A DNA stretch of 64,000 nt from Halomonas alkalisoli (lineage in GTDB: Bacteria > Pseudomonadota > Gammaproteobacteria > Pseudomonadales > Halomonadaceae): the NCBI RefSeq assembly GCF_021412585.1, contig NZ_JAKCMI010000037.1, forward strand, positions 1 to 64,000, read 5' to 3'. Both the position numbers and the translations under genes were made by a program. The notes below the pieces were generated by a model. That model saw nothing but the letters and a program-made list of their open reading frames with translations, searched no databases and was not told the DNA's origin. Positions 1 through 64,000 of the stretch are shown one piece after another (the stretch's first letter is position 1; each line of letters begins with the position of its first letter).

Positions 1-28
1 TGACCTTCCCCCCAGAAACCGGTCCACC
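1..28 (+). repeat. Probable left terminal inverted repeat of the IS3-family element
   Basis: The sequence begins TGACCTTCCCCCC and lies 50 bases upstream of the orfA start, which is the usual place and style of an IS3-family left end. The matching right end is absent, so the repeat cannot be confirmed by pairing. Confidence 0.5.
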
Positions 29-78
29 GTCGATGTGAGATTTCCGCTACGTTTACTCTGATAGCAGGAGATCTCACG

Positions 79-345
79 ATGAAGCGTAACCGACATACCG
101 AAGAGCAGATCATCAGCATCCTCAAGGCCAACGAGCGCGGCGTCTCGATCGCCGAGCTGGCTCGGTAGAACGGCGTGACCGAGCAGACCATCTACCGCTG
201 GAAGGCCAAGTACAGCGGCATGGAAGTCTCGGAGGCCAAGCGCCTGCGCGAGCTGGAGACCGAGAACGCCCGGCTGAAGAAGCTCCTGGCGGAAAGCGCC
301 CTCGACAATGCTGCGCTCAAGGAGATTGTCTCGGGAAAATGGTGA
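79..345 (+). pseudogene. IS3-family OrfA (HTH, transposase_8 type), interrupted by an in-frame TAG
   Basis: Starting at ATG 79 the frame reads a typical OrfA: MKRNRHTEEQI, a helix-turn-helix around ELAR-NGVTEQTIYRWK, then a leucine-zipper-like helix ending LKEIVSGKW. Codon 30, at 166-168, is TAG where glutamine is normally found in this family, consistent with a CAG-to-TAG change. The rest of the frame stays open to the TGA at 343-345. OrfA binds the element ends and supplies the N-terminal part of the OrfAB transposase, so this copy should be dead unless the stop is read through. The gene sits in a truncated element. Confidence 0.75.
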
Positions 346-450
346 CGCCCGAAGCGAAGCGGCGTGCGGTGAAGCACCTGGTGGCAGGCGGCTGGCTCAG
401 CCAGCGAGGTGCCTGCCGATTGCTGGGCCTGGCAAGGTCGGTTGTCAGCG
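339..450 (+). pseudogene. IS3-family OrfB, N-terminal fragment
   Basis: ATG 339 overlaps the end of orfA, the usual IS3 arrangement with programmed frameshifting. About 35 residues (MVTPEAKRRAVKHLV through LLGLARSVV) match the HTH-like N-terminus of OrfB. After that the frame loses similarity and terminates at 551 without any DDE residues. The break coincides with the start of the IS481-like fragment. Confidence 0.65.
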
Positions 451-462
451 CCGCACCCCCAG

Positions 463-960
463 TCCGTGATCGACTGCTTCAGCCGCTATGCCTGGGGCCG
501 CCTCTATACCAGCAAACTTCCCATCACGGCGGTGCATGTACTCAACAATGACGTCCTGCCCTTCTTCGAGGCTCATAACACCAAGGTCAGCACGGTACTC
601 AGCGACAATGGCCGAGAATTCTGTGGCCGTAAGGACCAGCATCCGTATGAGCTGTTCCTTCAGCTCGAAGAAATTGAGCATCGCACCACTAAGGTTCGAC
701 GGCCTCAGAGCAACGGATTCGTCGAGCGGCTGCACCGCACCCTGCTGGACGAGCACTTCCGCATCCAGGGGCGCACCAAGTGGTACGAGGCCCTGGAAGA
801 GATGCAGCAGGACCTGGACGACTATCTGGCCACCTACAACACAAAACGCCCGCACCAAGGGCGCAACATGAATGGGATGACACCCTATGCCGTCTTCAAG
901 AAAGGGCTCCCCAAGGCGACGAAGAAGGAACCCAGGAAAACGGCAGAAAACACTGCTTAA
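463..960 (+). pseudogene. IS481-type transposase, C-terminal rve-domain fragment
   Basis: The frame is open from upstream, but similarity to DDE integrases starts near position 463. Visible elements are VIDCFSRYAWG (the region of the first acidic residue), VLSDNGREFCG (second Asp) and RRPQSNGFVERLHR, where the Glu lies about 40 residues after the second Asp. The C-terminus reads KRPHQGRNMNGMTPY. The N-terminal HTH half is missing, so no full-length transposase can be made. The ATG at 409 belongs to the neighbouring IS3 sequence read in another frame and is not a genuine start. Confidence 0.65.
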
Positions 961-984
961 CTATAGGGAGCCCACGGGGGCATG

Positions 985-1010
985 TGTCAGGCGAATACCA
1001 TCACTGTACA
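985..1010 (+). repeat. Probable right terminal repeat of the IS481-type fragment
   Basis: Read on the complementary strand, this begins TGTACAGTGATGG and lies 25 bases past the transposase stop. The position and the TGT terminus fit an IS481-type end. Base composition changes abruptly to AT-rich just beyond it. Confidence 0.5.
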
Positions 1011-1175
1011 ACCTGAAGTTTAATTTTATGAACAGCATTAAGCTTTAGCAACCAACAATCGCAAAAGGAAAACTCTACACCTATAAACCATCTTCTATAC
1101 CCACCCATTAGTTTAAAAAATACGTCACATGAATGACGATGGCATACCGATGCACTACAGAAATATAAGACATCC

Positions 1176-2201
1176 TCATTCTATGAATGGGCGCGAAGAA
1201 AGATGATCTTTTATCTCTATCCCTCTAAGTTTTAATACCCTAGCAACAACTTCGATTAAGAAAGGATGCTTTTCAGAAAGCTTAATGGCTGCATAAGCAA
1301 CCAAGCCAATAGCAGTAACTTGGTCAGCCATTGACAAGTTGACCAAGACATTAGCACTCCTAATATCATGCGAGAGAAAATATTTTATTGAGGCTCTGGC
1401 TAATGCTTTAGCGCTATTCTTCGAAGGAGAGAAAAACAAACCACTTTGAGAACCATATTTATCAACAATATCAACTCCATACGCACTGCGCTGCACTGCA
1501 GCCTGCCTTGCAAAATCAGCCAAGCGATGCTGCAATATTTTTTTCTCTATATCTGTTGACACACCATCTACGACAAACCTACGACGCTCGTATAACACCT
1601 CATCTAATATCAGTACCGAACCATGTTCGGTCATTCTCAGCCATAGATCTTTATCTTGTGCGAACTTAAAAAAATGCCTGTACTCTCCCACGTGATCATA
1701 CACTTTCCTTTTGAACATCACTTCCCCGTGCGTTACAGGGGTTTTATCCAAGAAATCTGCATGATCCAATCTATTTTTCTTAACCCCCCTCTCCTCAATT
1801 TTACCATGATTGTGTCCGCCATAAATTTTCTGGGAAACACAACATGCTACCGCAACCAAGCTATCATCCTTCCTTAGTGCATTGTACTGAACTCGGAGTC
1901 TTGAGGAGTACGATATATCGCCGGCACCTTGAATAGCAACATAGGGAGCAGACGATTCCGAAATAGCACGCCTAATTGCTCCTACGAAACCTGTGTTATC
2001 TTGATGTATCACACGTAAGCGGGTGTCATCATAGCTATCTAGGACTTCTCGTACACTTGGATCTGTACTACCGTCGTTAACGATAACCACTTCAAAATTA
2101 TCAAAATCTTGTGCCAATAGGCTATCTACGGTATCGCATATATAGTCGGCACGATTGTACCAGGCGCAGGCAACAACCACTTGGGGAGTTGATTGGCTCA
2201 T
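1176..2201 (-). CDS. Family 2 glycosyltransferase
   Basis: A 341-residue cytoplasmic GT-A glycosyltransferase, expected to add one sugar to the polymer repeat unit from a nucleotide sugar. The N-terminus has the GT2 start VVVACAWYNRADYICDTVDSLL and the nucleotide-binding VNDGSTD. The usual DxD region is divergent (AIQGAGDISY), while the ED-type catalytic loop is seen as AQDKDLWLRM. The ATG overlaps the stop of the murB-like gene by four bases (ATGA), so they are translationally coupled. It is the last gene of the leftward polysaccharide operon. It is clearly more AT-rich than wza-wzb-wzc, suggesting separate acquisition. Donor sugar and linkage cannot be told from sequence. Confidence 0.85.
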   Translation of the reverse strand: MSQSTPQVVVACAWYNRADYICDTVDSLLAQDFDNFEVVIVNDGSTDPSVREVLDSYDDTRLRVIHQDNTGFVGAIRRAISESSAPYVAIQGAGDISYSSRLRVQYNALRKDDSLVAVACCVSQKIYGGHNHGKIEERGVKKNRLDHADFLDKTPVTHGEVMFKRKVYDHVGEYRHFFKFAQDKDLWLRMTEHGSVLILDEVLYERRRFVVDGVSTDIEKKILQHRLADFARQAAVQRSAYGVDIVDKYGSQSGLFFSPSKNSAKALARASIKYFLSHDIRSANVLVNLSMADQVTAIGLVAYAAIKLSEKHPFLIEVVARVLKLRGIEIKDHLSSRPFIE

Positions 2202-3202
2202 AACATAGCTCCATTCAAGACCTGGTCAACGGGCAAGATATTACCTTCAAGAGAAACAAAGCGAGCCTCGGCTTGCATGTAGTGACCGGTATGTCCAGCG
2301 ACGGCTGCACTGATGTGTTTAATTAATTTCAGCACATCCGTTGCGCTGGCTTCCCCAGAATTAACAATAAAATTCGCATGCATAGGTGAAACGAGCGCCC
2401 CTCCCACGCGATGCCCTTTGAAACCCAAGCGCTCAATGGCAGCGCCTGGTGGGCCAATATCGTCATACATTGCCGGATTGCTTTTGAAAACAGAACCACA
2501 ATTGGGAAGCTTGCGTGGAAACTTTTTATTCCGCTCGGCCAAGATATTGAGCATACTTTGGCGAATTAGTTTTTTTTCATCAGGTAGAAAACGCAGCTTG
2601 GCTGCCGTGATAATCTCGCGATTGGCCTGATAGACAGAGCTACGATAGGCAAACTCGCACTGCTCAGCATCGCGATAGTGAATCTTGCCCATGGCATCAA
2701 CGCTTTCAATGCTAACCACCGAGCTACCTATGCCCTTCCGCTGACTCCCGCCGTTCATACAAAGCAAACCACCCAGCGTGCCGGGGATGCCGCAGATATG
2801 CTCTGCACCGGTAAGGCCGGCTTGCATAATACGTCGTGCTAGGCCGGGTACCCAGACGCCAGCTTCTGCGTAAACAGTGTCTCCCTGGATCGACAGGTCG
2901 GACATTCGAGAGCCGATCTGGATACAGGGTACGCGCAACCCCTCATCGGCAAACAACAGGTTGCTGGTCGCACCGATAACCACATAGGGAACGTCTTGGG
3001 CTTTGAACAGCCGTATCGTTGATGCAAGCTGCTCCGTATTGGCCGGTCTGACGATGCAATCCGCGATCCCACCGATCTTCCAGCGGCTCAGCTTGGAAAG
3101 GTCGACATTCAGGTGCACTCCACTTGGGCAGATTGCCTCCAAGTACTCGATTAATGCAGGGGTTACCGGCCTGAGTGGATAAAGCCTTGCTGAGTCTCGC
3201 AT
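2198..3202 (-). CDS. murB: UDP-N-acetylenolpyruvoylglucosamine reductase family protein (MurB-like)
   Basis: A 334-residue FAD enzyme of the MurB family. MurB reduces the enolpyruvyl ether on UDP-GlcNAc to a D-lactyl ether, using NADPH. Family features seen are the FAD-binding stretch VIGATSNLLFADEGLRV, CGIPGTLGG, the Arg of YRSSVYQ, the catalytic Ser in CGSVFKSNP and the C-terminal Glu in YMQAEARFV, so it should be active. It lies 5 bases after a murA-like gene inside an export operon. It is therefore more likely a paralogue dedicated to an exopolysaccharide sugar than the housekeeping cell-wall enzyme. That last point is inference, because the chromosomal murB cannot be seen here. Confidence 0.88.
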   Translation of the reverse strand: MRDSARLYPLRPVTPALIEYLEAICPSGVHLNVDLSKLSRWKIGGIADCIVRPANTEQLASTIRLFKAQDVPYVVIGATSNLLFADEGLRVPCIQIGSRMSDLSIQGDTVYAEAGVWVPGLARRIMQAGLTGAEHICGIPGTLGGLLCMNGGSQRKGIGSSVVSIESVDAMGKIHYRDAEQCEFAYRSSVYQANREIITAAKLRFLPDEKKLIRQSMLNILAERNKKFPRKLPNCGSVFKSNPAMYDDIGPPGAAIERLGFKGHRVGGALVSPMHANFIVNSGEASATDVLKLIKHISAAVAGHTGHYMQAEARFVSLEGNILPVDQVLNGAML

Positions 3203-3207
3203 CGTTA

Positions 3208-4491
3208 TTACGCCACTCTATCGGTGACCGTGACCTCGACCCCAAGCTGCTGCAACTTATCCACCAGATCGTTGTAGCCGCGTAGTGCCATCTGCACATC
3301 GCGGATCACACTTTCCCCTTCCGAGCAGAGGGCTGCCATCACCAGCGCCATGCTGCCCCGTAGGTCGGTAGACTGAACCTCGCACCCTTGCAGGCGGGCA
3401 ACGCCCTGGGTAGTGATGCGGCCGTGCTCCACCTCGATCACACCGGGGCTGAAGCGGTTCAACTGCTCCGCGTAGGCGATGCGCTCGGGGTAGCGATAGT
3501 CGAAGATCCGCGACTTGCCGTTGGCCTCCATACCCAGCAGGGTATAGAAGGACTGCATGTCGGAGATCACCCCCGGGTGGGTACCGCAGGCCAGTTCGAA
3601 AGGTTGTATTCCTTGGCCGTGAACGCAGTCGGGCGTCACATAGATGGCGCTGGAGTTTCGGTAAAGGTCAATACCTGCCTCTTGAAGGTGCAGCAGGGGC
3701 ACGTCCATATGCTCGAAAGGCACGCCTTCCACCAGAATCTCGCCGCCGGACATCACACCGTAGACGATCCAGGTTAACGCCTCGATGCGATCGAGCATTA
3801 CCTGGTAGGAAGCCCCGCGCAGCAGCGAACCCCGGCCATGTATACGAATCAAGCTATTCCCGTAGCACTCGATCTGCGCCCCCATCTGGCGCAGCATTCC
3901 GATCAAGTCTTCGACTTCAGGGGTGACGTAGGCATTGCGGATCTCGGTATCACCTTCGGCCACCGCCGCGCAGATCAGTGCGTTTTCAGTGCCGCCAACG
4001 GTCGAGATCGGAAAATCGATTTGCCCACCCGCTAACTTTCCCTCGACGATTAGGTAGTCTTGGGTCTCCTTGACCGCACAGCCGAGCTGGCGCCACACCA
4101 TCATGTGCAGGTCATAACCGCGGGAGCCGATCTTGCACCCTCCTGGATAGGGCACATGAGCGATGCCGTTACGGATCAACTGTCCGGCAGCCAGCAAGTA
4201 GGTAGTGCGAATGCCCAGTTCGTAGCTGCGGATGGCGTGATGATCGAGTGAGGCGGTCACAATCTCGACGGTGCTTTCAACATCATCGATAGCGACCTGG
4301 GCCCCCAGCTCCTGGATGAAGCGTATCTTCGCCCTGGCATCGACCAGCTGGGTGGGGAAGTTGCGCAGCCTCACCGGCTCTTCAGTGAGCAGCGCGGCGG
4401 CCAGCAAGCGAGTAGCGGAGTTCTTGGCGCCGCTTACCACGACCTTGCCCTTGGGCACCTGTTTTCCTTTGACCAGCATGTCTTGAGGCAT
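3208..4491 (-). CDS. murA: UDP-N-acetylglucosamine 1-carboxyvinyltransferase family protein (MurA-like)
   Basis: A 427-residue EPSP-synthase-fold enzyme, which transfers enolpyruvate from PEP to the 3-OH of UDP-GlcNAc. Key positions of the family are kept: Lys-Asn in SGAKNSATRLL, the loop Cys in GGCKIGSRGYDLH, Asp in ISDMQSFYTLL and Arg in STDLRGSMALV. The ATG at 4491 (MPQDMLVKG) is preferred over the one at 4530, because AAAGGGAC sits 6 bases upstream and family members begin near here. It lies between wzx and the murB-like gene. The pair can make a lactyl-ether amino sugar. Function on UDP-GlcNAc or on a different nucleotide sugar cannot be decided from sequence. Confidence 0.88.
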   Translation of the reverse strand: MPQDMLVKGKQVPKGKVVVSGAKNSATRLLAAALLTEEPVRLRNFPTQLVDARAKIRFIQELGAQVAIDDVESTVEIVTASLDHHAIRSYELGIRTTYLLAAGQLIRNGIAHVPYPGGCKIGSRGYDLHMMVWRQLGCAVKETQDYLIVEGKLAGGQIDFPISTVGGTENALICAAVAEGDTEIRNAYVTPEVEDLIGMLRQMGAQIECYGNSLIRIHGRGSLLRGASYQVMLDRIEALTWIVYGVMSGGEILVEGVPFEHMDVPLLHLQEAGIDLYRNSSAIYVTPDCVHGQGIQPFELACGTHPGVISDMQSFYTLLGMEANGKSRIFDYRYPERIAYAEQLNRFSPGVIEVEHGRITTQGVARLQGCEVQSTDLRGSMALVMAALCSEGESVIRDVQMALRGYNDLVDKLQQLGVEVTVTDRVA

Positions 4492-4548
4492 GTGAAGTCC
4501 CTTTGAGGCAATTGTCTGGATGGTCAGCAATCTGATTGAGAGGCACGA

Positions 4549-5838
4549 TCAGCGAATGTTGGAATAGACGACGTAGAGCGTGAACAGGTAATGCAGCGCC
4601 AGACAGATGCTATACGCCGCGATGGTCACGGAAGCCGAAAGGCTCATGTGGTACGCCGCGGCAAAGACAGCGGCAATGATCACGGTTCTGATCAGGTTGA
4701 TCGACAGAAACAGCTTCTGTTTATCGAAGACCGTCAGGGCATTGACCAGCGGTGAGGAAATGAACTGGAACAGCAAGTAGACCGACAAGATGCTGGCGAA
4801 TACCCCCGCCTGCTGCCACTGCTCGCCGAATGCCAGGGTGAATAGCAGAGGCCCGCCCATCAACAGCACCACGCAGGGTGCGAGGCTGAGCAGAAACAGT
4901 CGCTTGATTACGGTAACCGTCAACCGGCGAATCTTTTCCGGTTGCTGCTTGCCGAGTTGAGAGATTTCCGCGAAGTAGGCCTTGCCGGTGGTATGACCAA
5001 ATAGTTGGATAGGCAAACCCAGAGCCATCAACGCCAGCCCCAACTGCCCGGTCGTCTCGGCACCGAAAAGTGCCGCTGAGAATAGCAGAGGCGCCTGGGT
5101 GGCGAACACCATCAGAAACTGAGAGGGCAACCGATACTTGGGCAGATCGAGATAGCGCAGGGACAGGAAACGCATGCGCGGCCAGCTGACGGCTCGCGAG
5201 TGCTGGCGGAAGCTGTCGAGAAAGTACCGGGTCAGCGAGACCACGCCACCGCCCTGCTGTACCACTTGCCCAATCAGAAGCCCCAGCGGCTTGACCGCCA
5301 GAAGACCCAGTCCGATCTTCACCACAGAACCCAACGTCACCTGCCAGACTTGGGTACGCGCCATGGGCTTGAAGGCCTTCTTGCGGGTGGCCCACAGCGT
5401 CAGCAGCTCATAAAGGCTGGTACCCAGTATTCCCAGAGCGATCAGCCACCAGTACGGCTCCAGTGCCTCCATCGAGACGAGGGGCAACAGCCAGGGCCCC
5501 AGCGCCCAGATCAGCAGCGTCAGACCGGCCGTGCCTACAACGATCAATACCAAGCACAGCGACAGCAGATTCATCGCCAGGCGGTCACTATTGGGCAAGG
5601 GGATCGCCATCACATAGCGCAGGGTTACGACCGGGGCCAGGATCATCACTAGCGCAGTGAACACAGAGAGCACGCCGAAATGTTCCGGCGTGTAGAGGCG
5701 CGTGAGGATGGGGATGGCCGCCAGGCCGATCAGCTTGGCCGAGCCCGTGCCCAACGCCAGCACAGCCATATTCCGAAACACATCATGGCCGGCGCTTGGA
5801 GATAGTAAGCGCTTCTTTATAGCAGCAAGAGCTTTCAA
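4549..5838 (-). CDS. wzx: Polysaccharide flippase, Wzx/MATE-like (oligosaccharide translocase)
   Basis: A 429-residue integral membrane protein with about 12-14 hydrophobic segments. It begins with the typical N-terminal signature of the polysaccharide biosynthesis family (FRNMAVLALGTGSAKLIGLAAIPILTRLYTPEHFG). It should flip the undecaprenol-linked repeat unit across the inner membrane for Wzy-dependent assembly. The longest frame begins with TTG at 5838, 22 bases after the wzc stop. The next ATG, at 5769, would cut into the first membrane helix, so the TTG start is preferred. Downstream are the murA-like and murB-like genes and a glycosyltransferase. Confidence 0.85.
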   Translation of the reverse strand: MKALAAIKKRLLSPSAGHDVFRNMAVLALGTGSAKLIGLAAIPILTRLYTPEHFGVLSVFTALVMILAPVVTLRYVMAIPLPNSDRLAMNLLSLCLVLIVVGTAGLTLLIWALGPWLLPLVSMEALEPYWWLIALGILGTSLYELLTLWATRKKAFKPMARTQVWQVTLGSVVKIGLGLLAVKPLGLLIGQVVQQGGGVVSLTRYFLDSFRQHSRAVSWPRMRFLSLRYLDLPKYRLPSQFLMVFATQAPLLFSAALFGAETTGQLGLALMALGLPIQLFGHTTGKAYFAEISQLGKQQPEKIRRLTVTVIKRLFLLSLAPCVVLLMGGPLLFTLAFGEQWQQAGVFASILSVYLLFQFISSPLVNALTVFDKQKLFLSINLIRTVIIAAVFAAAYHMSLSASVTIAAYSICLALHYLFTLYVVYSNIR

Positions 5839-5860
5839 TTTTTAAGGCCTATGGAAGACA

Positions 5861-8077
5861 TCACTTATAGGCATAGTTGTAATAGCCATACCCATACGCC
5901 GTAGCGGCCTTGCGCTCTATGGCGTTGAGGATGCAGCCCCGCACCTCTACCCCGGCGGTTTCCAGCCGGCGGCGGGCGATCTCGATTTCCTTGATGGGGT
6001 TTTTCTGGAAGCGCACCACCATCAGGGTGGTACCGCACTGCTTGGCGACCACGGCGGCGTCGGTCACGGCGAGCACCGGTGGGGTGTCGACGATGACCAG
6101 GTCGAAGCGCTGGCTGGCTTCTTCCATCAGCTGGCTGAAGCGCTGAGTGAGCAGCAGCTCAGAGGGATTGGGGGGTACGCTGCCACGCGAGAGGTAGCTC
6201 AGCCCTTCCTGGCTGGTGGAGCGCAGCACCTCGTCCAGGCTGGACTTGCCGGAAAGCAGTTCGGAGAGCCCGCCTTCGCTTCTGCCCTGGAAGGCGAAGT
6301 GAATGTGGCCCTTGCGCATGTCGGCATCGATCACCAGCACGCGCTGGCCGGCCTGGGCGCACACGGCCGCCAGGTTGATGGAAACGAAGCTCTTGCCGAT
6401 GCCGGGGCTGGGGCCGGTAATCACCATGCGGTTGTCGCTGCTCTCCATCATGGCGAAGTGCAGGCTGGTGCGCAGGCCGCGCAGTGCTTCTATAGATGTA
6501 TCGGCCGGGGCGCGCTCGGCCAGCAGCGCCATGGCCACGGCCTTGCCCTGGCGCTCCTTGCGCCGCCGCACTCGCTCGGTCAGCTTGTGCTGCCCTTCGG
6601 AGAGCGGCACGGTGGCGTACACCGGCAGGCCTATTTCTTCGATCTGCGCGGGCGATTCCACGCCGCGGTTGAGCAGGCCGCGCACCAGCACGAAGCCCAC
6701 GGCCACCATGCCGCCCAGCAGGGTGGCGAGTATCACGATCAGCGACTTCTTGGGCTCCACCGGCAGGCGCTGCACCATGGCGCCGTCGAGTATGCGCACG
6801 TTACCCACGGTGCTGGCCCGGGCGATGTTCATCTCCTGCATCTTGTTGAGCAGCTGAACGTAGATCTCCTGGGTGACCTCCACGTCGCGGGTCAGCCGCA
6901 GCATCTGCTGCTGGGTTTCCGGCAGGTTGTTGATCTGGCTATTGAGCTGCGCGCGCTCGCGCTGCACCTGCTGCTTCTTCTCGTTCAGCGCGGCGTAGGT
7001 GGGGTGGCTCGGGGTGAAGCGTCGCGACACCTCGGCTTCGGAGAACTCCAGCTCGTTGAGCTGGCCTTCCAGGGTGACGATGCGGTCGAGTATCGCCTTG
7101 GTTTCCAGCGAGAGATCGACGCTGTCCTGCTGCATGCGGAAGGCGTTAAGGCTGTCCTCGGCCTGGCGCAGTTGGGCGCGCAGTTCCGGTGCCTGCTGCT
7201 CCAGGAATTCCAGGCTCTGCTCGGCCTCGGCGCTCTGGCGCTGGATGTTCTGGGTCAGGTACACCTGGCTGATGGCGTTAAGGGTACGCTGGGCACGCTG
7301 GGGATCGGCGTCGCTCACCGAGAGATCGAACAGGCCGCTGTCGCGGCCCTGCTGGCTAACGCTGAAGCGCGAGCGCAGGTCGTTGATCACGTCGAGCAGC
7401 GGTCTCTGCACCAGAACGAACTCGGCGCCGGGGGCGGCCAGCAGTTCGGCCACGCGCAGGGTTACCTGGCCATCAAGGAAACTGGCGTTCTCCCCTGCCC
7501 GGCTCTCGCCGAGCACTTCACCGTCAAGGCTCAGGCGGTAGCGCTGGCTGTCCAGCACCTGCAGGGTAAAGGGCTGGCCCTGGAAGCTCGGGCCCACGTG
7601 CAGCTCGCCCAGGTTCAGGGTTTCCCCGGCCCAGGCGGTGCGCCGGGTGAAGGCGTATTGATCGACGAAGGCCGGGCGCTCCACGCCACGGCGGGCGAGA
7701 AAGTCCCCCACCAGCGGCAGGCGGCGCGGCGTCACGGTAACGTCCAGGCGCTCCTGTTCCACGGCGCGGCCCAGCACAAGGCGCGAGCGCAGAATACCAA
7801 GCTCGGCATCGGGCTTGGTTTCTTCACCGAGCATGGCACGCACGTCCTGCATGGGATTGCTGAAGCCGGCCTTGTTCTCTACCTGTACCAGCGCATCGGC
7901 GCGGTAGATCGGCGTGGCCAGCAAGGCGTAGGCCACGCCGAGCACGGTAAACAGGGCGGTGATCGCGACGATCCACCATTTGTGATCGAGCAGCAGGCCG
8001 AACAGGCGACCCAGGTCGATCTCGTCGTCGGCCGGCGCCTGGGGGGCCGGTGCGGTGGGCTGGGCAACTTCAGACAT
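5861..8077 (-). CDS. wzc: Polysaccharide co-polymerase and autophosphorylating tyrosine kinase Wzc
   Basis: A 738-residue inner-membrane protein. An N-terminal Wzz domain has a transmembrane helix near residues 33-55. A long periplasmic coiled-coil part (residues ~280-420) ends in the second helix at ~443-466. A C-terminal BY-kinase domain has Walker A GPSPGIGKS (555-563), Walker A' VLVIDADMRKG (580-590) and Walker B VIVDTPP (661-667). It ends in a cluster of six tyrosines (728-737), the autophosphorylation tail. ATG 8077 (MSEVAQ) is chosen over the upstream in-frame start at 8167, which would overlap wzb. It works with Wzb and Wza to control chain length and export. Confidence 0.95.
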   Translation of the reverse strand: MSEVAQPTAPAPQAPADDEIDLGRLFGLLLDHKWWIVAITALFTVLGVAYALLATPIYRADALVQVENKAGFSNPMQDVRAMLGEETKPDAELGILRSRLVLGRAVEQERLDVTVTPRRLPLVGDFLARRGVERPAFVDQYAFTRRTAWAGETLNLGELHVGPSFQGQPFTLQVLDSQRYRLSLDGEVLGESRAGENASFLDGQVTLRVAELLAAPGAEFVLVQRPLLDVINDLRSRFSVSQQGRDSGLFDLSVSDADPQRAQRTLNAISQVYLTQNIQRQSAEAEQSLEFLEQQAPELRAQLRQAEDSLNAFRMQQDSVDLSLETKAILDRIVTLEGQLNELEFSEAEVSRRFTPSHPTYAALNEKKQQVQRERAQLNSQINNLPETQQQMLRLTRDVEVTQEIYVQLLNKMQEMNIARASTVGNVRILDGAMVQRLPVEPKKSLIVILATLLGGMVAVGFVLVRGLLNRGVESPAQIEEIGLPVYATVPLSEGQHKLTERVRRRKERQGKAVAMALLAERAPADTSIEALRGLRTSLHFAMMESSDNRMVITGPSPGIGKSFVSINLAAVCAQAGQRVLVIDADMRKGHIHFAFQGRSEGGLSELLSGKSSLDEVLRSTSQEGLSYLSRGSVPPNPSELLLTQRFSQLMEEASQRFDLVIVDTPPVLAVTDAAVVAKQCGTTLMVVRFQKNPIKEIEIARRRLETAGVEVRGCILNAIERKAATAYGYGYYNYAYK

Positions 8078-8135
8078 GGTGTGTGGCGTTTCCGAGAAGT
8101 GAAGAGTAGGTGCCGCGGGTTCGTAGGGCGGGCAC

Positions 8136-8573
8136 TTATAGCTTGGCAGTCCAGGCCTCGGTGGCATCCTTGATCAGCTGGTGGGCGTGTTCGAAGGCTT
8201 CGCGGCTCTTGCCGTAGGGGTCGGGTATCTCGCGGCCCTTGCCGCCATCGAGCCAGCGCCCCAGCAGCATGGTCTTGCCCATGGCCGCGGGTTCGATGTC
8301 GGCCACGGCGCGGCGCTGGCCATCGCTCATGACCAGTATCAGGTCGGCGCCCTGCAGTATTGCCGGGGTGAGCTGGCGGGCCTGGTGCTGCGAGACATCG
8401 AAGCCTTCGGTTTCGGCCAGAGCGCGAGCGGTGGGGTCTGCTCCCCGCCCCACCAGGGCACCAAGGCCGGCGGAGCTGAATTCACGTTCGGGCAGCCGGG
8501 TGCGCAGCATGGCCTCGGCCACCGGGCTGCGGCAGATGTTGCCGATACAGACCAACAGAATGCGCTGAAACAT
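8136..8573 (-). CDS. wzb: Low-molecular-weight protein tyrosine phosphatase Wzb
   Basis: A 145-residue cytoplasmic phosphatase that removes phosphate from the tyrosine tail of Wzc so that polymer assembly can cycle. The active-site P-loop CIGNICRS (CX5RS) is at residues 9-16, and the general-acid loop is DPYG near the C-terminus. Length and order are standard for the family. Its ATG shares one base with the wza stop (TGATG), so the two are coupled. It is followed by wzc after 58 bases. Confidence 0.95.
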   Translation of the reverse strand: MFQRILLVCIGNICRSPVAEAMLRTRLPEREFSSAGLGALVGRGADPTARALAETEGFDVSQHQARQLTPAILQGADLILVMSDGQRRAVADIEPAAMGKTMLLGRWLDGGKGREIPDPYGKSREAFEHAHQLIKDATEAWTAKL

Positions 8574-9700
8574 CAGAAGTCGTCTCGCAGGTCGCGGACG
8601 TCGCGCGTGGCGCGGGTGACCTGATACACCGCGGTCACGCTGGGCAGGATCTGAGTGATGACCCGGTTCCAGCGGCCCAGCGGGGTGGTGGTGACATAGA
8701 CCACGTCATTGGGTTCCAGCAGGAAGCGCGTGCCCAGCATCATCGCCGTGGCGTTGCGTGCATCGAGCTGGTACACCGTGGCCAGCTGGCCGCTTTCGGC
8801 CGGTGCCTCGCGTATCACGAAGATGCCGCTGGCGTCGGCGCTGCCTTCATTGAAGCCGCCGGCCCGGGTCAGGGCGTCGGTCAGCGAGAGGCGCGAGCGG
8901 CCCATGGGCAGGCTGCGAGTATCGCCCACCTCCCCCATCACGAATACGTGCTGCGCCAGGTTGTCTGGCACGTGCAGCACATCGCCACTGCGCAGTACGC
9001 GATTCTGCTGCAGCTCGCCCCGGTAGAGCATGTCGTACAGGGAGATACGGTACTCCTCCCCATCGCGATTCAGCGTCACCTCGTGCCAGCTGGCCTCATC
9101 GTTGAGGCCACCGGCCTGGCTGATGGCGTCGAGTATGGTCAGCGGTATGTTGGTAATCGCCTGGTGCCCCGGCTGGTTGACCTCGCCGGTGACCAGCACC
9201 TGCTGCGACTGGAAAGAGGCCAGCCGAACTTCCACCTGTGGCTCTGCGATATAGGTTGCCAGGCGGCGCGCGATAATGTCGCGCACCTCCCTCACCGTCA
9301 TGCCGACGACCTCGAGTTGGCCCACGTAGGGGTAGTAGAGGGTGCCGTCGCTGTGCACCACGTTGCCGGTTTCCGCCGCGCTGCGCTCGCCGCCGGCGGG
9401 AATGGTCAGTTGCGGGTGGTCGTAGACGATGATGCTGAGCACGTCACCCTTGCCGATGCGGTAGTCGTAGCCTTCCACCTCGGCCAGCAGGGAATCGCTG
9501 AGGCGGCGCATGTCGGCATTGCTCGGTGCCGGTTGCTGGGCCCGCACCAGGCCGGGCGTGATCGGGCGGATGTCCACCAGGTCATCCAGCGGGGCGCTTT
9601 CGGCCCGGGAGTCGATATGCCCGCCGGGGGCGTAGGCACAGCCGGCCAACAGGCCAGCGCAGGCCAGCAGGACAAACCGTGTGAGTCGGGTGTGATGCAT
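8573..9700 (-). CDS. wza: Outer-membrane polysaccharide export lipoprotein Wza
   Basis: A 375-residue protein forming the outer-membrane channel for capsule or exopolysaccharide. It has a signal peptide with lipobox LLAGC (Cys21). A poly-export domain follows (IGKGDVLSIIVYDHPQL... YPYVGQLEVVGMTVREV), then SLBB-type domains (VLVTGEVNQPG, VFVMGEVGD) and a C-terminal amphipathic stretch expected to cross the outer membrane. It is the first gene of the leftward operon wza-wzb-wzc-wzx-murA-murB-glycosyltransferase. Its promoter must lie in the AT-rich region before 10129 that it shares with the divergent yjbE-type operon. Confidence 0.95.
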   Translation of the reverse strand: MHHTRLTRFVLLACAGLLAGCAYAPGGHIDSRAESAPLDDLVDIRPITPGLVRAQQPAPSNADMRRLSDSLLAEVEGYDYRIGKGDVLSIIVYDHPQLTIPAGGERSAAETGNVVHSDGTLYYPYVGQLEVVGMTVREVRDIIARRLATYIAEPQVEVRLASFQSQQVLVTGEVNQPGHQAITNIPLTILDAISQAGGLNDEASWHEVTLNRDGEEYRISLYDMLYRGELQQNRVLRSGDVLHVPDNLAQHVFVMGEVGDTRSLPMGRSRLSLTDALTRAGGFNEGSADASGIFVIREAPAESGQLATVYQLDARNATAMMLGTRFLLEPNDVVYVTTTPLGRWNRVITQILPSVTAVYQVTRATRDVRDLRDDF

Positions 9701-10128
9701 TCAGCCAGCCCCTTGAGTTTCGTTCGGACACGCTACCGCCCCGGGGTGGTTGCAGGCGCATCCCCGAGGCCGGAAAAAAACAATCCCCCAGCCGGCAAGG
9801 CGTTGCTGGCGAGGGGACTCATGACGATGAATGATGACCGGTACGCGCCGTCGCCTTGCGGTGACAGGAATACTTAGGCGTAAAGAAACGTGGCGATACT
9901 ACACACCTAATTACACTTTAACTATGTCCCTCATCATTTTTTCTGCTTTTGGATGAATGGATTACAAGATATATAGCTTATTGCTTACGACTAAAGTCGT
10001 ATCTGTCAAAGAATACTATACATTAGCTGTCTTACGTCGGTAATATTCCGTGACTCAGTCTTTCGAATGATACAAAAGGTAACGCGTCGCCGGATGGCGA
10101 CACTTCTGTGCACAGGGAGTTTCAGAAA
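9701..10128. promoter_or_regulatory. Divergent intergenic control region of the two polysaccharide operons
   Basis: These 428 bases separate wza (minus) from the yjbE-like gene (plus). About 9890-10080 is strikingly AT-rich against GC-rich surroundings, as expected for paired promoters and regulator binding. A perfect 6-bp dyad TACGAC-TAAA-GTCGTA lies at 9986-10001. A stem of GTCGCC and GGCGAC at 10086-10101 would form a hairpin in the yjbE leader. I could not assign -10/-35 boxes with confidence. In relatives these operons answer to Rcs-type regulators, but I do not see a clear RcsAB box. Confidence 0.5.
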
Positions 10129-10452
10129 ATGATGATGTTCAAGGGTCTTGCGGTTGCGGCTATCGCCGGCATGCTACTTTCTCCGCTGGCGTCGGCTCAG
10201 CAAACGGGCGCTGCAGTCGGTTCTTCCACTTCGACCTCTGTGGCTGCCGCTCCGGCCGCGGCAGGTGGCGCTGCCGCCGGTGGTGCCGCCGCAGGCGGTG
10301 GCTTGGCGGGCATTGCAGCGGCAACCGGTCTTTCCGCCGCGGCGCTGACGGGTATCGCCATTGCCGGTGCAGTGGCCGTTGGCGCTGCCGTGGCTTCTTC
10401 CGGCTCCAGTAATGGTGGCTCTGGCACCACGGGAACCACCGGCACCTTCTGA
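10129..10452 (+). CDS. yjbE: YjbE/GfcA-like small secreted Gly/Ala/Thr-rich protein
   Basis: A 107-residue protein with a clear Sec signal peptide (residues ~1-22, ending SPLASA), then a low-complexity Ala/Gly/Ser/Thr segment. A hydrophobic helix (GIAIAGAVAVGAAVASS) and a Ser/Gly/Thr tail follow, the same layout as E. coli YjbE and GfcA. Among three consecutive ATGs the first (10129) is chosen, with AGGGAG about 10 bases upstream. The in-frame start at 10108 is poorer. It is the first gene of a yjbEFGH-type operon, with its stop overlapping the next ATG. Its precise role in polymer secretion is unknown even in E. coli. Confidence 0.75.
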   Translation: MMMFKGLAVAAIAGMLLSPLASAQQTGAAVGSSTSTSVAAAPAAAGGAAAGGAAAGGGLAGIAAATGLSAAALTGIAIAGAVAVGAAVASSGSSNGGSGTTGTTGTF

Positions 10453-11123
10453 TGGGGCTAGTGCAATATCGAAAGCCGTTGCAAGGCCGCCTTCGGGCGG
10501 TCTTGCTGCTGTGTGGCGCCGCCTTCGGCCTGACCGCCTGCGCCAGCGATGGCCTGACCCCGCTTGGTGCTTCCCTGCAAACGGTGCTGCCCCAGCAGGG
10601 CGACGTAGCCGCGCAGGCAGCCGAGGTTCCCTATGCCTCGCTGTCGCTGCGTATGGGCAATCTGCAGGGGTTGGCCGTGATGGGCGCCCAGGCCAATGAA
10701 CAGAGCTACTGGCCACTGACGGATGGCGCGATGCTCGCCCTGCATGCCGGGGGCCTGTACGCCACCAGCGGGCTGGAACAGGACCTGCTGGCGACCCATT
10801 ACCCCGAGTCGGCGCCGCCCTGGCAACTCGATACTCCGGCCCGCTTCCAGCTGGTACGCCATTGGCAGAATGCCGAGGGCCAGCTGGTGCGCGGCGTGGC
10901 CCAGGGCACGCTGGAGTGCGAAGAGGCCGAGATGACCGCGCTGCCGCTGGGGGAACGCCTGCTGCAGCCGTGTCAGCAGCACCTGCAGTGGGAACATGGC
11001 CCGAGCCAGCGCGCCAGGCTGTGGCGCGATCCCCACGACCGCACGCTGTGGGCCGTCGATGAACACCCCTGGCCCGGGGCGCCACGCGTTCGCTGGCAGG
11101 TGGCCCGGCACTGGTGGGAATGA
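10452..11123 (+). CDS. yjbF: YjbF/GfcB family outer-membrane lipoprotein
   Basis: A 223-residue protein with a signal peptide and lipobox LTAC (FGLTACASDG) near residue 30, followed by a beta-rich domain of the YjbF/GfcB type (YASLSLRMGNLQGLAVMG, RFQLVRHWQNAEGQL, WQVARHWW). It is coupled to yjbE by a TGATG overlap and to the next gene by ATGA. Members of this family are needed for group 4 capsule or exopolysaccharide secretion, with no known enzymatic activity. Position in the four-gene order supports the call. Confidence 0.85.
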   Translation: MGLVQYRKPLQGRLRAVLLLCGAAFGLTACASDGLTPLGASLQTVLPQQGDVAAQAAEVPYASLSLRMGNLQGLAVMGAQANEQSYWPLTDGAMLALHAGGLYATSGLEQDLLATHYPESAPPWQLDTPARFQLVRHWQNAEGQLVRGVAQGTLECEEAEMTALPLGERLLQPCQQHLQWEHGPSQRARLWRDPHDRTLWAVDEHPWPGAPRVRWQVARHWWE

Positions 11124-11929
11124 TGTCCGTGAAGATGACCGTGAAAGTGGGCGCCATGCGGCTTCGCCGCCCTGTTCTCGCCCTGATGCTGACGCTCTTG
11201 CTATGGCCCACGGGGGCCAGCGCACAGCGAGAAGCGCCGGTCGCCGCCGCCATGCCGGGCACCCTGCTCGAGGCGTGGCTGACGTGGCAGGCCGAGCAGC
11301 CCGAACCGCTCGACTGGGCCTATAGCTTCGCCCTGCGCTCAAGCGATGCCGCCACGCTGGATGCCCTTCACCGCGAACTGCTCGCCGAAATCACCACGCT
11401 GCGCGATACCCTCACGCTGGTGGGTCAACAGCGCCAGGCGGACCAGTTGCAGGCGTGGCACCAGGCGCTTCAGCCGTTGGCCACCGCAGCGGCGCGTTCA
11501 CCGGAGCGGCTCGACCTGCCCTGGCTCGCCGCTTCGCTGCGGCGAAACCTGCCCACCCAGCGGCTGGTGCACCTGGGCACCTGCGAGGCCCCCGACTGGG
11601 TCGAGCTGTGGAGTACCTCCGGGGTTACCCGGCTGGCGTGGCAGCCCGGCATGACCACGGCGGATGCCATCGCCCAGCTGCCTGCGGGCAGCCGAAACGA
11701 GCTGGACCAGGCCGCCCTGCTTTCGCCCCTGGGGGACACCACCACGCTGGGCGTGGCTCGCTGGAATCGCGAATCGCTGCCGCTGCCCCCCGGCGCTCGG
11801 CTGGTCCTGCTGCTACCCCGCCACGGCCTGGGCGGCAGTCTGGAAGGCAGCCTGGTCAACCAGCTGCTGGTGCGTTTTCTTGCCACCCGCCTACCCGGTG
11901 ACGCTTGTACTCTATGGCCTACCCGATGA
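11120..11929 (+). CDS. yjbG: YjbG/GfcC family capsule biosynthesis protein
   Basis: A periplasmic protein of about 269 residues with a signal peptide (core VLALMLTLLLWPTGASAQ). The body contains the region AWLTWQAEQPEPLDWAYSFALRS and a C-terminal ubiquitin-like fold seen in GfcC. ATG 11120 overlaps the yjbF stop as ATGA. GTG 11114, ATG 11123 and a later ATG before MRLRRPVL are alternatives, the last giving the most standard signal peptide. It ends in an ATGA overlap with yjbH, so all four genes are translationally linked. Confidence 0.8.
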   Translation: MMSVKMTVKVGAMRLRRPVLALMLTLLLWPTGASAQREAPVAAAMPGTLLEAWLTWQAEQPEPLDWAYSFALRSSDAATLDALHRELLAEITTLRDTLTLVGQQRQADQLQAWHQALQPLATAAARSPERLDLPWLAASLRRNLPTQRLVHLGTCEAPDWVELWSTSGVTRLAWQPGMTTADAIAQLPAGSRNELDQAALLSPLGDTTTLGVARWNRESLPLPPGARLVLLLPRHGLGGSLEGSLVNQLLVRFLATRLPGDACTLWPTR

Positions 11930-14037
11930 TGTCTTGCGCCGGCCGGCAACTGACTAGCCGCCGCTTCCGCCTGCACCTGCTTGCCGTCGGCCTTGTTCCC
12001 GTACTGCTGCTGGGCAGCCCCTCGGCGATGGCGCTGGGCAGCGGCCAGAGCGATTTCGGCGGGGTCGGCCTGATGCAGACCCCCACGGCGCGCATGGCGC
12101 CGCTGGGCCATTTTTCCGCCAGCTTCAGCCGTACCGCGCCCTACCGGCGCTATGGGGTGTTCATTCAGCCCACGCAGTGGCTGGAGACAGGCTTTCGCTA
12201 CGTCGAAATCGAGGACAGGCTCTTCGGCGAGCGTATCGCCGGCGAGCGCAACTATCTCGACAAGGGGCTGGATGCCAAGTTTCGCCTGATGCAGGAAGGC
12301 CCCTACCTGCCCGAGCTGGCACTGGGCCTGCGCGATGCCGGCGGCACCACCCTGTTCGGCGCAGAGTACCTGGTGGCCAGCAAGCGCTTCGGCGATGTGG
12401 ATCTCTCCCTGGGCCTCGGTTGGGGCTACCTGGGTGCCAGTGGCGACGCCGGCTCCCCGCTGGGCTGGCTCGACAGCCGCTTCGATGAGCGTCCCGACGA
12501 TTTCGGCGAAGGCGGCGGCCAGTTCGAGATCTCTCAGCTGTTTCGCGGCCCGGCGGCCCTGTTCGGTGGCCTGGAGTACCAGACCCCGTGGCAGCCGCTG
12601 GTGCTTCAGTTGGAGTATGAAGGCAACGATTACAGTGACGAGCCGGCCGGGGCGCCGATCCGGCAAGAGTCGCGCATCAACCTAGGCTCGCGGCTGCAGC
12701 TCGGCGAGAACCTCTCCCTGCATGCCGGCTGGCAGCGTGGCGATGCCTTCATGGCCGGGGTCTCGGTTTCCACCAATCTGGCGGGGCTCTCCCAGGTCAA
12801 GCAGGACCCGCGACCCATGCCGCTGGATGCCCCGGCGCAGGGCGACTGGCACGCCGTGGCCAACACAATGGAAGCCAATGCCGGCATACGGGTCGCCGAC
12901 ATCGAGCGCCGTGGCGACACCATCAGGGTAACGGCCGAGCCGCTGCGCTACCGCAACCTGGCCACCAGCGAGGGCCGCGCCGGGCGGATCCTGCACGCCG
13001 AGCTGCCGCCGGAAGTGAGCCAGTTCCGCTATCGCTGGCAGTCCCAGGGGTTGGAGCTGCGCGAAAGCGTGCACCCGCGGGACACCTTCGTGGCCGGAGT
13101 GGCCTCGACGGATGCGACAAGCGAACACCTGCAGGGCGTGTACGTGCATGCCCAACTGGACACCGCCGCGGGCGAGACCCTCTATCGCGGTGCGCCGCGG
13201 CGCTTCGACTACCATCTCGGCCCGGCCCTGGAGCAGAACTTCGGCGGCCCGGATGGCTACCTCTTTCGACTCTCGGCCTTTGCCGATATGGACTGGCACA
13301 CGGATGCCAACGGCTGGCTGTCACTGCGGGGTGACGCCACCCTCGCCGACAACCTCGACAAGTATGAGTACATCGCCGGGTCCGAGCTGCCGCGGGTGAG
13401 AACCTATATCGGCGACTACCTCTCAAGCACCGATGTGGGCATTACCCAGCTGCAGTACAGCCGCACAGCCCAGTTGGCTCCCGACTGGTTCCTGCTGGGC
13501 TACGGTGGGCTGCTGGAAATGATGTACGCCGGGGTGGGTGGCGAAGTGCTCTACCACCCCTTCAACAGCCGCTGGGCACTGGGCCTGGATGTGAACCGCG
13601 TGCGCCAGCGCGAGTTCGACCAGCGTTTCGAGCTACGCGATTACCAGGCCTGGACCGGCCACCTCACCGCCTATGTCGACACCGGCTTCGAAGACCTGCT
13701 GGCCAAGGTCAGCGTGGGCCGCTACCTGGCCGGGGATCACGGGGTCACCTTCGACGTCTCACGGGAGTTCGACAACGGCGTACGCATGGGCGGCTGGGCG
13801 ACCTTCACCGACGCCGGCAACGACTTCGGCGAAGGCAGCTTCGACAAGGCGCTGTATCTCTCGATCCCCCTCGATGCCTTCTTCGTGCGCTCGAGCCGCG
13901 AACGGACCGACATCGCGTGGCAACCGCTCACCCGTGATGGTGGCGCACGCCTGAACCGCCGCTACTCGCTGTTTGACCTGACCAAGGAGCGCAACCTGGG
14001 GAATTACTGGCAGCAGTTCGATGGGGTGTGGGAGTGA
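11926..14037 (+). CDS. yjbH: YjbH/GfcD family outer-membrane beta-barrel protein
   Basis: A 703-residue protein with a signal peptide ending near PSAMA. It is followed by the YjbH signature (SDFGGVGLMQTPTARMAPLGHFSASFSRT) and many alternating beta strands typical of a large outer-membrane barrel, finishing near FDGVWE. The ATG at 11926 overlaps the GfcC stop. The TTG at 11905 only extends into the previous gene. YjbH proteins are thought to form the outer-membrane conduit of the YjbEFGH secretion system. The gene ends 3 bases from the convergent membrane protein gene. Confidence 0.9.
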   Translation: MMSCAGRQLTSRRFRLHLLAVGLVPVLLLGSPSAMALGSGQSDFGGVGLMQTPTARMAPLGHFSASFSRTAPYRRYGVFIQPTQWLETGFRYVEIEDRLFGERIAGERNYLDKGLDAKFRLMQEGPYLPELALGLRDAGGTTLFGAEYLVASKRFGDVDLSLGLGWGYLGASGDAGSPLGWLDSRFDERPDDFGEGGGQFEISQLFRGPAALFGGLEYQTPWQPLVLQLEYEGNDYSDEPAGAPIRQESRINLGSRLQLGENLSLHAGWQRGDAFMAGVSVSTNLAGLSQVKQDPRPMPLDAPAQGDWHAVANTMEANAGIRVADIERRGDTIRVTAEPLRYRNLATSEGRAGRILHAELPPEVSQFRYRWQSQGLELRESVHPRDTFVAGVASTDATSEHLQGVYVHAQLDTAAGETLYRGAPRRFDYHLGPALEQNFGGPDGYLFRLSAFADMDWHTDANGWLSLRGDATLADNLDKYEYIAGSELPRVRTYIGDYLSSTDVGITQLQYSRTAQLAPDWFLLGYGGLLEMMYAGVGGEVLYHPFNSRWALGLDVNRVRQREFDQRFELRDYQAWTGHLTAYVDTGFEDLLAKVSVGRYLAGDHGVTFDVSREFDNGVRMGGWATFTDAGNDFGEGSFDKALYLSIPLDAFFVRSSRERTDIAWQPLTRDGGARLNRRYSLFDLTKERNLGNYWQQFDGVWE

Positions 14038-14040
14038 GGC

Positions 14041-15375
14041 TCAATGTTGCTTTTCGCACCTTCGCAGCACCACCCAGCACACCACGCAAAGCCCCAGGTA
14101 CCCGCTCAGGCCGCGTACGTCGCGCAGCATCGACTGGGTCAGCCCGAAGTCGATGAAAGCCACCGGCACCATGATGCCCGCAGCGGCGAGCAACCGGATG
14201 CCAGGGTCTACCCGGGGGTGGTGAAAACGGCGCCAGAACAGGCCCAGTGGTACAGCATAAAGGGCTAGCAACAACGCAAGCCCCACCAGGCCGCGGCGGG
14301 CCGCGGTATCGATCATGTCGCTATGCAGCTGGTCATGTCGGCTGATGCCCCGGTGGAGGCCGGCCTCGGCAACCAGCACATCGCGCTGCGCCTGAACCTG
14401 GCCTTCTCCCCAACCAAGCAGTGGCTTCTCAAGAAACATCATGCCGCCGGCCCGCCACATTTCGAGGCGCAGCCCGACCGAAGTGCCCCGCGACTCCCCC
14501 GTCCAGTACTGCTCCAGGTTGCTGTAGGCGAGCGCTACCCGGTCCTTCACTCCACTCTGCGGTGCCATCGCCACCGCCAACAGCAGCAGCACGAGCGCGG
14601 CTGACGCCAGGCGCAGGGGGCGAGCCGGCAGCACATCGCGCGCCGCACGATACGCCAACAGCAGCAGCAGCGGCGCGGCCAACCAGCCGCCGCGGGTGCC
14701 GGATAGCAGCGACCCCAGCATGCCGGCCATGGCCGCCAGCAAGGTCAGCGCAAGAATGGCGGGACGCCGAACGGTGCCGGTACGCAAGCACCATACCGCG
14801 CCGAGCAGCGAGAGCCCGCCCAGCAGCAGGGAGAGGTTGCCGAAGGGAATGGCGTTCATACCATTGCTGGCACGCGACTTGCCCAGCACCAACCGTTCGA
14901 AGATTGCGATACCTCCTGCCCCCAGGGCACCACAGGAGACAGCCAGCCACAGGAGACGCGGCCCCGGCGAGAAAACCCTGAGCGCCAGCAGAAGTGCCGC
15001 AGCAAGCACCGGCCACAGGGGCAACAGAATGCCCTGGTTGCCCTCTCCGATGGGCCATTGGCCGCTGCGCCACACGTCGAGGCACCACAGCCCGCCATAG
15101 CCGAGTAGTGCAAGCAGCATGACGATATCGTCACGGTCGATAGCGCCAGCACCCCGAAAACGCAACGCGAAGAGTAGTGCTGCGGGAAGCAGCGTGACGG
15201 CGGCCAGTAGTGGAAAGAGCGCATAGGCCCAGGGCACCACCAAGAGCAGCGCGATGAAGGCGAATACGCTGACCCCGGCCAGCCTGACCATCCATGCCTG
15301 AAAGCAAGCCTGCTCTTCCGGGGCATGAGCGCGGGTCGATAACGCTTGCTGCTGATGCTGCATGCTTGTGGTCAT
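14041..15375 (-). CDS. O-antigen ligase / polysaccharide polymerase family membrane protein
   Basis: A 444-residue polytopic membrane protein with about 11-12 hydrophobic helices and the O-antigen ligase core. The cues are SGTRGGWLAAPLLLLLAY, then a large soluble loop with LLGWGEGQ and GISRHDQLHSDMIDTAARRGLVGL, carrying the Arg and His residues typical of WaaL and Wzy_C proteins. It could be the Wzy polymerase of the exopolysaccharide locus or a ligase. Sequence does not separate the two, but location beside wza/wzx and yjbH favours a polymerase role. It is transcribed towards yjbH with only 3 bases between stops. An ATG four codons downstream is an alternative start. Confidence 0.78.
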   Translation of the reverse strand: MTTSMQHQQQALSTRAHAPEEQACFQAWMVRLAGVSVFAFIALLLVVPWAYALFPLLAAVTLLPAALLFALRFRGAGAIDRDDIVMLLALLGYGGLWCLDVWRSGQWPIGEGNQGILLPLWPVLAAALLLALRVFSPGPRLLWLAVSCGALGAGGIAIFERLVLGKSRASNGMNAIPFGNLSLLLGGLSLLGAVWCLRTGTVRRPAILALTLLAAMAGMLGSLLSGTRGGWLAAPLLLLLAYRAARDVLPARPLRLASAALVLLLLAVAMAPQSGVKDRVALAYSNLEQYWTGESRGTSVGLRLEMWRAGGMMFLEKPLLGWGEGQVQAQRDVLVAEAGLHRGISRHDQLHSDMIDTAARRGLVGLALLLALYAVPLGLFWRRFHHPRVDPGIRLLAAAGIMVPVAFIDFGLTQSMLRDVRGLSGYLGLCVVCWVVLRRCEKQH

Positions 15376-15740
15376 TCGTTTCGGGGCCCATGGCGCGACA
15401 AAGGAGTGTATTGTCGCTTCGCAGCGCTGCCCCTGCCAGTGTCAATTTTCTAGCACGATAAGCACCAACACTGTTGCCGGTATTCGCGACAACAACCAAC
15501 CTTTCAGCCTCCGCCGAGGCGCCTGACGGCGCCAGTCGCGATGCAGACTCGGAGCACCGAACCGAGCGCTCCAACAGCTGCTTTCTCCACCAACGTTGCC
15601 ACGCCGCTGTCGGAGTAGCTTCAGCTCACGACTGGAGGCCGCAGGCCTCCCGGCGGTGTTGCCGACACCAACGATCACCGCCAACGCGCAGGCCTCCATC
15701 AGGCGCCTGCTGAGTCTTATGCGTAATCAGGATCTTTTTA
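15376..15740. repeat. Gene-free stretch carrying a composite copy of dispersed repeat family A
   Basis: About 365 bases between the ligase-like gene and the chemoreceptor. Positions ~15500-15570 (segment Y) recur near 50285-50362, and ~15571-15731 (segment X) recur almost exactly at 46934-47095. Hairpins are visible at 15518-15533 (GGCGCC-TGAC-GGCGCC) and 15634-15650 (GGAGGCC-GCA-GGCCTCC). No coding potential is convincing. The element may also act as the terminator region of the chemoreceptor gene, which runs into it. Confidence 0.75.
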
Positions 15741-17696
15741 CTAGCTCCGAGTGCCCGCTTGACGTTGGTCCTCATCAATCTTGAAACGCTGCACCAGCCT
15801 GGCCAATTCGCGTGCCTGGTCGTTCAGGGAGTGGCTGGCAGCGGTCCCTTCTTGAACCAGCACCGCGTTCTGCTGGGTCACCTCGTCGAGCTGGCTCACC
15901 GCCATGTTGATCTGCTCGATGCCCGACGACTGCTCGGTGGCCGCCGTGGCAATCTCGCTGATAAAACTCGATACCCGCTTCACGCCTTCGGCAATGGTGG
16001 ATAGCTGCTGGCTAGCGGAATTCACCAGGCGCTCGCCCTCGTCCACGCTGGCCACGCTGGAATCGACCAGCTCACGGATCTTGTTGGCCTCGGCCGAGCA
16101 GCGGCCGGCCAGCTGACGCACCTCGGTGGCCACCACGGCGAAACCGCGGCCGTGCTCGCCTGCCCGGGCCGCCTCTACCGAGGCATTCAGCGCCAGCAGA
16201 TTGGTCTGGAAGGCGATGCCATCGATGGCCTCGACGATGCTTTCCACGCGCCGGTTGGCCTGCTTGATGCTGCCCATGGACTCGGCCGCCTGCAGACCCA
16301 CTCCACTCGCATTGCGGGTCTGGTCATCCAGCTCGGTGGTCAACTCGCGGGCCTGGGTAGCCGATTCCGCCGTCTGCCGGACGGTGGCGGTCATCTCTTC
16401 GAGGCTGGATGCGGTCTCGACCAGCGAGGAGGACTGCTGCTCGGTACGGCTGGCCAGGTCCTCGTTGCCCTGGGCGATCTCGCTGCTGGCCACGCTGACC
16501 GACTCGGCCGTCTGCCTGATATCGCCCATCATCGCCTGCAGGTTCTGTTGCATCTCGTGCATGTGGGCTAGCAGGCTGGTGGTATCGCCGCGCTTCACCG
16601 GCACCCGCATGGTCAGATCGCCCTGTACCACCCTTCTGACCACTTCCGCCGCCCGCTGCGGGTCGCCGCCCAGCGTCTTCAGCACCGAGCGCACCATGCC
16701 AAGGCTCACCAGCACGGCAATCGAGGTGATGAGCGCTGTGATGCCCACTAGTATCCAGAACAGGCGTGTTACCCCTGCCAGCGCCTCCGCCTCTGGGACC
16801 TCCACCACGAGGCCCCAGTCGAGCATGGGCAGATAGGTATAGCTGCCGATCACCGGGGTTCCGGCGGCATCCGCATAGCGCCCCACGCCGCTTTCGCCGG
16901 TGCCGATGGCTACTGCCGCCTGGGTGGCAAGCTCACGGCTCTCCCCCGCCAACGCCGCCACCGGTGTGACCGGCATGCCGTCGCCCCCCAGCAGGTAGGT
17001 GTCAGAGCTGCCGTCCAGGGACATCTCGGCCATCCGCTCGAACAATACATCGAGACGAACCGCCGCACGCACCACCCCCACGACATCGTCGTTGTCGGCG
17101 AAGACCGGTGCCACCACGTTGCTCACCTGATTGCCCGTAGCGCGCGACACCAGCGGCTGGGAGAAGATCGGCTGCCCCTGAATCGCCTCGCGGAACCAGG
17201 CGCGGTCGGCCACGTTGAAGGCACGCGCATCGTCGCTCGACAACACCGCCGCTCCTCCGTCATAGCTCACGCCAGCCACGCCGATGCCATCCTGGCCAAC
17301 GAAGAACAGCGTATCGTAGTAGCCGCTCTGCTCGGCCAGACGCGTCAGCAGGTGCTGAATCGGCTCTATCTCCACCTGGCGCACCGGGTCGAGACCCGCC
17401 ACGTAGCCGACCTCGTCCTGGCGCGCCCCCAGCCACTGGGTAAAGGACCCGGCCATCATCTCGCCAGTGCCCTGCAGCTGGTCCACCGTCGCCTGCGTGA
17501 AGGACTGGCGATACTGGGCATAGACAAGCCCCGCCACCAGCATCACCGAGATCAGTACCAGCGAGACGATCATCAGCGTCAAGCGGCTGCTGAAGCCCAG
17601 CCGTGAGCGTTGCTGCTGTGGCGAATCGACAGCTTGTGAAGCCGGACGCTCAGCCTCGGCATCGTCGGGTAAACGGGCCAGCGTAATGGAATTCAT
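15741..17696 (-). CDS. Methyl-accepting chemotaxis protein (dCache-HAMP-MCP signal)
   Basis: A 651-residue transmembrane chemoreceptor. A first helix ([22 protein letters not shown]) is followed by a dCache-type periplasmic sensor (residues ~60-300), a second helix ([21 protein letters not shown]) and HAMP. The cytoplasmic signalling domain has the hairpin tip [20 protein letters not shown] and flanking methylation helices. ATG 17696 is chosen because AGGAGAG lies 6 bases upstream. The longer frame starting at 17768 lacks this. The ligand is unknown. A sigma-28-like -10 box with a weak -35 lies upstream (17798-17824), fitting a late flagellar/chemotaxis gene. Confidence 0.93.
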
Positions 17697-17797
17697 CGTT
17701 GCTCTCCTGCCATCAGCCACTCTGGCGCACCAGGCCAGCGGTGAGGGCATGGTTATCGTTGTTGTCAACGCAAGCAGATGTTGCCTGCCTCCCCCCG

Positions 17798-17824
17798 TTA
17801 TCGGCCTGGGCAGGTGAAGATTGA
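17798..17824 (-). promoter_or_regulatory. Sigma-28-like promoter of the chemoreceptor gene (weak -35)
   Basis: On the minus strand the -10 element is GCCGATAA, a perfect FliA match, 11 bases downstream of TCAATCTT, which matches the TAAAGTTT consensus at 5 of 8 positions. It points at the chemoreceptor start about 100 bases away. Chemoreceptors are commonly FliA-dependent. Confidence 0.5.
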
Positions 17825-17842
17825 GAGCAAGGGAGTAAGAAA

Positions 17843-17858
17843 TTTGACAAATGTCAAA
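17843..17858. promoter_or_regulatory. Perfect dyad upstream of the chemoreceptor
   Basis: TTTGAC-AAAT-GTCAAA is a perfect inverted repeat in an AT-rich stretch just upstream of the sigma-28-like -35 box. It could be an operator for a dimeric regulator; which one is unknown. Confidence 0.3.
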
Positions 17859-17980
17859 CTTCTTTATCAGATGTTTCGGATGTAAGAAGGACAGGGCAAA
17901 GAAAACACGTGTGCAGCTTTATGCGCTATCCGAAAACTGGCTACCTTCGGCCATAAGGCATCGAGTCATTCTGAAGTTTA

Positions 17981-18013
17981 CTGAGGCCCTGCCTAGATTA
18001 ATGCGGGCCTCAG
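17981..18013 (-). terminator. Hairpin downstream of the DUF726 gene
   Basis: CTGAGGCCC at 17981-17989 pairs perfectly with GGGCCTCAG at 18005-18013 across a 15-base loop, 27 bases after the DUF726 stop. There is no strong T-tract on the minus strand, so termination is likely but not certain. Confidence 0.45.
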
Positions 18014-18039
18014 TTTGAGGTGTATTCAGCCAGTATATT

Positions 18040-19548
18040 TTACTCAGCTTCCACTACAGGCGATGTATTCGACGCTTCCCGCAACGTATCACGGCCCAGT
18101 TCAAGGCGGTCGAGCACGGCACCAAGATTGGCTTTCCACTCATTGTGCCCACCGATCAAGTTGCTGAAATCACTATTGACGACGCCTTCCACGCCATGAG
18201 ATACCGGCACAAGACCCGCCGGTGTGGAGAGGCCGGCATTAGCCATACGATAGAGCCACTTGAGCACTCCATCTCGCTCCGAATAGCAATTGTATACTCC
18301 ACCCGAAGTGGCACTGGCCGCAGTCGTCCAGTCCACCTCACTCTCATTGCCCACAGCACCACCCATCAGGACAGCGTTCCTGACGTACTTTTCTCCACCC
18401 TTGCTGGCCAGAGCCAGCAGTGCAAAGAAAACCACTCTCGCCCCCAACGAATGCCCCATCAGAGTGAATGTCTTTCCCTCGGTGCGACTAATCGCCTCGG
18501 CCAGTAGCAGCCCCGCCTTTTCAGCATTCAACATGGCGGAATGCCAAGGGTTGGAAGCAAGCCCTACTGCTGTCATTGCCATACCCCCGTGAGATACTCC
18601 TTTAGCCAACGCTTTCGATGCCAGGCCGACTCCACTTGACAATATACTGCTGGAGAACATGCTACGACTGGTGCCACTCAACATACCACCCAGCTTTCGC
18701 AACGTCTTGGCCTCCCAGTTAAGATACCAGAGTGGGGCATCTTGGTAGTGATCTGCCAATCCATCGCACCAGTCATGCGCCTCCATGTCTTCCTCGGAGA
18801 GAAAGCCGTTGACCACAACGACTCTATGTCCACAATCACTGGAGGTAGCCCTTTTTAAGGTGAAATGATAATCGGGAATATCCTTGAAATAGGCATTCGC
18901 CAGACCATAACCTGTTTTTCCACCAAGACCGGCCCCCGTCGCCGCAATGATTGCAAGGCCGCCACTTCCCACCTTGGCCAGCGATGCCGAAGCGAGTGTT
19001 GCTCCTTTGAGTGTCCCGATAGCAGTGCCAGTGGATGCCGCACCAAGCGCTCCTGTCGACCCCAGCGCAGCAGCAATGCCCGGCGCAGCCAGATAGGCAC
19101 CCGTGCCCACAGCCACGATACCTCCAGCAACCACACCTACCTGTTTGGTAAGGCCATACAGGTTTGCCTTGCGTGGCCGCATCAAATGCTTGAATTCTCC
19201 AAGTTCAAGTATGGTGGCTTTTGCTTTGGTAAAATCAGGCATTGTTCCATCATGCTCGGCACAAAGCTCATTATGCCAATTCTCTGTAAAGAGTTGAGAA
19301 ACACGCTTGATAGAGTCACCAAACAAGCTGTTGCCCTGCCCTTCATCATCACCCTCCACTTTTCTGCTTTCGCCAAGTGCTGCTCGAGCCATATTCTCGC
19401 AATGCCGACACTTGACCGTCAGAAATTCACAGGCTGAACATTTGAAGGTGGAACGGCCAATATTATTTTCCTGAAATAGGGTATGACGACTAAACTCTCC
19501 ACACCAGGAACACCAAGACTCCAGGCTATAAACGTGTTCTTCAGACAT
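18040..19548 (-). CDS. DUF726-type alpha/beta hydrolase with N-terminal zinc ribbon
   Basis: A 502-residue protein. The N-terminus carries three Cys pairs (Cys13/16, 37/40, 47/50), which look like a zinc-ribbon or rubredoxin-type metal site. A Gly/Ala-rich hydrophobic region (~135-215) could be one or more membrane-associating helices. The C-terminal half is an alpha/beta hydrolase with nucleophile elbow GHSLGAR (Ser367), a likely acid at Asp426 (SERDG) and His468 (GGHNEW). This matches the DUF726 family, known mainly from eukaryotes (TMCO4 type) and scattered bacteria, with no established substrate. A good sigma-28 promoter lies upstream (19695-19721), so it may belong to the flagellar regulon. 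Esterase or lipase activity is inferred only from the triad. Confidence 0.75.
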   Translation of the reverse strand: MSEEHVYSLESWCSWCGEFSRHTLFQENNIGRSTFKCSACEFLTVKCRHCENMARAALGESRKVEGDDEGQGNSLFGDSIKRVSQLFTENWHNELCAEHDGTMPDFTKAKATILELGEFKHLMRPRKANLYGLTKQVGVVAGGIVAVGTGAYLAAPGIAAALGSTGALGAASTGTAIGTLKGATLASASLAKVGSGGLAIIAATGAGLGGKTGYGLANAYFKDIPDYHFTLKRATSSDCGHRVVVVNGFLSEEDMEAHDWCDGLADHYQDAPLWYLNWEAKTLRKLGGMLSGTSRSMFSSSILSSGVGLASKALAKGVSHGGMAMTAVGLASNPWHSAMLNAEKAGLLLAEAISRTEGKTFTLMGHSLGARVVFFALLALASKGGEKYVRNAVLMGGAVGNESEVDWTTAASATSGGVYNCYSERDGVLKWLYRMANAGLSTPAGLVPVSHGVEGVVNSDFSNLIGGHNEWKANLGAVLDRLELGRDTLREASNTSPVVEAE

Positions 19549-19694
19549 GATAAAACCCCCTGCTATACGATACCCTGCTTAGGTCGAAGCTAAACGCCAG
19601 CTTCCGCGCCGGCATCCTACCGACCTTCTCGTGTGAGGCAGGCGTTTTCAGCACAGTCTCCAGGCATCGGCGGAGGCTGGCAGCCTAATTATTC

Positions 19695-19721
19695 TTATCG
19701 ACCAACAAGCGTGGGGCTTTA
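19695..19721 (-). promoter_or_regulatory. Sigma-28 promoter upstream of the DUF726 gene
   Basis: On the minus strand this reads TAAAGCCC-N11-GTCGATAA, close to the FliA consensus with exact spacing. The bases upstream of the -35 (CGAAAGTGCTAAAG) are the same as those before the fliD promoter at 25558-25584. The only downstream gene in that direction is the DUF726 hydrolase, starting about 147 bases on. Confidence 0.65.
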
Positions 19722-19837
19722 GCACTTTCGTAATTTACGGTCGGACATGCCCGCTGCTGCACAAACTGAAGCCGGGAACGGGCTACAGCGGGATGGGTAT
19801 CAGGTAAATCGCGTCATGCGCCTTGAGACATCGCCAT

Positions 19838-19962
19838 AAGGCGCTCATGCAGCATCCTCGCCTTCTCGATGGCCTGCGCCTCGCCGTCATCCAGCGTCAG
19901 CACCGGACCATCACCAATAGCTCCAGCGGCTCCTCGGTCGCATCGAGTATCGCCAGAGGCGT
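19838..19962 (-). pseudogene. Decayed copy of the flagellin-linked 128-codon gene
   Basis: Bases 19840-19922 match 22449-22530, the C-terminal coding part of the intact gene, almost base for base. Bases 19925-19957 then match 22670-22710, so about 140 bases of the middle have been deleted. The remnant lies just downstream of the second flagellin, mirroring the intact gene downstream of the first. This points to a past tandem duplication of a flagellin-plus-small-gene unit followed by decay of one copy. Confidence 0.8.
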
Positions 19963-19966
19963 GAGT

Positions 19967-22294
19967 TTAACCAAGCAGTGATAGCACGCTTTGCGGCACC
20001 TGGTTGGCCTGGGCCAGCATGCTCGTGCCGGCCTGCTGCAGGATCTGGGCCTTGGTCATGTTGGCAACCTCTACCGCATAGTCGGTACCCATGATGCGTG
20101 AGCGTGCGGCCGACAGGTTGATATTAGTTGTTTCATGAGACTCAATCACCGACCCTAGGCGATTCTCCATGGCACCGAGATGGCTGCGTTTACTGTCGAC
20201 AAAACTGATGGCTTGGTCGAGAGCAGCCAGAGGATTGGACGGTGTTTTGAGGCGAATTTCCTGTTCAGATTCAGTGATGTTGATGATGGTATGTGGCGCG
20301 CCATCGGCAACCTGCTCGCCATTGTCGAAGCCGTTGGCATCGGTTTCGACCGAAACCAGATTAAGTGCAGCGGTCAAGTTGGAAGGGTGGTAAATAATGA
20401 CCTCATTGGTGCCATTGATTGTCTTGATCAGGACTTGATTATCTTCAGTATCAACAAGACTGGCGATCTTGAAGCTTCCATAACTTGACAGACTGTTAGG
20501 CAGATTAAAATAATAATTTCCATCCGCCCCTTGCCGAAGCACATCCGAAAAAGTATCACCGTTGCTGTCAGTGTAGTTTACCGTCACATTCCGCGGATCG
20601 ATTGTCACCACTGAAGTCCCATGTACCGTCGGGACACGGTGGGCCTCGATATCGAAAATGGTCGGGGTCGAATTGGTCGTTACAGCCCAGATCGAATGCG
20701 TATCACCATTGCTTTCCAGGCCAACGCTGACTGAAGCATCAAAGTAGTGATAGACCCCTTCTGCCATCTTGGCCTCGATCACGTATTGGCCGTCTGACCG
20801 CTGCATCAGACGTGCTGGCTCGTCAAACAGTTCGCCATCTGGATTGAGGAAGCGTAAATCTTCCTGTGGCGTTGCGACCGACGGCGTGGAATTGACGTTT
20901 GTTGCCTGGCCTGTCAAATCCAGCCCCGTAAATGCCGTCGCGCATTCCGCATGCAGGACAAGGCGCTCTTTATCGACAAGCCGTGTCGACCAGTCTTCCA
21001 AGTCCTCGTCCCAATAGCTTTCGGACTCAGTATAATCCTCTGTCGTCACACTTCCCAACCGATGGTAGGCCGTTTCACCGTTTACTTCGGCCTGCAAGTA
21101 ATAGCCGCCATTGCTGGATTGTACCAACTCTCCGTCGGGCAAGGTGGCGCCGTTGCTGCGCAGGAACCGAATATCATCGAAACTGTCAAGGTCGTGATAA
21201 TCACCACCGTTGGGATGATCCACAATTTCACTGGTCGTGGAGTAAACCGGGCCGGCTAGCTCGGCACCTAGCTGGCGCACCTGCACGCCACTCCCACCCG
21301 CTACGAAGCTTATGGCTGCCTCATAGTAGCGCACGACTCCATTTTGCGTCTCTCGTACCACATAGTTGCCATCATGTTGCTGCAACTGCCTAGTTGCTCC
21401 GTCTGCGAAGGGGTCATAAAACGCATCAGTAAACGAAGCGGTGGCAAGTTGCGCAGGAATGTTGTCAACGATTTCGTAGATTCTACCCGTACTGGTAATG
21501 CTGACGACACTGGTGTCCGTGGCGGTGTAATGGGTAGCCAAGGGGTAGCCCGTGTTGTAGAAAACAGGATCGTCACCCAGCATGGCGCTGACATACCAGC
21601 CGTAAGAACCATCTACACTCGGCTGCTGCATAAAGGCTCGCGACGTGCCGGTCACCCCATGGTAGGTGATGGTCGTTTGTGCGTTCGTCTCTGCATAAAG
21701 ATGGATATGGTGAGCGGGCCCCAGGAGTGTATTCCTTGGAGTCACCTCCCCTTCTATGCCCGCGATCGTGAAGTCAGTGAGACCAAGCGAATCGACACTG
21801 AAACCTGGCGGGTTGAGGTCAATGCCCAGCGTTTCCCTGTCATTGGCCCCTACCTGGAGATTGACCGTGCCAGCCTTGCCTGACAGCAAGGGAATGCCGT
21901 TGTAATCCACGGTAGCGGCAAGGCGATCGATCTCACGCAGGTTCATGTTGATCTCGGCCTGAATGGTATCGGTGTCACGCAATGTCAGGGAGCCGTTCAG
22001 TCCCTGTACGGTCAGTTCACGAATGCGCTGCAGCTTATCGTTAATCTGGTCCAGCGCGCCATGAGCCGTCTGCGCCATCGATACACCATCGTTGGCATTG
22101 CGCTGTGCCATCGCCCGTCCGGTGATCTGGCTCGTCAAACGGTTGCCGATGGCCTGGCCTGCGGCATCATCCTTGGCGCTATTGACGCGCAACCCCGATG
22201 AGAGCCGCTCCATGGCGGTTGCCAGCAACAACTGCGAGCGGCCAAGGTTGGCCTGGCCAGTGAGGGAAAGAAGGTTGGTATTGATGCTTGCCAT
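19967..22294 (-). CDS. Large flagellin with a ~500-residue modular central domain
   Basis: A 775-residue flagellin, about three times the size of its neighbour. The N-terminal D0/D1 part ([40 protein letters not shown]) and the C-terminal part (ENRLGSVIESHETT... LLAQANQVPQSVLSLLG) are typical and similar to the 271-residue flagellin. Between about residues 175 and 690 lies an Asp/Asn/Tyr-rich insertion. It contains repeated modules of the pattern Leu-x-Gln-x-x-Asp-Gly-x-Tyr (QQHDGNYVV, QSSNGGYYL, QRSDGQYVI, QGADGNYYF). These should be exposed on the filament surface. No HExxH protease motif is seen. It has its own sigma-28 promoter and is probably secreted by the flagellar export apparatus. 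Confidence 0.92.
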   Translation of the reverse strand: MASINTNLLSLTGQANLGRSQLLLATAMERLSSGLRVNSAKDDAAGQAIGNRLTSQITGRAMAQRNANDGVSMAQTAHGALDQINDKLQRIRELTVQGLNGSLTLRDTDTIQAEINMNLREIDRLAATVDYNGIPLLSGKAGTVNLQVGANDRETLGIDLNPPGFSVDSLGLTDFTIAGIEGEVTPRNTLLGPAHHIHLYAETNAQTTITYHGVTGTSRAFMQQPSVDGSYGWYVSAMLGDDPVFYNTGYPLATHYTATDTSVVSITSTGRIYEIVDNIPAQLATASFTDAFYDPFADGATRQLQQHDGNYVVRETQNGVVRYYEAAISFVAGGSGVQVRQLGAELAGPVYSTTSEIVDHPNGGDYHDLDSFDDIRFLRSNGATLPDGELVQSSNGGYYLQAEVNGETAYHRLGSVTTEDYTESESYWDEDLEDWSTRLVDKERLVLHAECATAFTGLDLTGQATNVNSTPSVATPQEDLRFLNPDGELFDEPARLMQRSDGQYVIEAKMAEGVYHYFDASVSVGLESNGDTHSIWAVTTNSTPTIFDIEAHRVPTVHGTSVVTIDPRNVTVNYTDSNGDTFSDVLRQGADGNYYFNLPNSLSSYGSFKIASLVDTEDNQVLIKTINGTNEVIIYHPSNLTAALNLVSVETDANGFDNGEQVADGAPHTIINITESEQEIRLKTPSNPLAALDQAISFVDSKRSHLGAMENRLGSVIESHETTNINLSAARSRIMGTDYAVEVANMTKAQILQQAGTSMLAQANQVPQSVLSLLG

Positions 22295-22330
22295 GCGGGG
22301 AGCTCACCGTTCCTTGGGTCATTGCTCCGT

Positions 22331-22357
22331 TTATCGGCCAAAGGATGCTGAGCTTTA
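22331..22357 (-). promoter_or_regulatory. Sigma-28 promoter of the large flagellin gene
   Basis: Minus strand TAAAGCTC-N11-GCCGATAA, with a perfect -10 and near-perfect -35, about 37 bases before the ATG. Confidence 0.85.
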
Positions 22358-22408
22358 GCAATTTCTTAAGGAAAAGTTGTTCCGGCACAGCTCATGATCA
22401 ACCTTCGA

Positions 22409-22795
22409 TCACGCCTCCGAAACGTTTCCGTCCGGCTTGGAGCCTCTGAGTAACCGCTCGTGCAGCAGGCTCGCTTTCTCGATGGCCTGCGCCTCGCCGT
22501 CATCCAGCGTCAGCACCGGCCCATCACCGATGGCCCCGCCGCTCTCCTCGCTGTCCCGCATCGCCTGTACGTCTTGCGAATATCGGGTCAGCAGGTGCTT
22601 GATATTCAAGCGAATGGTAAACAACTCGAGTTCCATCGCATCCTGCTGCTCCTGGCGCCGCGCCTGCTCCAATGGCTCCTCGGTCACTTCGAGTATCGCC
22701 AGCAGAGTGTTCTGGACCATCTCCTCCGCCGCCTTCAGCTTCGGCAGAATCTCGTAAAGCACTTCATGCAAGGTGATCCGCTGCGGTTCATTCAT
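22409..22795 (-). CDS. Hypothetical protein encoded between the two flagellins
   Basis: A 128-residue acidic, mostly helical soluble protein with no signal peptide (starts MNEPQRITLHEVLYEILPKLKAAEEMV). I do not recognise the family. It lies directly downstream of the 271-residue flagellin, and a decayed duplicate follows the large flagellin, so it was duplicated together with a flagellin. Size, helix content and place resemble where FliS or FliT chaperones are often found, but the sequence lacks their recognisable features. A role in flagellin handling is inference from context. Confidence 0.7.
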   Translation of the reverse strand: MNEPQRITLHEVLYEILPKLKAAEEMVQNTLLAILEVTEEPLEQARRQEQQDAMELELFTIRLNIKHLLTRYSQDVQAMRDSEESGGAIGDGPVLTLDDGEAQAIEKASLLHERLLRGSKPDGNVSEA

Positions 22796-22927
22796 TCCAC
22801 CTCCCTATTGCTTCACAATTCGCCAGAAAATCTAACGCCGCCATCGTATAGGAAAGCTGAACGTTGTCGGCTTTACTATTCATATCAGGGAATTGCTGGT
22901 CAGCGTCAGTCACCAATCGCCAACACC

Positions 22928-22956
22928 TAAAAAAACAGGCGCCACAAGGGCGCCTG
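22928..22956 (-). terminator. Rho-independent terminator after the 271-residue flagellin
   Basis: On the minus strand an 8-bp stem (CAGGCGCC / GGCGCCTG, loop of 5) is followed by a run of seven T residues, about 50 bases after the flagellin stop. It should separate most flagellin transcripts from the small downstream gene. Confidence 0.85.
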
Positions 22957-23006
22957 TAGGGTCTTGAAGGGTGGGACAGAGCTGCCCCACCTGATCAAAT
23001 GCCAGA

Positions 23007-23822
23007 TTAACCCAGCAGAGACAGCACGTTCTGCGGAGTCTGGTTGGCCTGCGCCAGAATGGAAGTACCAGCCTGCTGCAAGATATTGGCGCGAGTCATG
23101 TTGGACACTTCAACAGCGTAGTCAGCGTCTTCAATGCGCGAACGGGCAGCCGCAAGGTTAGTAGAGGTAGTGGTAATATTGTCAATAGCTGACTCGAGGC
23201 GGTTCTGCTTAGCACCCAGCTCACCGCGAGTCTCATCAACTGCCGCAATTGCAGCATCGATTTCAGCAAGTACGTCATCACCGTCGATAGTTGCTCCAGC
23301 AATTACAAGTGAAGCACTATCCCAACCTGCTGAGTCAGCAATGGAGATATCGATGGTTTGACCATCTTCTGAGCCAACTTGAATGCTAAACTCTGTTGCT
23401 GCACCAGCAGTAAAAAGATCTTTACCGTTAAACTTCACCTCATCACGAATACGGTCAATCTCTGCGATACGCTGATCAACTTCTTCCTGGATAGAAGCAA
23501 TATCTTCATCGGTGTTGGTATCATTCGCTGCCTGAACGGCCAGCTCACGAATACGCTGAAGGTTATCGTTAACCTGGTTCAGCGCGCCTTCTGCTGTCTG
23601 CGCCAAAGAAATACCGTCGTTGGCGTTACGCGCTGCTTGATTCAGGCCGTTGACCGTAGCGGTCATGCGGTTGGCGATAGCCTGACCGGCTGCATCATCC
23701 TTGGCGCTGTTGATGCGCAGGCCGGAGGAGAGACGCTCCATGGAAGTCTGCAGGCTGGACTGCGACTTGTTCAGGTTGTTCTGGCCGATCAGGGCGGTGA
23801 TGTTGGTATTGATCACGGACAT
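23007..23822 (-). CDS. fliC: Flagellin FliC (271 residues)
   Basis: A compact flagellin consisting of D0/D1 domains with a short variable loop (~165-195). N-terminus [20 protein letters not shown] and [21 protein letters not shown]-terminus [20 protein letters not shown] through [20 protein letters not shown] lies about 7 bases before the ATG. It has its own sigma-28 promoter and terminator, so it is probably the major filament subunit. AT-richer codons than the surrounding operons are usual for highly expressed flagellins. It is paired with the larger flagellin at 19967-22294. Confidence 0.96.
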
Positions 23823-23931
23823 GGTGTCATTCCTTCTCTATGTTGGGGGCTCCATTGACGGGCCCACTGAACCTTTCCTGCGGCCCAGCATCTCGGGCCT
23901 GTCTCAACGGCGCCGTTGGCCGTTACCCTAA

Positions 23932-23958
23932 TTAACGGCTCTCTGGGGAAGAACTTTA
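23932..23958 (-). promoter_or_regulatory. Sigma-28 promoter of fliC
   Basis: Minus strand TAAAGTTC-N11-GCCGTTAA, matching FliA consensus with exact spacing, about 110 bases before the ATG, leaving a long leader. Confidence 0.85.
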
Positions 23959-24047
23959 GGGAGCCGGAGAAAAAAATTTATGGCTGGTATCTTGGGCAGC
24001 CAGCTACCCCGCCGTACCGCTCCTACAGGAGAAAGGCTTGAAACGCC

Positions 24048-24074
24048 GCGGGCCCGGCGATATGCCGGGCCCGC
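24048..24074 (-). terminator. Strong hairpin downstream of the first fliD
   Basis: GCGGGCCCGGC at 24048-24058 pairs perfectly with GCCGGGCCCGC at 24064-24074 over a 5-base loop. It lies 60 bases after the fliD stop. The T-tract is short (GGCGTTTC), so it may act as a terminator or as an mRNA 3' stabiliser. Confidence 0.6.
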
Positions 24075-24135
24075 GCCCTATCCAGATACCGGACTGTCAT
24101 GCCGGATCAGCAACATTCTCTACACTAGCCGGTGA

Positions 24136-25515
24136 TTACTTTTTCTTCGGTGCCATCTGCATACTCAACATATCGAGCTGCTGCGTTAGGTAGGAACTGG
24201 TGGCATTCATCTGGGCAATCAGGCTGTCGAGCTGGCCGAATTGCTTCCGATAGCGCTCGATAGTCTGCTCGATGGTGCGCTCCATACGCTCGAAGCGGTC
24301 GTCGAGGTTACTGACACGCGCTTCCGAGCCCTTGATCGAGCTTTTTACAAGACCATCGTCGCCCAGAATTTGGCCGAGGGTTCCACTGAGGCGACCTGCC
24401 ATGCCGGCTTCCTTGGCATCACCGGCAAAGAAGTCGGCAAGCGCCTGGGGATTGTTCGCAATCACATCGTCGAGCTTGGCCTCGTCCAGCTCAAGCCGGC
24501 CATTGGGGCGCAGGGAAATACCGAGCTGCGACATCATCGTCAGCTCCCCCCCCTGCACGAGACTGCCCAGGTCACGACTGAGGCGCGATTCGATGGTTCT
24601 CACCGCCCGGTTACCGACCAGCTCACCTGCCGTTTCCGCATCGCCGGTGACGTTCGTCATGCGACCGATGGTCGATTTCATTTCGTTGTAGGCGGAAACG
24701 AAGCCGGTTACGGCCTCGCGCAGCGCTTCGGTGTCACGTTCCACCACAATAGTAGACGTCTTGCCCACTGCTGCCGCGTCCAAATCCAGCGTTACTCCCT
24801 GGATGGCGCCCTCTACCCGGTTGGAGCTGCTGGTGATGGTGATATTGTTGATCACGAGTTCGGCATTGCTGCCAGGCACTCGGGCTTCGGTATCCTCAGC
24901 CAGCGTGGTGTTGGTGGTGGGGACGCCGAACGTCATACCCGTGATCGACTGATCCGCGCCGGTCTCTTTCGAATTCAACACCAACCGATAACCGTTCTGG
25001 GTGCCGTCGTTGATGATCGACGCGGTAACCCCCGCATCCGGATGTGCATTGATGGCATCGCGGATATTCTCGAGGCTGTCTCCCTCAACGAGAGCGACCG
25101 TAACGTTGGCCTTGCCCGCGAAAGTGAGCGTCAGCGTATCGCCGCCCGCTCCCACCAACGCATCGGTCGTGCTTGTCTTCCCCTGGCTGGCGATGCTGCC
25201 CGCCTTGGCGATGTGGTTTACAGTGACTTCGTAACGCCCAGGGGTCGCTTCTGCTCCCGCTGTCGCGGAGACCCCTTGACCCAGCACGCTAGTGGTCAGG
25301 CTCTGATGGAGCTTGGGATCATTGAGCTTGGTCACGGCATCCTGAAACTTGGTCAGGGCCGACTGCAGCCTGCCAAACGCTGAAATCTTGGCCTGCTCTT
25401 GTGTCTTCTGGGCCGTGATCGGCTGAAGCTTCTGGCGTTCGGCCGCATTCAGCTGATTCAGCAGTCCTGAAAGATCAAGGCCTGAGCCCACGCCGAGAGA
25501 GGTTATCGTTGCCAT
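24136..25515 (-). CDS. fliD: Flagellar filament cap protein FliD (copy 1)
   Basis: A 459-residue FliD that caps the growing filament and helps flagellin fold. The N-terminal heptad region begins MATITSLGVGSGLDLSGLLNQL. The middle contains the hook-associated D2/D3 domains, and the C-terminal coiled coil ends YRKQFGQLDSLIAQMNATSSYLTQQLDML. It is clearly related along its whole length to the next fliD (25632-26999), so the pair arose by tandem duplication. It has its own sigma-28 promoter. Whether both caps are used together or on different filaments is unknown. Confidence 0.95.
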   Translation of the reverse strand: MATITSLGVGSGLDLSGLLNQLNAAERQKLQPITAQKTQEQAKISAFGRLQSALTKFQDAVTKLNDPKLHQSLTTSVLGQGVSATAGAEATPGRYEVTVNHIAKAGSIASQGKTSTTDALVGAGGDTLTLTFAGKANVTVALVEGDSLENIRDAINAHPDAGVTASIINDGTQNGYRLVLNSKETGADQSITGMTFGVPTTNTTLAEDTEARVPGSNAELVINNITITSSSNRVEGAIQGVTLDLDAAAVGKTSTIVVERDTEALREAVTGFVSAYNEMKSTIGRMTNVTGDAETAGELVGNRAVRTIESRLSRDLGSLVQGGELTMMSQLGISLRPNGRLELDEAKLDDVIANNPQALADFFAGDAKEAGMAGRLSGTLGQILGDDGLVKSSIKGSEARVSNLDDRFERMERTIEQTIERYRKQFGQLDSLIAQMNATSSYLTQQLDMLSMQMAPKKK

Positions 25516-25557
25516 CTTGGTTCACTTCCCTGAGTGACAATAACGGTATTGATAGCG

Positions 25558-25584
25558 ATATCGACCTCACCGCCAAAAACTTTA
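25558..25584 (-). promoter_or_regulatory. Sigma-28 promoter of fliD copy 1
   Basis: Minus strand TAAAGTTT-N11-GTCGATAT; perfect -35, one-off spacing not needed, 43 bases before the ATG. Confidence 0.8.
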
Positions 25585-25631
25585 GCACTTTCGAGAACGG
25601 TAGCACCTGCTACTCGGCAACCCCATAAAAC

Positions 25632-26999
25632 TCAGGAATTATTTCCCATCTGGGTCTCCAGCATGCCCAGTTGCTGGGTAAGATATTGGCTTGTCTGGTT
25701 CATGCTGGCGATCATGCCATCGAGCTGTGCAAATTGAGTACGGTAGCGATCGATAGTCTGCTCAATGGTCCGCTCAGTGCGCTCGAAGCGATCCCCAAGA
25801 CTGGCGATACGGTCCTCGGTGCTATTGATTGAGCCTTCCAGGGCACCGTTGCTGCTCAGAAGCTGCTCGGTAGTGCCCGCCAGTCGACCAGCCAGGCCGG
25901 CGGTGTCGCCATCGCCCGCGAAAAAGCTGGCTACGCCGTCCGGGTTGTCTGCCAGTGCGACATCCAGCTGCTGTTCATCCAGTTGCAGGGTGCCATCGAC
26001 GCTGAGCGAGAGCCCCATATCGGAGAGCAGCGCAAGTTCGCCATCCTGGGTCACGCCGGCAGCCAGGTCGCCACGCAGGTTGGACTCAATGCCACGCACA
26101 GCGCTATCACCAATCAGCGGCCCTGGCTCGTTCTCCTCGCCATTGAACGCGGTAAGCTGCCCCGCGGTGCCTTTCAGCTCGTTGTAGGCATTCACGAAAC
26201 CGATGATACCCTCACGAATGGTGTCGTTATCGCGCTGAACCACCACGGTACTGCTGCCCGGCTCCTGCAGGTCCAGGGTCACGCCCTGAATAGCATCTTC
26301 TATCTGGTTGGTAGCACTGACGATGTCGATGCCGTTGACCGAGAAATCTGCATCCTGCCCAACCTGGGCCACCGTGCCACCCGGGTCGGCAGCAAGATTT
26401 CCGGCCGCCAGCTGATCGAAGTTGGTGCCGGTAATCGAGGCCTGTTCACCTGTCTCCGCCGACATCAGCGCCAGGCGGTGGCCTTCCCCGTCAAACACAA
26501 TGGAGGCATTCACCGCTGCATCGGGATCGGCGTTGATGGCGTCGCGCACGTCTTCCAGCGTGCTGTCTGCGGCAATGGCCACCCCATGGTTGAGGGCATC
26601 GTCGGTAAAGGTCAGCTCGAGTTCGCCGCCAGATTCGGTGACGACAGTATCCAGATCAGCGACCCGCTCGGTAGCCAGGTTGCCGGCAGTGGCGATCTGT
26701 CGCACTTCGACACTGTAGCTCCCCGGGGTGGCATCGGCGCTGGCGGCAGCTTGCAGGGCACTGCCAGTCACATCCGTCGTCACACTCTGGAAGAGCGAAG
26801 GATCATTGAGGCTATTGACGCTATCGTCAAAAGTGGCAAGCGAACTCTGGATTTCACCATAGGCTGAGATCTGTACTTCCTGTGCCTGAACCTGCTGCGC
26901 TATGGGGTCGAGCTTGGCGCGCTCGGCCTGGTTGAGCTGCTCCAGCAGACCGTTGAGGTCCAGGCCGGAGCCGATGCCGAGGGAGGAAATGGTGGCCAT
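25632..26999 (-). CDS. fliD: Flagellar filament cap protein FliD (copy 2)
   Basis: A 455-residue FliD with the same start (MATISSLGIGSGLDLNGLLEQL) and end (YRTQFAQLDGMIASMNQTSQYLTQQLGML) as copy 1, and a more divergent, more acidic middle. Overall acidity (many Asp/Glu) fits a halophile. It lies 116 bases upstream of copy 1 and has a separate sigma-28 promoter, so expression could be set independently. Two caps beside two flagellins suggests matched cap-flagellin pairs, which is inference. Confidence 0.95.
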   Translation of the reverse strand: MATISSLGIGSGLDLNGLLEQLNQAERAKLDPIAQQVQAQEVQISAYGEIQSSLATFDDSVNSLNDPSLFQSVTTDVTGSALQAAASADATPGSYSVEVRQIATAGNLATERVADLDTVVTESGGELELTFTDDALNHGVAIAADSTLEDVRDAINADPDAAVNASIVFDGEGHRLALMSAETGEQASITGTNFDQLAAGNLAADPGGTVAQVGQDADFSVNGIDIVSATNQIEDAIQGVTLDLQEPGSSTVVVQRDNDTIREGIIGFVNAYNELKGTAGQLTAFNGEENEPGPLIGDSAVRGIESNLRGDLAAGVTQDGELALLSDMGLSLSVDGTLQLDEQQLDVALADNPDGVASFFAGDGDTAGLAGRLAGTTEQLLSSNGALEGSINSTEDRIASLGDRFERTERTIEQTIDRYRTQFAQLDGMIASMNQTSQYLTQQLGMLETQMGNNS

Positions 27000-27073
27000 G
27001 TGAGACTGCCTTGTGCCGATGAATTCGGGTGCCGCGCATGAAGCATTAGCGCGACACCTTCCTTATCTACCGC

Positions 27074-27100
27074 ATGTCGGCGGCTAGCAGCAGAACTTTA
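27074..27100 (-). promoter_or_regulatory. Sigma-28 promoter of fliD copy 2
   Basis: Minus strand TAAAGTTC-N11-GCCGACAT. The -35 box directly abuts a fragment of repeat family B that begins at 27099. Confidence 0.75.
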
Positions 27101-27115
27101 GGCTCTGCCCGAAAC

Positions 27116-27156
27116 CTGGCTGCGCTCGGCCATAGGCGTTCTGCAAGCGCAGCCAG
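27116..27156 (-). terminator. Hairpin downstream of the EAL/GGDEF gene
   Basis: CTGGCTGCGCT at 27116-27126 pairs perfectly with AGCGCAGCCAG at 27146-27156, 32 bases after the stop of the upstream gene and just before the fliD promoter. Part of it belongs to the repeat B fragment. The T-tract is weak, so termination is probable only. Confidence 0.45.
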
Positions 27157-27188
27157 TAGCCCTCGCTGGTAGCCGGTTGACTGGCTGA

Positions 27189-28514
27189 CTACTCGATGGA
27201 CTCGCATTTCCTTTCACCCATCGGCCACGACTGGCGTGCCAGCCCCTGCCAGTCGGTTCGTTCACGCCACCGCTGAAGCCATTCGACCACCGCTTCCGGG
27301 GGCATGGGGCGGGCGATGCCATAGCCTTGCGCCAGCCGGCATCCTCGTCCCAGCAGTGCGTCGGCATGCTCCAGGGTTTCCACCCCTTCGGCCAGCAGCG
27401 CGCGGTCGAAGCGGCGAGCCATGTAGATCACACTCTCGACAATGGCGAGATCGCTGGGGTCGGTGAGCATGTCGCGGACGAAGCTCTTGTCGATCTTGAT
27501 CATATCCACCGGCAGCTGGCGCAGGTAAGTGAGGGAAGAGAAACCGGTACCAAAGTCGTCGATGGCCACCTCGATGCCCATGGCCTGACAGCGATCGATG
27601 GTATCCAACGCCGCCTTGATGTCGTGCATGGCGGCCGTTTCGACCACTTCAAGCTTGAGGCGGTCGGTGGTAAGCCAGGGGTTGGCCGCCAGCAGGCTTT
27701 CCAGCCGAGGCACGAAATCCGGGCTCAACAAGTGCGAGGGGCTGATATTGACGCTCACCGGCAGCACGATGCCCTGCTGCTGCCAGCAGCCTAACTGAGT
27801 CAGCGTCTGCCGGAGAACCCATTCGCCCAGCGATATCTCCAGCCGGGTCCCCTCGGTCAACGGCAGGAAGCTATCGGGTGCCTTCAAGCCCTCCTTGGGG
27901 TGCTTCCAGCGAACCAGCGCCTCGAAGCCAATCACCTCGGCGGTGGCCATGTCGATCTGGGGTTGGTAGTACAGGATCAGTTCGCCATTCTCTATCGCCC
28001 GCGCAAATCGACGGCGATTCACCTGGCGCTGCTGAACCAGGCGATCCTGCCCCGGGTCGAATCGACTCACCGTATTGCGGCCATTCTGCTTGGCCCGATA
28101 CATCGCCTGCCTGGCATGGCGCAGCAGGCCATCGGCCTCTGCATGGTCATCGGGATAGCGGGACACCCCCAGGCTCGCGGTCATCGATACCTGCTCCCCC
28201 TCCAGCGTGAAGGGTTCGCTGATCACCGACAGCATCGTCTGCAGGGCGGCATCGTCCGCAGCGTCATGAGTCAGCAGCACGAATTCGTCGCCACCGGCGC
28301 GGACAACGAAACTGTCGCCCCCGACATATTGCGCGAGACGCCGAGCCAAGGCGTCGATCAGCCGGTCGGCGCCTTGATGGCCCAGGCGGTCGTTGATCAA
28401 CTTGAAATGGTCCACATCCAGCGCGCAGACGGTAAGGCTCCCCTTGTCCTTGATCGCCTTGGCGAGCGCCTCATTCATCAACATCGATAGCTGCGTGCCG
28501 TCGAACGCGTACAT
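27189..28514 (-). CDS. GGDEF-EAL protein, probable cyclic-di-GMP phosphodiesterase
   Basis: A 441-residue cytoplasmic protein with a short N-terminal GGDEF domain (GGDEF intact at 74-78, no RxxD inhibitory site just before it) and a complete EAL domain from ~170. Catalytic EAL positions are kept: EALVRW (198-203), Asn in SVNISP, LEVVETAAM, IDDFGTGFSSL, Lys in MIKIDKSF, AEGVET and the Gln in AQGYGIARP. It should hydrolyse c-di-GMP to pGpG and so favour motility, with the GGDEF domain possibly regulatory. Its ATG overlaps the stop of the upstream PAS-GGDEF gene (TGATG), so a cyclase and a phosphodiesterase are made from one message. Confidence 0.9.
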   Translation of the reverse strand: MYAFDGTQLSMLMNEALAKAIKDKGSLTVCALDVDHFKLINDRLGHQGADRLIDALARRLAQYVGGDSFVVRAGGDEFVLLTHDAADDAALQTMLSVISEPFTLEGEQVSMTASLGVSRYPDDHAEADGLLRHARQAMYRAKQNGRNTVSRFDPGQDRLVQQRQVNRRRFARAIENGELILYYQPQIDMATAEVIGFEALVRWKHPKEGLKAPDSFLPLTEGTRLEISLGEWVLRQTLTQLGCWQQQGIVLPVSVNISPSHLLSPDFVPRLESLLAANPWLTTDRLKLEVVETAAMHDIKAALDTIDRCQAMGIEVAIDDFGTGFSSLTYLRQLPVDMIKIDKSFVRDMLTDPSDLAIVESVIYMARRFDRALLAEGVETLEHADALLGRGCRLAQGYGIARPMPPEAVVEWLQRWRERTDWQGLARQSWPMGERKCESIE

Positions 28515-29878
28515 CAGGCCTCCACCCTGTCATTTGCCACGGCAACCAGGGCGGTTGACCTCTCCCCTGTGATGAGTTCCACCCGGTTGCGGCCACCCTG
28601 CTTGGCACGGTATAGCGCCCTGTCGGCCCGCATCAGCAGGTCACGGGCCGTATCGCCTGGCTGGTAGAGGGTCAGGCCGATACTGATGGTGACCGCGGCA
28701 CCGGGCAACTCGGCACCGGCCACGTCGCTGCGCAGTCGCTCGGCAAGCTGCAGGGCGCCATTGAGTGGTGTTCCCGACAGCAGCAGCGTGAACTCTTCGC
28801 CGCCCCAGCGTGCCAACAGGTCGGTCTTGCGTAGCCTTCGCTGGACGCAATCGGTCAGAGCGAAAAGCACGGCATCGCCGACATCATGACCATGGGTATC
28901 ATTAACTGCCTTGAAGTGGTCGATATCGAACAGCATCACGGCGAACTCGCCGCCCTCCTTCTCGGCCAGCCTGACAGCGGTAATCAGGGCGCGGTCGAAG
29001 GCGCGGCGATTGGCGGCGCCGGTCAGGTGGTCGCGGCTGGCTTCATGAACCAGCGCCTGCTCCACCTGCTTGCGCTCGGCGATATTATGAAAGACCGACA
29101 CATAGTGGCGCACTTCGCCATTCTCACCCTTGACCGCCGTGATCGATTGCCACACGGGATAGATCTCGCCCCGCTTGTTACGATTCCAGATCTCCCCCTG
29201 CCAGTGCCCCTTGACTGTCAGCGACTGCCAGAGCCCGGCATAGAAACTGGCGTCGTGGCGCCCGGACTTGAACATGCGAGGCGTGTGGCCAACCACTTCA
29301 TCGGCGGTATAGCCGGTGATATTGACGAAGGCCTGATTGACTCGCTCTATGCGCATCTCGGCGTTGGCGATCAGCGTGGCCTGTCCCGTTTCGAAGGCAG
29401 TCGCCAGCAGGCGCAGTTCCTCTTCCTGACGCTTGCGTTCGGAAATATCCTCCTTGACGGTAATGAAGCTGATGACCTTGTCGTGCTCGTCCTTGATCGG
29501 CGTGATGACCTCATATTCCCAGTACTCCTCGCCGCACTTGCGACGGTTGAGCATCTCGCCTCGCCAGATATTGCCCGCCTTCAGCGTCTGCCATAGCTGA
29601 CGGTAGGTCTCGGGTGAGGTCTTGCCGGACTTGATGAGCGAAGACGTCTGACCGATGAGCTCATCACGGCTGTAGCCGGTGATATCGACAAAGCGATGAT
29701 TCACATAGAGCAGACGCCCGCTGGGATCGGTGATGGCAGTGGCCATGGGGCTATGTTCCACGGCGGTATAGAAATGCTTGAGCGATTGGACCAGCGTACC
29801 CGGCGAGCCACTTGCATCGATTTGATCCCAGGCATCCGGCGAGGCGTCGCCTGCCGGAAACTCGTGTTGCTGCGTCAT
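28514..29878 (-). CDS. PAS-PAS-GGDEF diguanylate cyclase
   Basis: A cytoplasmic protein of about 454 residues. Two PAS/PAC sensor domains occupy ~35-148 and ~155-270 (ITGYSRDELIG, ITGYTADEVVG). The GGDEF domain has an active GGEEF (359-363) and an upstream RxxD inhibitory site (RKTD). It should make c-di-GMP in response to an unknown cue. The frame is open back to 30073, but ATG 29878 (MTQQHEF) is chosen because GAGGA lies upstream and the extra residues have no domain character. Another in-frame ATG upstream (MSEPAHE) is possible. It is coupled to the downstream GGDEF-EAL gene. Confidence 0.88.
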   Translation of the reverse strand: MTQQHEFPAGDASPDAWDQIDASGSPGTLVQSLKHFYTAVEHSPMATAITDPSGRLLYVNHRFVDITGYSRDELIGQTSSLIKSGKTSPETYRQLWQTLKAGNIWRGEMLNRRKCGEEYWEYEVITPIKDEHDKVISFITVKEDISERKRQEEELRLLATAFETGQATLIANAEMRIERVNQAFVNITGYTADEVVGHTPRMFKSGRHDASFYAGLWQSLTVKGHWQGEIWNRNKRGEIYPVWQSITAVKGENGEVRHYVSVFHNIAERKQVEQALVHEASRDHLTGAANRRAFDRALITAVRLAEKEGGEFAVMLFDIDHFKAVNDTHGHDVGDAVLFALTDCVQRRLRKTDLLARWGGEEFTLLLSGTPLNGALQLAERLRSDVAGAELPGAAVTISIGLTLYQPGDTARDLLMRADRALYRAKQGGRNRVELITGERSTALVAVANDRVEA

Positions 29879-30093
29879 GCAAGGGGTCCTCGTCCGGGTG
29901 TTGGCTCTGGGATGGCCTGGTTCGTGTGCTGGCTCAGACATGGCGAAGGGTACCCGCCGAGGGCGATGATAGGACCATCCGCACAGAATGTATAACTTTT
30001 GAAGAGGGAATTTTAGGTTTACTTGACATGCGTCAGGAAAAAACCCCAAAAAAGACCAGTTATGGCCAGGCACGCCAAATACTTGTACAAGAG

Positions 30094-31176
30094 CTACCGC
30101 GAATGAATGATCACCTCGACGCGCCGGTTCTGGGCTCGCCCTTCGGCGCTGTCGTTGGCCGCCAGCGGGCGCGTATCGGCCAGGCCCACGGCACGCAGGC
30201 GCTGGGCGCTAACGCCGGCCTGCTCCAGGGCATGCACGATGGCAATGGCACGGGCGCTGGAGAGCACCCAGTTGGAGGGAAATTCCGGGGTCTGGATGGA
30301 ACGGCTGTCGGTGTGCCCTTCCACCGCCACTTCGCCGTCGTGGCGCTGGATCACGTCGACCAGCCGCTGCACCAGCGCCTGGCCGTCCTCCGTCAGCTCG
30401 GCCTCGGCGGTGGGAAAGAGCCACTGGTCCTCGACGCGCAGCTTGATGCCTTCGGCCACCCGGGAGACCGCCACACCCTCCAGGTCCGGCAGGTAGGGGG
30501 ATGTCTCCAGGCGTTCCTCCAGCGCCTGCTGCAGCGCCAGCGAGCCGGCAATGGCCTCGGGCGCCACTTCACGCACCCGCGCCGGGGGGCGGTCGGTCAG
30601 TACCAGCATGAAGTCAGCCGGCCCAGCCGGCAGCTCGTCGTCATCGGGGAGCAGGGGCTGAGGCAACCGCAGCCCTTCGGCCGAGCTTGCCTGTGTCAGC
30701 TCCGGTTGCTGCGAAAGCATCGCCAGCGGAGCCGGCGGCGCAACGTATGCCGTGGAAACCTGCCGCTCGGGCTCGGCAGCCTGAAGCGCCAACAGCGCGG
30801 GCGTGACAGGAACCCTAGCCGCCCTGCGCGGCAGGCCGGCCACACCCAGGGCGGCGGAGAGCGCCAAGGGGCTCAACCGGCCAGCCGGTAGCGGCACCTG
30901 CGGTTGGTGGGCCGCCATCGCCCGCTGCAGTTCGTCGGGCAGTGGAATCGCCATGGGTTGCAGTGTATCGCTGACGGCCGTCGCGTCGTCGTCGCGATCG
31001 CCGGCGTAGGTGATGGTGAACAGCAGCACCATCAGGGCCACCAGCAGCGTCATGATGTCCAGGTAGCCGATCATCCAGGTGCTGTCCTGGTCGGGATCGG
31101 TATGCGTCGCCGTCAGCGACTCATGGCGCATGGCGCCACGATGGTCGCTGCCACCGCTGGAGATCAATCGGGTCAT
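30094..31176 (-). CDS. MotB-like protein with C-terminal OmpA peptidoglycan-binding domain
   Basis: A 360-residue protein. A single membrane helix (~34-56) contains Asp40 in the motif YLDIMTLLVALMVLL, equivalent to the proton- or sodium-conducting Asp of MotB. A Pro/Ala-rich periplasmic linker of ~180 residues follows, longer than usual. The OmpA_C domain (~235-360) has EGHTDS, LSSARAIAIVHALE and AQNRRVEVII, and should anchor in peptidoglycan. No motA-type gene is adjacent, so it is either an orphan MotB paired with a distant MotA or a stator-like paralogue. A short tandem repeat lies just downstream of the next gene. Confidence 0.82.
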   Translation of the reverse strand: MTRLISSGGSDHRGAMRHESLTATHTDPDQDSTWMIGYLDIMTLLVALMVLLFTITYAGDRDDDATAVSDTLQPMAIPLPDELQRAMAAHQPQVPLPAGRLSPLALSAALGVAGLPRRAARVPVTPALLALQAAEPERQVSTAYVAPPAPLAMLSQQPELTQASSAEGLRLPQPLLPDDDELPAGPADFMLVLTDRPPARVREVAPEAIAGSLALQQALEERLETSPYLPDLEGVAVSRVAEGIKLRVEDQWLFPTAEAELTEDGQALVQRLVDVIQRHDGEVAVEGHTDSRSIQTPEFPSNWVLSSARAIAIVHALEQAGVSAQRLRAVGLADTRPLAANDSAEGRAQNRRVEVIIHSR

Positions 31177-31258
31177 CTGGGCCGCCGGGTCGCCACGAAC
31201 AGCCGCCTAGGCTACCCGTAGCGGCGGGGAGATGAAACGGGGAAAAGCGCCACCTTGT

Positions 31259-31300
31259 GGCCGTTACTTGCTGGCCGTTACTTGCTGACCGTTATTTGGT
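31259..31300 (-). repeat. 14-base tandem repeat spanning the stop of the CBS-PAS-GGDEF-EAL gene
   Basis: GGCCGTTACTTGCT is found at 31259-31272 and 31273-31286, and a diverged third unit, GACCGTTATTTGGT, at 31287-31300 includes the stop codon. Likely slippage-derived. Confidence 0.8.
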
Positions 31301-33850
31301 AGGCGCAACTTGCGGCGGGCCGGCCCGCTCAGGCTTCTCGGCAACGTCACCCGAGCGGGAAGCGAGATAATTGCTGGCAAAGTGAGGCGCGGAGACGGGC
31401 CTTCCGGTGAGAAACCCCTGGATCAGATCCATGTTGTGGCGCAGCAACGCATCCTGCTGCGCCTCGGTCTCTACCCCAACGGCGACCACCCGCAGCCCCA
31501 GCTCCCTGGCCAGGCCACAGACGGCCGCCACGATGGCCGCACTGCCGCGCTGCTCGCCATCGAGTCGTTGAATGAAGCGGCGGTCGATCTTCAGCGTGGT
31601 GATCGGCAGCTCCTCCAGGTAGCTCAGGGAGGCGTAGCCGGTACCGAAATCGTCGATGGTGATCTCGCCGCCCAGGTCGCGCAGCTGCTGAAGAATGGCG
31701 GCGGCCTGCAGCGGCTTGTCGAGCAGCGTACTTTCGGACAGCTCGAAGCCCACCAGGCCGGGCGGCAAGGCATGCTCGGCCAGCATGGCGGCGACCTTTC
31801 CCGGGAGGTCCTGCTGCCAGAACTGCCTTGGCGAGAGGTTGATGCTCACCGGCACCGGGTCGACAGAGGCCTGGTACCATTCGCTGAGCTGGGCGCAGAC
31901 CATGCGCATCATGCGCTCGCCCAGCGCCACGATGAGTCCGGCACGCTCGGCCAGCGGAATGACTTCACCGGGAGGAATGCTGCCCAGCACCGGATGGTGC
32001 CAGCACATCAAGGCTTCGGCACTGTGCAGGGCGCCGCTCTCCCGTTCGAAAAGCGGCTGAAAGTGCACCTCGAGCCCCTCGCCACTCTCGATGGCATCAC
32101 GCAGCGCAGCCTCCAGCGCCCGCTGGCGGTCGTCCTGCATGTTCATTTCGGTGCGATAGAGCCGGTAGGAGCTGCGCCCTTCCTGCTTGGCTCGATACAT
32201 GGCCACGTCGGCATCGTGGATCAGGGCCTCGGCGCTGGCGGCGTCGTCCGGATAGAGGCTGATCCCCAGGCTGCAGCCGACGCTGAATTCGTGGCCGTCG
32301 ATGATACAGGGCTCGCCTACCGCCTCGACCAGCCGGCGGGCAACACGGGTCACCTCCTCCACTTCTTCCAGGTCGGGCAGCAGGATCAGGAACTCGTCGC
32401 CGCCAAGCCGAGCCAGGGTATCGTCCTCCCTCAGCCGGCTCTGCAGCCGGTCGGCGATCATGACCAGCAGCTCGTCGCCTACCGCATGGCCCAGGGTGTC
32501 ATTGATCTGCTTGAAGTGGTCCAGGTCGACGAAGACCACCGCCAGCCGGGACTGGTTGCGATGTGCATGCCGTATCGCCAGCTGCAGCCGATCCTCCAGC
32601 AGGCGCCGGTTGGGAAGCGTCGTCAGGGGATCGTAGTAGGCGAGCTTGCGAATCCGATCTTCATTCTCGCGGACATGGGTGATGTCGTTGAACAGTGCCG
32701 CGTAATGGGTCACCTCGCCGTTATCACCGGTGATCGCGGTGATGGTCAGCAGCTCGAGGTAGAGTTCGCCATTCTTGCGGCGGTTCCATATCTCGCCGCG
32801 CCAGAAACCGTGCTGCTTCAGCGCATCCCACATCTGGCGGTAGAAGGTTGCATCGTGGCGCCCCGAGGCGAGTATCTCGGGGGCCTGGCCGATGGCTTCT
32901 TCGGCGGTGTACCCGGTCATGCGGGTAAAGGCAGGGTTGACGAACTCGATGCGATTGTTCGGGTCGGTGACGAGGATCCCTTCGAGGGAGGATTCAATGA
33001 CCCGCTCGGCCAGCTGCAGGTTCTCGCGGGAGTTGGCGAGGGCGCGATCGCGCTGTTCCAGCGCGTCACGCAGATCCTGCATATAGTGCTGCTCGGCACC
33101 GGCCAGCATGTCGCGAAAGCCGATCAAGCCGATCACGTTATTGTCATCGTCCAGTACCGCCAGGTGGCGCACCCGCTGCTCCAGCAGCCTGTCCCGGGCG
33201 GTTATCAGGGGCTCGTTCTGGTGGACGGTGAGCAGTGGCCGGCTGGCCAGTTCGGTAATCGGGGTATTGCCCGGATGGCGTGCAACGAAGCGCACCATGT
33301 CGCGCTCGGTCAGGATACCCAGCGCCTGTTCGCTGCACTTCACCACGACGGCATCGCAGCTGGAAAGCCGCATGGAGCGGGCCGCCTCGGCCAGTAGCTG
33401 CGTACCCTGAAGCACCAGCGCCCGCTGTCGCATCGCGGAGCGAACTTCCCTCAGGCGCAGGTAGGGCTCGATGCCCTGGTTCATGGCCATGTCGGTCTGG
33501 GAGAGGATGCCCTTTGGCAGGCCATCGCCATCGACCACGACGAAATGGCGTCGTCCTTCGGCACTGAAGCGCAGGGCGGCCTCGCTGATCGGCGTCTCGA
33601 GATGCAGGCTCGCCACCGGCTGACTCATCACGTCGCCAATGCGGGTACGCCCCGCCTCGGGGTCGGCAAAATTGACCGCCAGGGCGTCATGCTCGGTCCA
33701 GATTCCCTTCGCCTTGCCCTCCCTCGTTACCACGATCGAGCTGCATTGGCGTTCAGCCATTCGCTGGGCGGCGGTGCAGAGCGGCGTATCGGCTTCACAG
33801 GTCAGCAGGCCGGTCTGCATGATGCGCTCGATGGGAAGCTCGTGATTCAT
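31292..33850 (-). CDS. CBS-PAS-GGDEF-EAL signalling protein with a degenerate EAL site
   Basis: An 852-residue cytoplasmic protein with four CBS repeats in two pairs (~1-250), a short coiled coil, a PAS domain (~280-395), GGDEF (~405-565) and EAL (~585-830). The GGDEF motif is intact (483-487) with an RxxD inhibitory site (REDD). In the EAL domain ExLxRW reads EALMCW (612-617), and the catalytic Glu of the usual AEGVET motif is replaced by Val791 (AVGVET). DDFGTG and the Lys are kept. It is therefore more likely a cyclase with a c-di-GMP-binding but inactive EAL domain. CBS pairs usually bind adenine nucleotides, suggesting energy-state control. Confidence 0.88.
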   Translation of the reverse strand: MNHELPIERIMQTGLLTCEADTPLCTAAQRMAERQCSSIVVTREGKAKGIWTEHDALAVNFADPEAGRTRIGDVMSQPVASLHLETPISEAALRFSAEGRRHFVVVDGDGLPKGILSQTDMAMNQGIEPYLRLREVRSAMRQRALVLQGTQLLAEAARSMRLSSCDAVVVKCSEQALGILTERDMVRFVARHPGNTPITELASRPLLTVHQNEPLITARDRLLEQRVRHLAVLDDDNNVIGLIGFRDMLAGAEQHYMQDLRDALEQRDRALANSRENLQLAERVIESSLEGILVTDPNNRIEFVNPAFTRMTGYTAEEAIGQAPEILASGRHDATFYRQMWDALKQHGFWRGEIWNRRKNGELYLELLTITAITGDNGEVTHYAALFNDITHVRENEDRIRKLAYYDPLTTLPNRRLLEDRLQLAIRHAHRNQSRLAVVFVDLDHFKQINDTLGHAVGDELLVMIADRLQSRLREDDTLARLGGDEFLILLPDLEEVEEVTRVARRLVEAVGEPCIIDGHEFSVGCSLGISLYPDDAASAEALIHDADVAMYRAKQEGRSSYRLYRTEMNMQDDRQRALEAALRDAIESGEGLEVHFQPLFERESGALHSAEALMCWHHPVLGSIPPGEVIPLAERAGLIVALGERMMRMVCAQLSEWYQASVDPVPVSINLSPRQFWQQDLPGKVAAMLAEHALPPGLVGFELSESTLLDKPLQAAAILQQLRDLGGEITIDDFGTGYASLSYLEELPITTLKIDRRFIQRLDGEQRGSAAIVAAVCGLARELGLRVVAVGVETEAQQDALLRHNMDLIQGFLTGRPVSAPHFASNYLASRSGDVAEKPERAGPPQVAPTK

Positions 33851-33880
33851 GACGCCTCACAGAGGGGGCTGCTCTTGAAA

Positions 33881-33939
33881 GACCCTGCCTGGATGACCCT
33901 GGCCTACAGGCCCCTGACCTGCAGGACCCTGATCTGAAG
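33881..33939 (-). repeat. Imperfect 15-base tandem repeats in the leader of the CBS-PAS-GGDEF-EAL gene
   Basis: Four units of a GACCCTG-rich ~15-mer begin at 33881, 33895, 33910 and 33925, about 30-90 bases upstream of the ATG at 33850. On the message they would give repeated CAGGGTC motifs. Confidence 0.65.
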
Positions 33940-34285
33940 GACGAGGCACAGGGCTCAAGAGCGCCGCTGATTATTTTTCTCACTTTATTCTTCTCACCAT
34001 ATTCAATGATCCCGTATTACATAACTAGTCGCAACGATTAACTGGCCGTCAACGGGGCAATTTTTCGTCCGCAACCCGGCCCTGTTTTTCAATGTAACAA
34101 GGCGACAGATCAGTGAATTCATGACCCGTATCGACAGCGCCATCGCCGATATTTCAGCCCAACGGCAGCAACGAGTGCCTATCGCCCTGCTCACGAAAAA
34201 CCCTGCTCCCGCAAAGGCAAGAAAAGGAAAGGCCCCGATGAACCGGATCCCGATGCCGTCGTGAAGCAGCCGGTAACACGGTTGC

Positions 34286-34313
34286 TAAAGTTTCGACCCG
34301 ATCGTGCCGATAG
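34286..34313 (+). promoter_or_regulatory. Sigma-28-like promoter of flaG
   Basis: TAAAGTTT followed after 12 bases by GCCGATAG. Both boxes are near perfect, but the spacer is one base longer than at the other sites. The transcript would have a leader of roughly 170 bases before the flaG ATG. Confidence 0.75.
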
Positions 34314-34492
34314 GAGGAGTGCGAGCTCGTAAGAAAGTCGTTCGCAAGAAAATCGCACGAAGGGGAGAAGCCGGCTCGATGCCCGGCTTCGGGGGGGCAC
34401 CGACCATGAATCACGTCCCGGGCTGGAAAGCCGGGCCATGACGCGGTTGATGGTGGCGTGCCTGCCAAGGGCGCTAACAAGGAAAACAGACC

Positions 34493-34861
34493 ATGTCTTC
34501 ACCGCTTACCGATGCCACCAACAGCTTGAGCGCTTCGGCGCTGCACGACCTGACTCCGCGGCAGCGCAAGGAAACCGTACTGGCTTCGCTGCCGACAGCC
34601 GGAACCATGCTGAGCCAGGCCGAGAGCCACGGCCATACACCCGCCCAGGCGGACCTGGTCGAGCCGATTCAGCGTATCAATGAAGTGCTTCGCCAGCATG
34701 GCGTGGAATTCGAGCTCAACGAGATGCCGTCACGGGTGGTGACGCGGATCGTGGACCGGGAGACCGGCGACGTATTGCGGCAGATTCCCAGCGAGGAAGT
34801 GCTGGCCATTGCCGAAAGGCTGGATGAGCTGCAGGGCCGCCTGATTCACCTGGAAGCCTAG
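34493..34861 (+). CDS. flaG: Flagellar protein FlaG
   Basis: A 122-residue soluble protein. The C-terminal half is the FlaG domain (VVTRIVDRETGDVLRQIPSEEVLAIAERLDEL), preceded by a low-complexity N-terminus. FlaG proteins influence filament length in polar flagellates; the biochemical role is unclear. AAGGA sits 8 bases before the ATG. Its stop codon lies in the left arm of a long palindromic repeat element, and it faces fliE. Confidence 0.9.
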   Translation: MSSPLTDATNSLSASALHDLTPRQRKETVLASLPTAGTMLSQAESHGHTPAQADLVEPIQRINEVLRQHGVEFELNEMPSRVVTRIVDRETGDVLRQIPSEEVLAIAERLDELQGRLIHLEA

Positions 34862-35003
34862 GCTCTGTCCGAAAACTGGCTGCGCTCGGCCATACGGCGT
34901 TAAAAATCGGCTCAAAGTACTCATTTACACCCCGTAAACTCCGTCTTTTCGCCGATTTTTGCCTTGTCTGGCCTTCGCTCGCCGACTTTTCAGACAAAGC
35001 CTA
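34859..35003. repeat. Long nested palindrome, full copy of dispersed repeat family B (MITE-like)
   Basis: Outer arms 34859-34875 and 34987-35003 are inverted repeats with two mismatches. Inside, AAAAATCGGC (34902-34911) pairs with GCCGATTTTT (34951-34960), and TTTAC/GTAAA pair at 34924-34938. Fragments of the same sequence occur at 17923-17960 and 27099-27141. It fills the space between two convergent stop codons and may serve as a bidirectional terminator. No coding capacity. Confidence 0.75.
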
Positions 35004-35065
35004 GGAGGCTGTCGGATTTGACCGGATCTCGCAGTAGATCAGCGTTAAGTCCGACAGGCTCCTAG
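35001..35065. terminator. Palindrome overlapping the fliE stop codon
   Basis: Arms 35001-35019 and 35047-35065 match at 17 of 19 positions when folded, with a 27-base loop. The right arm contains the fliE stop. It abuts the family B element, and together they form the whole flaG-fliE spacer. Likely a bidirectional terminator or another palindromic repeat family. Confidence 0.55.
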
Positions 35066-35391
35066 ACCTGCATGTTCATGACGTCACGGTAGGCGGAAAC
35101 CAGGCGGTTCCTCACCTGCAGCCCCATCTGGAAGGCCACGCTGGCCTTCTGCATGTCGACCATGACGTCGTTCAGCTCCACGTTGGGATCGCCGGCCTGG
35201 AACGCCATCGCCTTGGCGCTGGACGCTTGCTGCAGGCGGTTGATGCGCTGGATGGAGGCTTGCAGCTCACCGGCGAAACCGCCCTGCCCCACCATGGTCG
35301 AGACCTGCTGCCCCTTGGCAGCCTGTCCGCCGGCCTGAGTCGCCAGGGTCTGCATCTGGGCTAGCGCGGATTGGATGGCTGGTGAACTCAT
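35062..35391 (-). CDS. fliE: Flagellar hook-basal body complex protein FliE
   Basis: A 109-residue FliE, the MS ring-rod junction protein secreted by the flagellar export apparatus. The C-terminal part is diagnostic (VELNDVMVDMQKASVAFQMGLQVRNRLVSAYRDVMNMQV). The ATG at 35391 (MSSPAIQS) gives the standard length. The longer open frame to 35523 adds non-conserved sequence. It is alone on the minus strand, divergent from fliF, whereas in many relatives it heads the fliF operon. Confidence 0.95.
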   Translation of the reverse strand: MSSPAIQSALAQMQTLATQAGGQAAKGQQVSTMVGQGGFAGELQASIQRINRLQQASSAKAMAFQAGDPNVELNDVMVDMQKASVAFQMGLQVRNRLVSAYRDVMNMQV

Positions 35392-35418
35392 GGCTCGCGG
35401 CCCCCGTTCTGTTGGATC

Positions 35419-35458
35419 GGAACTGTCGTTTCTAGAGTTATAAGGAACTGTCGTTCCT
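35419..35458. promoter_or_regulatory. Direct repeat pair in the fliE-fliF control region
   Basis: The 12-mer GGAACTGTCGTT occurs at 35419-35430 and again at 35444-35455, 25 bases apart start to start. It lies just upstream of the fliE start in the divergent fliE/fliF region, a likely place for a flagellar master regulator. I could not find a convincing sigma-54 or sigma-70 promoter with it. Confidence 0.35.
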
Positions 35459-35682
35459 GGGAATGCTGCCAAGGCTATCAGCTGTGGTCCGGCGACCATA
35501 CTGGCAAATGGCATGAAAAACACGGGCTTTTCCCGCCTTTGGACTCGACGAGGGTTCGCATAATAGCGTTCATCACAGTTGCGCCCGCAAGGGTAGCCAG
35601 AATGCGGTGGACGGATGCACTCAATGCCATCTTCGAGTAAGAGTTTTCAAGCGACGAACGGCGCCTCTCCATGGAGGTGCGC

Positions 35683-37413
35683 ATGAGCAATGGCGCCGCG
35701 ACGCCGGGTCGTCAGGAGACCACGTCCAGCCCGCCAACGAGCGCGCTGCTTCAGCGCGTTCAGGAGCAGATGCGCGGCAACCCGCTGATCGTGATCCTGA
35801 TTGGCGGCGCCGCCACGATCGCGATCGTGGTGGTGCTGCTGATGTGGGCGCGGGAGCCCGATTACCGTGTGCTCTACAGCAACCTCACCGAGGCCGACGG
35901 CGGTCGCATCATCAACGAGCTGGAGAGCCGCGGCGTGGCCTATCGCTTCAGCGAGGGCGGCACGGCGCTGCTGGTGCCCGGGGATGCGGTGCACGGCCTG
36001 CGCCTGCAGCTGGCCGAGCAGGGTCTGCCCAGGGGCGGCAACGTGGGCTTCGAGCTGATGGACAGCCAGGCCTTCGGCGTCAGCCAGTTTGCCGAACAGG
36101 TCAACTTCCAGCGCGGCCTCGAAGGGGAACTCTCCCGCTCCATCGAATCCCTCGGCCCGGTGTCCCGGGCCCGCGTTCACCTGGCCATGGCCCGCTCCTC
36201 GGTCTTCGTGCGGGACCAGGAGCCGGCGAAGGCTTCGGTCATCGTGACGCTCGAGCCGGGCCGCGTGATCGGCGACGGCCAGGTCAATGCCATCATTCAT
36301 ATGGTTTCCAGCAGCGTTCCCGAGCTGGCCGCCGAAGACGTCACGGTGGTCGACCAGAGCGGCCGCCTGCTCTCCATGCCCGGCGCCAACCGCCGCGGCC
36401 TGGATGCGACACAGCTCGACTATATCGCCGAGGTGGAGCGCTCTTTCCAGCAGCGCATCGAGAACATCCTGGCGCCGATCCTTGGTCAGCAGAACGTGCG
36501 GGCCCAGGTGGCCGCCCAGATCGATTTCTCGCGCCGGGAAGAGACCAACGAGCGTTTCGGCCCCAACCAGCCACCCAACGAAGCCGCGGTGCGCAGCCGC
36601 CAGTCCAGTGTCTCCTACAGCGGCGGCGACGACCTGGCCATGGGCATCCCCGGCGCGCTGAGCAACACGCCCCCCGGCACCGCGCCCTCCCCCATCAACC
36701 TGCCGGTCGATGAGGATGGTGAGCTCCTCGAGGAAGCCGAACAGGAGCTGTTGGCGCTGAGCAACCTGCGCCAGGACGGCGTGATCAACTATGAAGTCGA
36801 CCGCAATATCGAGCATGTCCAGCACCGCCAGGGGCAGGTGCAGCGCCTGTCCGCCGCGGTGGTGGTGGACTATCGCGAACAGCGCGATGAGGAAGGCGTG
36901 TGGCAGCGTGTCCCGCTGAGCGATGTGGAAGTCGCCCAGATCGAGCGGCTGGTGCGTCAGGCCATGGGCTTCTCCCAGGCCCGTGGCGATGACATCGAGG
37001 TGGTCAACAGCCCCTTCAGCCGCCCCGTGGACGAGGAGGAAACCCTGGAGTGGTGGCAGTCGCCCGAGGTGCACAACCTGGCGCTGACCTTCGGCCGCTA
37101 CCTGCTGGTGGCACTGGGCGCCCTGCTGGCCTATCTGCTGATCCTGCGCCCGCTGATCAAGCGCCACACACAGCAGCCCTTACTGGCCTCGGCGCCGGGC
37201 ACCGGCCTGCGAGTCCGGGTCGACGACGAGACCCCGGAAGGGATCGACGGCGAGCTGGAAGAGGACATCGAGACCTCGCGCACTTATCAGAAGCCGAAGC
37301 GCAAGCGGAAGTCGTCGGCCTATGAGGACCACCTTGCCGAGCTGCGTGAACTGGCCCAGGAGGATCCGCGCATGATTGCCATGATCGTTCGCAGCTGGAT
37401 GAATAAAGAATGA
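35683..37413 (+). CDS. fliF: Flagellar MS-ring protein FliF
   Basis: A 576-residue inner-membrane ring protein on which the flagellum is built. The first membrane helix (LIVILIGGAATIAIVVVLLMWA) is followed by the YscJ-type ring-building domain (YRVLYSNLTEADGGRIINELESRGVAYRF) and RBM3. The second helix is LLVALGALLAYLLILRPLI, and the C-terminal FliG-binding helix ends PRMIAMIVRSWMNKE. ATG 35683 is preferred over ATG 35671, because GGAGG lies 5 bases upstream of it. It is first in a 13-gene operon and overlaps fliG by ATGA. Confidence 0.97.
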   Translation: MSNGAATPGRQETTSSPPTSALLQRVQEQMRGNPLIVILIGGAATIAIVVVLLMWAREPDYRVLYSNLTEADGGRIINELESRGVAYRFSEGGTALLVPGDAVHGLRLQLAEQGLPRGGNVGFELMDSQAFGVSQFAEQVNFQRGLEGELSRSIESLGPVSRARVHLAMARSSVFVRDQEPAKASVIVTLEPGRVIGDGQVNAIIHMVSSSVPELAAEDVTVVDQSGRLLSMPGANRRGLDATQLDYIAEVERSFQQRIENILAPILGQQNVRAQVAAQIDFSRREETNERFGPNQPPNEAAVRSRQSSVSYSGGDDLAMGIPGALSNTPPGTAPSPINLPVDEDGELLEEAEQELLALSNLRQDGVINYEVDRNIEHVQHRQGQVQRLSAAVVVDYREQRDEEGVWQRVPLSDVEVAQIERLVRQAMGFSQARGDDIEVVNSPFSRPVDEEETLEWWQSPEVHNLALTFGRYLLVALGALLAYLLILRPLIKRHTQQPLLASAPGTGLRVRVDDETPEGIDGELEEDIETSRTYQKPKRKRKSSAYEDHLAELRELAQEDPRMIAMIVRSWMNKE

Positions 37414-38414
37414 GCACCGCAAAAGCCATGAGCGGCGTACGCCGCAGCGCCATCCTGATGCTGGCCCTGGACGAGGACAGCGCCGCAGAGGTGTTCAAGT
37501 ACCTGTCGCCCAAGGAGATCCAGCAGCTCAGCATGGAGATGGCCGATATGGACCAGGTCTCTCACGAAGACATGCAGAAGGTGTTGCAGGACTTCAGCGA
37601 CGAGACCGAAGAGTTCATCTCGCTGAATCTCAACTCCAGCGAGCATATTCGCTCGGTATTGACCAAGGCACTGGGCAGCGAGCGCGCCACCAGCCTGATC
37701 GAGGACGTCCTCGAGTCCTCGGGCAGCAGCAGCGGCATCGATTCGCTCAACCTGATGGAAGCGCCGATGGTGGCGGAGCTGATCCGCGACGAGCACCCGC
37801 AGATCATCGCCACCATCCTGGTTCACCTGGAGCGCCACCAGGCCGCCGATGTCCTCGAGCTGTTCGACGACAAGCTGCGCAACGATGTGGTGCTGCGCAT
37901 CGCCACCTTCAGCGGCGTGCAGCCGGCCGCCCTGCAGGAGCTCACCGAAGTGCTGTCGGGCATGCTCGACGGCCAGAACCTCAAGCGCAGCAAGATGGGC
38001 GGCGTGAGAACCGCGGCCGAGATCCTCAACCTGATGAACTCCGCCCAGGAGGAGACCGCCATCGAGACGGTGCGGGCGCACAGCGAGGACCTGGCACAGA
38101 AGATCATCGACGAGATGTTCCTGTTCGAGAACCTCATGGACCTGGACGATCGCAGCATCCAGATGGTGCTCAAGGAGATCGACACCAACTCCCTGGTGGT
38201 GGCACTCAAGGGAGCGCCGGAAGGGCTCATGGAGAAGTTCCTGCGCAACATGTCCCGTCGCGCTGCCGACCTGATGCGCGAGGACATGGAGGCTCGCGGG
38301 CCAATCCGGGTCTCCCAGGTGGAAGCGGAGCAGAAGTCGATCCTGCAGGTGGTTCGCCGCCTCGCGGACTCCGGCGACATCGTGCTGAGCGGCGGAGACG
38401 ACACCTATGTCTGA
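37410..38414 (+). CDS. fliG: Flagellar motor switch protein FliG
   Basis: A 334-residue C-ring protein that couples the stator to rotation. It has the N-terminal FliF-binding part (RRSAILMLALDEDSAAEVFKYLSPKEIQQLSMEMA), a middle EHPQIIATILVHLE, and a C-terminal torque domain with charged residues (MFLFENLMDLDDRSIQMVLKEID, LRNMSRRAADLMREDME). Coupled to fliF (4-base overlap) and fliH (8-base overlap). Confidence 0.98.
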   Translation: MSTAKAMSGVRRSAILMLALDEDSAAEVFKYLSPKEIQQLSMEMADMDQVSHEDMQKVLQDFSDETEEFISLNLNSSEHIRSVLTKALGSERATSLIEDVLESSGSSSGIDSLNLMEAPMVAELIRDEHPQIIATILVHLERHQAADVLELFDDKLRNDVVLRIATFSGVQPAALQELTEVLSGMLDGQNLKRSKMGGVRTAAEILNLMNSAQEETAIETVRAHSEDLAQKIIDEMFLFENLMDLDDRSIQMVLKEIDTNSLVVALKGAPEGLMEKFLRNMSRRAADLMREDMEARGPIRVSQVEAEQKSILQVVRRLADSGDIVLSGGDDTYV

Positions 38415-39150
38415 TCGCACGCCCTCTCCTCCCGAGCAGTCGGCGGCCTGGCGCCGCTGGCAGATGGGAGAACTGCAGGCGGAGAGCCGCCGCCACGATG
38501 CCGAGCGGGCCACCAAGCCGGCAGAGGATGCCGCTCGCCAGGAGCGCTTTCGCCGCCAGGCCGAACTCAAGGCCCTGCGCGAGAAGACCCTGCGCGAAGC
38601 CCGCGAAGAGGGCTTCAAGGCCGGCTTCGAGGAGGGCCGCAGCGAGGGCCAAGCCCAGGGCCTGGCGGAAGGACGCCAGGAGGCCGAGCAGGAGCTGAAG
38701 CAGCGCACCCGCGAGGTGCTGGCGCCTCTCAAGCCGCTGGCGGAGCAGTTTTCCGAAGCCCTGGCCGTGCTCGATGAAGAAGTGGCCAATGACATGGTGG
38801 AGCTGGCACTCGCGACCGGCCGCCAGCTGGCCGGCGAGGCCTTGAAGGCCCGTCCCCGGCAAGTTCTCGAACTGGTCAGGGCACTGCTGCACACCGACCC
38901 GCCGCTGACGGGACAGCAGCGCCTGTGGCTGCATCCCCTGGACCACAAGCTGGTGGAGCAGCATCTCGGCCAGGAGCTGGGGGCCGCCGGCTGGAAACTT
39001 CAGCCCGACGACCAGCTCAGCCGCGGCGGCTGTCGCGTCACCAGCGCCAGCGGCGAGCTCGATGCCACCTGGGAGAGCCGCTGGCAAGCGGTCAAGGCTC
39101 AGGTGCGCCGCCGGCGCCCCTCCACGCCCGCAGCAGACGAACAGGAGTGA
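38407..39150 (+). CDS. fliH: Flagellar assembly protein FliH
   Basis: A 247-residue negative regulator and stator stalk of the export ATPase FliI. A charged helical N-terminal half carries a glycine-repeat stretch ([27 protein letters not shown], the FliH GxxxG pattern). The C-terminal domain is FliH-like ([25 protein letters not shown]). Overlaps fliG and ends 5 bases before fliI. Confidence 0.95.
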
Positions 39151-39155
39151 GCGAC

Positions 39156-40556
39156 ATGCCCGAAACCCTGGCACAGCCACGCAATGCGCATCAGGCACGC
39201 TGGCAGCAGACGCTGCAGCATGTGCGCGAGCGCGTGGAGACCGTGCCGGGATTTCGTACCAGCGGTCGGGTATTGCGGGCCACCGGCATGGTGATCGAGG
39301 CGATCGGCCTGCGGGTGGCCCTGGGCAACGCCTGTCGTATCGAGCTGGTCTCACCGGGTGGCAACGAGTCGCCGCGCTTCGCCGAAGCCGAAGTGGTCGG
39401 CTTCGCCGGCGAGCGGCTGTTCTTGATGCCGCTGTCGGAGATCACCGGCCTGATGCCCGGCGCCCGCGTCTTTCCTCTGGGCGACGGCCCCGACCATACC
39501 GCGCGCCGCTTTCCCCTGGGCGAATCGCTGCTCGGCCGGGTGGTGGACGGCAACGGCGATCCCCTCGACGGCTTCGGCCCGCTGGAGAGCGCCCCCCGGG
39601 CGCCGCTCTCCACCCCGCCGCTCAACCCGCTGGCCCGCGCCCCGATCAACGAGCAGATCGATGTCGGCATCCGCGCCATCAACGCGCTGCTCAGCGTGGG
39701 CCGCGGCCAGCGCATGGGGCTGTTCGCCGGCTCCGGTGTGGGCAAGTCGGTGCTGCTGGGCATGATGGCCCGCTATACCGGCGCCGATGTGATCGTGGTG
39801 GGGCTGATCGGCGAGCGGGGACGCGAGGTGCAGGATTTCATCGACAATATCCTCGGTGAGGAGGGGCGTCGCCGCGCCGTGGTGGTAGCGGCTCCGGCCG
39901 ATACCTCGCCGCTGCAGCGCCTGCAGGGCGCCGCCTATGCCACACGCCTGGCGGAAGGCTTCCGCGACGAGGGCAAGAACGTCCTGCTGATCATGGACTC
40001 GCTGACGCGCTATGCCATGGCCCAGCGCGAGATCGCCCTGGCCATCGGCGAGCCCCCCGCGACCAAGGGCTATCCGCCGTCGGTTTTCGCCAAGATTCCC
40101 AGCCTGGTGGAGCGTGCCGGCAATGCGGAACGCGGCCGGGGCTCGATTACCGCTTTCTATACCGTGTTGACCGAAGGCGACGATCAGCAGGACCCGATCG
40201 CCGATTCGGCCCGCGCCATTCTCGACGGCCATATCGTGCTGTCCCGAACGCTGGCCGAGGCCGGGCACTACCCGGCCATCGATATCGAGGCCTCGATCAG
40301 CCGCGTCATGACACACATCATCGACGACGAACAGCTGACCATGACCCAGGCTTTCAAGCGGCTCTTCTCGCGCTACCAGCGCAACCGCGACCTGATCAGC
40401 GTCGGTGCCTACAGCCCGGGTCATGACCCGCAGCTGGACGAAGCCGTCCAGCGCTATCCGCTGCTGGAGCAGTTCCTCCAGCAGGGCATTCATGAAAATG
40501 CCTCGATCGAGGCCTCTCGACAGGTTCTCGCTGAGACCCTAGGAGTCAGGCAATGA
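39156..40556 (+). CDS. fliI: Flagellum-specific export ATPase FliI
   Basis: A 466-residue F1-beta-like ATPase that powers unloading of flagellar substrates at the export gate. Walker A is AGSGVGKS (191-198), with [16 protein letters not shown] and Walker [20 protein letters not shown]. The ATG at 39156 is supported by CAGGAG upstream. The open frame extends further back, but only through fliH read out of frame. Followed by fliJ with an ATGA overlap. Confidence 0.98.
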
Positions 40557-41008
40557 GTGCATCGTCACAGCTCGCCATGCTCGGCGATCTCGCCCGGGAT
40601 GCCCGCGACCAGGCCGGCCAACTGCTGGCCGGGGAACGCATGAGCGAACGTCAGGTCGCGGCCCAGCTCGATGCCCTCAGTCGATATCGGCTGGAGTACG
40701 CCGAGCGGCTTCAGACCGCCATGCGCGACGGCATCGACCCCGCCAGCATGCACAACTACCAGCAGTTCCTCGCCTCCCTGGATGCCGCCCTCCAGCGCGC
40801 CAGGGAGGCACTGGCCTCGCAGCAGCAACGCGTCCAGCAGAGCCAGCAGCAGTGGCAGCAGGAGCAGAAGCGCCTGTCGGCCTACGACACCCTTTCCTCT
40901 CGCCGCAACACCGAGCTGCAGAAGCACGAAGCGCGGCGCGAGCAACGCAACAGTGACGAAATGGCCGCCGGACGGCTGCTTCGCCAGCGCCCCGAGCGCG
41001 ATTCGTGA
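40553..41008 (+). CDS. fliJ: Flagellar export chaperone/gate component FliJ
   Basis: A 151-residue, highly charged, almost wholly helical coiled-coil protein with many Gln/Arg. This matches FliJ, the stalk-like partner of the FliI hexamer. Position between fliI and fliK and the coupling to fliI support the call, since FliJ sequences are poorly conserved. Confidence 0.9.
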
Positions 41009-41027
41009 TCCGAGCCAGGAGATCATA

Positions 41028-42275
41028 ATGGATATCCAGATGATGCTTTCCGCCCTGCCGGGCAAGCCCATGGGCAAGGCCGAGCCGAGTGGCAGCGCTT
41101 CCGGCGGCCACTTCGCCCTGGCCCTGGCCGGCGCCGGCCGCTCGCAGTCCGGTGCCCCGGGCGAACAGCCCGCCCAGCTGTCTGCCCAACTGACAGAAGG
41201 CGTCAGGCCCGCCCTGCCGCCGACCATGGCGGCCCAGCAGGTGATGCTGCAGGCACTGAGCGCCCATGACCCGGATCTCGTCGCGGACATGGAGGCGGCT
41301 CCCCTGCCCGACTCGCTGTCGCTTACCGAGATCATGGAGCGCCTGGCACTGATCGACGGCCCTGCCCAAGCCGAGACTCGCCCGCTGGCCGATCTCGCCG
41401 CCCCTCAGGCCACGGTAGCGGAACAGGCCGCCAGGCCCACCGCACGTGCCGAGACCGCCTTGGCCGCTGCCGATGCCCTGCGTCAGGCCGCCGGCGACCC
41501 GGCGCGGACACTGGAAACACGCCCGGCGAGCTCCGCCGAGGCCGCCCTGAATGCGTCACTGGCGCAACCCCAGCAAGCGGCCGGTCGCGACGCCCTGGAA
41601 TCCACGCCTCGAGCGGCACTGCTCGCACAGCTGGAGACCGGCACGTCCGAGCGGCCACTGCGGGCCGCCGAGTTCGCTCGCTCGGCCGATATGGCCCCGC
41701 AGCCGAATGCGGGCGAACTGCGTGGCATGGCGGCAGAAGCCCTTCGCCCCGCCATGATCGAGCCGACCTCACCCAGCCTGCAGGCGGCCACCCAGCCCGC
41801 AGGTACCGCCCCACAGCCCATGGTGGCCCAGGCCAGCCTGCCCTCGCCGGTGCAATCCCAGGCCTGGCCAGGCCAGCTTGGCCAGCAGTTGGTGCAGTTC
41901 GCCCGCCATGGTGGCGAGCAGCAGATCGAGATGAAGCTGAACCCGGCCGAACTGGGCCCGCTCTCCGTTACCCTGAAGATGACCGAACAGGGTGCGCAGG
42001 CGCAGTTCCTCTCCGCCCATGCCCAGGTCCGCCAGGTTCTCGAACAGGCCATTCCGCAGCTGCGTGAGGCGCTGGCCGAGCAGGGAATCTCCCTGGGCGA
42101 AACCTCCGTGGGCGAACAGCGCCAGCAGGAGGGGCAGGCCTTCGCCAACCAGCAGGGCCAGCGAGGCAGCGGCGCCAATGAGGATGACGGACAGCTGCCT
42201 TCCGCCGCCGAGATCGGCATGGCCGAGAACGCAACGGGCGTCAGCCTGGATGGACGGGTGAACCTCTACGCCTGA
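41028..42275 (+). CDS. fliK: Flagellar hook-length control protein FliK
   Basis: A 415-residue secreted ruler protein. The long N-terminal and middle part is Ala/Pro/Glu-rich low complexity. The conserved C-terminal substrate-switching domain reads QQIEMKLNPAELGPLSVTLKM followed by ARHVRQVLEQ-type helices and LAEQGISLGETSV. The ATG at 41028 has CCAGGAG just upstream; the frame is open earlier only as a shadow of fliJ. A 114-base gap separates it from fliL. Confidence 0.93.
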   Translation: MDIQMMLSALPGKPMGKAEPSGSASGGHFALALAGAGRSQSGAPGEQPAQLSAQLTEGVRPALPPTMAAQQVMLQALSAHDPDLVADMEAAPLPDSLSLTEIMERLALIDGPAQAETRPLADLAAPQATVAEQAARPTARAETALAAADALRQAAGDPARTLETRPASSAEAALNASLAQPQQAAGRDALESTPRAALLAQLETGTSERPLRAAEFARSADMAPQPNAGELRGMAAEALRPAMIEPTSPSLQAATQPAGTAPQPMVAQASLPSPVQSQAWPGQLGQQLVQFARHGGEQQIEMKLNPAELGPLSVTLKMTEQGAQAQFLSAHAQVRQVLEQAIPQLREALAEQGISLGETSVGEQRQQEGQAFANQQGQRGSGANEDDGQLPSAAEIGMAENATGVSLDGRVNLYA

Positions 42276-42389
42276 GACAAATTGCCAAGATAGGGCCGTT
42301 CGCGCGGTCTGTTCCTTTCATCATGACCCGCGCGATTTCCGCATACTGCCCTTTTCCGGCTGGACCAACACTTCACGATAGGCAAGGCA

Positions 42390-42863
42390 ATGGCGAAATC
42401 GACGGGTGGCTCATCCAAGCTGCTGTGGCTGATGATACTGCTGGTACTGATGTCCACGGCGGCAGCCGGGGTAGCGATCTATATGGTCATGAGCGACCGT
42501 AACGGTGGCTCAGGCAACATCCAGGGGCAGCAGCTCGAGCGGCAGGCGCCGATCTTCCTCAAGATCGACCCCTTCACCGTGAACCTCGCCGACGACGACT
42601 TCGGTTCCCGCCTGCTCTATGCCGGGCTGTCGCTGAAGGTCGGCGACGAGGAAACCCGGGCGATTCTCCACGAGCACATGCCCCAGGTTCGCAGCCGGCT
42701 GTTGATGCTGTTTTCCGGCAAGCAGGCCAGCCAGCTCACCTCGCCGGAAGGCAAGCGCCGGCTGAGCGAGGAAGTCGTTGCCGTGCTGTCCGACCCCTTG
42801 ACCGAACCGCAGCCGCCTCTCGATATTCGGGACGTGCTGTTCACCGAGTTCATCGTGCAATAA
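42390..42863 (+). CDS. fliL: Flagellar basal body-associated protein FliL
   Basis: A 157-residue single-pass inner-membrane protein (helix LLWLMILLVLMSTAAAGVAIYMVM) with a periplasmic FliL domain ending PPLDIRDVLFTEFIVQ. It associates with the stator near the MS ring and influences torque. It begins the second block of the operon after the 114-base gap behind fliK. A separate promoter there is possible but not identified. Confidence 0.95.
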   Translation: MAKSTGGSSKLLWLMILLVLMSTAAAGVAIYMVMSDRNGGSGNIQGQQLERQAPIFLKIDPFTVNLADDDFGSRLLYAGLSLKVGDEETRAILHEHMPQVRSRLLMLFSGKQASQLTSPEGKRRLSEEVVAVLSDPLTEPQPPLDIRDVLFTEFIVQ

Positions 42864-42881
42864 CCGGGTGCCCTGGCCGCC

Positions 42882-43922
42882 ATGTCCCAAGACGATCTAC
42901 TGTCACAGGATGAGATCGACGCCCTGCTGAAGGGGGTCAGCGGAGACGACGAACCTGCCGCAGGCAGTGGTGAGACGTCTCGCATCCGTCCCTATGATCC
43001 CGCGTCCCAGCATCGCGTCATCCGCGAGCGCCTGCAGGCGCTGGACATCATCAACGAACGCTTCGCGCGGCACTTCCGCATGGGGCTGTTCAACCTGTTG
43101 CGTCGCAGCGCCGACATCACGGTGGATTCGGTACGCTACCAGAGCTACAGCGACTTCTCGCGCAACGTGCCGGTACCGACCAACATCAACATCATCGCCA
43201 TGAAGCCCTTGCGCGGGTCGGCGCTGATCGTGTTCCCCCCCAACCTGGTATTCATGGTGGTGGACAACCTGTTCGGCGGCGACGGACGCTTCCTGACCAA
43301 GTCGGAGGGCCGGGAGTTCACCAATACCGAGCAGCGCATCATCCAGCGCCTGCTGCGGCTGGCCATCGAGGCCTACGAGGAGTCGTGGAAGTCGGTCTAT
43401 CCGCTGGAAATCCAGTACCTGCGCTCGGAGATGCAGTCCAAGTTCGCCAACATCACCAACTCGCCCAACGAGATCGTGGTGAATACCAGCTTCAATATCG
43501 AGGTCGGCAATCTCTCCAGCAACTTCCAGATCTGCATCCCCTATTCGATGGTGGAGCCAGTGCGCGACCTGCTGGCCAACCCGCTCAATGACAGCCATCA
43601 CGACCAGGACGGCACCTGGTCGAAGCGCATGGCCGGCGAGATCCGCCACTCCGAGGTGGAACTCATTGCCAATTTTGCCGATGTTCCCAGCCGCATCGCC
43701 CATGTGATGGCGCTGAAGGTCGGGGACGTACTGACGTTGGAGCTTCCGGAAACCGTGACCGCCAGTGTGGATGGGGTTCCGGTCATGGAGTGCGACTACG
43801 GCAGCCAGCACGAACAGCGCGCGCTGCGTGTCATCCGCATCATCGATCATGGTGCGCAGAACTCACCCGATGCCTTCAAGAAGGGCGCTGTGCCTCAAGC
43901 CAAGGAATCCAAGCATGACTGA
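42882..43922 (+). CDS. fliM: Flagellar motor switch protein FliM
   Basis: A 346-residue C-ring protein. The N-terminal CheY-P-binding motif LLSQDEIDALLKGV comes first, then the CheC-like middle domain (RITVDSVRYQSYSDFSRNVPVPTN, NLVFMVVDNLFGG) and a C-terminal SpoA domain with LKVGDVLTLELPETVTASVDGVPV. Ends in an 8-base overlap with fliN. Confidence 0.98.
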   Translation: MSQDDLLSQDEIDALLKGVSGDDEPAAGSGETSRIRPYDPASQHRVIRERLQALDIINERFARHFRMGLFNLLRRSADITVDSVRYQSYSDFSRNVPVPTNINIIAMKPLRGSALIVFPPNLVFMVVDNLFGGDGRFLTKSEGREFTNTEQRIIQRLLRLAIEAYEESWKSVYPLEIQYLRSEMQSKFANITNSPNEIVVNTSFNIEVGNLSSNFQICIPYSMVEPVRDLLANPLNDSHHDQDGTWSKRMAGEIRHSEVELIANFADVPSRIAHVMALKVGDVLTLELPETVTASVDGVPVMECDYGSQHEQRALRVIRIIDHGAQNSPDAFKKGAVPQAKESKHD

Positions 43923-44490
43923 TCCCAAGAAGCCCGATCAGAATATTCCCGACGATGACCCCTGGGCCGAAGCCATGGCCGAACAGGAGGCTGCGGAAGC
44001 CAAGGCCGAAGACGACCCCTGGGCAGAAGCCATGGCCGAGCAGGAGGCGGCCGGCGGCTCCGCTGGCGATGACGACCCCTGGGCCGAGGCGCTGGCCGAG
44101 CAGGAGGCCGCCGAGTCCAGCGAACAGGAGGCGGCGGCGGCCGACCGGGGCGTCGCCGCGCCGGCCCCCCAGGCTGCCGGCGATCGCATCTTCCGCCCGC
44201 TGGACAAGGGCAGCGACGGCGGTACGGCCCGCGATCTGGAAATGATCATGGACATCCCGGTCAAGCTGACCGTGGAGCTGGGCCGCACCAAGCTCACCAT
44301 CAAGCAGCTGCTGGAACTCGCCCAGGGGTCGGTCATCGAGCTCGACGGCCTGGCCGGCGAGCCCATGGATATCCTGATCAACGGCTACCTGATCGCCCAG
44401 GGCGAAGTGGTCGTGGTGGATGACAAGTACGGTATCCGCATCACCGAGATCATCACGCCCTCCGAACGGGTCCAGAAACTGAACCGATGA
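43915..44490 (+). CDS. fliN: Flagellar motor switch protein FliN with a triplicated N-terminal motif
   Basis: A 191-residue FliN. The C-terminal SpoA domain (IMDIPVKLTVELGRTKLTIKQLLELAQGSVIELDGLAGEPMDI) is standard and builds the lower C-ring. The N-terminal extension carries three near-identical acidic modules, DDPWAEAMAEQEAA, with DDPWAEA at residues 14-20, 33-39 and 53-59. E. coli FliN has one related DDLWAEAL-type motif, so this is a triplication. ATG 43915 is chosen because it begins with the FliN consensus and overlaps the fliM stop. The open frame to 43765 is inside fliM. Confidence 0.96.
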   Translation: MTDPKKPDQNIPDDDPWAEAMAEQEAAEAKAEDDPWAEAMAEQEAAGGSAGDDDPWAEALAEQEAAESSEQEAAAADRGVAAPAPQAAGDRIFRPLDKGSDGGTARDLEMIMDIPVKLTVELGRTKLTIKQLLELAQGSVIELDGLAGEPMDILINGYLIAQGEVVVVDDKYGIRITEIITPSERVQKLNR

Positions 44491-44924
44491 GAGACACCCC
44501 CTCCTCCGAGGCTCAGGCAACAGGGCTAGAGGCGCTGGCTGTGGGCGGCGATGCCCTGGTCGGCATGGCAACGCTGGGCAAGACGGCTGCCGCCCTGGGC
44601 CTGGTCATCGCCATCATCCTGGTCTGCACGGCGCTGCTCAAGCGCTGGGGGCCGCAGCGCCGCGCCGCCGGAGGTCATCTGCAGGTCGTCGCCAGCACCG
44701 CGCTGGGCAGCCGCGAGCGCCTGGTGATCGTGGAGGTCGAAGGCACCTGGCTGGTGCTCGGCGTGGGCGGTGGCCAGATCAACAAGCTGCATGAGCTGGA
44801 GGCACCCGAGCGCCCCCGCGAGCCTGACATCGCCGACCTGCAGGGGGAGCGCTTTGCCACCCGCTTTGCCCGTGCCCTCAAGCACAATGCCGGACTGGGA
44901 GGCCCCGGTCGGGGAGCCTCATGA
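44487..44924 (+). CDS. fliO: Flagellar export assembly factor FliO
   Basis: A 145-residue protein with one membrane helix ([22 protein letters not shown]) and a short cytoplasmic FliO domain ([40 protein letters not shown]). FliO helps the FliP ring assemble. ATGA overlaps on both sides, with fliN and fliP. Confidence 0.94.
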
Positions 44925-45718
44925 TTCACCCAGCATTTCCCAAGACCCGGCCCAAGACGATGCCAAGGACCCGGTGCGGGGCCCTGCTTGCCCTGCTGGG
45001 AGCGCTTCTGCTGATGGCAATGCCGGTCGCAGCCGTGGCACAGCAGCTGCCGGGCATCGTCAGCCAGCCGCTGGAGGATGGCGGCCAGCAGTGGTCGATC
45101 CAGCTGCAGACCCTGCTGCTGCTCAGCGCCATGGCCTTTCTGCCCGCGGCGCTGCTGATGATGACCGGCTTCACCCGAATCATCATCGTGCTCAGCCTGC
45201 TGCGTACCGCCATGGGCACCCAGGCCACGCCGCCCAACCAGGTGCTGCTGGGCCTGGCCTTGTTCCTGACCTTCTTCGTGATGGCGCCGGTCTTTTCCAT
45301 CGTCTACGAAACGGCCTGGGTACCGCTGACCGGCGACGAGATCAATTTCGACGAGTTCCTGCTGCTGGCCCAGCAGCCGTTCCGCGAATTCATGCTGGCC
45401 CAGACCCGGGAGCCCGACCTGGCGCTCTTCGCCCGGCTGGCGGAAATCGGCCCCATGCAGGGACCGGAGGATGTGCCGCTGCGGATCCTGGTGCCGGCAT
45501 TCGTGACCAGCGAGCTGAAGACGGCGTTCCAGATCGGCTTCACCATCTTCATTCCCTTTCTGATCATCGACCTCGTGGTGGCCAGCACCCTGATGTCGCT
45601 GGGCATGATGATGGTACCGCCGGCCACGATCTCCCTGCCCTTCAAGCTGATGCTGTTCGTGCTGGTAGACGGCTGGCAGCTGATCATCGGCTCGCTGGCG
45701 GAAAGTTTTTATATCTAG
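44921..45718 (+). CDS. fliP: Flagellar export gate protein FliP
   Basis: A 265-residue multi-pass core component of the export gate. It has a cleavable signal sequence, then [34 protein letters not shown] and the C-terminal signature [19 protein letters not shown]. Motif content is canonical. The start overlaps fliO by four bases; an ATG 13 codons later is an alternative. Confidence 0.98.
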
Positions 45719-45766
45719 CGCTGAAACCCTTTGGGTCGACACCCAGATGTCGGCAAGGAGCGAAGA

Positions 45767-46036
45767 ATGACACCGGAAATGGTTATGGGCATCGCCTACC
45801 AGGGCATGCGCGTCACGCTCTTCCTGGCCGGCCCCCTGCTGATCACCGCACTGCTGACCGGCCTGACCGTGAGCCTCTTCCAGGCCGCGACCCAGATCAA
45901 CGAGATGACCCTATCGTTCATTCCCAAGATCCTGGGCGTCTTTACCGTACTGGTATTCGCCGGACCCTGGCTGCTGAAATTGATCACCGATTTCACCCGC
46001 AACCTGTTCACCAGCATCCCCAGCATGTTGATGTGA
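45767..46036 (+). CDS. fliQ: Flagellar export gate protein FliQ
   Basis: An 89-residue protein with two membrane helices (VTLFLAGPLLITALLTGLTVSL and LGVFTVLVFAGPWLLKLITDF) and the conserved QAATQINEMTLSFIPKI between them. The ATG at 45767 is backed by AAGGAG. The frame is open to 45731, but the added residues are not conserved. Confidence 0.97.
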   Translation: MTPEMVMGIAYQGMRVTLFLAGPLLITALLTGLTVSLFQAATQINEMTLSFIPKILGVFTVLVFAGPWLLKLITDFTRNLFTSIPSMLM

Positions 46037-46043
46037 GACCGCC

Positions 46044-46838
46044 ATGGTCGAGGTGACCTTTGCCCAGCTGCACGGCTGGCTGGTAATACTGTTCTGGCCC
46101 TTCGTGAGGATCACTTCCTTCCTGGTCGCCTCGCCGCTCTGGGGCCATTCCAGCGTGCCCAACCAGGCCAAGATCGGCCTGGCGTTCCTGGTGACGCTCG
46201 TGATCGCGCCGGTACTGCCCGCCATGCCCGACATACCGATCGTCTCCTGGGCCGGCTTCGGCCTGATGGTGGAGCAGATGCTGATCGGCATCGCCATCGG
46301 CCTGGTCATGCACGTGGTATTCGCCGTGGTGCAGGCCGCGGGGGAGTTCATCGGCCTGCAGATGGGCCTGGCATTCGCCACCTTCTTCGATACCGGCAGC
46401 GGCACCAACACCATGATCCTGTCGCGGATCTTCTTCATGATCACGCTGCTGATGTTCCTGGCCCTGGGCGGCCACCTGATGGTGCTGGAGGCGCTGGCCA
46501 CCAGCTTCCATAGCCTGCCGGTCGGCATCGGCGCCTTCAATCCCGCGGCCTTCGAGATGATGGTGCGCTACGGCGGCACCATCTTCATTGCCGGCATGTC
46601 GCTGGCCCTGCCGCTGGTCGGTTCACTGTTGATCATCAACCTGGCCATGGGCATTCTCAACCGCTCGGCGCCGCAGCTGACGGTGTTCAATATCGGCTTC
46701 CCCACCTCCCTCACCGTGGGCCTGATCCTGCTGATGGTGCTGATGACCGACATGGGCCGCTTCCTGCAGCGCCTGTTCAGCAACGGCCTGCAGTTCATGT
46801 ACCAGCTCATCGATATGCTCGCTCCCCTGGGCGCCTGA
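46044..46838 (+). CDS. fliR: Flagellar export gate protein FliR
   Basis: A 264-residue polytopic membrane protein with the family stretch IGLAFLVTLVIAPVLP, VVQAAGEFIGLQMGLAFATFFD and a C-terminal LPTLTVFNIGFPTSLTVG-like region. It completes the FliPQR core. It is the last gene of the rightward operon. flhB, which usually follows, is not in the window. Confidence 0.96.
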   Translation: MVEVTFAQLHGWLVILFWPFVRITSFLVASPLWGHSSVPNQAKIGLAFLVTLVIAPVLPAMPDIPIVSWAGFGLMVEQMLIGIAIGLVMHVVFAVVQAAGEFIGLQMGLAFATFFDTGSGTNTMILSRIFFMITLLMFLALGGHLMVLEALATSFHSLPVGIGAFNPAAFEMMVRYGGTIFIAGMSLALPLVGSLLIINLAMGILNRSAPQLTVFNIGFPTSLTVGLILLMVLMTDMGRFLQRLFSNGLQFMYQLIDMLAPLGA

Positions 46839-46868
46839 CTCTCTCCCCCTTTCGAGCAAGCAAAAAAA

Positions 46869-46919
46869 ACCGCCCAGGCGGGCCGGGGCGGCGAAAAAGG
46901 CCGGGCAAGCGCCCGGCCT
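46869..46919 (-). terminator. Tandem rho-independent terminators of the flg operon
   Basis: On the minus strand AGGCCGGGC pairs with GCCCGGCCT (46898-46919, loop of 4) and is followed by TTTTT. Further on, a CCGCC/GGCGG hairpin is followed by eight Ts. They lie about 200 bases past flgL and just past fliR, and the T-tracts show they serve the leftward operon. Confidence 0.75.
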
Positions 46920-46933
46920 CAGGGAAGCGAAGT

Positions 46934-47095
46934 CAAACAGCGGCTTTCTCCACCAACGTTGCCATTCCGCTGTAGGAGTAGCTTCAGCTCACGACTGGAG
47001 GCCGCAGGCCTCCCGGCGGTGTTGCCGACGCCAACGATCACCGCCAACGCGGCGGCCTCCACCAGGCGCCTGCTGAGCCTTATGCGTAATCAGGA
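46934..47095 (+). repeat. Dispersed repeat family A, segment X
   Basis: Nearly identical over ~160 bases to 15571-15731 and partly to ~50200-50285. Contains the hairpin GGAGGCC-GCA-GGCCTCC (46997-47013). It sits between the convergent fli and flg operons. Confidence 0.85.
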
Positions 47096-47113
47096 AACTA
47101 TAAGCCGCTAAGA

Positions 47114-48406
47114 CTATAGAAAGTTGAACAGCGACAGCCCCTTCACGTCGACGAAGGCTTTCTGGGCCGCCTGCAGACCCACCTGACGCAGGCTGTATTC
47201 GGCGATGGCTTCGCTGTAGTCCAGGTCCACCAGGTCGGATAGCGTCTTGTCGTAGTTCATCATGCGATTGCTGCCCACGGCGTCGACTACATCCAGCTCG
47301 TTGAGACGTGCACCCATGGAGGCACGCACCGTGAGGACATTGTCGAGGCTGTTGTCGAGCTCACGCATCACGGAGTTGATCGTATTGCGGAAGTGAGCGC
47401 GATTTTCCGGTGTCCCTTCCTGGTCCATCTCCAGCACGTCGATGGCGTCCTTCATCGACTTGAACAGGTCCTGGTTGGCACCCTCGGCATTGGCCGGACG
47501 CAGCTGGATCTGGTCGCCATCGGCAGGCGTGCCTTCGAGGGTGATGCTGATACCGCCGAAGCTGGCCGCCTTACCGGACTCATAAGGTTCGTCGGTAACA
47601 AGCGGGGTTGTCGTACCGTCCGCATTGAGCGCGTTGACGGAGTAGACGGGATTGCCATCGACATCCTCTCCGAAGGTGAGCTCGAACGGCTTGCCGAAAT
47701 GCTCGTTACCGGGATCCACTCGACTGGGCCCGGTGAAGGCGACGCTACCTTCATTGCGCACATGGCCCTGCTGGGTGCCTATGCTGATCTCGCCAGCCGA
47801 CACCTGCTCAGCCCTGGCGACATAGCCGGCCCCGCTGGGCACGCTCTGGAAGATCGACTTGCCGTTATCGGCCACCGGCAGCAGGCGCGATGCATCAATG
47901 CGCTGCTCACGGGTGTTCTCGTCGCCGATATACTGGGTGCCCTGAACGCCTTCGCCGGCGGTACGGGCAAAGGGCGGCGAGTCGTCGCGATAGCCGCCGA
48001 ACAGGTAGCGGCCATTGCCGTCGGAGGCGTTGGCCTGGCCGATCAGCGTCTCATAGATACCGCGTAGTTCGCTTGCCACCGACTGGCGGTCGACATCGCT
48101 CAGGGTGTCGCTAGCCGCCTGGACCAGCAGCGTCTTGGCGCTGGTCACCGCATCGCTGACGCTGTTGAGGACGCTTTCCGCCTGTGACAGCGAGTTGCGG
48201 GCAGAGACCCGCGCATCGGCGAACTGCTGGGTAATCGCCTTGGCCTGGGATACGCCCACTGCCCGGGACGAGGCTTGGGGGTCGTCGGAGGGATTGACCA
48301 CCCGACGGCCACTGGCGATCTGCTGACCGACCTTGAGGAAGTCGCCCTGCTGACGGTTCATGGACGAGACGCTCTGCTCGAACATGGTGACGGTGCTGAT
48401 ACGCAT
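47114..48406 (-). CDS. flgL: Hook-filament junction protein FlgL
   Basis: A 430-residue hook-associated protein 3 with flagellin-like ends. N-terminus MRISTVTMFEQSVSSMNRQQGDFLKVGQQIASGRRVVNPSDDP; C-terminus DLVDLDYSEAIAEYSLRQVGLQAAQKAFVDVKGLSLFNFL. The middle (~180-310) is an acidic variable domain. It is 20 bases downstream of flgK and shares its sigma-28 promoter. Confidence 0.97.
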   Translation of the reverse strand: MRISTVTMFEQSVSSMNRQQGDFLKVGQQIASGRRVVNPSDDPQASSRAVGVSQAKAITQQFADARVSARNSLSQAESVLNSVSDAVTSAKTLLVQAASDTLSDVDRQSVASELRGIYETLIGQANASDGNGRYLFGGYRDDSPPFARTAGEGVQGTQYIGDENTREQRIDASRLLPVADNGKSIFQSVPSGAGYVARAEQVSAGEISIGTQQGHVRNEGSVAFTGPSRVDPGNEHFGKPFELTFGEDVDGNPVYSVNALNADGTTTPLVTDEPYESGKAASFGGISITLEGTPADGDQIQLRPANAEGANQDLFKSMKDAIDVLEMDQEGTPENRAHFRNTINSVMRELDNSLDNVLTVRASMGARLNELDVVDAVGSNRMMNYDKTLSDLVDLDYSEAIAEYSLRQVGLQAAQKAFVDVKGLSLFNFL

Positions 48407-48426
48407 CGCGCTGGACTCCCTTCGAA

Positions 48427-50100
48427 TCAGTTACGCAGACCGAGAATGGTATCGAAGACCGTTGACGCGGTATCGATCACCCGGGCGTTGGCGGAATAGA
48501 ACTGCTGGTAGCGGATCAGGTTGGCCGCCTCCTCATCCAGGTTGACCCCGGATTCAGACTGCTGCACCGCCTTGAGCTGGGCGGTCAGGCCCTGTCGTGC
48601 GTCGAGGTTGACCTTGACGATATTCGCCTGGTTGCCCACATCGCTGACCATGCCGCCGTAGGCCTGGCTAAGGGACGACCGACCCGCCACCAGCGCCTGG
48701 CTTTGCAGGTTCTGCAGCGCCAGGGCATTGCGGTTATCGCCAGTGCCGGAAATGATCCAATCTTCGGGAGGCTCATCAGGATTGATCGGTTGAGCCGCGG
48801 CAATCTTGTCCAGGTCGATGATCTCGCTCTGCATATCGGCGGTAGCGCGACGAACCGGCTGTACCTCGAAACGATCGCCATTCGCCGGTGTGCCGCTGAA
48901 TTCCAGCGTGATGCCGCCAAATCCTAGCGTCCCGGTGGCATCGTCCCAATCGACTTGAGCAGCCGCCAACTGCTGGCCATTGTCCTTGCGGAAGACCTGG
49001 GGGGGATCGCCAGCGTTGCCAAAGCGCACCGTATAGTCAGTCGCACGAAGCTGGTCGATATTCGCCGCGTCAAAGCTAGCCCCAACGACCTCCTCCACGC
49101 CGGTGTTGCGCGGGTTGGAGTAAGCCCGTGGCTGGCCAATGCTGAAGAAATCACCGCCCTGCTCGCCGTTGAGATCCATGCCCTTGGCATGCTGTTCGTT
49201 GAAACCGACCACCAGCGATACGGCGAGCTGGCCAATCTGGTTCTGGGTCTTGTCCAGGGTCTCGGCGCGGAAGGTCATCAGCCCACCCAGTGTGCCACCC
49301 TTGATGGTGTCCTCGGGCATGGCCACCAGGTTGCCGCCGGAGTCCCGATAGCCCAGCACTGTGCGCTGCGGGTCGTTGGGTGCATCCATGGCTTCAAGGC
49401 GGTAGTGATTGGTACCGGCCACCAGCGGCTGGCCGTTGGGCAGGCTGATGTTGTAGGACTTGCCATCCTGGATATTGAGCCTGATATCCATGCGCTCGCT
49501 GAGCTCATGTACCAGCTGGTCCCGCTGGTTGAGCAGGCTGTTGGGGGCCTCGCCGCTGCGCGCCCTGGCCAGGGCGATCTCCCGATTGAGGGTCGCCATC
49601 TGCTCGGTCATGTTGTTGATCTGGGTGACTTCGTCGCTGATCTGACCGTTGATGCCCTCCTGCATGTCCTGCAGGTAGCCGTCGAATGCCCGGAACTGGG
49701 CGGTCAGCGTATTGGCCGTACCCAGCACGCCCTGCCGCGCAGCGGGATCGGACGGGGCGCCGGCCAGGTCCTCCAGGGAGGAGAAGAAATTCTGCATCAG
49801 CGGGGCCAGGCCCGCCTCCCGATCGGCCAGCAGGTTGTCGATCTGGCTGATCTGGTTCTCGTAGGTCGCAAGCGCGCTGGACGAGCTGGTCGCGGCATTG
49901 AGCTGCGAGGCGACGAACTGGCTGAACTGACGCTGGATGTCGTTGACCTGCACGCCGCCAGCGGTAGCGCCCTGCTGGCCAAGAATCGTCAGTTCACGAT
50001 TGTAGCCCGGCGTATAGACGTTGCTGATGTTGTTGCTGGTGGTATTCAGCGCATTCTGAGCGGCATTCAGGCCGCTGAGACCGATAGAGAACATGCTCAT
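48427..50100 (-). CDS. flgK: Hook-filament junction protein FlgK
   Basis: A 557-residue hook-associated protein 1. N-terminus MSMFSIGLSGLNAAQNALNTTSNNISNVYTPGYNRE; C-terminus VNLDEEAANLIRYQQFYSANARVIDTASTVFDTILGLRN. ATG 50100 is preferred because AAAGGAAA lies just upstream. A sigma-28 promoter follows the usual rule that flgKL are late genes while the rest of flgB-J is earlier. Confidence 0.97.
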   Translation of the reverse strand: MSMFSIGLSGLNAAQNALNTTSNNISNVYTPGYNRELTILGQQGATAGGVQVNDIQRQFSQFVASQLNAATSSSSALATYENQISQIDNLLADREAGLAPLMQNFFSSLEDLAGAPSDPAARQGVLGTANTLTAQFRAFDGYLQDMQEGINGQISDEVTQINNMTEQMATLNREIALARARSGEAPNSLLNQRDQLVHELSERMDIRLNIQDGKSYNISLPNGQPLVAGTNHYRLEAMDAPNDPQRTVLGYRDSGGNLVAMPEDTIKGGTLGGLMTFRAETLDKTQNQIGQLAVSLVVGFNEQHAKGMDLNGEQGGDFFSIGQPRAYSNPRNTGVEEVVGASFDAANIDQLRATDYTVRFGNAGDPPQVFRKDNGQQLAAAQVDWDDATGTLGFGGITLEFSGTPANGDRFEVQPVRRATADMQSEIIDLDKIAAAQPINPDEPPEDWIISGTGDNRNALALQNLQSQALVAGRSSLSQAYGGMVSDVGNQANIVKVNLDARQGLTAQLKAVQQSESGVNLDEEAANLIRYQQFYSANARVIDTASTVFDTILGLRN

Positions 50101-50129
50101 GGTGTTGTTTCCTTTCGCCAATACCCAAG

Positions 50130-50156
50130 TTATCGGCCTGTAGACCCAGAACTTTA
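50130..50156 (-). promoter_or_regulatory. Sigma-28 promoter of flgKL
   Basis: Minus strand TAAAGTTC-N11-GCCGATAA, essentially consensus, 30 bases before the flgK ATG. Confidence 0.9.
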
Positions 50157-50199
50157 GACTCCTCGCAGACTGACGTGTAACGGCAAGGAATGTGATGGC

Positions 50200-50362
50200 C
50201 GCACTGTCGGAGCAGCTTTAGCTCGCGACTGGAGGCTGAAAGCCTCCTGGCAGTGTTGCCTATGCTGGCGTCTATCGCTGGCGGTGCGGTCTCCGCCAAG
50301 GCGCCTAGCGGCGCCAGTCGCGATGGGAACTCGGAGCGCCGAACCGAGCGCTCCTACAGCGC
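50200..50362 (+). repeat. Dispersed repeat family A, diverged X plus Y
   Basis: The first half resembles segment X and carries the hairpin GGAGGCT-GAA-AGCCTCC (50231-50247), where both arms changed together relative to the other copies. The second half (50285-50362) matches segment Y at ~15500-15570, with hairpin GGCGCC-TAGC-GGCGCC (50300-50315). It fills the gap between flgJ and the flgK promoter. Confidence 0.8.
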
Positions 50363-50363
50363 C

Positions 50364-51497
50364 TCAGTAGCGCAGGAAGACCAGCGAGTCGTTGTCACGC
50401 TGGGCGACCTGCGGCCCCATGGTGTTCATGATCGCGATCAACTTGTCGGCGTAGGCCGGGTCGGTGGCATAGCCCCCGGCCTGCAGCGCCCTGGCCGCCT
50501 GTTCGGCACTGCCCGCCGTGGTCACCGCCGCATAGCGCGGGTTGTTGCCGATCAGGTTGGCATAGTCGGTGAAGGCCTCCTCGAAGGAGCCGTAGACACG
50601 GAAGGAGTCGACGATCCGGGTTCGCTTGCCGTTGATGTACTCGTGGGTCGTCACGTCCGTGGTGGGCCCGCGCCAGCTGCTGCCGGCCTTGATGCCGAAG
50701 AGGTTATGGCTGTTGCCGCCATCGGCCTTCGCAATCTCGTGACGCCCCCAGCCGGTTTCCAGCGCCGCCTGGGCCAGGATCAATTCCGCAGGAACGCCGG
50801 TCCGCCGGCTTGCCGCCTGGGCGGGCGCCGAGAGCTTGTCCATGAACCGCTGGACGTGCTCGCCGCTCTGGCCACGGCTGCGTGATTCGGCTGCACTGCC
50901 AGCAGCGGCCACGGCGTTACGCTGGACCTCTGTTCCCGCCGCTGCCGCCGTTGCCGGCAAGGCGTCCACGGCGGACATGAAGCCCCCGCGGGCGGTCTCC
51001 AGCTCGTCCAGGAAGCTCGCGGGCGGTGCCTCGACCACGCTGTCGACACGACGCTCATCTTTATTTTCGTCCTCTGCCCCCTCGCCTTCGGCAGGCTGCA
51101 GGGCATCCTTCAGTACACGTGGCGTACCGCGGGGAATGCCGGCGATGAGTTCGTTGAGCTCATGGTCGGCTTGCTGTGCCTGCCGACCCGCCCCCACGCC
51201 CTGGCTCTGCAGTTGGGCGACGAGATGATCGGCCAGGCCGATGCCGCGCCCGGCCATGGTCTGTGCCCACTGCTGATCAAGCATCGACTGGTAGAACTCG
51301 GTCTGCTCGCTGTCAAGCAGACCGGTGGTCGGGGTGGCATCACGCATGCTCTTGAGCATCATCTGCAGGAAGAGCGCCTCGAACTGCTGGGCGGCCCCCT
51401 TGAGGCCGGCGGCTTCATCGTTGCGTGCCGTGTGCTTGAGGCGCTCTAGGCCCTGAACGTCGAGGGCGAACTGGCTGCTGAAATCCTGGATGCTCAT
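50364..51497 (-). CDS. flgJ: Rod cap and peptidoglycan hydrolase FlgJ
   Basis: A 377-residue two-domain FlgJ. The N-terminal rod-cap domain (AAQQFEALFLQMMLKSMRDAT, LDQQWAQTMAGRGIGLADHLV) is followed by a ~100-residue acidic linker and a C-terminal glucosaminidase domain (GVPAELILAQAALETGWGRHEI, catalytic Glu in LETGWG). It opens the cell wall for the rod. The start overlaps the flgI stop (TGATG). Confidence 0.96.
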   Translation of the reverse strand: MSIQDFSSQFALDVQGLERLKHTARNDEAAGLKGAAQQFEALFLQMMLKSMRDATPTTGLLDSEQTEFYQSMLDQQWAQTMAGRGIGLADHLVAQLQSQGVGAGRQAQQADHELNELIAGIPRGTPRVLKDALQPAEGEGAEDENKDERRVDSVVEAPPASFLDELETARGGFMSAVDALPATAAAAGTEVQRNAVAAAGSAAESRSRGQSGEHVQRFMDKLSAPAQAASRRTGVPAELILAQAALETGWGRHEIAKADGGNSHNLFGIKAGSSWRGPTTDVTTHEYINGKRTRIVDSFRVYGSFEEAFTDYANLIGNNPRYAAVTTAGSAEQAARALQAGGYATDPAYADKLIAIMNTMGPQVAQRDNDSLVFLRY

Positions 51498-52648
51498 CAG
51501 ATGATCTCCAGGTCGGCACGCAGCGAGCCGGAGGCCTTGAGGGCTTCGAGGATCGACATCAGGTCGCTGGGCGTGGCGCCCAGGGCATTCAGCGCGTTGA
51601 CGACGTCCACCAGGTCGGCGCCCTCGACCACACGCAGGTAGGCGTCCTGTTCCTGGATCTCGATTTCGGTGTCGGGCACCACCACGGTCTCGCCGTCGCC
51701 GAAGGGCGGCGGCTGGCTGACCAGGAAGCGGGTATCGATGACGATGGAGAGGTTGCCATGGGCCACGGCGGCCCGGCGCAGGGTGACCGCGCTGTTCATC
51801 ACCACCGAGCCGGTACGGGCATTGAAGACCACCTTGGCCGGCGCCTCCATGGGCGTCACCTGGATATTCTCCACCTGGGCCATGAAGTTGACCCGAGAGT
51901 TCTCGTTCATCGGCCCGTCCAGGGCGATCACGCGGGAATTGCGGGCGGCGGCAACGGGCCGGCCGAACTCGCTGTTGATGGCGTTGACCACACGCTGGGC
52001 GGTGCCGAAGTCGGCCTGCTTGAGCTCGAGTTCGAGCAGCCCCGCCTCGGCGCCCAGGTTGAGCGGCACTTCCCGCTCCACCATGGCCCCCCCGGCGATA
52101 CGACCACCGGCCAGCTGGTTGACCTGAACGGCGGCCCCGCCGGCGGCGGCACCCATGCCGCCCACCAGCAGGTTCCCCTGGGCGATGGCGTAGGTGTCGC
52201 CATCGGCACCCTTGAGCGGCGTCATCAGCAGGGTGCCGCCACGCAGGCTGCGGGCGTTGCCGATGGAGGAGACATTGATGTCAAGCCGCTGGCCGGGGCG
52301 AGAAAACGGCGGCAGGTCGGCGGTTATCATGACCGCGGCCACGTTGCGCAGCTGCATGTTGGTGCCCGGCGGCACGGTAATGCCGAGCTGCGACAGCATG
52401 TTGGAGAGGCTCTGACCGGTGAATGGCGCCTGCATGGTCTGGTCGCCGGTACCGTCCAGCCCGACCACCAGGCCGTAGCCCACCAACACGTTGTCACGCA
52501 CGCCGGCGAAGTTGGCGATCTCGCGAATCCGCTCGGCCTGAACCGGCAGTGCCAACATGCCGGCCAACAGCAGTAGCGCCAGCTTCGCCACGAAGCGGTG
52601 TGCATGCGGACGGGGAAACGTCATGGTAAGCGTCTTGAACAGCGTCAT
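51497..52648 (-). CDS. flgI: Flagellar P-ring protein FlgI
   Basis: A 383-residue periplasmic P-ring subunit with a signal peptide ending LALPVQA and then the hallmark ERIREIANFAGVRDNVLVGYGLVVGLDGTGDQT. ATG 52648 is chosen because GAGGCGCAGG lies directly upstream. ATGs at 52672 and 52624 are alternatives. Confidence 0.97.
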   Translation of the reverse strand: MTLFKTLTMTFPRPHAHRFVAKLALLLLAGMLALPVQAERIREIANFAGVRDNVLVGYGLVVGLDGTGDQTMQAPFTGQSLSNMLSQLGITVPPGTNMQLRNVAAVMITADLPPFSRPGQRLDINVSSIGNARSLRGGTLLMTPLKGADGDTYAIAQGNLLVGGMGAAAGGAAVQVNQLAGGRIAGGAMVEREVPLNLGAEAGLLELELKQADFGTAQRVVNAINSEFGRPVAAARNSRVIALDGPMNENSRVNFMAQVENIQVTPMEAPAKVVFNARTGSVVMNSAVTLRRAAVAHGNLSIVIDTRFLVSQPPPFGDGETVVVPDTEIEIQEQDAYLRVVEGADLVDVVNALNALGATPSDLMSILEALKASGSLRADLEII

Positions 52649-52674
52649 GCCTGCGCCTCGGTATTCGGTCATCG

Positions 52675-53376
52675 TTAGAAGGGCGATATATTGAGGAAGA
52701 ATCGCTGCAGCCAGCCCATATGCTGCGCCTCATGGATATAGCCACTACCCACGTATTCGATACGGGCATCGGCCACCGCCGTGGAGGGCACGGTATTCTG
52801 GCCGGTGATGGTGCGCGGATTCACGACGCCGGAGAAACGGATGAACTCCACGCCCTGATTGATGGCGATCTGCTTCTCGCCACGCACTCGCAGGTTGCCG
52901 TTATGCATCACCTCGAGTACCGACACGGTGATGGTACCGGTCATACTGTTGCTGGCCTGGGAACCACCGCCGCCGGCAAAGTCGCTATTGCCGGAGAGAT
53001 TGCCGGACAGGTCGATGCCTTGCTCCGCCAGGCGCTCCAGCACATCGGGGAGCGCTGAAATATCGAGCCCTGCTGAACCGCTGCGATTCGCGTTGGACTG
53101 TGAGTTCTTGTTGGCACTCACCTGCTCGTCCAGCACGATGGTAAGGATGTCGCCGATCATGCGCGGCCGCCGATCCTCGAACAGCGGTTGGGAACCGCGA
53201 TGCGCCTGATAGATCGAGCCGTTGGCCAGGCGAGGGGGCGGCTCCATGATGGCGATCTGCTCCTGCTCCCCCACCACGGAGGCACGAGGAACCTGTGCGC
53301 AACCGCTCAGGGCCAGCGCCACCAGGGCGAGGAGGACCAGGGCCAGCCTCGATATCGAAAAACCCGCGCCTTTCAT
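52675..53376 (-). CDS. flgH: Flagellar L-ring lipoprotein FlgH
   Basis: A 233-residue outer-membrane lipoprotein with lipobox LALSGC near residue 25 and the family stretches [32 protein letters not shown] and [28 protein letters not shown] 53376 gives a normal signal peptide. The open frame to 53415 adds residues without one. Confidence 0.97.
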
Positions 53377-53426
53377 GCTTGCTCGCTTCCCATGGCAGGG
53401 AGTGGAAATCATCATGCCGTCGTCTG

Positions 53427-54209
53427 TCAGAGCTGGCTCAAACGGGCCAGCATCTCGTCGCTGGTCTGAACGGCGCGGCTATTGATCTCGTAGGCGCGCT
53501 GGGTCTGGATCATGTTGACCATCTCCTCCACCACGTTGACGTTGGAGGTTTCCACATAGCCCTGGAACAGGCGGCCGGCCCCGTTCATGCCCGGCATGGT
53601 CTCGTTGCGAGGCCCGGAAGAAGTGGTCTCCCGGTAGAGGTTACCGCCGATGCTCTCGAGCCCGGTCGCGTTGACGAAGGTCGAGATGGTTATCTGGCCC
53701 ACTTCCATGGACTGGTTGTCGCCCGGCTGGGTCACCGAGACGATGCCGTCCTCGCCGATGGAAACCGACAGGGTGGTCGGCGGCAGGATGATGGCTGGCT
53801 CCAGTGGATAGCCATTGGCGTTGACCATCTGGCCGTTCTCATTGAGCTGGAAGCTGCCGTCGCGGGTGTAGGCCGTGGAACCATCCGGCATCAGCACCTG
53901 GAAGAAACCGTTGCCGTTGATAGCCAGGTCGCGGGAGTTCTCGGTCTGTTCGAGCCCACCCTGGGTGTGCAGGCGCTCAGTGGCAACGGGGCGAACGCCG
54001 GAGCCCACCTGCATGCCCGAAGGCAGGCGGTTCTGCACGTCGTTCTGGGCACCGGGCTGACGCAGGTTCTGGTAAAGCAGATCCTCGAACACCGCACGCG
54101 AGCGCTTGAAGCCGTTGGTGCTGACGTTGGCCAGGTTGTTGGAGATGACATCCAGCTTGACCTGCTGGGATTCCAGACCGGTCTTGGCCGTCCAAAGTGA
54201 CTTGATCAT
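53427..54209 (-). CDS. flgG: Distal rod protein FlgG
   Basis: A 260-residue rod protein. [47 protein letters not shown] at the start and [34 protein letters not shown] at the end are canonical. GAGGAAAC lies 7 bases before ATG 54209, deciding the start over 54227. Confidence 0.98.
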
Positions 54210-54257
54210 ATTCGTTTCCTCGGGCACCGCTTTATAAAGTGCCTAGCTGTCAGGCCA

Positions 54258-55013
54258 TCAGCCCTGTATAGAAAGCAGGTTATTGGCCCGCTGAGCATTT
54301 TCATCAGCGGTGCTGATCACTTTCATCTGCATTTCATAGCGCCGCGCCACGTCGATCATCGAAACCATCGCCTCGATGGCGCTGACGTTGCTGCCCTCCA
54401 GCGCACCGCTGGCGACCCTGGCATTCTCGTCGGCAGGCAGCGCTGCCACTTCACCGTCCGCATCGGGAGCCGGACGGAAGAGACCGTCATCGCCACGCAG
54501 CAGCGCCTGTTCCGGGGTGACCAGCTTGATACGCCCCATATCCACCAGCGCTTCGGGGCTCTCTCCTTCACCGATGCCGCTGAGGGTACCGTCGGCACCC
54601 ACCGAGACGCTGGCACCCAGCGGCACGATGATGGGCCCGCCGTCGCCGATCACCGGCCGTCCCACCAGGGTAACCAGGCCGTCGCCGTCGACTTCGAGAT
54701 CGCCCCGCCGGGTATAGGCCTCGGTGCCGTCCTCGGCCTGCACGGCGATCCAGGCGTCGCCTTCCAGCGCGATGTCCATGGGCCGCCCGGTGTGGTTGAT
54801 GGGGCCCGGCGAGAAGTCGCTGCCCGGCGTGGATGCCGCCACCGACACCCGGGTCGGCAGCACGCCTTCGCCCTGTACCGGCACGGCACGCATGGCATGC
54901 AGCTGGGCGCGAAACCCGGCAGTCGACACGTTCGACAGGTTGTGGCTGACCACCGCCTGCTGATCCATGCTCTGCTTGGCCCCGCTCATGGCGGTGTAGA
55001 GAATGCGATCCAT
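54258..55013 (-). CDS. flgF: Proximal rod protein FlgF
   Basis: A 251-residue rod protein (MDRILYTAMSGAKQSMDQQAVVSHNLSNVSTAGFR; C-terminus VSMIDVARRYEMQMKVISTADENAQRANNLLSIQG). A 13-base tandem repeat lies between it and flgE. Confidence 0.97.
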   Translation of the reverse strand: MDRILYTAMSGAKQSMDQQAVVSHNLSNVSTAGFRAQLHAMRAVPVQGEGVLPTRVSVAASTPGSDFSPGPINHTGRPMDIALEGDAWIAVQAEDGTEAYTRRGDLEVDGDGLVTLVGRPVIGDGGPIIVPLGASVSVGADGTLSGIGEGESPEALVDMGRIKLVTPEQALLRGDDGLFRPAPDADGEVAALPADENARVASGALEGSNVSAIEAMVSMIDVARRYEMQMKVISTADENAQRANNLLSIQG

Positions 55014-55026
55014 GGCTCGGCTCCCT

Positions 55027-55061
55027 TAGCGCTTGGTATTAGTGCTTGGTATTAGCGCTTA
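55027..55061 (-). repeat. Short tandem repeat at the 3' end of flgE
   Basis: TAGCGCTTGGTAT at 55027-55039 is followed by TAGTGCTTGGTAT at 55040-55052 and the start of a third copy that contains the flgE stop (55059-55061). Probably replication slippage. Confidence 0.8.
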
Positions 55062-56324
55062 GCGCAGGTTGATGGCGGTCTGCAGGAGCTCGTCCTGAGT
55101 CTTGATCGTCTGGGAGTTGGCCTGGTAGGCCCGCTGCGCCACGATCATCGCCACCAGCTCACGGGCCATATCCACGTTGGAAGTCTCGATGGCGCCGGAG
55201 ACCACGCTGCCCAGCAGGCCGGTGCCCGGCGTGCCGATCAGCTCCTGGCCGGAAGCGGCACTGGCCGTCCAGACGTTGTCGCCGGAGGGCGTCAGCCCTT
55301 CGGGGTTGCGGAAGCTGACCAGGGCGACCTGACCGGCCGGGCGCGACTGCTCGTTGGAGTAGTTGCGCATGATGGTGCCGTCATCGTTGATGGTGATGCC
55401 TACCAGGGTGCCGGAGGTATAGCCGTTCTGGTTCAGGCTGCTGACCGTGGAGGTATTGCCGAACTGTGTAGAACCGGCAAGGTTGAGGTCGAAGGTGAGA
55501 TCCTCCGGCTCACCACCGAAATAAGCGGCCGCATCGAACGTTATGCCCGGGATTGCACCGTTGGCATCGACGTCGCCGCCACCATTGACCAGCTTGCCAT
55601 TACTATCGAACTGAACGGAGTACTCGTTCACGTTACCCGCGCCATCGTCCAGCGTGGTGCCGTCGAGAGTCATCTTGGCAGTCCACACGTTGGCCGCGGT
55701 CTTTTCATAGTAGACAGTGATGTTGCGCGGATTACCGAGCGAATCAAAGACAGTGAAATTGTTGGAATAATGGTAGTCGATCATGGCTGGGTTGCCCGTC
55801 GAGTCGGTTGCTTCCACCGTACTCCGCTCTTCACCTATCACCTTGCGGGCATCCAGGTTGAACGTGGTCCCAACGCGGGTGGTGGCGCTCGCATCCAGCT
55901 CTTCCGCCGATACGTTCAGCGGCACCGGCTGGCCACCCACCTGCACCTGGCCAGCGGCATTGAGGCCGTAGCCCATGATCTGCGCACCCTGGGCGTTGAC
56001 CAGGTCGCCCTGCGACGTCATCGTCAGCTGGCCGTTGCGCGAGTAGACCACTTCGCCGCTGGGATCCTGGAAACGGAAGAAGCCGTCGCCGGCGATCGCC
56101 AGATCCAGGTTGCGGTTGGTGGACTCGACGTTGCCTTCATTGAAGTTCTGCAGCACGGACGACACCCGGGTGCCCAGGCCGACCTTCGAACCGGCGAAGA
56201 CATCCGAGAACTGCACGTTGGAGCCCTTGAAGCCCACAGTCTGGGAGTTGGCGATGTTGTTGCCGATGGTGCCCAGTTTCTGCGCCTGGGAATTCAAACC
56301 ACTCAGTGCTTGTGAAAAGCTCAT
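55059..56324 (-). CDS. flgE: Flagellar hook protein FlgE
   Basis: A 421-residue hook subunit. MSFSQALSGLNSQAQKLGTIGNNIANSQTVGFKGSNVQFSDVFAG begins it, and VDMARELVAMIVAQRAYQANSQTIKTQDELLQTAINLR ends it. The middle D1/D2 domains are acidic (Asp/Asn-rich), fitting a halophile. Confidence 0.98.
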   Translation of the reverse strand: MSFSQALSGLNSQAQKLGTIGNNIANSQTVGFKGSNVQFSDVFAGSKVGLGTRVSSVLQNFNEGNVESTNRNLDLAIAGDGFFRFQDPSGEVVYSRNGQLTMTSQGDLVNAQGAQIMGYGLNAAGQVQVGGQPVPLNVSAEELDASATTRVGTTFNLDARKVIGEERSTVEATDSTGNPAMIDYHYSNNFTVFDSLGNPRNITVYYEKTAANVWTAKMTLDGTTLDDGAGNVNEYSVQFDSNGKLVNGGGDVDANGAIPGITFDAAAYFGGEPEDLTFDLNLAGSTQFGNTSTVSSLNQNGYTSGTLVGITINDDGTIMRNYSNEQSRPAGQVALVSFRNPEGLTPSGDNVWTASAASGQELIGTPGTGLLGSVVSGAIETSNVDMARELVAMIVAQRAYQANSQTIKTQDELLQTAINLR

Positions 56325-56393
56325 GTTTCGTTCCTCTGCCTGCCGAATTTTATGCCGCTATCGCGGTTCTGATTAGGAAACCAATGTTGCGAA

Positions 56394-57086
56394 TCAAAGG
56401 ATCTGCTTGATGTCACCCAGGCCCACCTGGCCATAGATGGCACCGAGGTCGAGCTTCACGCCGCCATTGCCATCCGGCGGCGTGACCCCGCCGACCACGG
56501 CGTAGTTGAGCGTGGAGGCATTTAGCGTCTTGTCGCCACTGGTGGCTTCGACACGCACTCGATAGGCACCCGGCGCTGCCGTTTCGCCCTCGGTGGTCCT
56601 GCCGTCCCAGGTGAAGGACTCGACCCCGGCCTTGACCGAACCGATGTCATAGCGATTGACCACCTGGCCGCTGGCGTTGGTGATCGTCACGCGCACGTTC
56701 TCGGCCGACTGACCGAGTTCGATACCGAAGGGCGTGGTGTGGGCGTTGCCCTCTTCATCGGTTTCCATCAGCACGCGATCGCCCGGCACCAGCACGCCCT
56801 GGCCGATCAGCCCGGCCGCTTGCAGCGTCTGCCCGGCATCCATCTGGCTGGTGATGCCCTTCAGGGTCTTGTTGAGATCCTCGATGCCGCTGACGGTGTT
56901 GATCTGGGCCAGCTGCGTGGTCATCTCATGGTTGTCCATGGGATTGAGCGGGTCCTGATGCTGCATCTGGGCGATCAGCAGGGTCATGAAGTTGTTGCGC
57001 AGCTCGGCGGACTGGCTGGCGTCGCGACTGGACGGGCCACCCTGGTTCATGCGCGTGACGACATTGGAATCAATGGTCGTGGACAT
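56394..57086 (-). CDS. flgD: Hook cap / assembly protein FlgD
   Basis: A 230-residue hook scaffolding protein. The N-terminal secretion and cap region (NNFMTLLIAQMQHQDPLNPMDNHEMTTQLAQINTVSGIEDLN) is followed by a FLgD Tudor/Ig-like domain (ITNASGQVVNRYDIGSVKAGVESFTWDGRT). Lies 5 bases downstream of flgC. Confidence 0.97.
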   Translation of the reverse strand: MSTTIDSNVVTRMNQGGPSSRDASQSAELRNNFMTLLIAQMQHQDPLNPMDNHEMTTQLAQINTVSGIEDLNKTLKGITSQMDAGQTLQAAGLIGQGVLVPGDRVLMETDEEGNAHTTPFGIELGQSAENVRVTITNASGQVVNRYDIGSVKAGVESFTWDGRTTEGETAAPGAYRVRVEATSGDKTLNASTLNYAVVGGVTPPDGNGGVKLDLGAIYGQVGLGDIKQIL

Positions 57087-57091
57087 GGCGG

Positions 57092-57499
57092 TTACCCTTC
57101 ACCCAGGGTGAGTGTCTTGAGCATCATCTGCTTGCTCGTGTTCATGACTTCGACGTTGGCCTGGTAGGAGCGAGAGGCCGAGATCATGTTGACCATCTCG
57201 TGCACCGGCTCGACGTTGGGCATGGTCACGTAGCCCTCTTCGTTGGCCAGGGGATGCTCGGGGCGGTACTCCATGCGCATGGGCGAAGGGTCCTCCACCA
57301 CACTTCGCACGCCCACGCCACCGATGCCATGGGCGCCCTGATGGCGCGACTCGAACAGCACCTGCTTGGCGCGATAGGCCTCACCATCCGGCCCTGCCAC
57401 GCTGTCGGCATTGGCCAGGTTACTGGCCGTGACATTCATGCGCTGCGACTGGGCGCTCATGGCCGAGCCGGCGATATCGAAAACGGAAAACATCGACAT
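57092..57499 (-). CDS. flgC: Proximal rod protein FlgC
   Basis: A 135-residue rod protein: [50 protein letters not shown], ending [38 protein letters not shown]. Canonical length and motifs. Confidence 0.98.
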
Positions 57500-57530
57500 G
57501 GAACGATCTCTCTCTGGTTGTTCCGGCTGC

Positions 57531-57944
57531 TTACTCCGGCTGCATGGCGCTCTTCAGCCCCTGGATACGGCTGTTGAGAATGGTCAACGCCGCCTGGTAG
57601 CGCACCGAATTGTCGGCGAACTGGGTACGCTCGCGATCCATGTCCACCGTGTTGCCATCCAGGCTCGGCTGATCCGGCACCCGATACAGCAGCCCTTGGC
57701 TCGGCCGCGCGAAGCCCTGACCGGCAAGATGCCCCGCGGACGTCCTGGCCAGTGACAAACCGCCACCGGATGAGCGACCATGCTCGACCGCCTTCTTGAG
57801 CTCGCCGGCAAAATCCATGTCGCGCGCCTTGTAATTCGGCGTGTCGGCATTGGCGATATTGCTGGCCAGCACCTTGTGGCGCTCCTGGCGCAAGCCCAGC
57901 GCCTGCTGGTGGTAGTTAAAGGCGGCCTCGAGCTGATCGATCAT
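57531..57944 (-). CDS. flgB: Proximal rod protein FlgB
   Basis: A 137-residue rod protein beginning [45 protein letters not shown]. The open frame continues to 58142, but the ATG at 57944 gives the family N-terminus and is preceded by GGGGAGCG. First gene of the leftward flgBCDEFGHIJ(KL) operon; its promoter must lie in 57945-58130. Confidence 0.97.
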
Positions 57945-58016
57945 GCCGGCGCTCCCCGTGGTCGAAACCCATATGAACAGTGTGCGGAACTTGTTGAGAC
58001 TGAAGAATAGCCAGGG

Positions 58017-58029
58017 TGATGTCACATCA
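58017..58029. promoter_or_regulatory. Dyad in the divergent flgB-flgA control region
   Basis: TGATGT-C-ACATCA is a perfect 6-bp inverted repeat midway between the flgB and flgA starts. It could be a regulator site for either operon. I could not identify convincing promoter boxes. Confidence 0.35.
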
Positions 58030-58130
58030 ATGGCAAGAACAGGCCGGTTTTCCGCATTCATTTCCACTGTTTCATGAGATCGCCGAACGCTAGAATTCAC
58101 TGGCACCATCACCAACCTCGGCCGAATGCC

Positions 58131-58829
58131 ATGCAGCGTCACCCTTTCAAGCTTCCGCTCACCCTCTGGCCGCTCCTCGCCAGCCTGGTACTGCTACCCG
58201 GCATCGCCAAGGCCGACGACGACGCCCTGCTTCAGGCCGTGCATGGCTTTCTGCACAGCGAGGCACAGTCCCTGGGCGAAGAGATCGTCATCGAACTACG
58301 CCCCCCTTCGGCCCGGTTGCCGGAGTGCGTATCGCCCCAGCCCTTTCTGACCCGGGAAGGCGAACTGCCTCTAGGGCGGGTATCGGTGGGGGTACGCTGC
58401 GGCAGCGATGGGCGCCAGGTGCGCTACATGCAGGCTGACATCGGCGTTCTAGGGGAGTACCCGGTGCTGGCAGCGACACTCAACGCCGGCGATACGGTCC
58501 GCCAGGAACACCTGGTGCAGCAGCAGGGCAACCTGGCAGAGCTGCCCAATAACAGCCTGCTCGACCCAGAGCAGATCATCGGTCAAGTCGCGACACGCAC
58601 GCTGCGTGCCGGCCAGCCGCTTCAGGCCCACCAGTTCCGCTCCCTACCACTGGTGGAGCGCAATCAGCGTGTCGTGGTCGAGGCCAGGGGGTCGGGGTTT
58701 CGGGTCTCCCGCGAAGGACAGGCGCTGGAGCCCGGCGGCCTGGGCGACCGGGTGCGGATACGCTTCGATTCCCGCGAGGTAGTCACCGGGGAAGTGGCCG
58801 GAGAAGGGATAGTGATCGTCGACTTCTGA
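58131..58829 (+). CDS. flgA: P-ring assembly chaperone FlgA
   Basis: A 232-residue periplasmic protein with a signal peptide ending GIAKADD and a C-terminal SAF domain (AGDTVRQEHLV, LRAGQPLQAHQFR, VVVEARGSGFRVSREGQAL, ... GEGIVIVDF). It chaperones FlgI. ATG 58131 is in frame and gives a standard signal peptide. Divergent from flgB, and followed by flgM, which has its own promoter. Confidence 0.95.
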   Translation: MQRHPFKLPLTLWPLLASLVLLPGIAKADDDALLQAVHGFLHSEAQSLGEEIVIELRPPSARLPECVSPQPFLTREGELPLGRVSVGVRCGSDGRQVRYMQADIGVLGEYPVLAATLNAGDTVRQEHLVQQQGNLAELPNNSLLDPEQIIGQVATRTLRAGQPLQAHQFRSLPLVERNQRVVVEARGSGFRVSREGQALEPGGLGDRVRIRFDSREVVTGEVAGEGIVIVDF

Positions 58830-58937
58830 GGGCGCGTTCGACACGCCATGCCGACACTAATATATTTAGGTGAATGGCATTGAGGTGAATGACACCCTCC
58901 AGCGGATGCGCCTCGCACGCATCCGCCATATCATGCC

Positions 58938-58964
58938 TAAAGTTTTTCCCGGGGCAGCCGATAG
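58938..58964 (+). promoter_or_regulatory. Sigma-28 promoter of flgMN
   Basis: TAAAGTTT-N11-GCCGATAG, essentially consensus. It lies inside the open frame upstream of flgM and so fixes the flgM start downstream of it. FliA control of its own anti-sigma factor is the usual arrangement. Confidence 0.9.
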
Positions 58965-58996
58965 CGTGTAAAAGCACCGGTCACGAGGCCTATACA

Positions 58997-59284
58997 GTGA
59001 AGATCAATAGCCAGAACCCCCTGACTCGCCCCACACCGACGACGCCCCGCGAGGAAGCGCAGCCGGTCAAGGGTCCCAGTCAGTCGAGCCAGCAGGATGC
59101 CGGCCCCGCGGCCACGACGCACCTGCGCCAGAATGCCACCGACACCTCCCGCGACATCGATACCGCCAGGGTCGACGAGATCCGCGAGGCCATTCGCGAG
59201 GGGCGCATGGAAATTCGCGCCGAGCGCATCGCCGATGGGTTGATAGAGTCGCTGCTGCCCTCTGCGGCCAAAGGTGACGAATGA
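58997..59284 (+). CDS. flgM: Anti-sigma-28 factor FlgM
   Basis: A 95-residue protein beginning VKINSQNPLTRP with a GTG start. The disordered N-terminal half is Pro/Gln/Thr-rich. The C-terminal sigma-binding part reads IDTARVDEIREAIREGRMEIRAERIADGLIESLL, the FlgM signature. The frame is open to 58889, but the sigma-28 promoter at 58938-58964 makes that start impossible for the main transcript, and GAGG precedes the GTG. It holds FliA inactive until exported through the finished hook. Coupled to flgN by ATGA. Confidence 0.95.
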   Translation: MKINSQNPLTRPTPTTPREEAQPVKGPSQSSQQDAGPAATTHLRQNATDTSRDIDTARVDEIREAIREGRMEIRAERIADGLIESLLPSAAKGDE

Positions 59285-59730
59285 GCCTGGCGAAGCTTCT
59301 ACGCGAGCAGCAGCAGCGCCTCGATGGCGTCATCGAACTGCTTGAGCAGGAGCGCGAACTGCTGGCCGCCGCCGATATCGACGGGCGTCGGCTGGCCGCG
59401 ATTGCCGAACATAAGCAGCAACGTCTGCAGCAGCTGGAAGCCACCGAGACCTTGCGCCATAGCGTCCAGCACCGCCTGGGCTATGCCGAGGGTGCCGCCG
59501 GTGCGCGCCAGGCGGCAGACGAAGCCGGCTGCCTCCATGAGTGGGAAAGCACTCTGGAGCGGACCCGGAAGGCCCATCGGCTCAACGCCATGAACGGCCA
59601 ACTGGTCAGCCTGCGCATGGGCCAGAACAAGCGCCTGCTCGAATTCATTCATGAAGCTGCCGAGAAGACCACCTATGGCGCCAGCGGGCGGGTGAAGGCG
59701 CAGCCGGGACGCTTCAATACCTCGGTCTAG
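59281..59730 (+). CDS. flgN: Flagellar export chaperone FlgN
   Basis: A 149-residue helical, charged cytoplasmic chaperone of FlgK and FlgL. N-terminal antiparallel helices (LLREQQQRLDGVIELLEQERELLAAADIDG) and a C-terminal binding segment (NAMNGQLVSLRMGQNKRLLEFIHEAAEKTTYGASG) fit FlgN. Overlaps flgM by four bases. Confidence 0.94.
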   Translation: MSLAKLLREQQQRLDGVIELLEQERELLAAADIDGRRLAAIAEHKQQRLQQLEATETLRHSVQHRLGYAEGAAGARQAADEAGCLHEWESTLERTRKAHRLNAMNGQLVSLRMGQNKRLLEFIHEAAEKTTYGASGRVKAQPGRFNTSV

Positions 59731-59822
59731 TCTTTTCCTCTTGCTAGCCTGCCAGTCCCCGCCAGAAATCTCTCATCCGCCAGACCCTGAATCGCCGCGC
59801 ATACTCGCCTACCACTACTCGC

Positions 59823-61892
59823 CTACCACAGTGAATCAATAAGCTTCTCATCGTCGGGGACTGCCATGACCACGGTATTGCGACCGTTGGCCTTCGCCTC
59901 GTAGCTGGCGGCATCGGCACGCGCCAGCACGGTTTCGACGGCATCATCGCCCTCCTGGAACGCGGTCACCCCCATGCTGAGGGTGATGTTGTAGACCTTG
60001 CTTTCATTGACCACCGTGACTTCGGAAACCACCCGGCGCAGCGATTCGGCAATGTCCCCGGCCTGCTTGAGGGTGCAGCTCGGCAGCAGCACCGCAAACT
60101 CGTCCCCGCCCTGCCGAGCCACATGATCGCTACGCCGGACTTCCCATGCCACCACCTGGGCGATGCGCCGAAGCATCTCGTCGCCCAGGGCATGCCCACC
60201 CTCATCGTTGATCGGCTTGAAATGATCGAGGTCGAACAGGATCAGCACCGACGGCGTGCCGGTCTTGGAATATTCCGCCAGCGCCTCTTCGAGGCGCCGC
60301 TCGAAACCGCGACGATTGAGCAGCCCGGTCAACGGATCGTGCTCCGCTTCCCAGCGCTGCAGCGCTTCCTGCTGGCGGCGCTCGGTGATGTCCTTCACCA
60401 TGCCGACGAAACCGAGGGGCTCATCGCTCCCCCTCACCTGGCTGGCATGCACCTCCACCCACAGGGTGACCCCGCCCGAATGGTGGAATCGCAGCTGACG
60501 CATGAAGTCGTTACCGGTCGCCAGGGAGTGGCGCCACATGTCCTGGGTTCCCTGTCGGTCGTCAGGATGGATCCGTTCCCACCAGTCGCTTGCACTGCAC
60601 GACGCATCCAGCCCCAGCAGCTCCAGCAGCGCAGGATTCATGTAGTTCAGGTGGCCCTTGAGATCGGCGACGAACATGCCTACCGGCGTGGAGCCCAGCA
60701 CGGCATCGAGAAACGCCTGGCGATCCCGCAGGTGCTCCAGCGCCGAGAGCCGTTCATGCTCCAGGCGATTGAAGCTGCTGGCCACCTGGCTCAACTCATT
60801 CATATTGGTCGAAAGCGCCAGGTAGCGACGCTCCCCCGCGCCTACTTGGGCGATCTGGCGCTCGAGCCGATGCAGTGGCTCGAGCAGGCGCCTCACCAGC
60901 CAACGCATGCTGAACATCAACAGCACAGCCAACGCCAGCCAGGCCCACCACAGTGTGACGAGATAATCGCCCAGTGGCGCACGAACCTGCTCCCGGGGCA
61001 GCGCCACCTTGACGATCCAGTTTGCCGGCCGGATCTGACGATACGACATCAGCGCCGACTCACCATCGGCCCCGCGGGCAATGGTCTCGCCCTCCCAGCC
61101 CCCCAGGGCCAGATCGAGCGCAGGCAGTCCTCTGTATGCTTCCTTGCTCGCCACAAGGGACGGGCGACGGGGACGAAACAGCAGCTCTCCCGATGCCGAC
61201 AGCACCGAGATACGCCCCTCCTCGCCCAGCCAGCTGCGCTCCAGCCATTGGAACAATCCGCCCCGGGACAGGTTGACCATCCCTCCGACGACCCCGGCGA
61301 ACGCCCCCTGGTCGTCGAACCGCGGCACCAGCATCAGCACCAGGTCGTCACCGCTGGCCCGGCCCACGAAGGGCTCACTGACGTAGGGCCGGCGCAAGCG
61401 ACTCAGCATGCGGAAATACTCCGTTTCCGCCGTCTCGAGACCGACCCTGCCCTCCACCACCGGCCAATCGGCGAGCACCACGCCGTCGGGGCCGGTCACC
61501 ATGATGCCCTCGAACCACTCCATGAGAACCTGGCTATGCTCGAGGGAGGCTCCCAGTCGCTCCGGGCTCACTCCCCGCAGGCCGGCCTCCAGCCGTGCAA
61601 GGGCATGGAGGCGCCGATTCACCTTCTCGGTCAGGCCATCGGCAATCAAATGCGACTCGTCACGCAGGTGCTCCAGGTTGACCTGATCCACCAGGGCCTT
61701 TCCATACTGCCACGCCAGCATCAACAGAATGCCCACGATGACCAACCACGTCGCAGCAAGACCGGCAAGCAGTCGCCCCTGCAGGGAGCAGAGGAACCGA
61801 GTCAATGCTTCTATTCGAACCGAGGTGTGCAACGCGTTCCCCTTTGGCGAAAACAGGGGGCCAAGCGATTCATCCACCGTGAACGACGCCAA
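59823..61892 (-). CDS. Membrane diguanylate cyclase (Cache-HAMP-PAS-GGDEF)
   Basis: Up to 689 residues. A first membrane helix (~43-63, LAATWLVIVGILLMLAWQYG) is followed by a Cache-type periplasmic sensor (~65-300), a second helix (TLWWAWLALAVLLMFSMRWLV), HAMP, a PAS/PAC domain (~395-510) and a GGDEF domain. GGDEF is intact with an upstream RxxD site (RRSD), so it should make c-di-GMP and be feedback-inhibited. The longest frame starts with TTG at 61892; TTG 61832 is another option and no start has a strong ribosome-binding site. Divergent from the PAS-GGDEF-EAL gene. Confidence 0.88.
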   Translation of the reverse strand: MASFTVDESLGPLFSPKGNALHTSVRIEALTRFLCSLQGRLLAGLAATWLVIVGILLMLAWQYGKALVDQVNLEHLRDESHLIADGLTEKVNRRLHALARLEAGLRGVSPERLGASLEHSQVLMEWFEGIMVTGPDGVVLADWPVVEGRVGLETAETEYFRMLSRLRRPYVSEPFVGRASGDDLVLMLVPRFDDQGAFAGVVGGMVNLSRGGLFQWLERSWLGEEGRISVLSASGELLFRPRRPSLVASKEAYRGLPALDLALGGWEGETIARGADGESALMSYRQIRPANWIVKVALPREQVRAPLGDYLVTLWWAWLALAVLLMFSMRWLVRRLLEPLHRLERQIAQVGAGERRYLALSTNMNELSQVASSFNRLEHERLSALEHLRDRQAFLDAVLGSTPVGMFVADLKGHLNYMNPALLELLGLDASCSASDWWERIHPDDRQGTQDMWRHSLATGNDFMRQLRFHHSGGVTLWVEVHASQVRGSDEPLGFVGMVKDITERRQQEALQRWEAEHDPLTGLLNRRGFERRLEEALAEYSKTGTPSVLILFDLDHFKPINDEGGHALGDEMLRRIAQVVAWEVRRSDHVARQGGDEFAVLLPSCTLKQAGDIAESLRRVVSEVTVVNESKVYNITLSMGVTAFQEGDDAVETVLARADAASYEAKANGRNTVVMAVPDDEKLIDSLW

Positions 61893-62049
61893 GCCTTGAA
61901 CCCCTCCCCTGGCGACCCTGCCTCAGGGAACGATATCTTCCTCCTCTTGTATCGGCGCCTGAATTCCGAACTTGAGGCTTGCCCTGGCGTCAATCTCCCC
62001 TTGTCGAACGATTTATCGGGACAATTCCGAATTTTACCTTGCGCAGGAC

Positions 62050-62076
62050 TAAAGTCTGGGCTGATCCTGACGATAA
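62050..62076 (+). promoter_or_regulatory. Sigma-28-like promoter of the PAS-GGDEF-EAL gene
   Basis: TAAAGTCT-N11-GACGATAA, exact spacing, two mismatches over both boxes, 71 bases before the ATG at 62147. It points only at that gene. Confidence 0.65.
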
Positions 62077-62146
62077 TTAACAATGCCAGCGCCGAACCCT
62101 ATCTCGGCGCTTCACTCCAAACGGCAGGGGCTAAACAAGCGAATCG

Positions 62147-63895
62147 ATGAGTCATCACGGCAAACGCCCACCAGGCGACAGGGTAAAATCCTTGGCCCAG
62201 CACCCCGCACGGCTCACCCTGAACGCGTTCGAGCAGGGACAGACCGGCATGGTGATAACCGATACCGCGGGACTCGTCGTCCTGGCCAATGAGGCGTTCT
62301 GCCAAATTGCCGGCTGCGAGCGCAGCGAGGTTGCCGGCTGGCCAGTCGAACACTTTTTCGTGTCGTTGAGGACACCCTCGATGCTTGCGACCGACCCGGA
62401 CACGAGCGTCGACGAACCCACTTCCTGGCAGCAGGAGGTGCTGTGTCGTCGCAACGACGGTGAATCGATGCCGGTATTGATGACCGTGGACGCCCTGCTC
62501 GACGACCGGGAGCGCCCACACCACTACCTGCGCACCTTCGTCAGCCTCGCCGCCCCCGATGGCAAGCAGTTCGGCGACAGGCATTGGGTCCACGTCGACC
62601 CGATGACCGGCCTTCCCAACTGGCTGCTGCTGCGCGATCGCCTCAATCACGCCCTGGCCCAGGCGGATCGTGCCGATAACGGCCTCGCCGTACTGTTCAT
62701 CGACATCGACCGGTTCAAGGCGGTCAACGATGCGGCCGGCCATCTGGAAGGCGACCGACTGCTGGGCGAGCTGGCCCAGCGACTGCAGAAGGCGCTACGC
62801 AGCCGAGACACCCTGGCCAGGCTGGGTGGCGACCAGTTTGTCGTCCTGCTGGAAAAGGATGGTACCGCGGAAGCCGCGCAGGTGGTGACAGAGCGGCTTC
62901 AAGAGGCGCTGGAGCCCCCGTTCCTCTCCGAGAACCGCTACCTGCTGCTGACCGCCTCCATCGGCATTGCGCTCTACCCGGCCGACGCACAGGATGAGGA
63001 GGCCCTGATCACCACGGCACGCAGCGCCATGTATACGGCTCGCAGGAAAGGCCCCGGACGCCAGGCCTTCGTCGATCACCGCCTGACGGCAAAGCTGAAG
63101 GAAAAACATCGGCTCGAGAGCCGGCTGAGCGAGGCCATTCATCTCCCCGAGCGCCATTTCCAGCTCCACTTTCAGCCTGAAATCGATATCGCCACCGGCC
63201 GCTGCACCGGCCTGGAAGCCGTATTGCGCTGGAAACAGCCCAAGCAGTGGCAGGAGCCACCCGCTGACTTGCTCGACACCATCGCCCGACTGGGCCTTGG
63301 CATTCGTCTCGATCGCTGGGCCATCCAGACCGTCATTGCCCGCCATCTGAGCTGGCTGGAGAGCGGTTCGCCGCTGGGTGAACTGCCGGTCTCGATTCGC
63401 CTCTGCGAGTCTCACCTGGTCAATGACACCCTCGACCGCCGACCTCTCGATCACTTCCTGCGCCTTCAGAGCCTCGACACCCTGGCGTGGCTGACCCTGC
63501 AGGTGCCTGGCCAGGGATTGTCCAGCAACCTGGACGCCGCCTCCCATATGCTCAAGCGGCTCGAGCGACTCGGCGTTCGGCTCGCCATCGATGATCTGGG
63601 TGCCGGCCCGGTCGACCTCGCCTGGCTGTCACGCCTGCCCTTCAACAAGGCCAGAATCAGTGTCAGCCTGGCCATGACTCCCCCACAGGAGGAGCGCAAC
63701 CTCGCGGAAGCGCTGTGCCGACTGCTGCAGGCACTCCATATCGAGCCGGTCATCACGGATATCGACGATCCGTGGCAGGTAACCGCCGTAAGTGGCCTCT
63801 CCCTCAAGCGAGTCCAGGGCGATCATTACTGCCCGGCCCTGCCGGCAGAGGAACTCGACCGGTGGCTTGCCGAACGCAAGGCGGCCCGCAACTAG
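62147..63895 (+). CDS. PAS-GGDEF-EAL protein with degenerate catalytic motifs, probable c-di-GMP effector
   Basis: A 582-residue cytoplasmic protein with PAS (~20-140), GGDEF-like (~148-310) and EAL-like (~325-575) domains. GGDEF reads GGDQF (227-231). In the EAL domain EAVLRW (357-362) is kept, but the substrate-binding Asn region is SIRLC, DDFGTG is DDLGAG (482-487), and the AEGVE segment is TDID (538-541). Neither activity is likely. The architecture and degeneracy recall FimX-type or LapD-type receptors, which bind c-di-GMP instead of turning it over. A sigma-28-like promoter upstream suggests it acts late in flagellar assembly. No membrane helix. Confidence 0.85.
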   Translation: MSHHGKRPPGDRVKSLAQHPARLTLNAFEQGQTGMVITDTAGLVVLANEAFCQIAGCERSEVAGWPVEHFFVSLRTPSMLATDPDTSVDEPTSWQQEVLCRRNDGESMPVLMTVDALLDDRERPHHYLRTFVSLAAPDGKQFGDRHWVHVDPMTGLPNWLLLRDRLNHALAQADRADNGLAVLFIDIDRFKAVNDAAGHLEGDRLLGELAQRLQKALRSRDTLARLGGDQFVVLLEKDGTAEAAQVVTERLQEALEPPFLSENRYLLLTASIGIALYPADAQDEEALITTARSAMYTARRKGPGRQAFVDHRLTAKLKEKHRLESRLSEAIHLPERHFQLHFQPEIDIATGRCTGLEAVLRWKQPKQWQEPPADLLDTIARLGLGIRLDRWAIQTVIARHLSWLESGSPLGELPVSIRLCESHLVNDTLDRRPLDHFLRLQSLDTLAWLTLQVPGQGLSSNLDAASHMLKRLERLGVRLAIDDLGAGPVDLAWLSRLPFNKARISVSLAMTPPQEERNLAEALCRLLQALHIEPVITDIDDPWQVTAVSGLSLKRVQGDHYCPALPAEELDRWLAERKAARN

Positions 63896-64000
63896 CCGCG
63901 CTTCGTCCCTATCCACTGATATACCTGCTCGCCCTGATATAACTACCCACTCTGATATGGGTTAGGCACGGCAGGATAGCGAGCCGGATAGGCCTCCATG

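What the first reader, a model, noticed from the sequence alone, without database searches (positions are those of the whole stretch)
18040..19721. A zinc-ribbon DUF726 hydrolase under a flagellar sigma-28 promoter
TAAAGCCC-N11-GTCGATAA at 19695-19721 points at a single gene encoding a 502-residue alpha/beta hydrolase with a GHSLG nucleophile, a likely Ser367-Asp426-His468 triad, a six-Cys N-terminal metal site and a hydrophobic middle. DUF726 proteins have no known bacterial role, and I know of no flagellar link. It may be a late motility gene, for example a lipase/esterase acting at the membrane or a new surface or export accessory.
Basis: partly seen in the sequence, partly recalled or inferred. 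Interest (0 to 1): 0.75.

Follow-up and report, generated by a model that had tools for sequence, protein, structure and literature searches.

The report
Flagellar-promoter DUF726 hydrolase gene
A bacterium related to Halomonas carries, beside its flagellin genes and under a switch used for late flagellar genes, a lipase-like enzyme of a family with no known job in bacteria, and several relatives keep the same kind of switch in front of theirs.

Summary
The gene at 18040-19548(-) encodes a 502-residue DUF726 protein (E 2.3e-40). TAAAGCCC-N11-GTCGATAA at 19721-19695(-) is one of nine exact TAAAG-N14-GNCGATAA sites in the 4.87-Mb genome. It is not a flagellin relic: in relative G070 promoter, leader and gene form one homologous block although the upstream gene differs, and both promoter elements are identical (16/16). 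Relative G106 has its own strong site, Billgrantia kenyensis a weak one in the same position. A second, very different DUF726 type without zinc ribbon, away from flagellar genes as far as read, also has such sites: perfect in G008, two mismatches in G005. Of eight genus genomes with a DUF726 gene, five have a good site, one a weak one, two none; one of those two lacks a clear FliA. Eleven homologues or fragments outside the genus have no better site than chance. The catalytic triad and eight Cys/His ligands are invariant in 11 ribbon-type homologues. Best reading: a mobile, dispensable serine hydrolase recruited into the late flagellar (sigma-28) regulon of this genus; substrate unknown, acyl lipid at the inner membrane is my guess. 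YplA of Yersinia is a precedent.

The parts
18040..19548 (-). DUF726 serine-hydrolase gene, 502 aa
   Evidence: purifying selection dN 0.030 / dS 0.503 (NG86) against G070 over 381 codons
19695..19721 (-). sigma-28 (FliA)-type promoter TAAAGCCC-N11-GTCGATAA
   Evidence: both elements 16/16 identical in G070
19549..19694 (-). 146 nt between promoter and ATG; with the promoter they belong to the block shared with G070 (block starts near 19776)
   Evidence: 119 of 146 alignment columns identical
19674..19686 (-). small hairpin AGGCTGCCAGCCT just after the promoter, unchanged in G070
   Evidence: as a terminator-like site on the + strand no more frequent than in shuffles
19399..19512 (-). codons 13-50: three CxxC pairs of the N-terminal zinc-ribbon-like domain
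   Evidence: invariant in 11 homologues; beta-rich model, pLDDT 86-93 in residues 11-50
19252..19263 (-). codons 96-99 (CAEH): fourth metal-ligand pair
   Evidence: C96 and H99 invariant in 11 homologues
18883..19155 (-). codons 132-222: Gly/Ala-rich hydrophobic middle, possible membrane association
   Evidence: AlphaFold confidence under 50 here
18085..18873 (-). codons 226-488: alpha/beta-hydrolase domain
   Evidence: best structural matches are lipases, esterases and thioesterases, Z 11.7-13.3
18448..18450 (-). Ser367, nucleophile in GHSLG
   Evidence: invariant
18271..18273 (-). Asp426, likely triad acid
   Evidence: invariant
18145..18147 (-). His468, likely triad base
   Evidence: invariant
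17980..18014 (-). hairpin after the stop codon (CTGAGGCCC...GGGCCTCAG), no T run; may end the single-gene unit
   Evidence: z -2.72
15741..17768 (-). dCache methyl-accepting chemotaxis protein, downstream neighbour
17798..17824 (-). the chemoreceptor gene's own sigma-28-like site TCAATCTT-N11-GCCGATAA, so it need not depend on the DUF726 promoter
   Evidence: TCAA-type sites with 2-3 mismatches before the five further orthologues scored
19967..22294 (-). second flagellin gene, upstream neighbour
19839..19956 (-). remnant of a second copy of the small gene 22409-22795, upstream of the DUF726 block
   Evidence: 89% over 91 nt and 89% over 37 nt

Best explanation
The gene is a class-3 (late, FliA/sigma-28-dependent) accessory gene of the flagellar regulon. 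Its product is a cytoplasmic serine hydrolase with a zinc-ribbon-like N-terminus, a Gly/Ala-rich hydrophobic segment that may dock it to the inner membrane, and a DUF726 alpha/beta-hydrolase domain with triad Ser367-Asp426-His468. It would be made only once the hook is finished and FliA is free, and would cut an ester or thioester bond, most plausibly in acyl lipid or in an acylated protein at the membrane. DUF726 genes come from a mobile gene pool; in this genus at least two different types came under sigma-28 promoters, one of them in the flagellin-chemoreceptor interval, and they are lost or broken again in some members. Supported by sequence: gene, promoter motif and its conservation, catalytic and metal residues, purifying selection, neighbourhood. 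Inferred: FliA dependence, membrane docking, enzymatic activity. Guessed: substrate and role.
For: Promoter: 1 of 9 exact genome sites; of the other 8, two precede fliC2 and (my reading of the ORF) flgK, two precede GGDEF genes, two precede ORFs without a Pfam match, one precedes a glyoxalase-like gene and one lies inside an ORF. One FliA over the cut-off, 272.6 bits. Promoter, leader and gene are one block, 88% identical in G070, where the upstream gene is the chemoreceptor. As good a site in shuffles: window 0, G070 1, G106 0, B. kenyensis 21 of 2000. These four form a 100/100 clade. Flagellin and/or the chemoreceptor gene lie within about 3 kb in all four, and a DUF726 remnant precedes the orthologous chemoreceptor gene in G008. 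Ribbonless type: perfect site 66 nt before the G008 gene (0 of 5000 shuffles; 1 of only 3 exact TAAAG-N14-GCCGATAA sites in that genome) and a 2-mismatch site in register in G005 (17 of 5000). Triad and ligands invariant; lipase-like fold; dN/dS about 0.06 by NG86, 0.10 by YN00.
Against: Rare: hits in 8 of 90 genus genomes and 11 of 275 family genomes. Split by an IS21-type insertion in G070, only a remnant beside the chemoreceptor gene in G008, and frame breaks near the start of G008's ribbonless gene, so the genes are dispensable. At least two of the nine exact sites look unrelated to motility. H. ventosae (G109), with FliA and the gene between fliC and fliD, has no site directly before the gene. 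H. halodenitrificans (G078) keeps an intact gene without a FliA over the cut-off. Eleven homologues or fragments outside the genus lack a site. The eukaryotic relative TMCO4 is said to have no transmembrane element, and the hydrophobic part is modelled with low confidence. No expression or enzyme data.
Confidence: 0.67

Rival explanations
1. The promoter is a relic of a duplicated flagellin unit that happens to lie before an unrelated inserted gene; the gene itself is not part of the flagellar programme.
For: A remnant of the small gene 22409-22795, which precedes the fliC2 promoter, lies just upstream at 19839-19956, so a copied unit did decay here. A short match to the start of the fliC2 promoter exists (16 of 18 nt, E 0.92).
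Against: The block shared with G070 begins near 19776 and includes the promoter, while the remnant is outside it; in G070 the same promoter follows the chemoreceptor gene. G106, G008 and G005 have sites of other sequence before their own copies.
Confidence: 0.05
2. The gene is a mobile defence- or conflict-type cargo gene; the sigma-28 promoter only gives it incidental expression.
For: Homologues lie near R-M genes and a Fic protein (H. halodenitrificans), beside a three-gene PADLOC candidate system PDC-M27A/B/C on a conjugative Vibrio plasmid, near a GmrSD-type gene (Burkholderia), near a WYL protein (G522), and near phage integrases or Zot-bearing filamentous-phage genes. Five of 72,556 plasmid records have a match. 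Patchy distribution. Gene GC 53% against 62% for the window. Weak PADLOC hit PDC-M09A, 2.5e-7, on the hydrophobic part only. The gene is kept in a genome without a clear FliA.
Against: Variable genes cluster in islands whatever they do; flagellins are also low in GC (fliC1 52%). Good sigma-28 sites before five of eight genus copies of two types are hard to call incidental. No match in 50,697 phage records.
Confidence: 0.18
3. The protein is a substrate of the flagellar export apparatus, a secreted phospholipase like YplA, acting outside the cell.
For: YplA is a FliA-regulated phospholipase exported by the flagellar system (PMC4336687 and PMC2262085, passages read). The hydrolase fold is lipase-like.
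Against: The N-terminus is modelled as a compact metal-binding-type domain, unlike the disordered N-terminus usual for flagellar export substrates (recalled). Eight Cys/His ligands fit the reducing cytoplasm better. No export signal was tested.
Confidence: 0.1

Closest known systems
DUF726 / TMCO4 / yeast Mil1 (Yfl034w)
   Same: Same Pfam family; the profile spans the hydrophobic part and the hydrolase. TMCO4 is called an orphan lipase, orthologous to Mil1 and likely partly soluble, recruited to the ER by RAB18 (PMC10641524, passages).
   Different: The bacterial protein has an N-terminal zinc-ribbon-type domain and a sigma-28-type promoter. A 2024 hydrolase survey describes DUF726 as a family of eukaryotic proteins (PMC11878206, passage); a 2005 paper lists a Pseudomonas syringae member (PMC554113, passage).
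YplA, flagellar-regulon phospholipase of Yersinia enterocolitica
   Same: A lipolytic enzyme gene controlled as a class III (FliA) flagellar gene.
   Different: No sequence comparison was made here; YplA is exported, while this protein looks cytoplasmic with a metal-binding-type N-terminus.
PADLOC candidate PDC-M09A
   Same: Weak match over the hydrophobic region, 2.5e-7 and 7.4e-4 for two models.
   Different: Only positions 69-162 of 282 (or 140-204 of 330) align; the hydrolase and ribbon parts do not.
Ribbonless DUF726 proteins of G005 and G008
   Same: GHSLG hydrolase part with the triad columns invariant; sigma-28-type site before the gene.
   Different: No zinc ribbon, long unrelated N-terminus, 25% identity over the alignment; no flagellin, fliD or chemoreceptor gene nearby as far as read (19 kb and a 3.7-kb contig).

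Membership tests
DUF726 (PF05277) | Score over the Pfam gathering cut-off across most of the profile | tested here: met
   139.1 bits against 22.6, profile 14-341 of 343
DUF726 (PF05277) | Ser-Asp-His triad of an alpha/beta hydrolase | tested here: met
   S367, D426, H468 invariant in 11 rows and in the 7-row alignment; fold matches
DUF726 (PF05277) | Hydrolase activity on a lipid or ester | not testable with these tools
   no assay
FliA (sigma-28) regulon | TAAAG-N14-GCCGATAA-type promoter on the right strand before the gene | tested here: met
   19721-19695(-), 1 mismatch of 13 core positions; 0 of 2000 shuffles
FliA (sigma-28) regulon | Promoter conserved with the gene in relatives | tested here: met
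   good in the window, G070, G106, G008 and G005, weak in B. kenyensis, none in G109 and G078; none in eleven homologues or fragments outside the genus, so met for the genus only
FliA (sigma-28) regulon | Transcription lost in a fliA mutant | not testable with these tools
   no expression data; a FliA gene is present
Flagellar-exported phospholipase (YplA-like) | Export by the flagellar secretion system | not testable with these tools
   needs secretion assay
Flagellar-exported phospholipase (YplA-like) | Sequence relationship to YplA | not tested
   YplA was not fetched
PADLOC PDC-M09A candidate defence protein | Full-length match to the model | tested here: not met
   best match covers 69-162 of 282 positions
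Zinc ribbon | Paired CxxC/CxxH ligands on a beta-rich scaffold | tested here: met
   four invariant pairs, five-strand model
Zinc ribbon | Match to a solved zinc-ribbon structure | tested here: inconclusive
   Foldseek rows include RNA-polymerase small subunits and ATCase regulatory chains, all E above 1

The most novel reading that the evidence does not exclude
DUF726 genes of this genus are motility-gated immune effectors: membrane-acting hydrolases drawn from the mobile defence pool and placed under sigma-28, so that they are present only in flagellated cells, the ones open to phages that use the flagellum. This would explain why two very different DUF726 types acquired sigma-28 sites here, wherever they sit, and why homologues elsewhere lie beside filament or stator genes in some lineages and beside restriction and candidate defence genes in others.
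Probability: 0.1. Interest if true: 0.85.

Novelty: new variant of a known kind. Interest (0 to 1): 0.57.

Why it matters
DUF726 hydrolases run from bacteria to humans (TMCO4) and I found no substrate for any of them in the passages read. A bacterial member tied to a defined regulon gives a cheap genetic handle: a halomonad, a clear condition of expression (flagellated cells) and visible phenotypes (motility, membrane lipids, phage sensitivity). If confirmed, it would add a lipase-like enzyme family to the genes of the flagellar regulon that are not flagellar parts.

Tried and rejected
Relic-promoter idea: I first expected the site to be left over from a copied flagellin unit because of the remnant at 19839-19956; the G070 arrangement spoke against it.

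Operon with the chemoreceptor gene: not favoured, because that gene has its own sigma-28-like site, similar before the orthologues, and a hairpin follows the DUF726 stop codon.

Toxin-like hydrophobic middle: a profile search of solved structures gave MakA, VCA0883 and an enterotoxin component at E 0.66-0.82, and a class 3 lipase at 0.23; not significant. A paper listing on flagellum-secreted MakA was seen; nothing was built on it.

Other empty results: viral-contig searches gave no relatives of the small gene 22409-22795 or of DUF726; no phage record; no paper naming PDC-M09; the search for FliA regulon with lipase gave one review (listing only); the flagellotropic-phage search gave a list of 10 of 23 papers in which no title or abstract start ties defence genes to sigma-28 (listing only). 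The N-terminal fold search gave no significant match; the whole model had one Foldseek match at E up to 0.001.

Faults and gaps in my own work: the BLAST column of the script came out empty and was not used. The hydropathy ran on gapped rows and is replaced. In one search the DUF726 queries carried gap signs, which BLAST ignored. In one search the G106 row was cut from a gapped row, so its first residues are not exact. The B. kenyensis and Alloalcanivorax comparisons gave no dS value. How often a random gene lies near a motility gene was not measured. Weak hits not followed up: G497, G533, G463 and seven of the nine; of G032 only upstream sequence was scanned, with no site. L032 and L034 (contigs of 3.9 and 4.1 kb) are too short to judge for neighbours.

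Full report
What is there. The minus-strand ORF 18040-19548 encodes 502 residues and matches DUF726 over nearly the whole profile. The site TAAAGCCC-CACGCTTGTTG-GTCGATAA at 19721-19695 points at it, with 146 nt between. Upstream lie two flagellin genes and two genes that I read as fliD; downstream lies a dCache chemoreceptor gene. The window holds many flagellar genes (names other than flagellin and chemoreceptor are my reading of the ORFs).

Is the promoter more than chance? The exact pattern TAAAG-N14-GNCGATAA occurs 4 times in the window, with 0.01 expected, and 9 times in the 4.87-Mb genome; with one mismatch allowed 33 against 7 for the reversed control. Of the other eight exact sites, two precede fliC2 and flgK (the latter my reading), two precede GGDEF proteins, two precede ORFs without a Pfam match, one precedes a glyoxalase-like gene and one lies inside an ORF. 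So the motif is a fair but not perfect guide to motility-type genes. The genome has one FliA above its curated cut-off.

Does the promoter belong to this gene? Just upstream, 19839-19956 is a decayed copy of the small gene 22409-22795, which itself precedes the fliC2 promoter. That suggested a relic. But in genome G070 (protein 95% identical over 383 residues) window 19776-18408 matches as one block at 88%, and there the block follows the chemoreceptor gene. Both promoter elements are identical (16 of 16), against 119 of 146 columns in the leader and 53 of 77 upstream. In G106 the copy has a site TAAAGTTT-N11-GCCGTTAA of different sequence. B. kenyensis (G082) has TCAAGGTT-N11-GCCGATCT, aligned to the window's site. 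As good a site was found in 0 of 2000 shuffles for the window, 1 for G070, 0 for G106 and 21 for B. kenyensis. A tree puts these four in one clade, 100/100.

A second DUF726 type. G005 and G008 carry DUF726 proteins without the zinc ribbon, 25% identical to the window's. G008 has TAAAGTTT-N11-GCCGATAA, no mismatch, 66 nt before the likely start (0 of 5000 shuffles), one of only three exact TAAAG-N14-GCCGATAA sites in its genome; G005 has TAAACCTA-N11-GCCGATAC in the same register (2 mismatches, 17 of 5000). The G008 gene has frame breaks near its start. Tally for the eight genus genomes: at most 2 mismatches in five (window, G070, G106, G008, G005), 3 in B. kenyensis, none in H. ventosae (G109) and H. 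halodenitrificans (G078). G078 has no exact site in its genome and no FliA over the cut-off, while the other eight DUF726 genomes searched for it have one (nine searched). So a clear FliA is not needed to keep the gene.

Outside the genus, eleven homologues or fragments have best sites with 4-6 mismatches, matched by 418 to 2000 of 2000 shuffles: Alloalcanivorax gelatiniphagus, Marinobacter, Shewanella, Burkholderia, Colwellia, G502, two Vibrio plasmid copies, A. venustensis, a Desulfocapsaceae bacterium and the G522 fragment.

Neighbourhoods. Hits in the family: 11 of 275 genomes; genus 8 of 90; order sample 9 of 390; class sample by profile 2 of 369. I read the surroundings of ten of the 11 family genomes (not G497). 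Five have the gene near flagellin and/or a chemoreceptor gene: the window, G070 (split), G082 (chemoreceptor only; contig of 4.9 kb), G106 (flagellin under 3 kb away) and G109 (between fliC and fliD). G078, G502, G522 and G005 show no flagellin, fliD or chemoreceptor gene in 18-19 kb, and the 3.7-kb contig of G008's gene shows none. G008 also has a C-terminal remnant of a ribbon-type copy about 400 nt before the orthologous chemoreceptor gene, on another contig. Close orthologues of that chemoreceptor gene were found in 7 of 61 genus genomes. In G005 and G098 the small gene or flagellin precedes it with no DUF726 gene between; in G010 and G025 neither was seen. Outside the family, six longer loci (L025-L029, L033) and two plasmid loci (L086, L087) were scanned: none has flagellin, fliD or chemoreceptor genes. 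In Burkholderia sp. Bp8963 the gene begins 76 nt after a MotD-like gene, which follows a gene over the NCBIfam cut-off for a flagellar motor protein (251.7 against 237 bits). MotD is below its cut-off and also matches ZorB models of Zorya defence (5.5e-23), though the MotA-like gene matches no PADLOC model; no sigma-28-type site was found before it. Counting this one, 6 of 18 loci read are linked. Other homologues lie near restriction-modification and Fic genes, a candidate defence trio on a conjugative Vibrio plasmid, a WYL protein, phage integrases, and filamentous-phage genes.

The protein. In 11 homologues C13, C16, C37, C40, C47, C50, C96, H99 and S367, D426, H468 are all invariant. The model has mean pLDDT 60: blocks of 75-91 for residues 341-430, 60-84 for about 231-280, under 50 for 132-222 and 291-332. 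Structural matches are phospholipase A1, pancreatic-type lipases, carboxylesterases and thioesterases, Z 11.7-13.3, rmsd 3.2-4.4, 174-219 residues aligned. A shared fold does not give the substrate. dN/dS against G070 is 0.030/0.503 (NG86) or 0.034/0.337 (YN00) over 381 codons, and against G106 0.256/2.11 (NG86) over 452, where dS is near saturation.

Mechanism. I think FliA, once released at hook completion, transcribes this gene singly; the cytoplasmic product folds around metal at its N-terminus, docks by its Gly/Ala-rich part, and hydrolyses an acyl ester or thioester. Only the sequence features are shown; the rest is inference.

Literature. DUF726 was found in 16 papers; I read passages in two of them and in one TMCO4 paper. 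None of these passages gives a bacterial function. YplA is the nearest precedent for a lipolytic enzyme gene under FliA (passages). That no paper links DUF726 to flagella rests only on the listing and those passages.

Verdict. A genuine sigma-28-type promoter, kept with DUF726 genes of two types in this genus but not beyond it, before a hydrolase family without a known bacterial function. Interesting and testable; not a new kind of system.

Noticed in passing
window 19839-19956 and 22409-22795: A decayed second copy of the small gene between the two flagellin genes follows fliC2, evidence that a flagellin/small-gene unit was duplicated and partly lost.
   Followed up: partly
window 19967-22294: The second flagellin has 775 residues with a large central insert between normal flagellin ends, beside a 271-residue flagellin.
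   Followed up: no
window 24136-25515 and 25632-26999: Two tandem genes that I read as fliD (filament cap), each with a sigma-28-like site before it.
   Followed up: no
L031:10001-14528 and L030:9974-14501: In H. ventosae and H. halodenitrificans the DUF726 gene is followed by genes alike in both; in H. ventosae they match CHASE2 and M48-peptidase domains. The cassette lies between fliC and fliD in one species and near R-M genes in the other.
   Followed up: partly
L028:8387-11341: Burkholderia sp. Bp8963 has a DUF726 gene directly after MotC/MotD-type genes, with a GmrSD-type gene further on.
   Followed up: partly
L086:1099-9362: On a conjugative Vibrio nigripulchritudo plasmid the DUF726 gene lies next to a near-full-length PDC-M27A/B/C candidate defence set on the other strand.
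   Followed up: no
L037, L042, L047, L048: Four of the 33 sigma-28-like sites (0 or 1 mismatch) of this genome precede GGDEF or GGDEF-EAL genes, suggesting cyclic-di-GMP enzymes in the flagellar regulon.
   Followed up: partly
L017:6742-10819: G070's DUF726 gene is split by an IS21-type insertion.
   Followed up: yes
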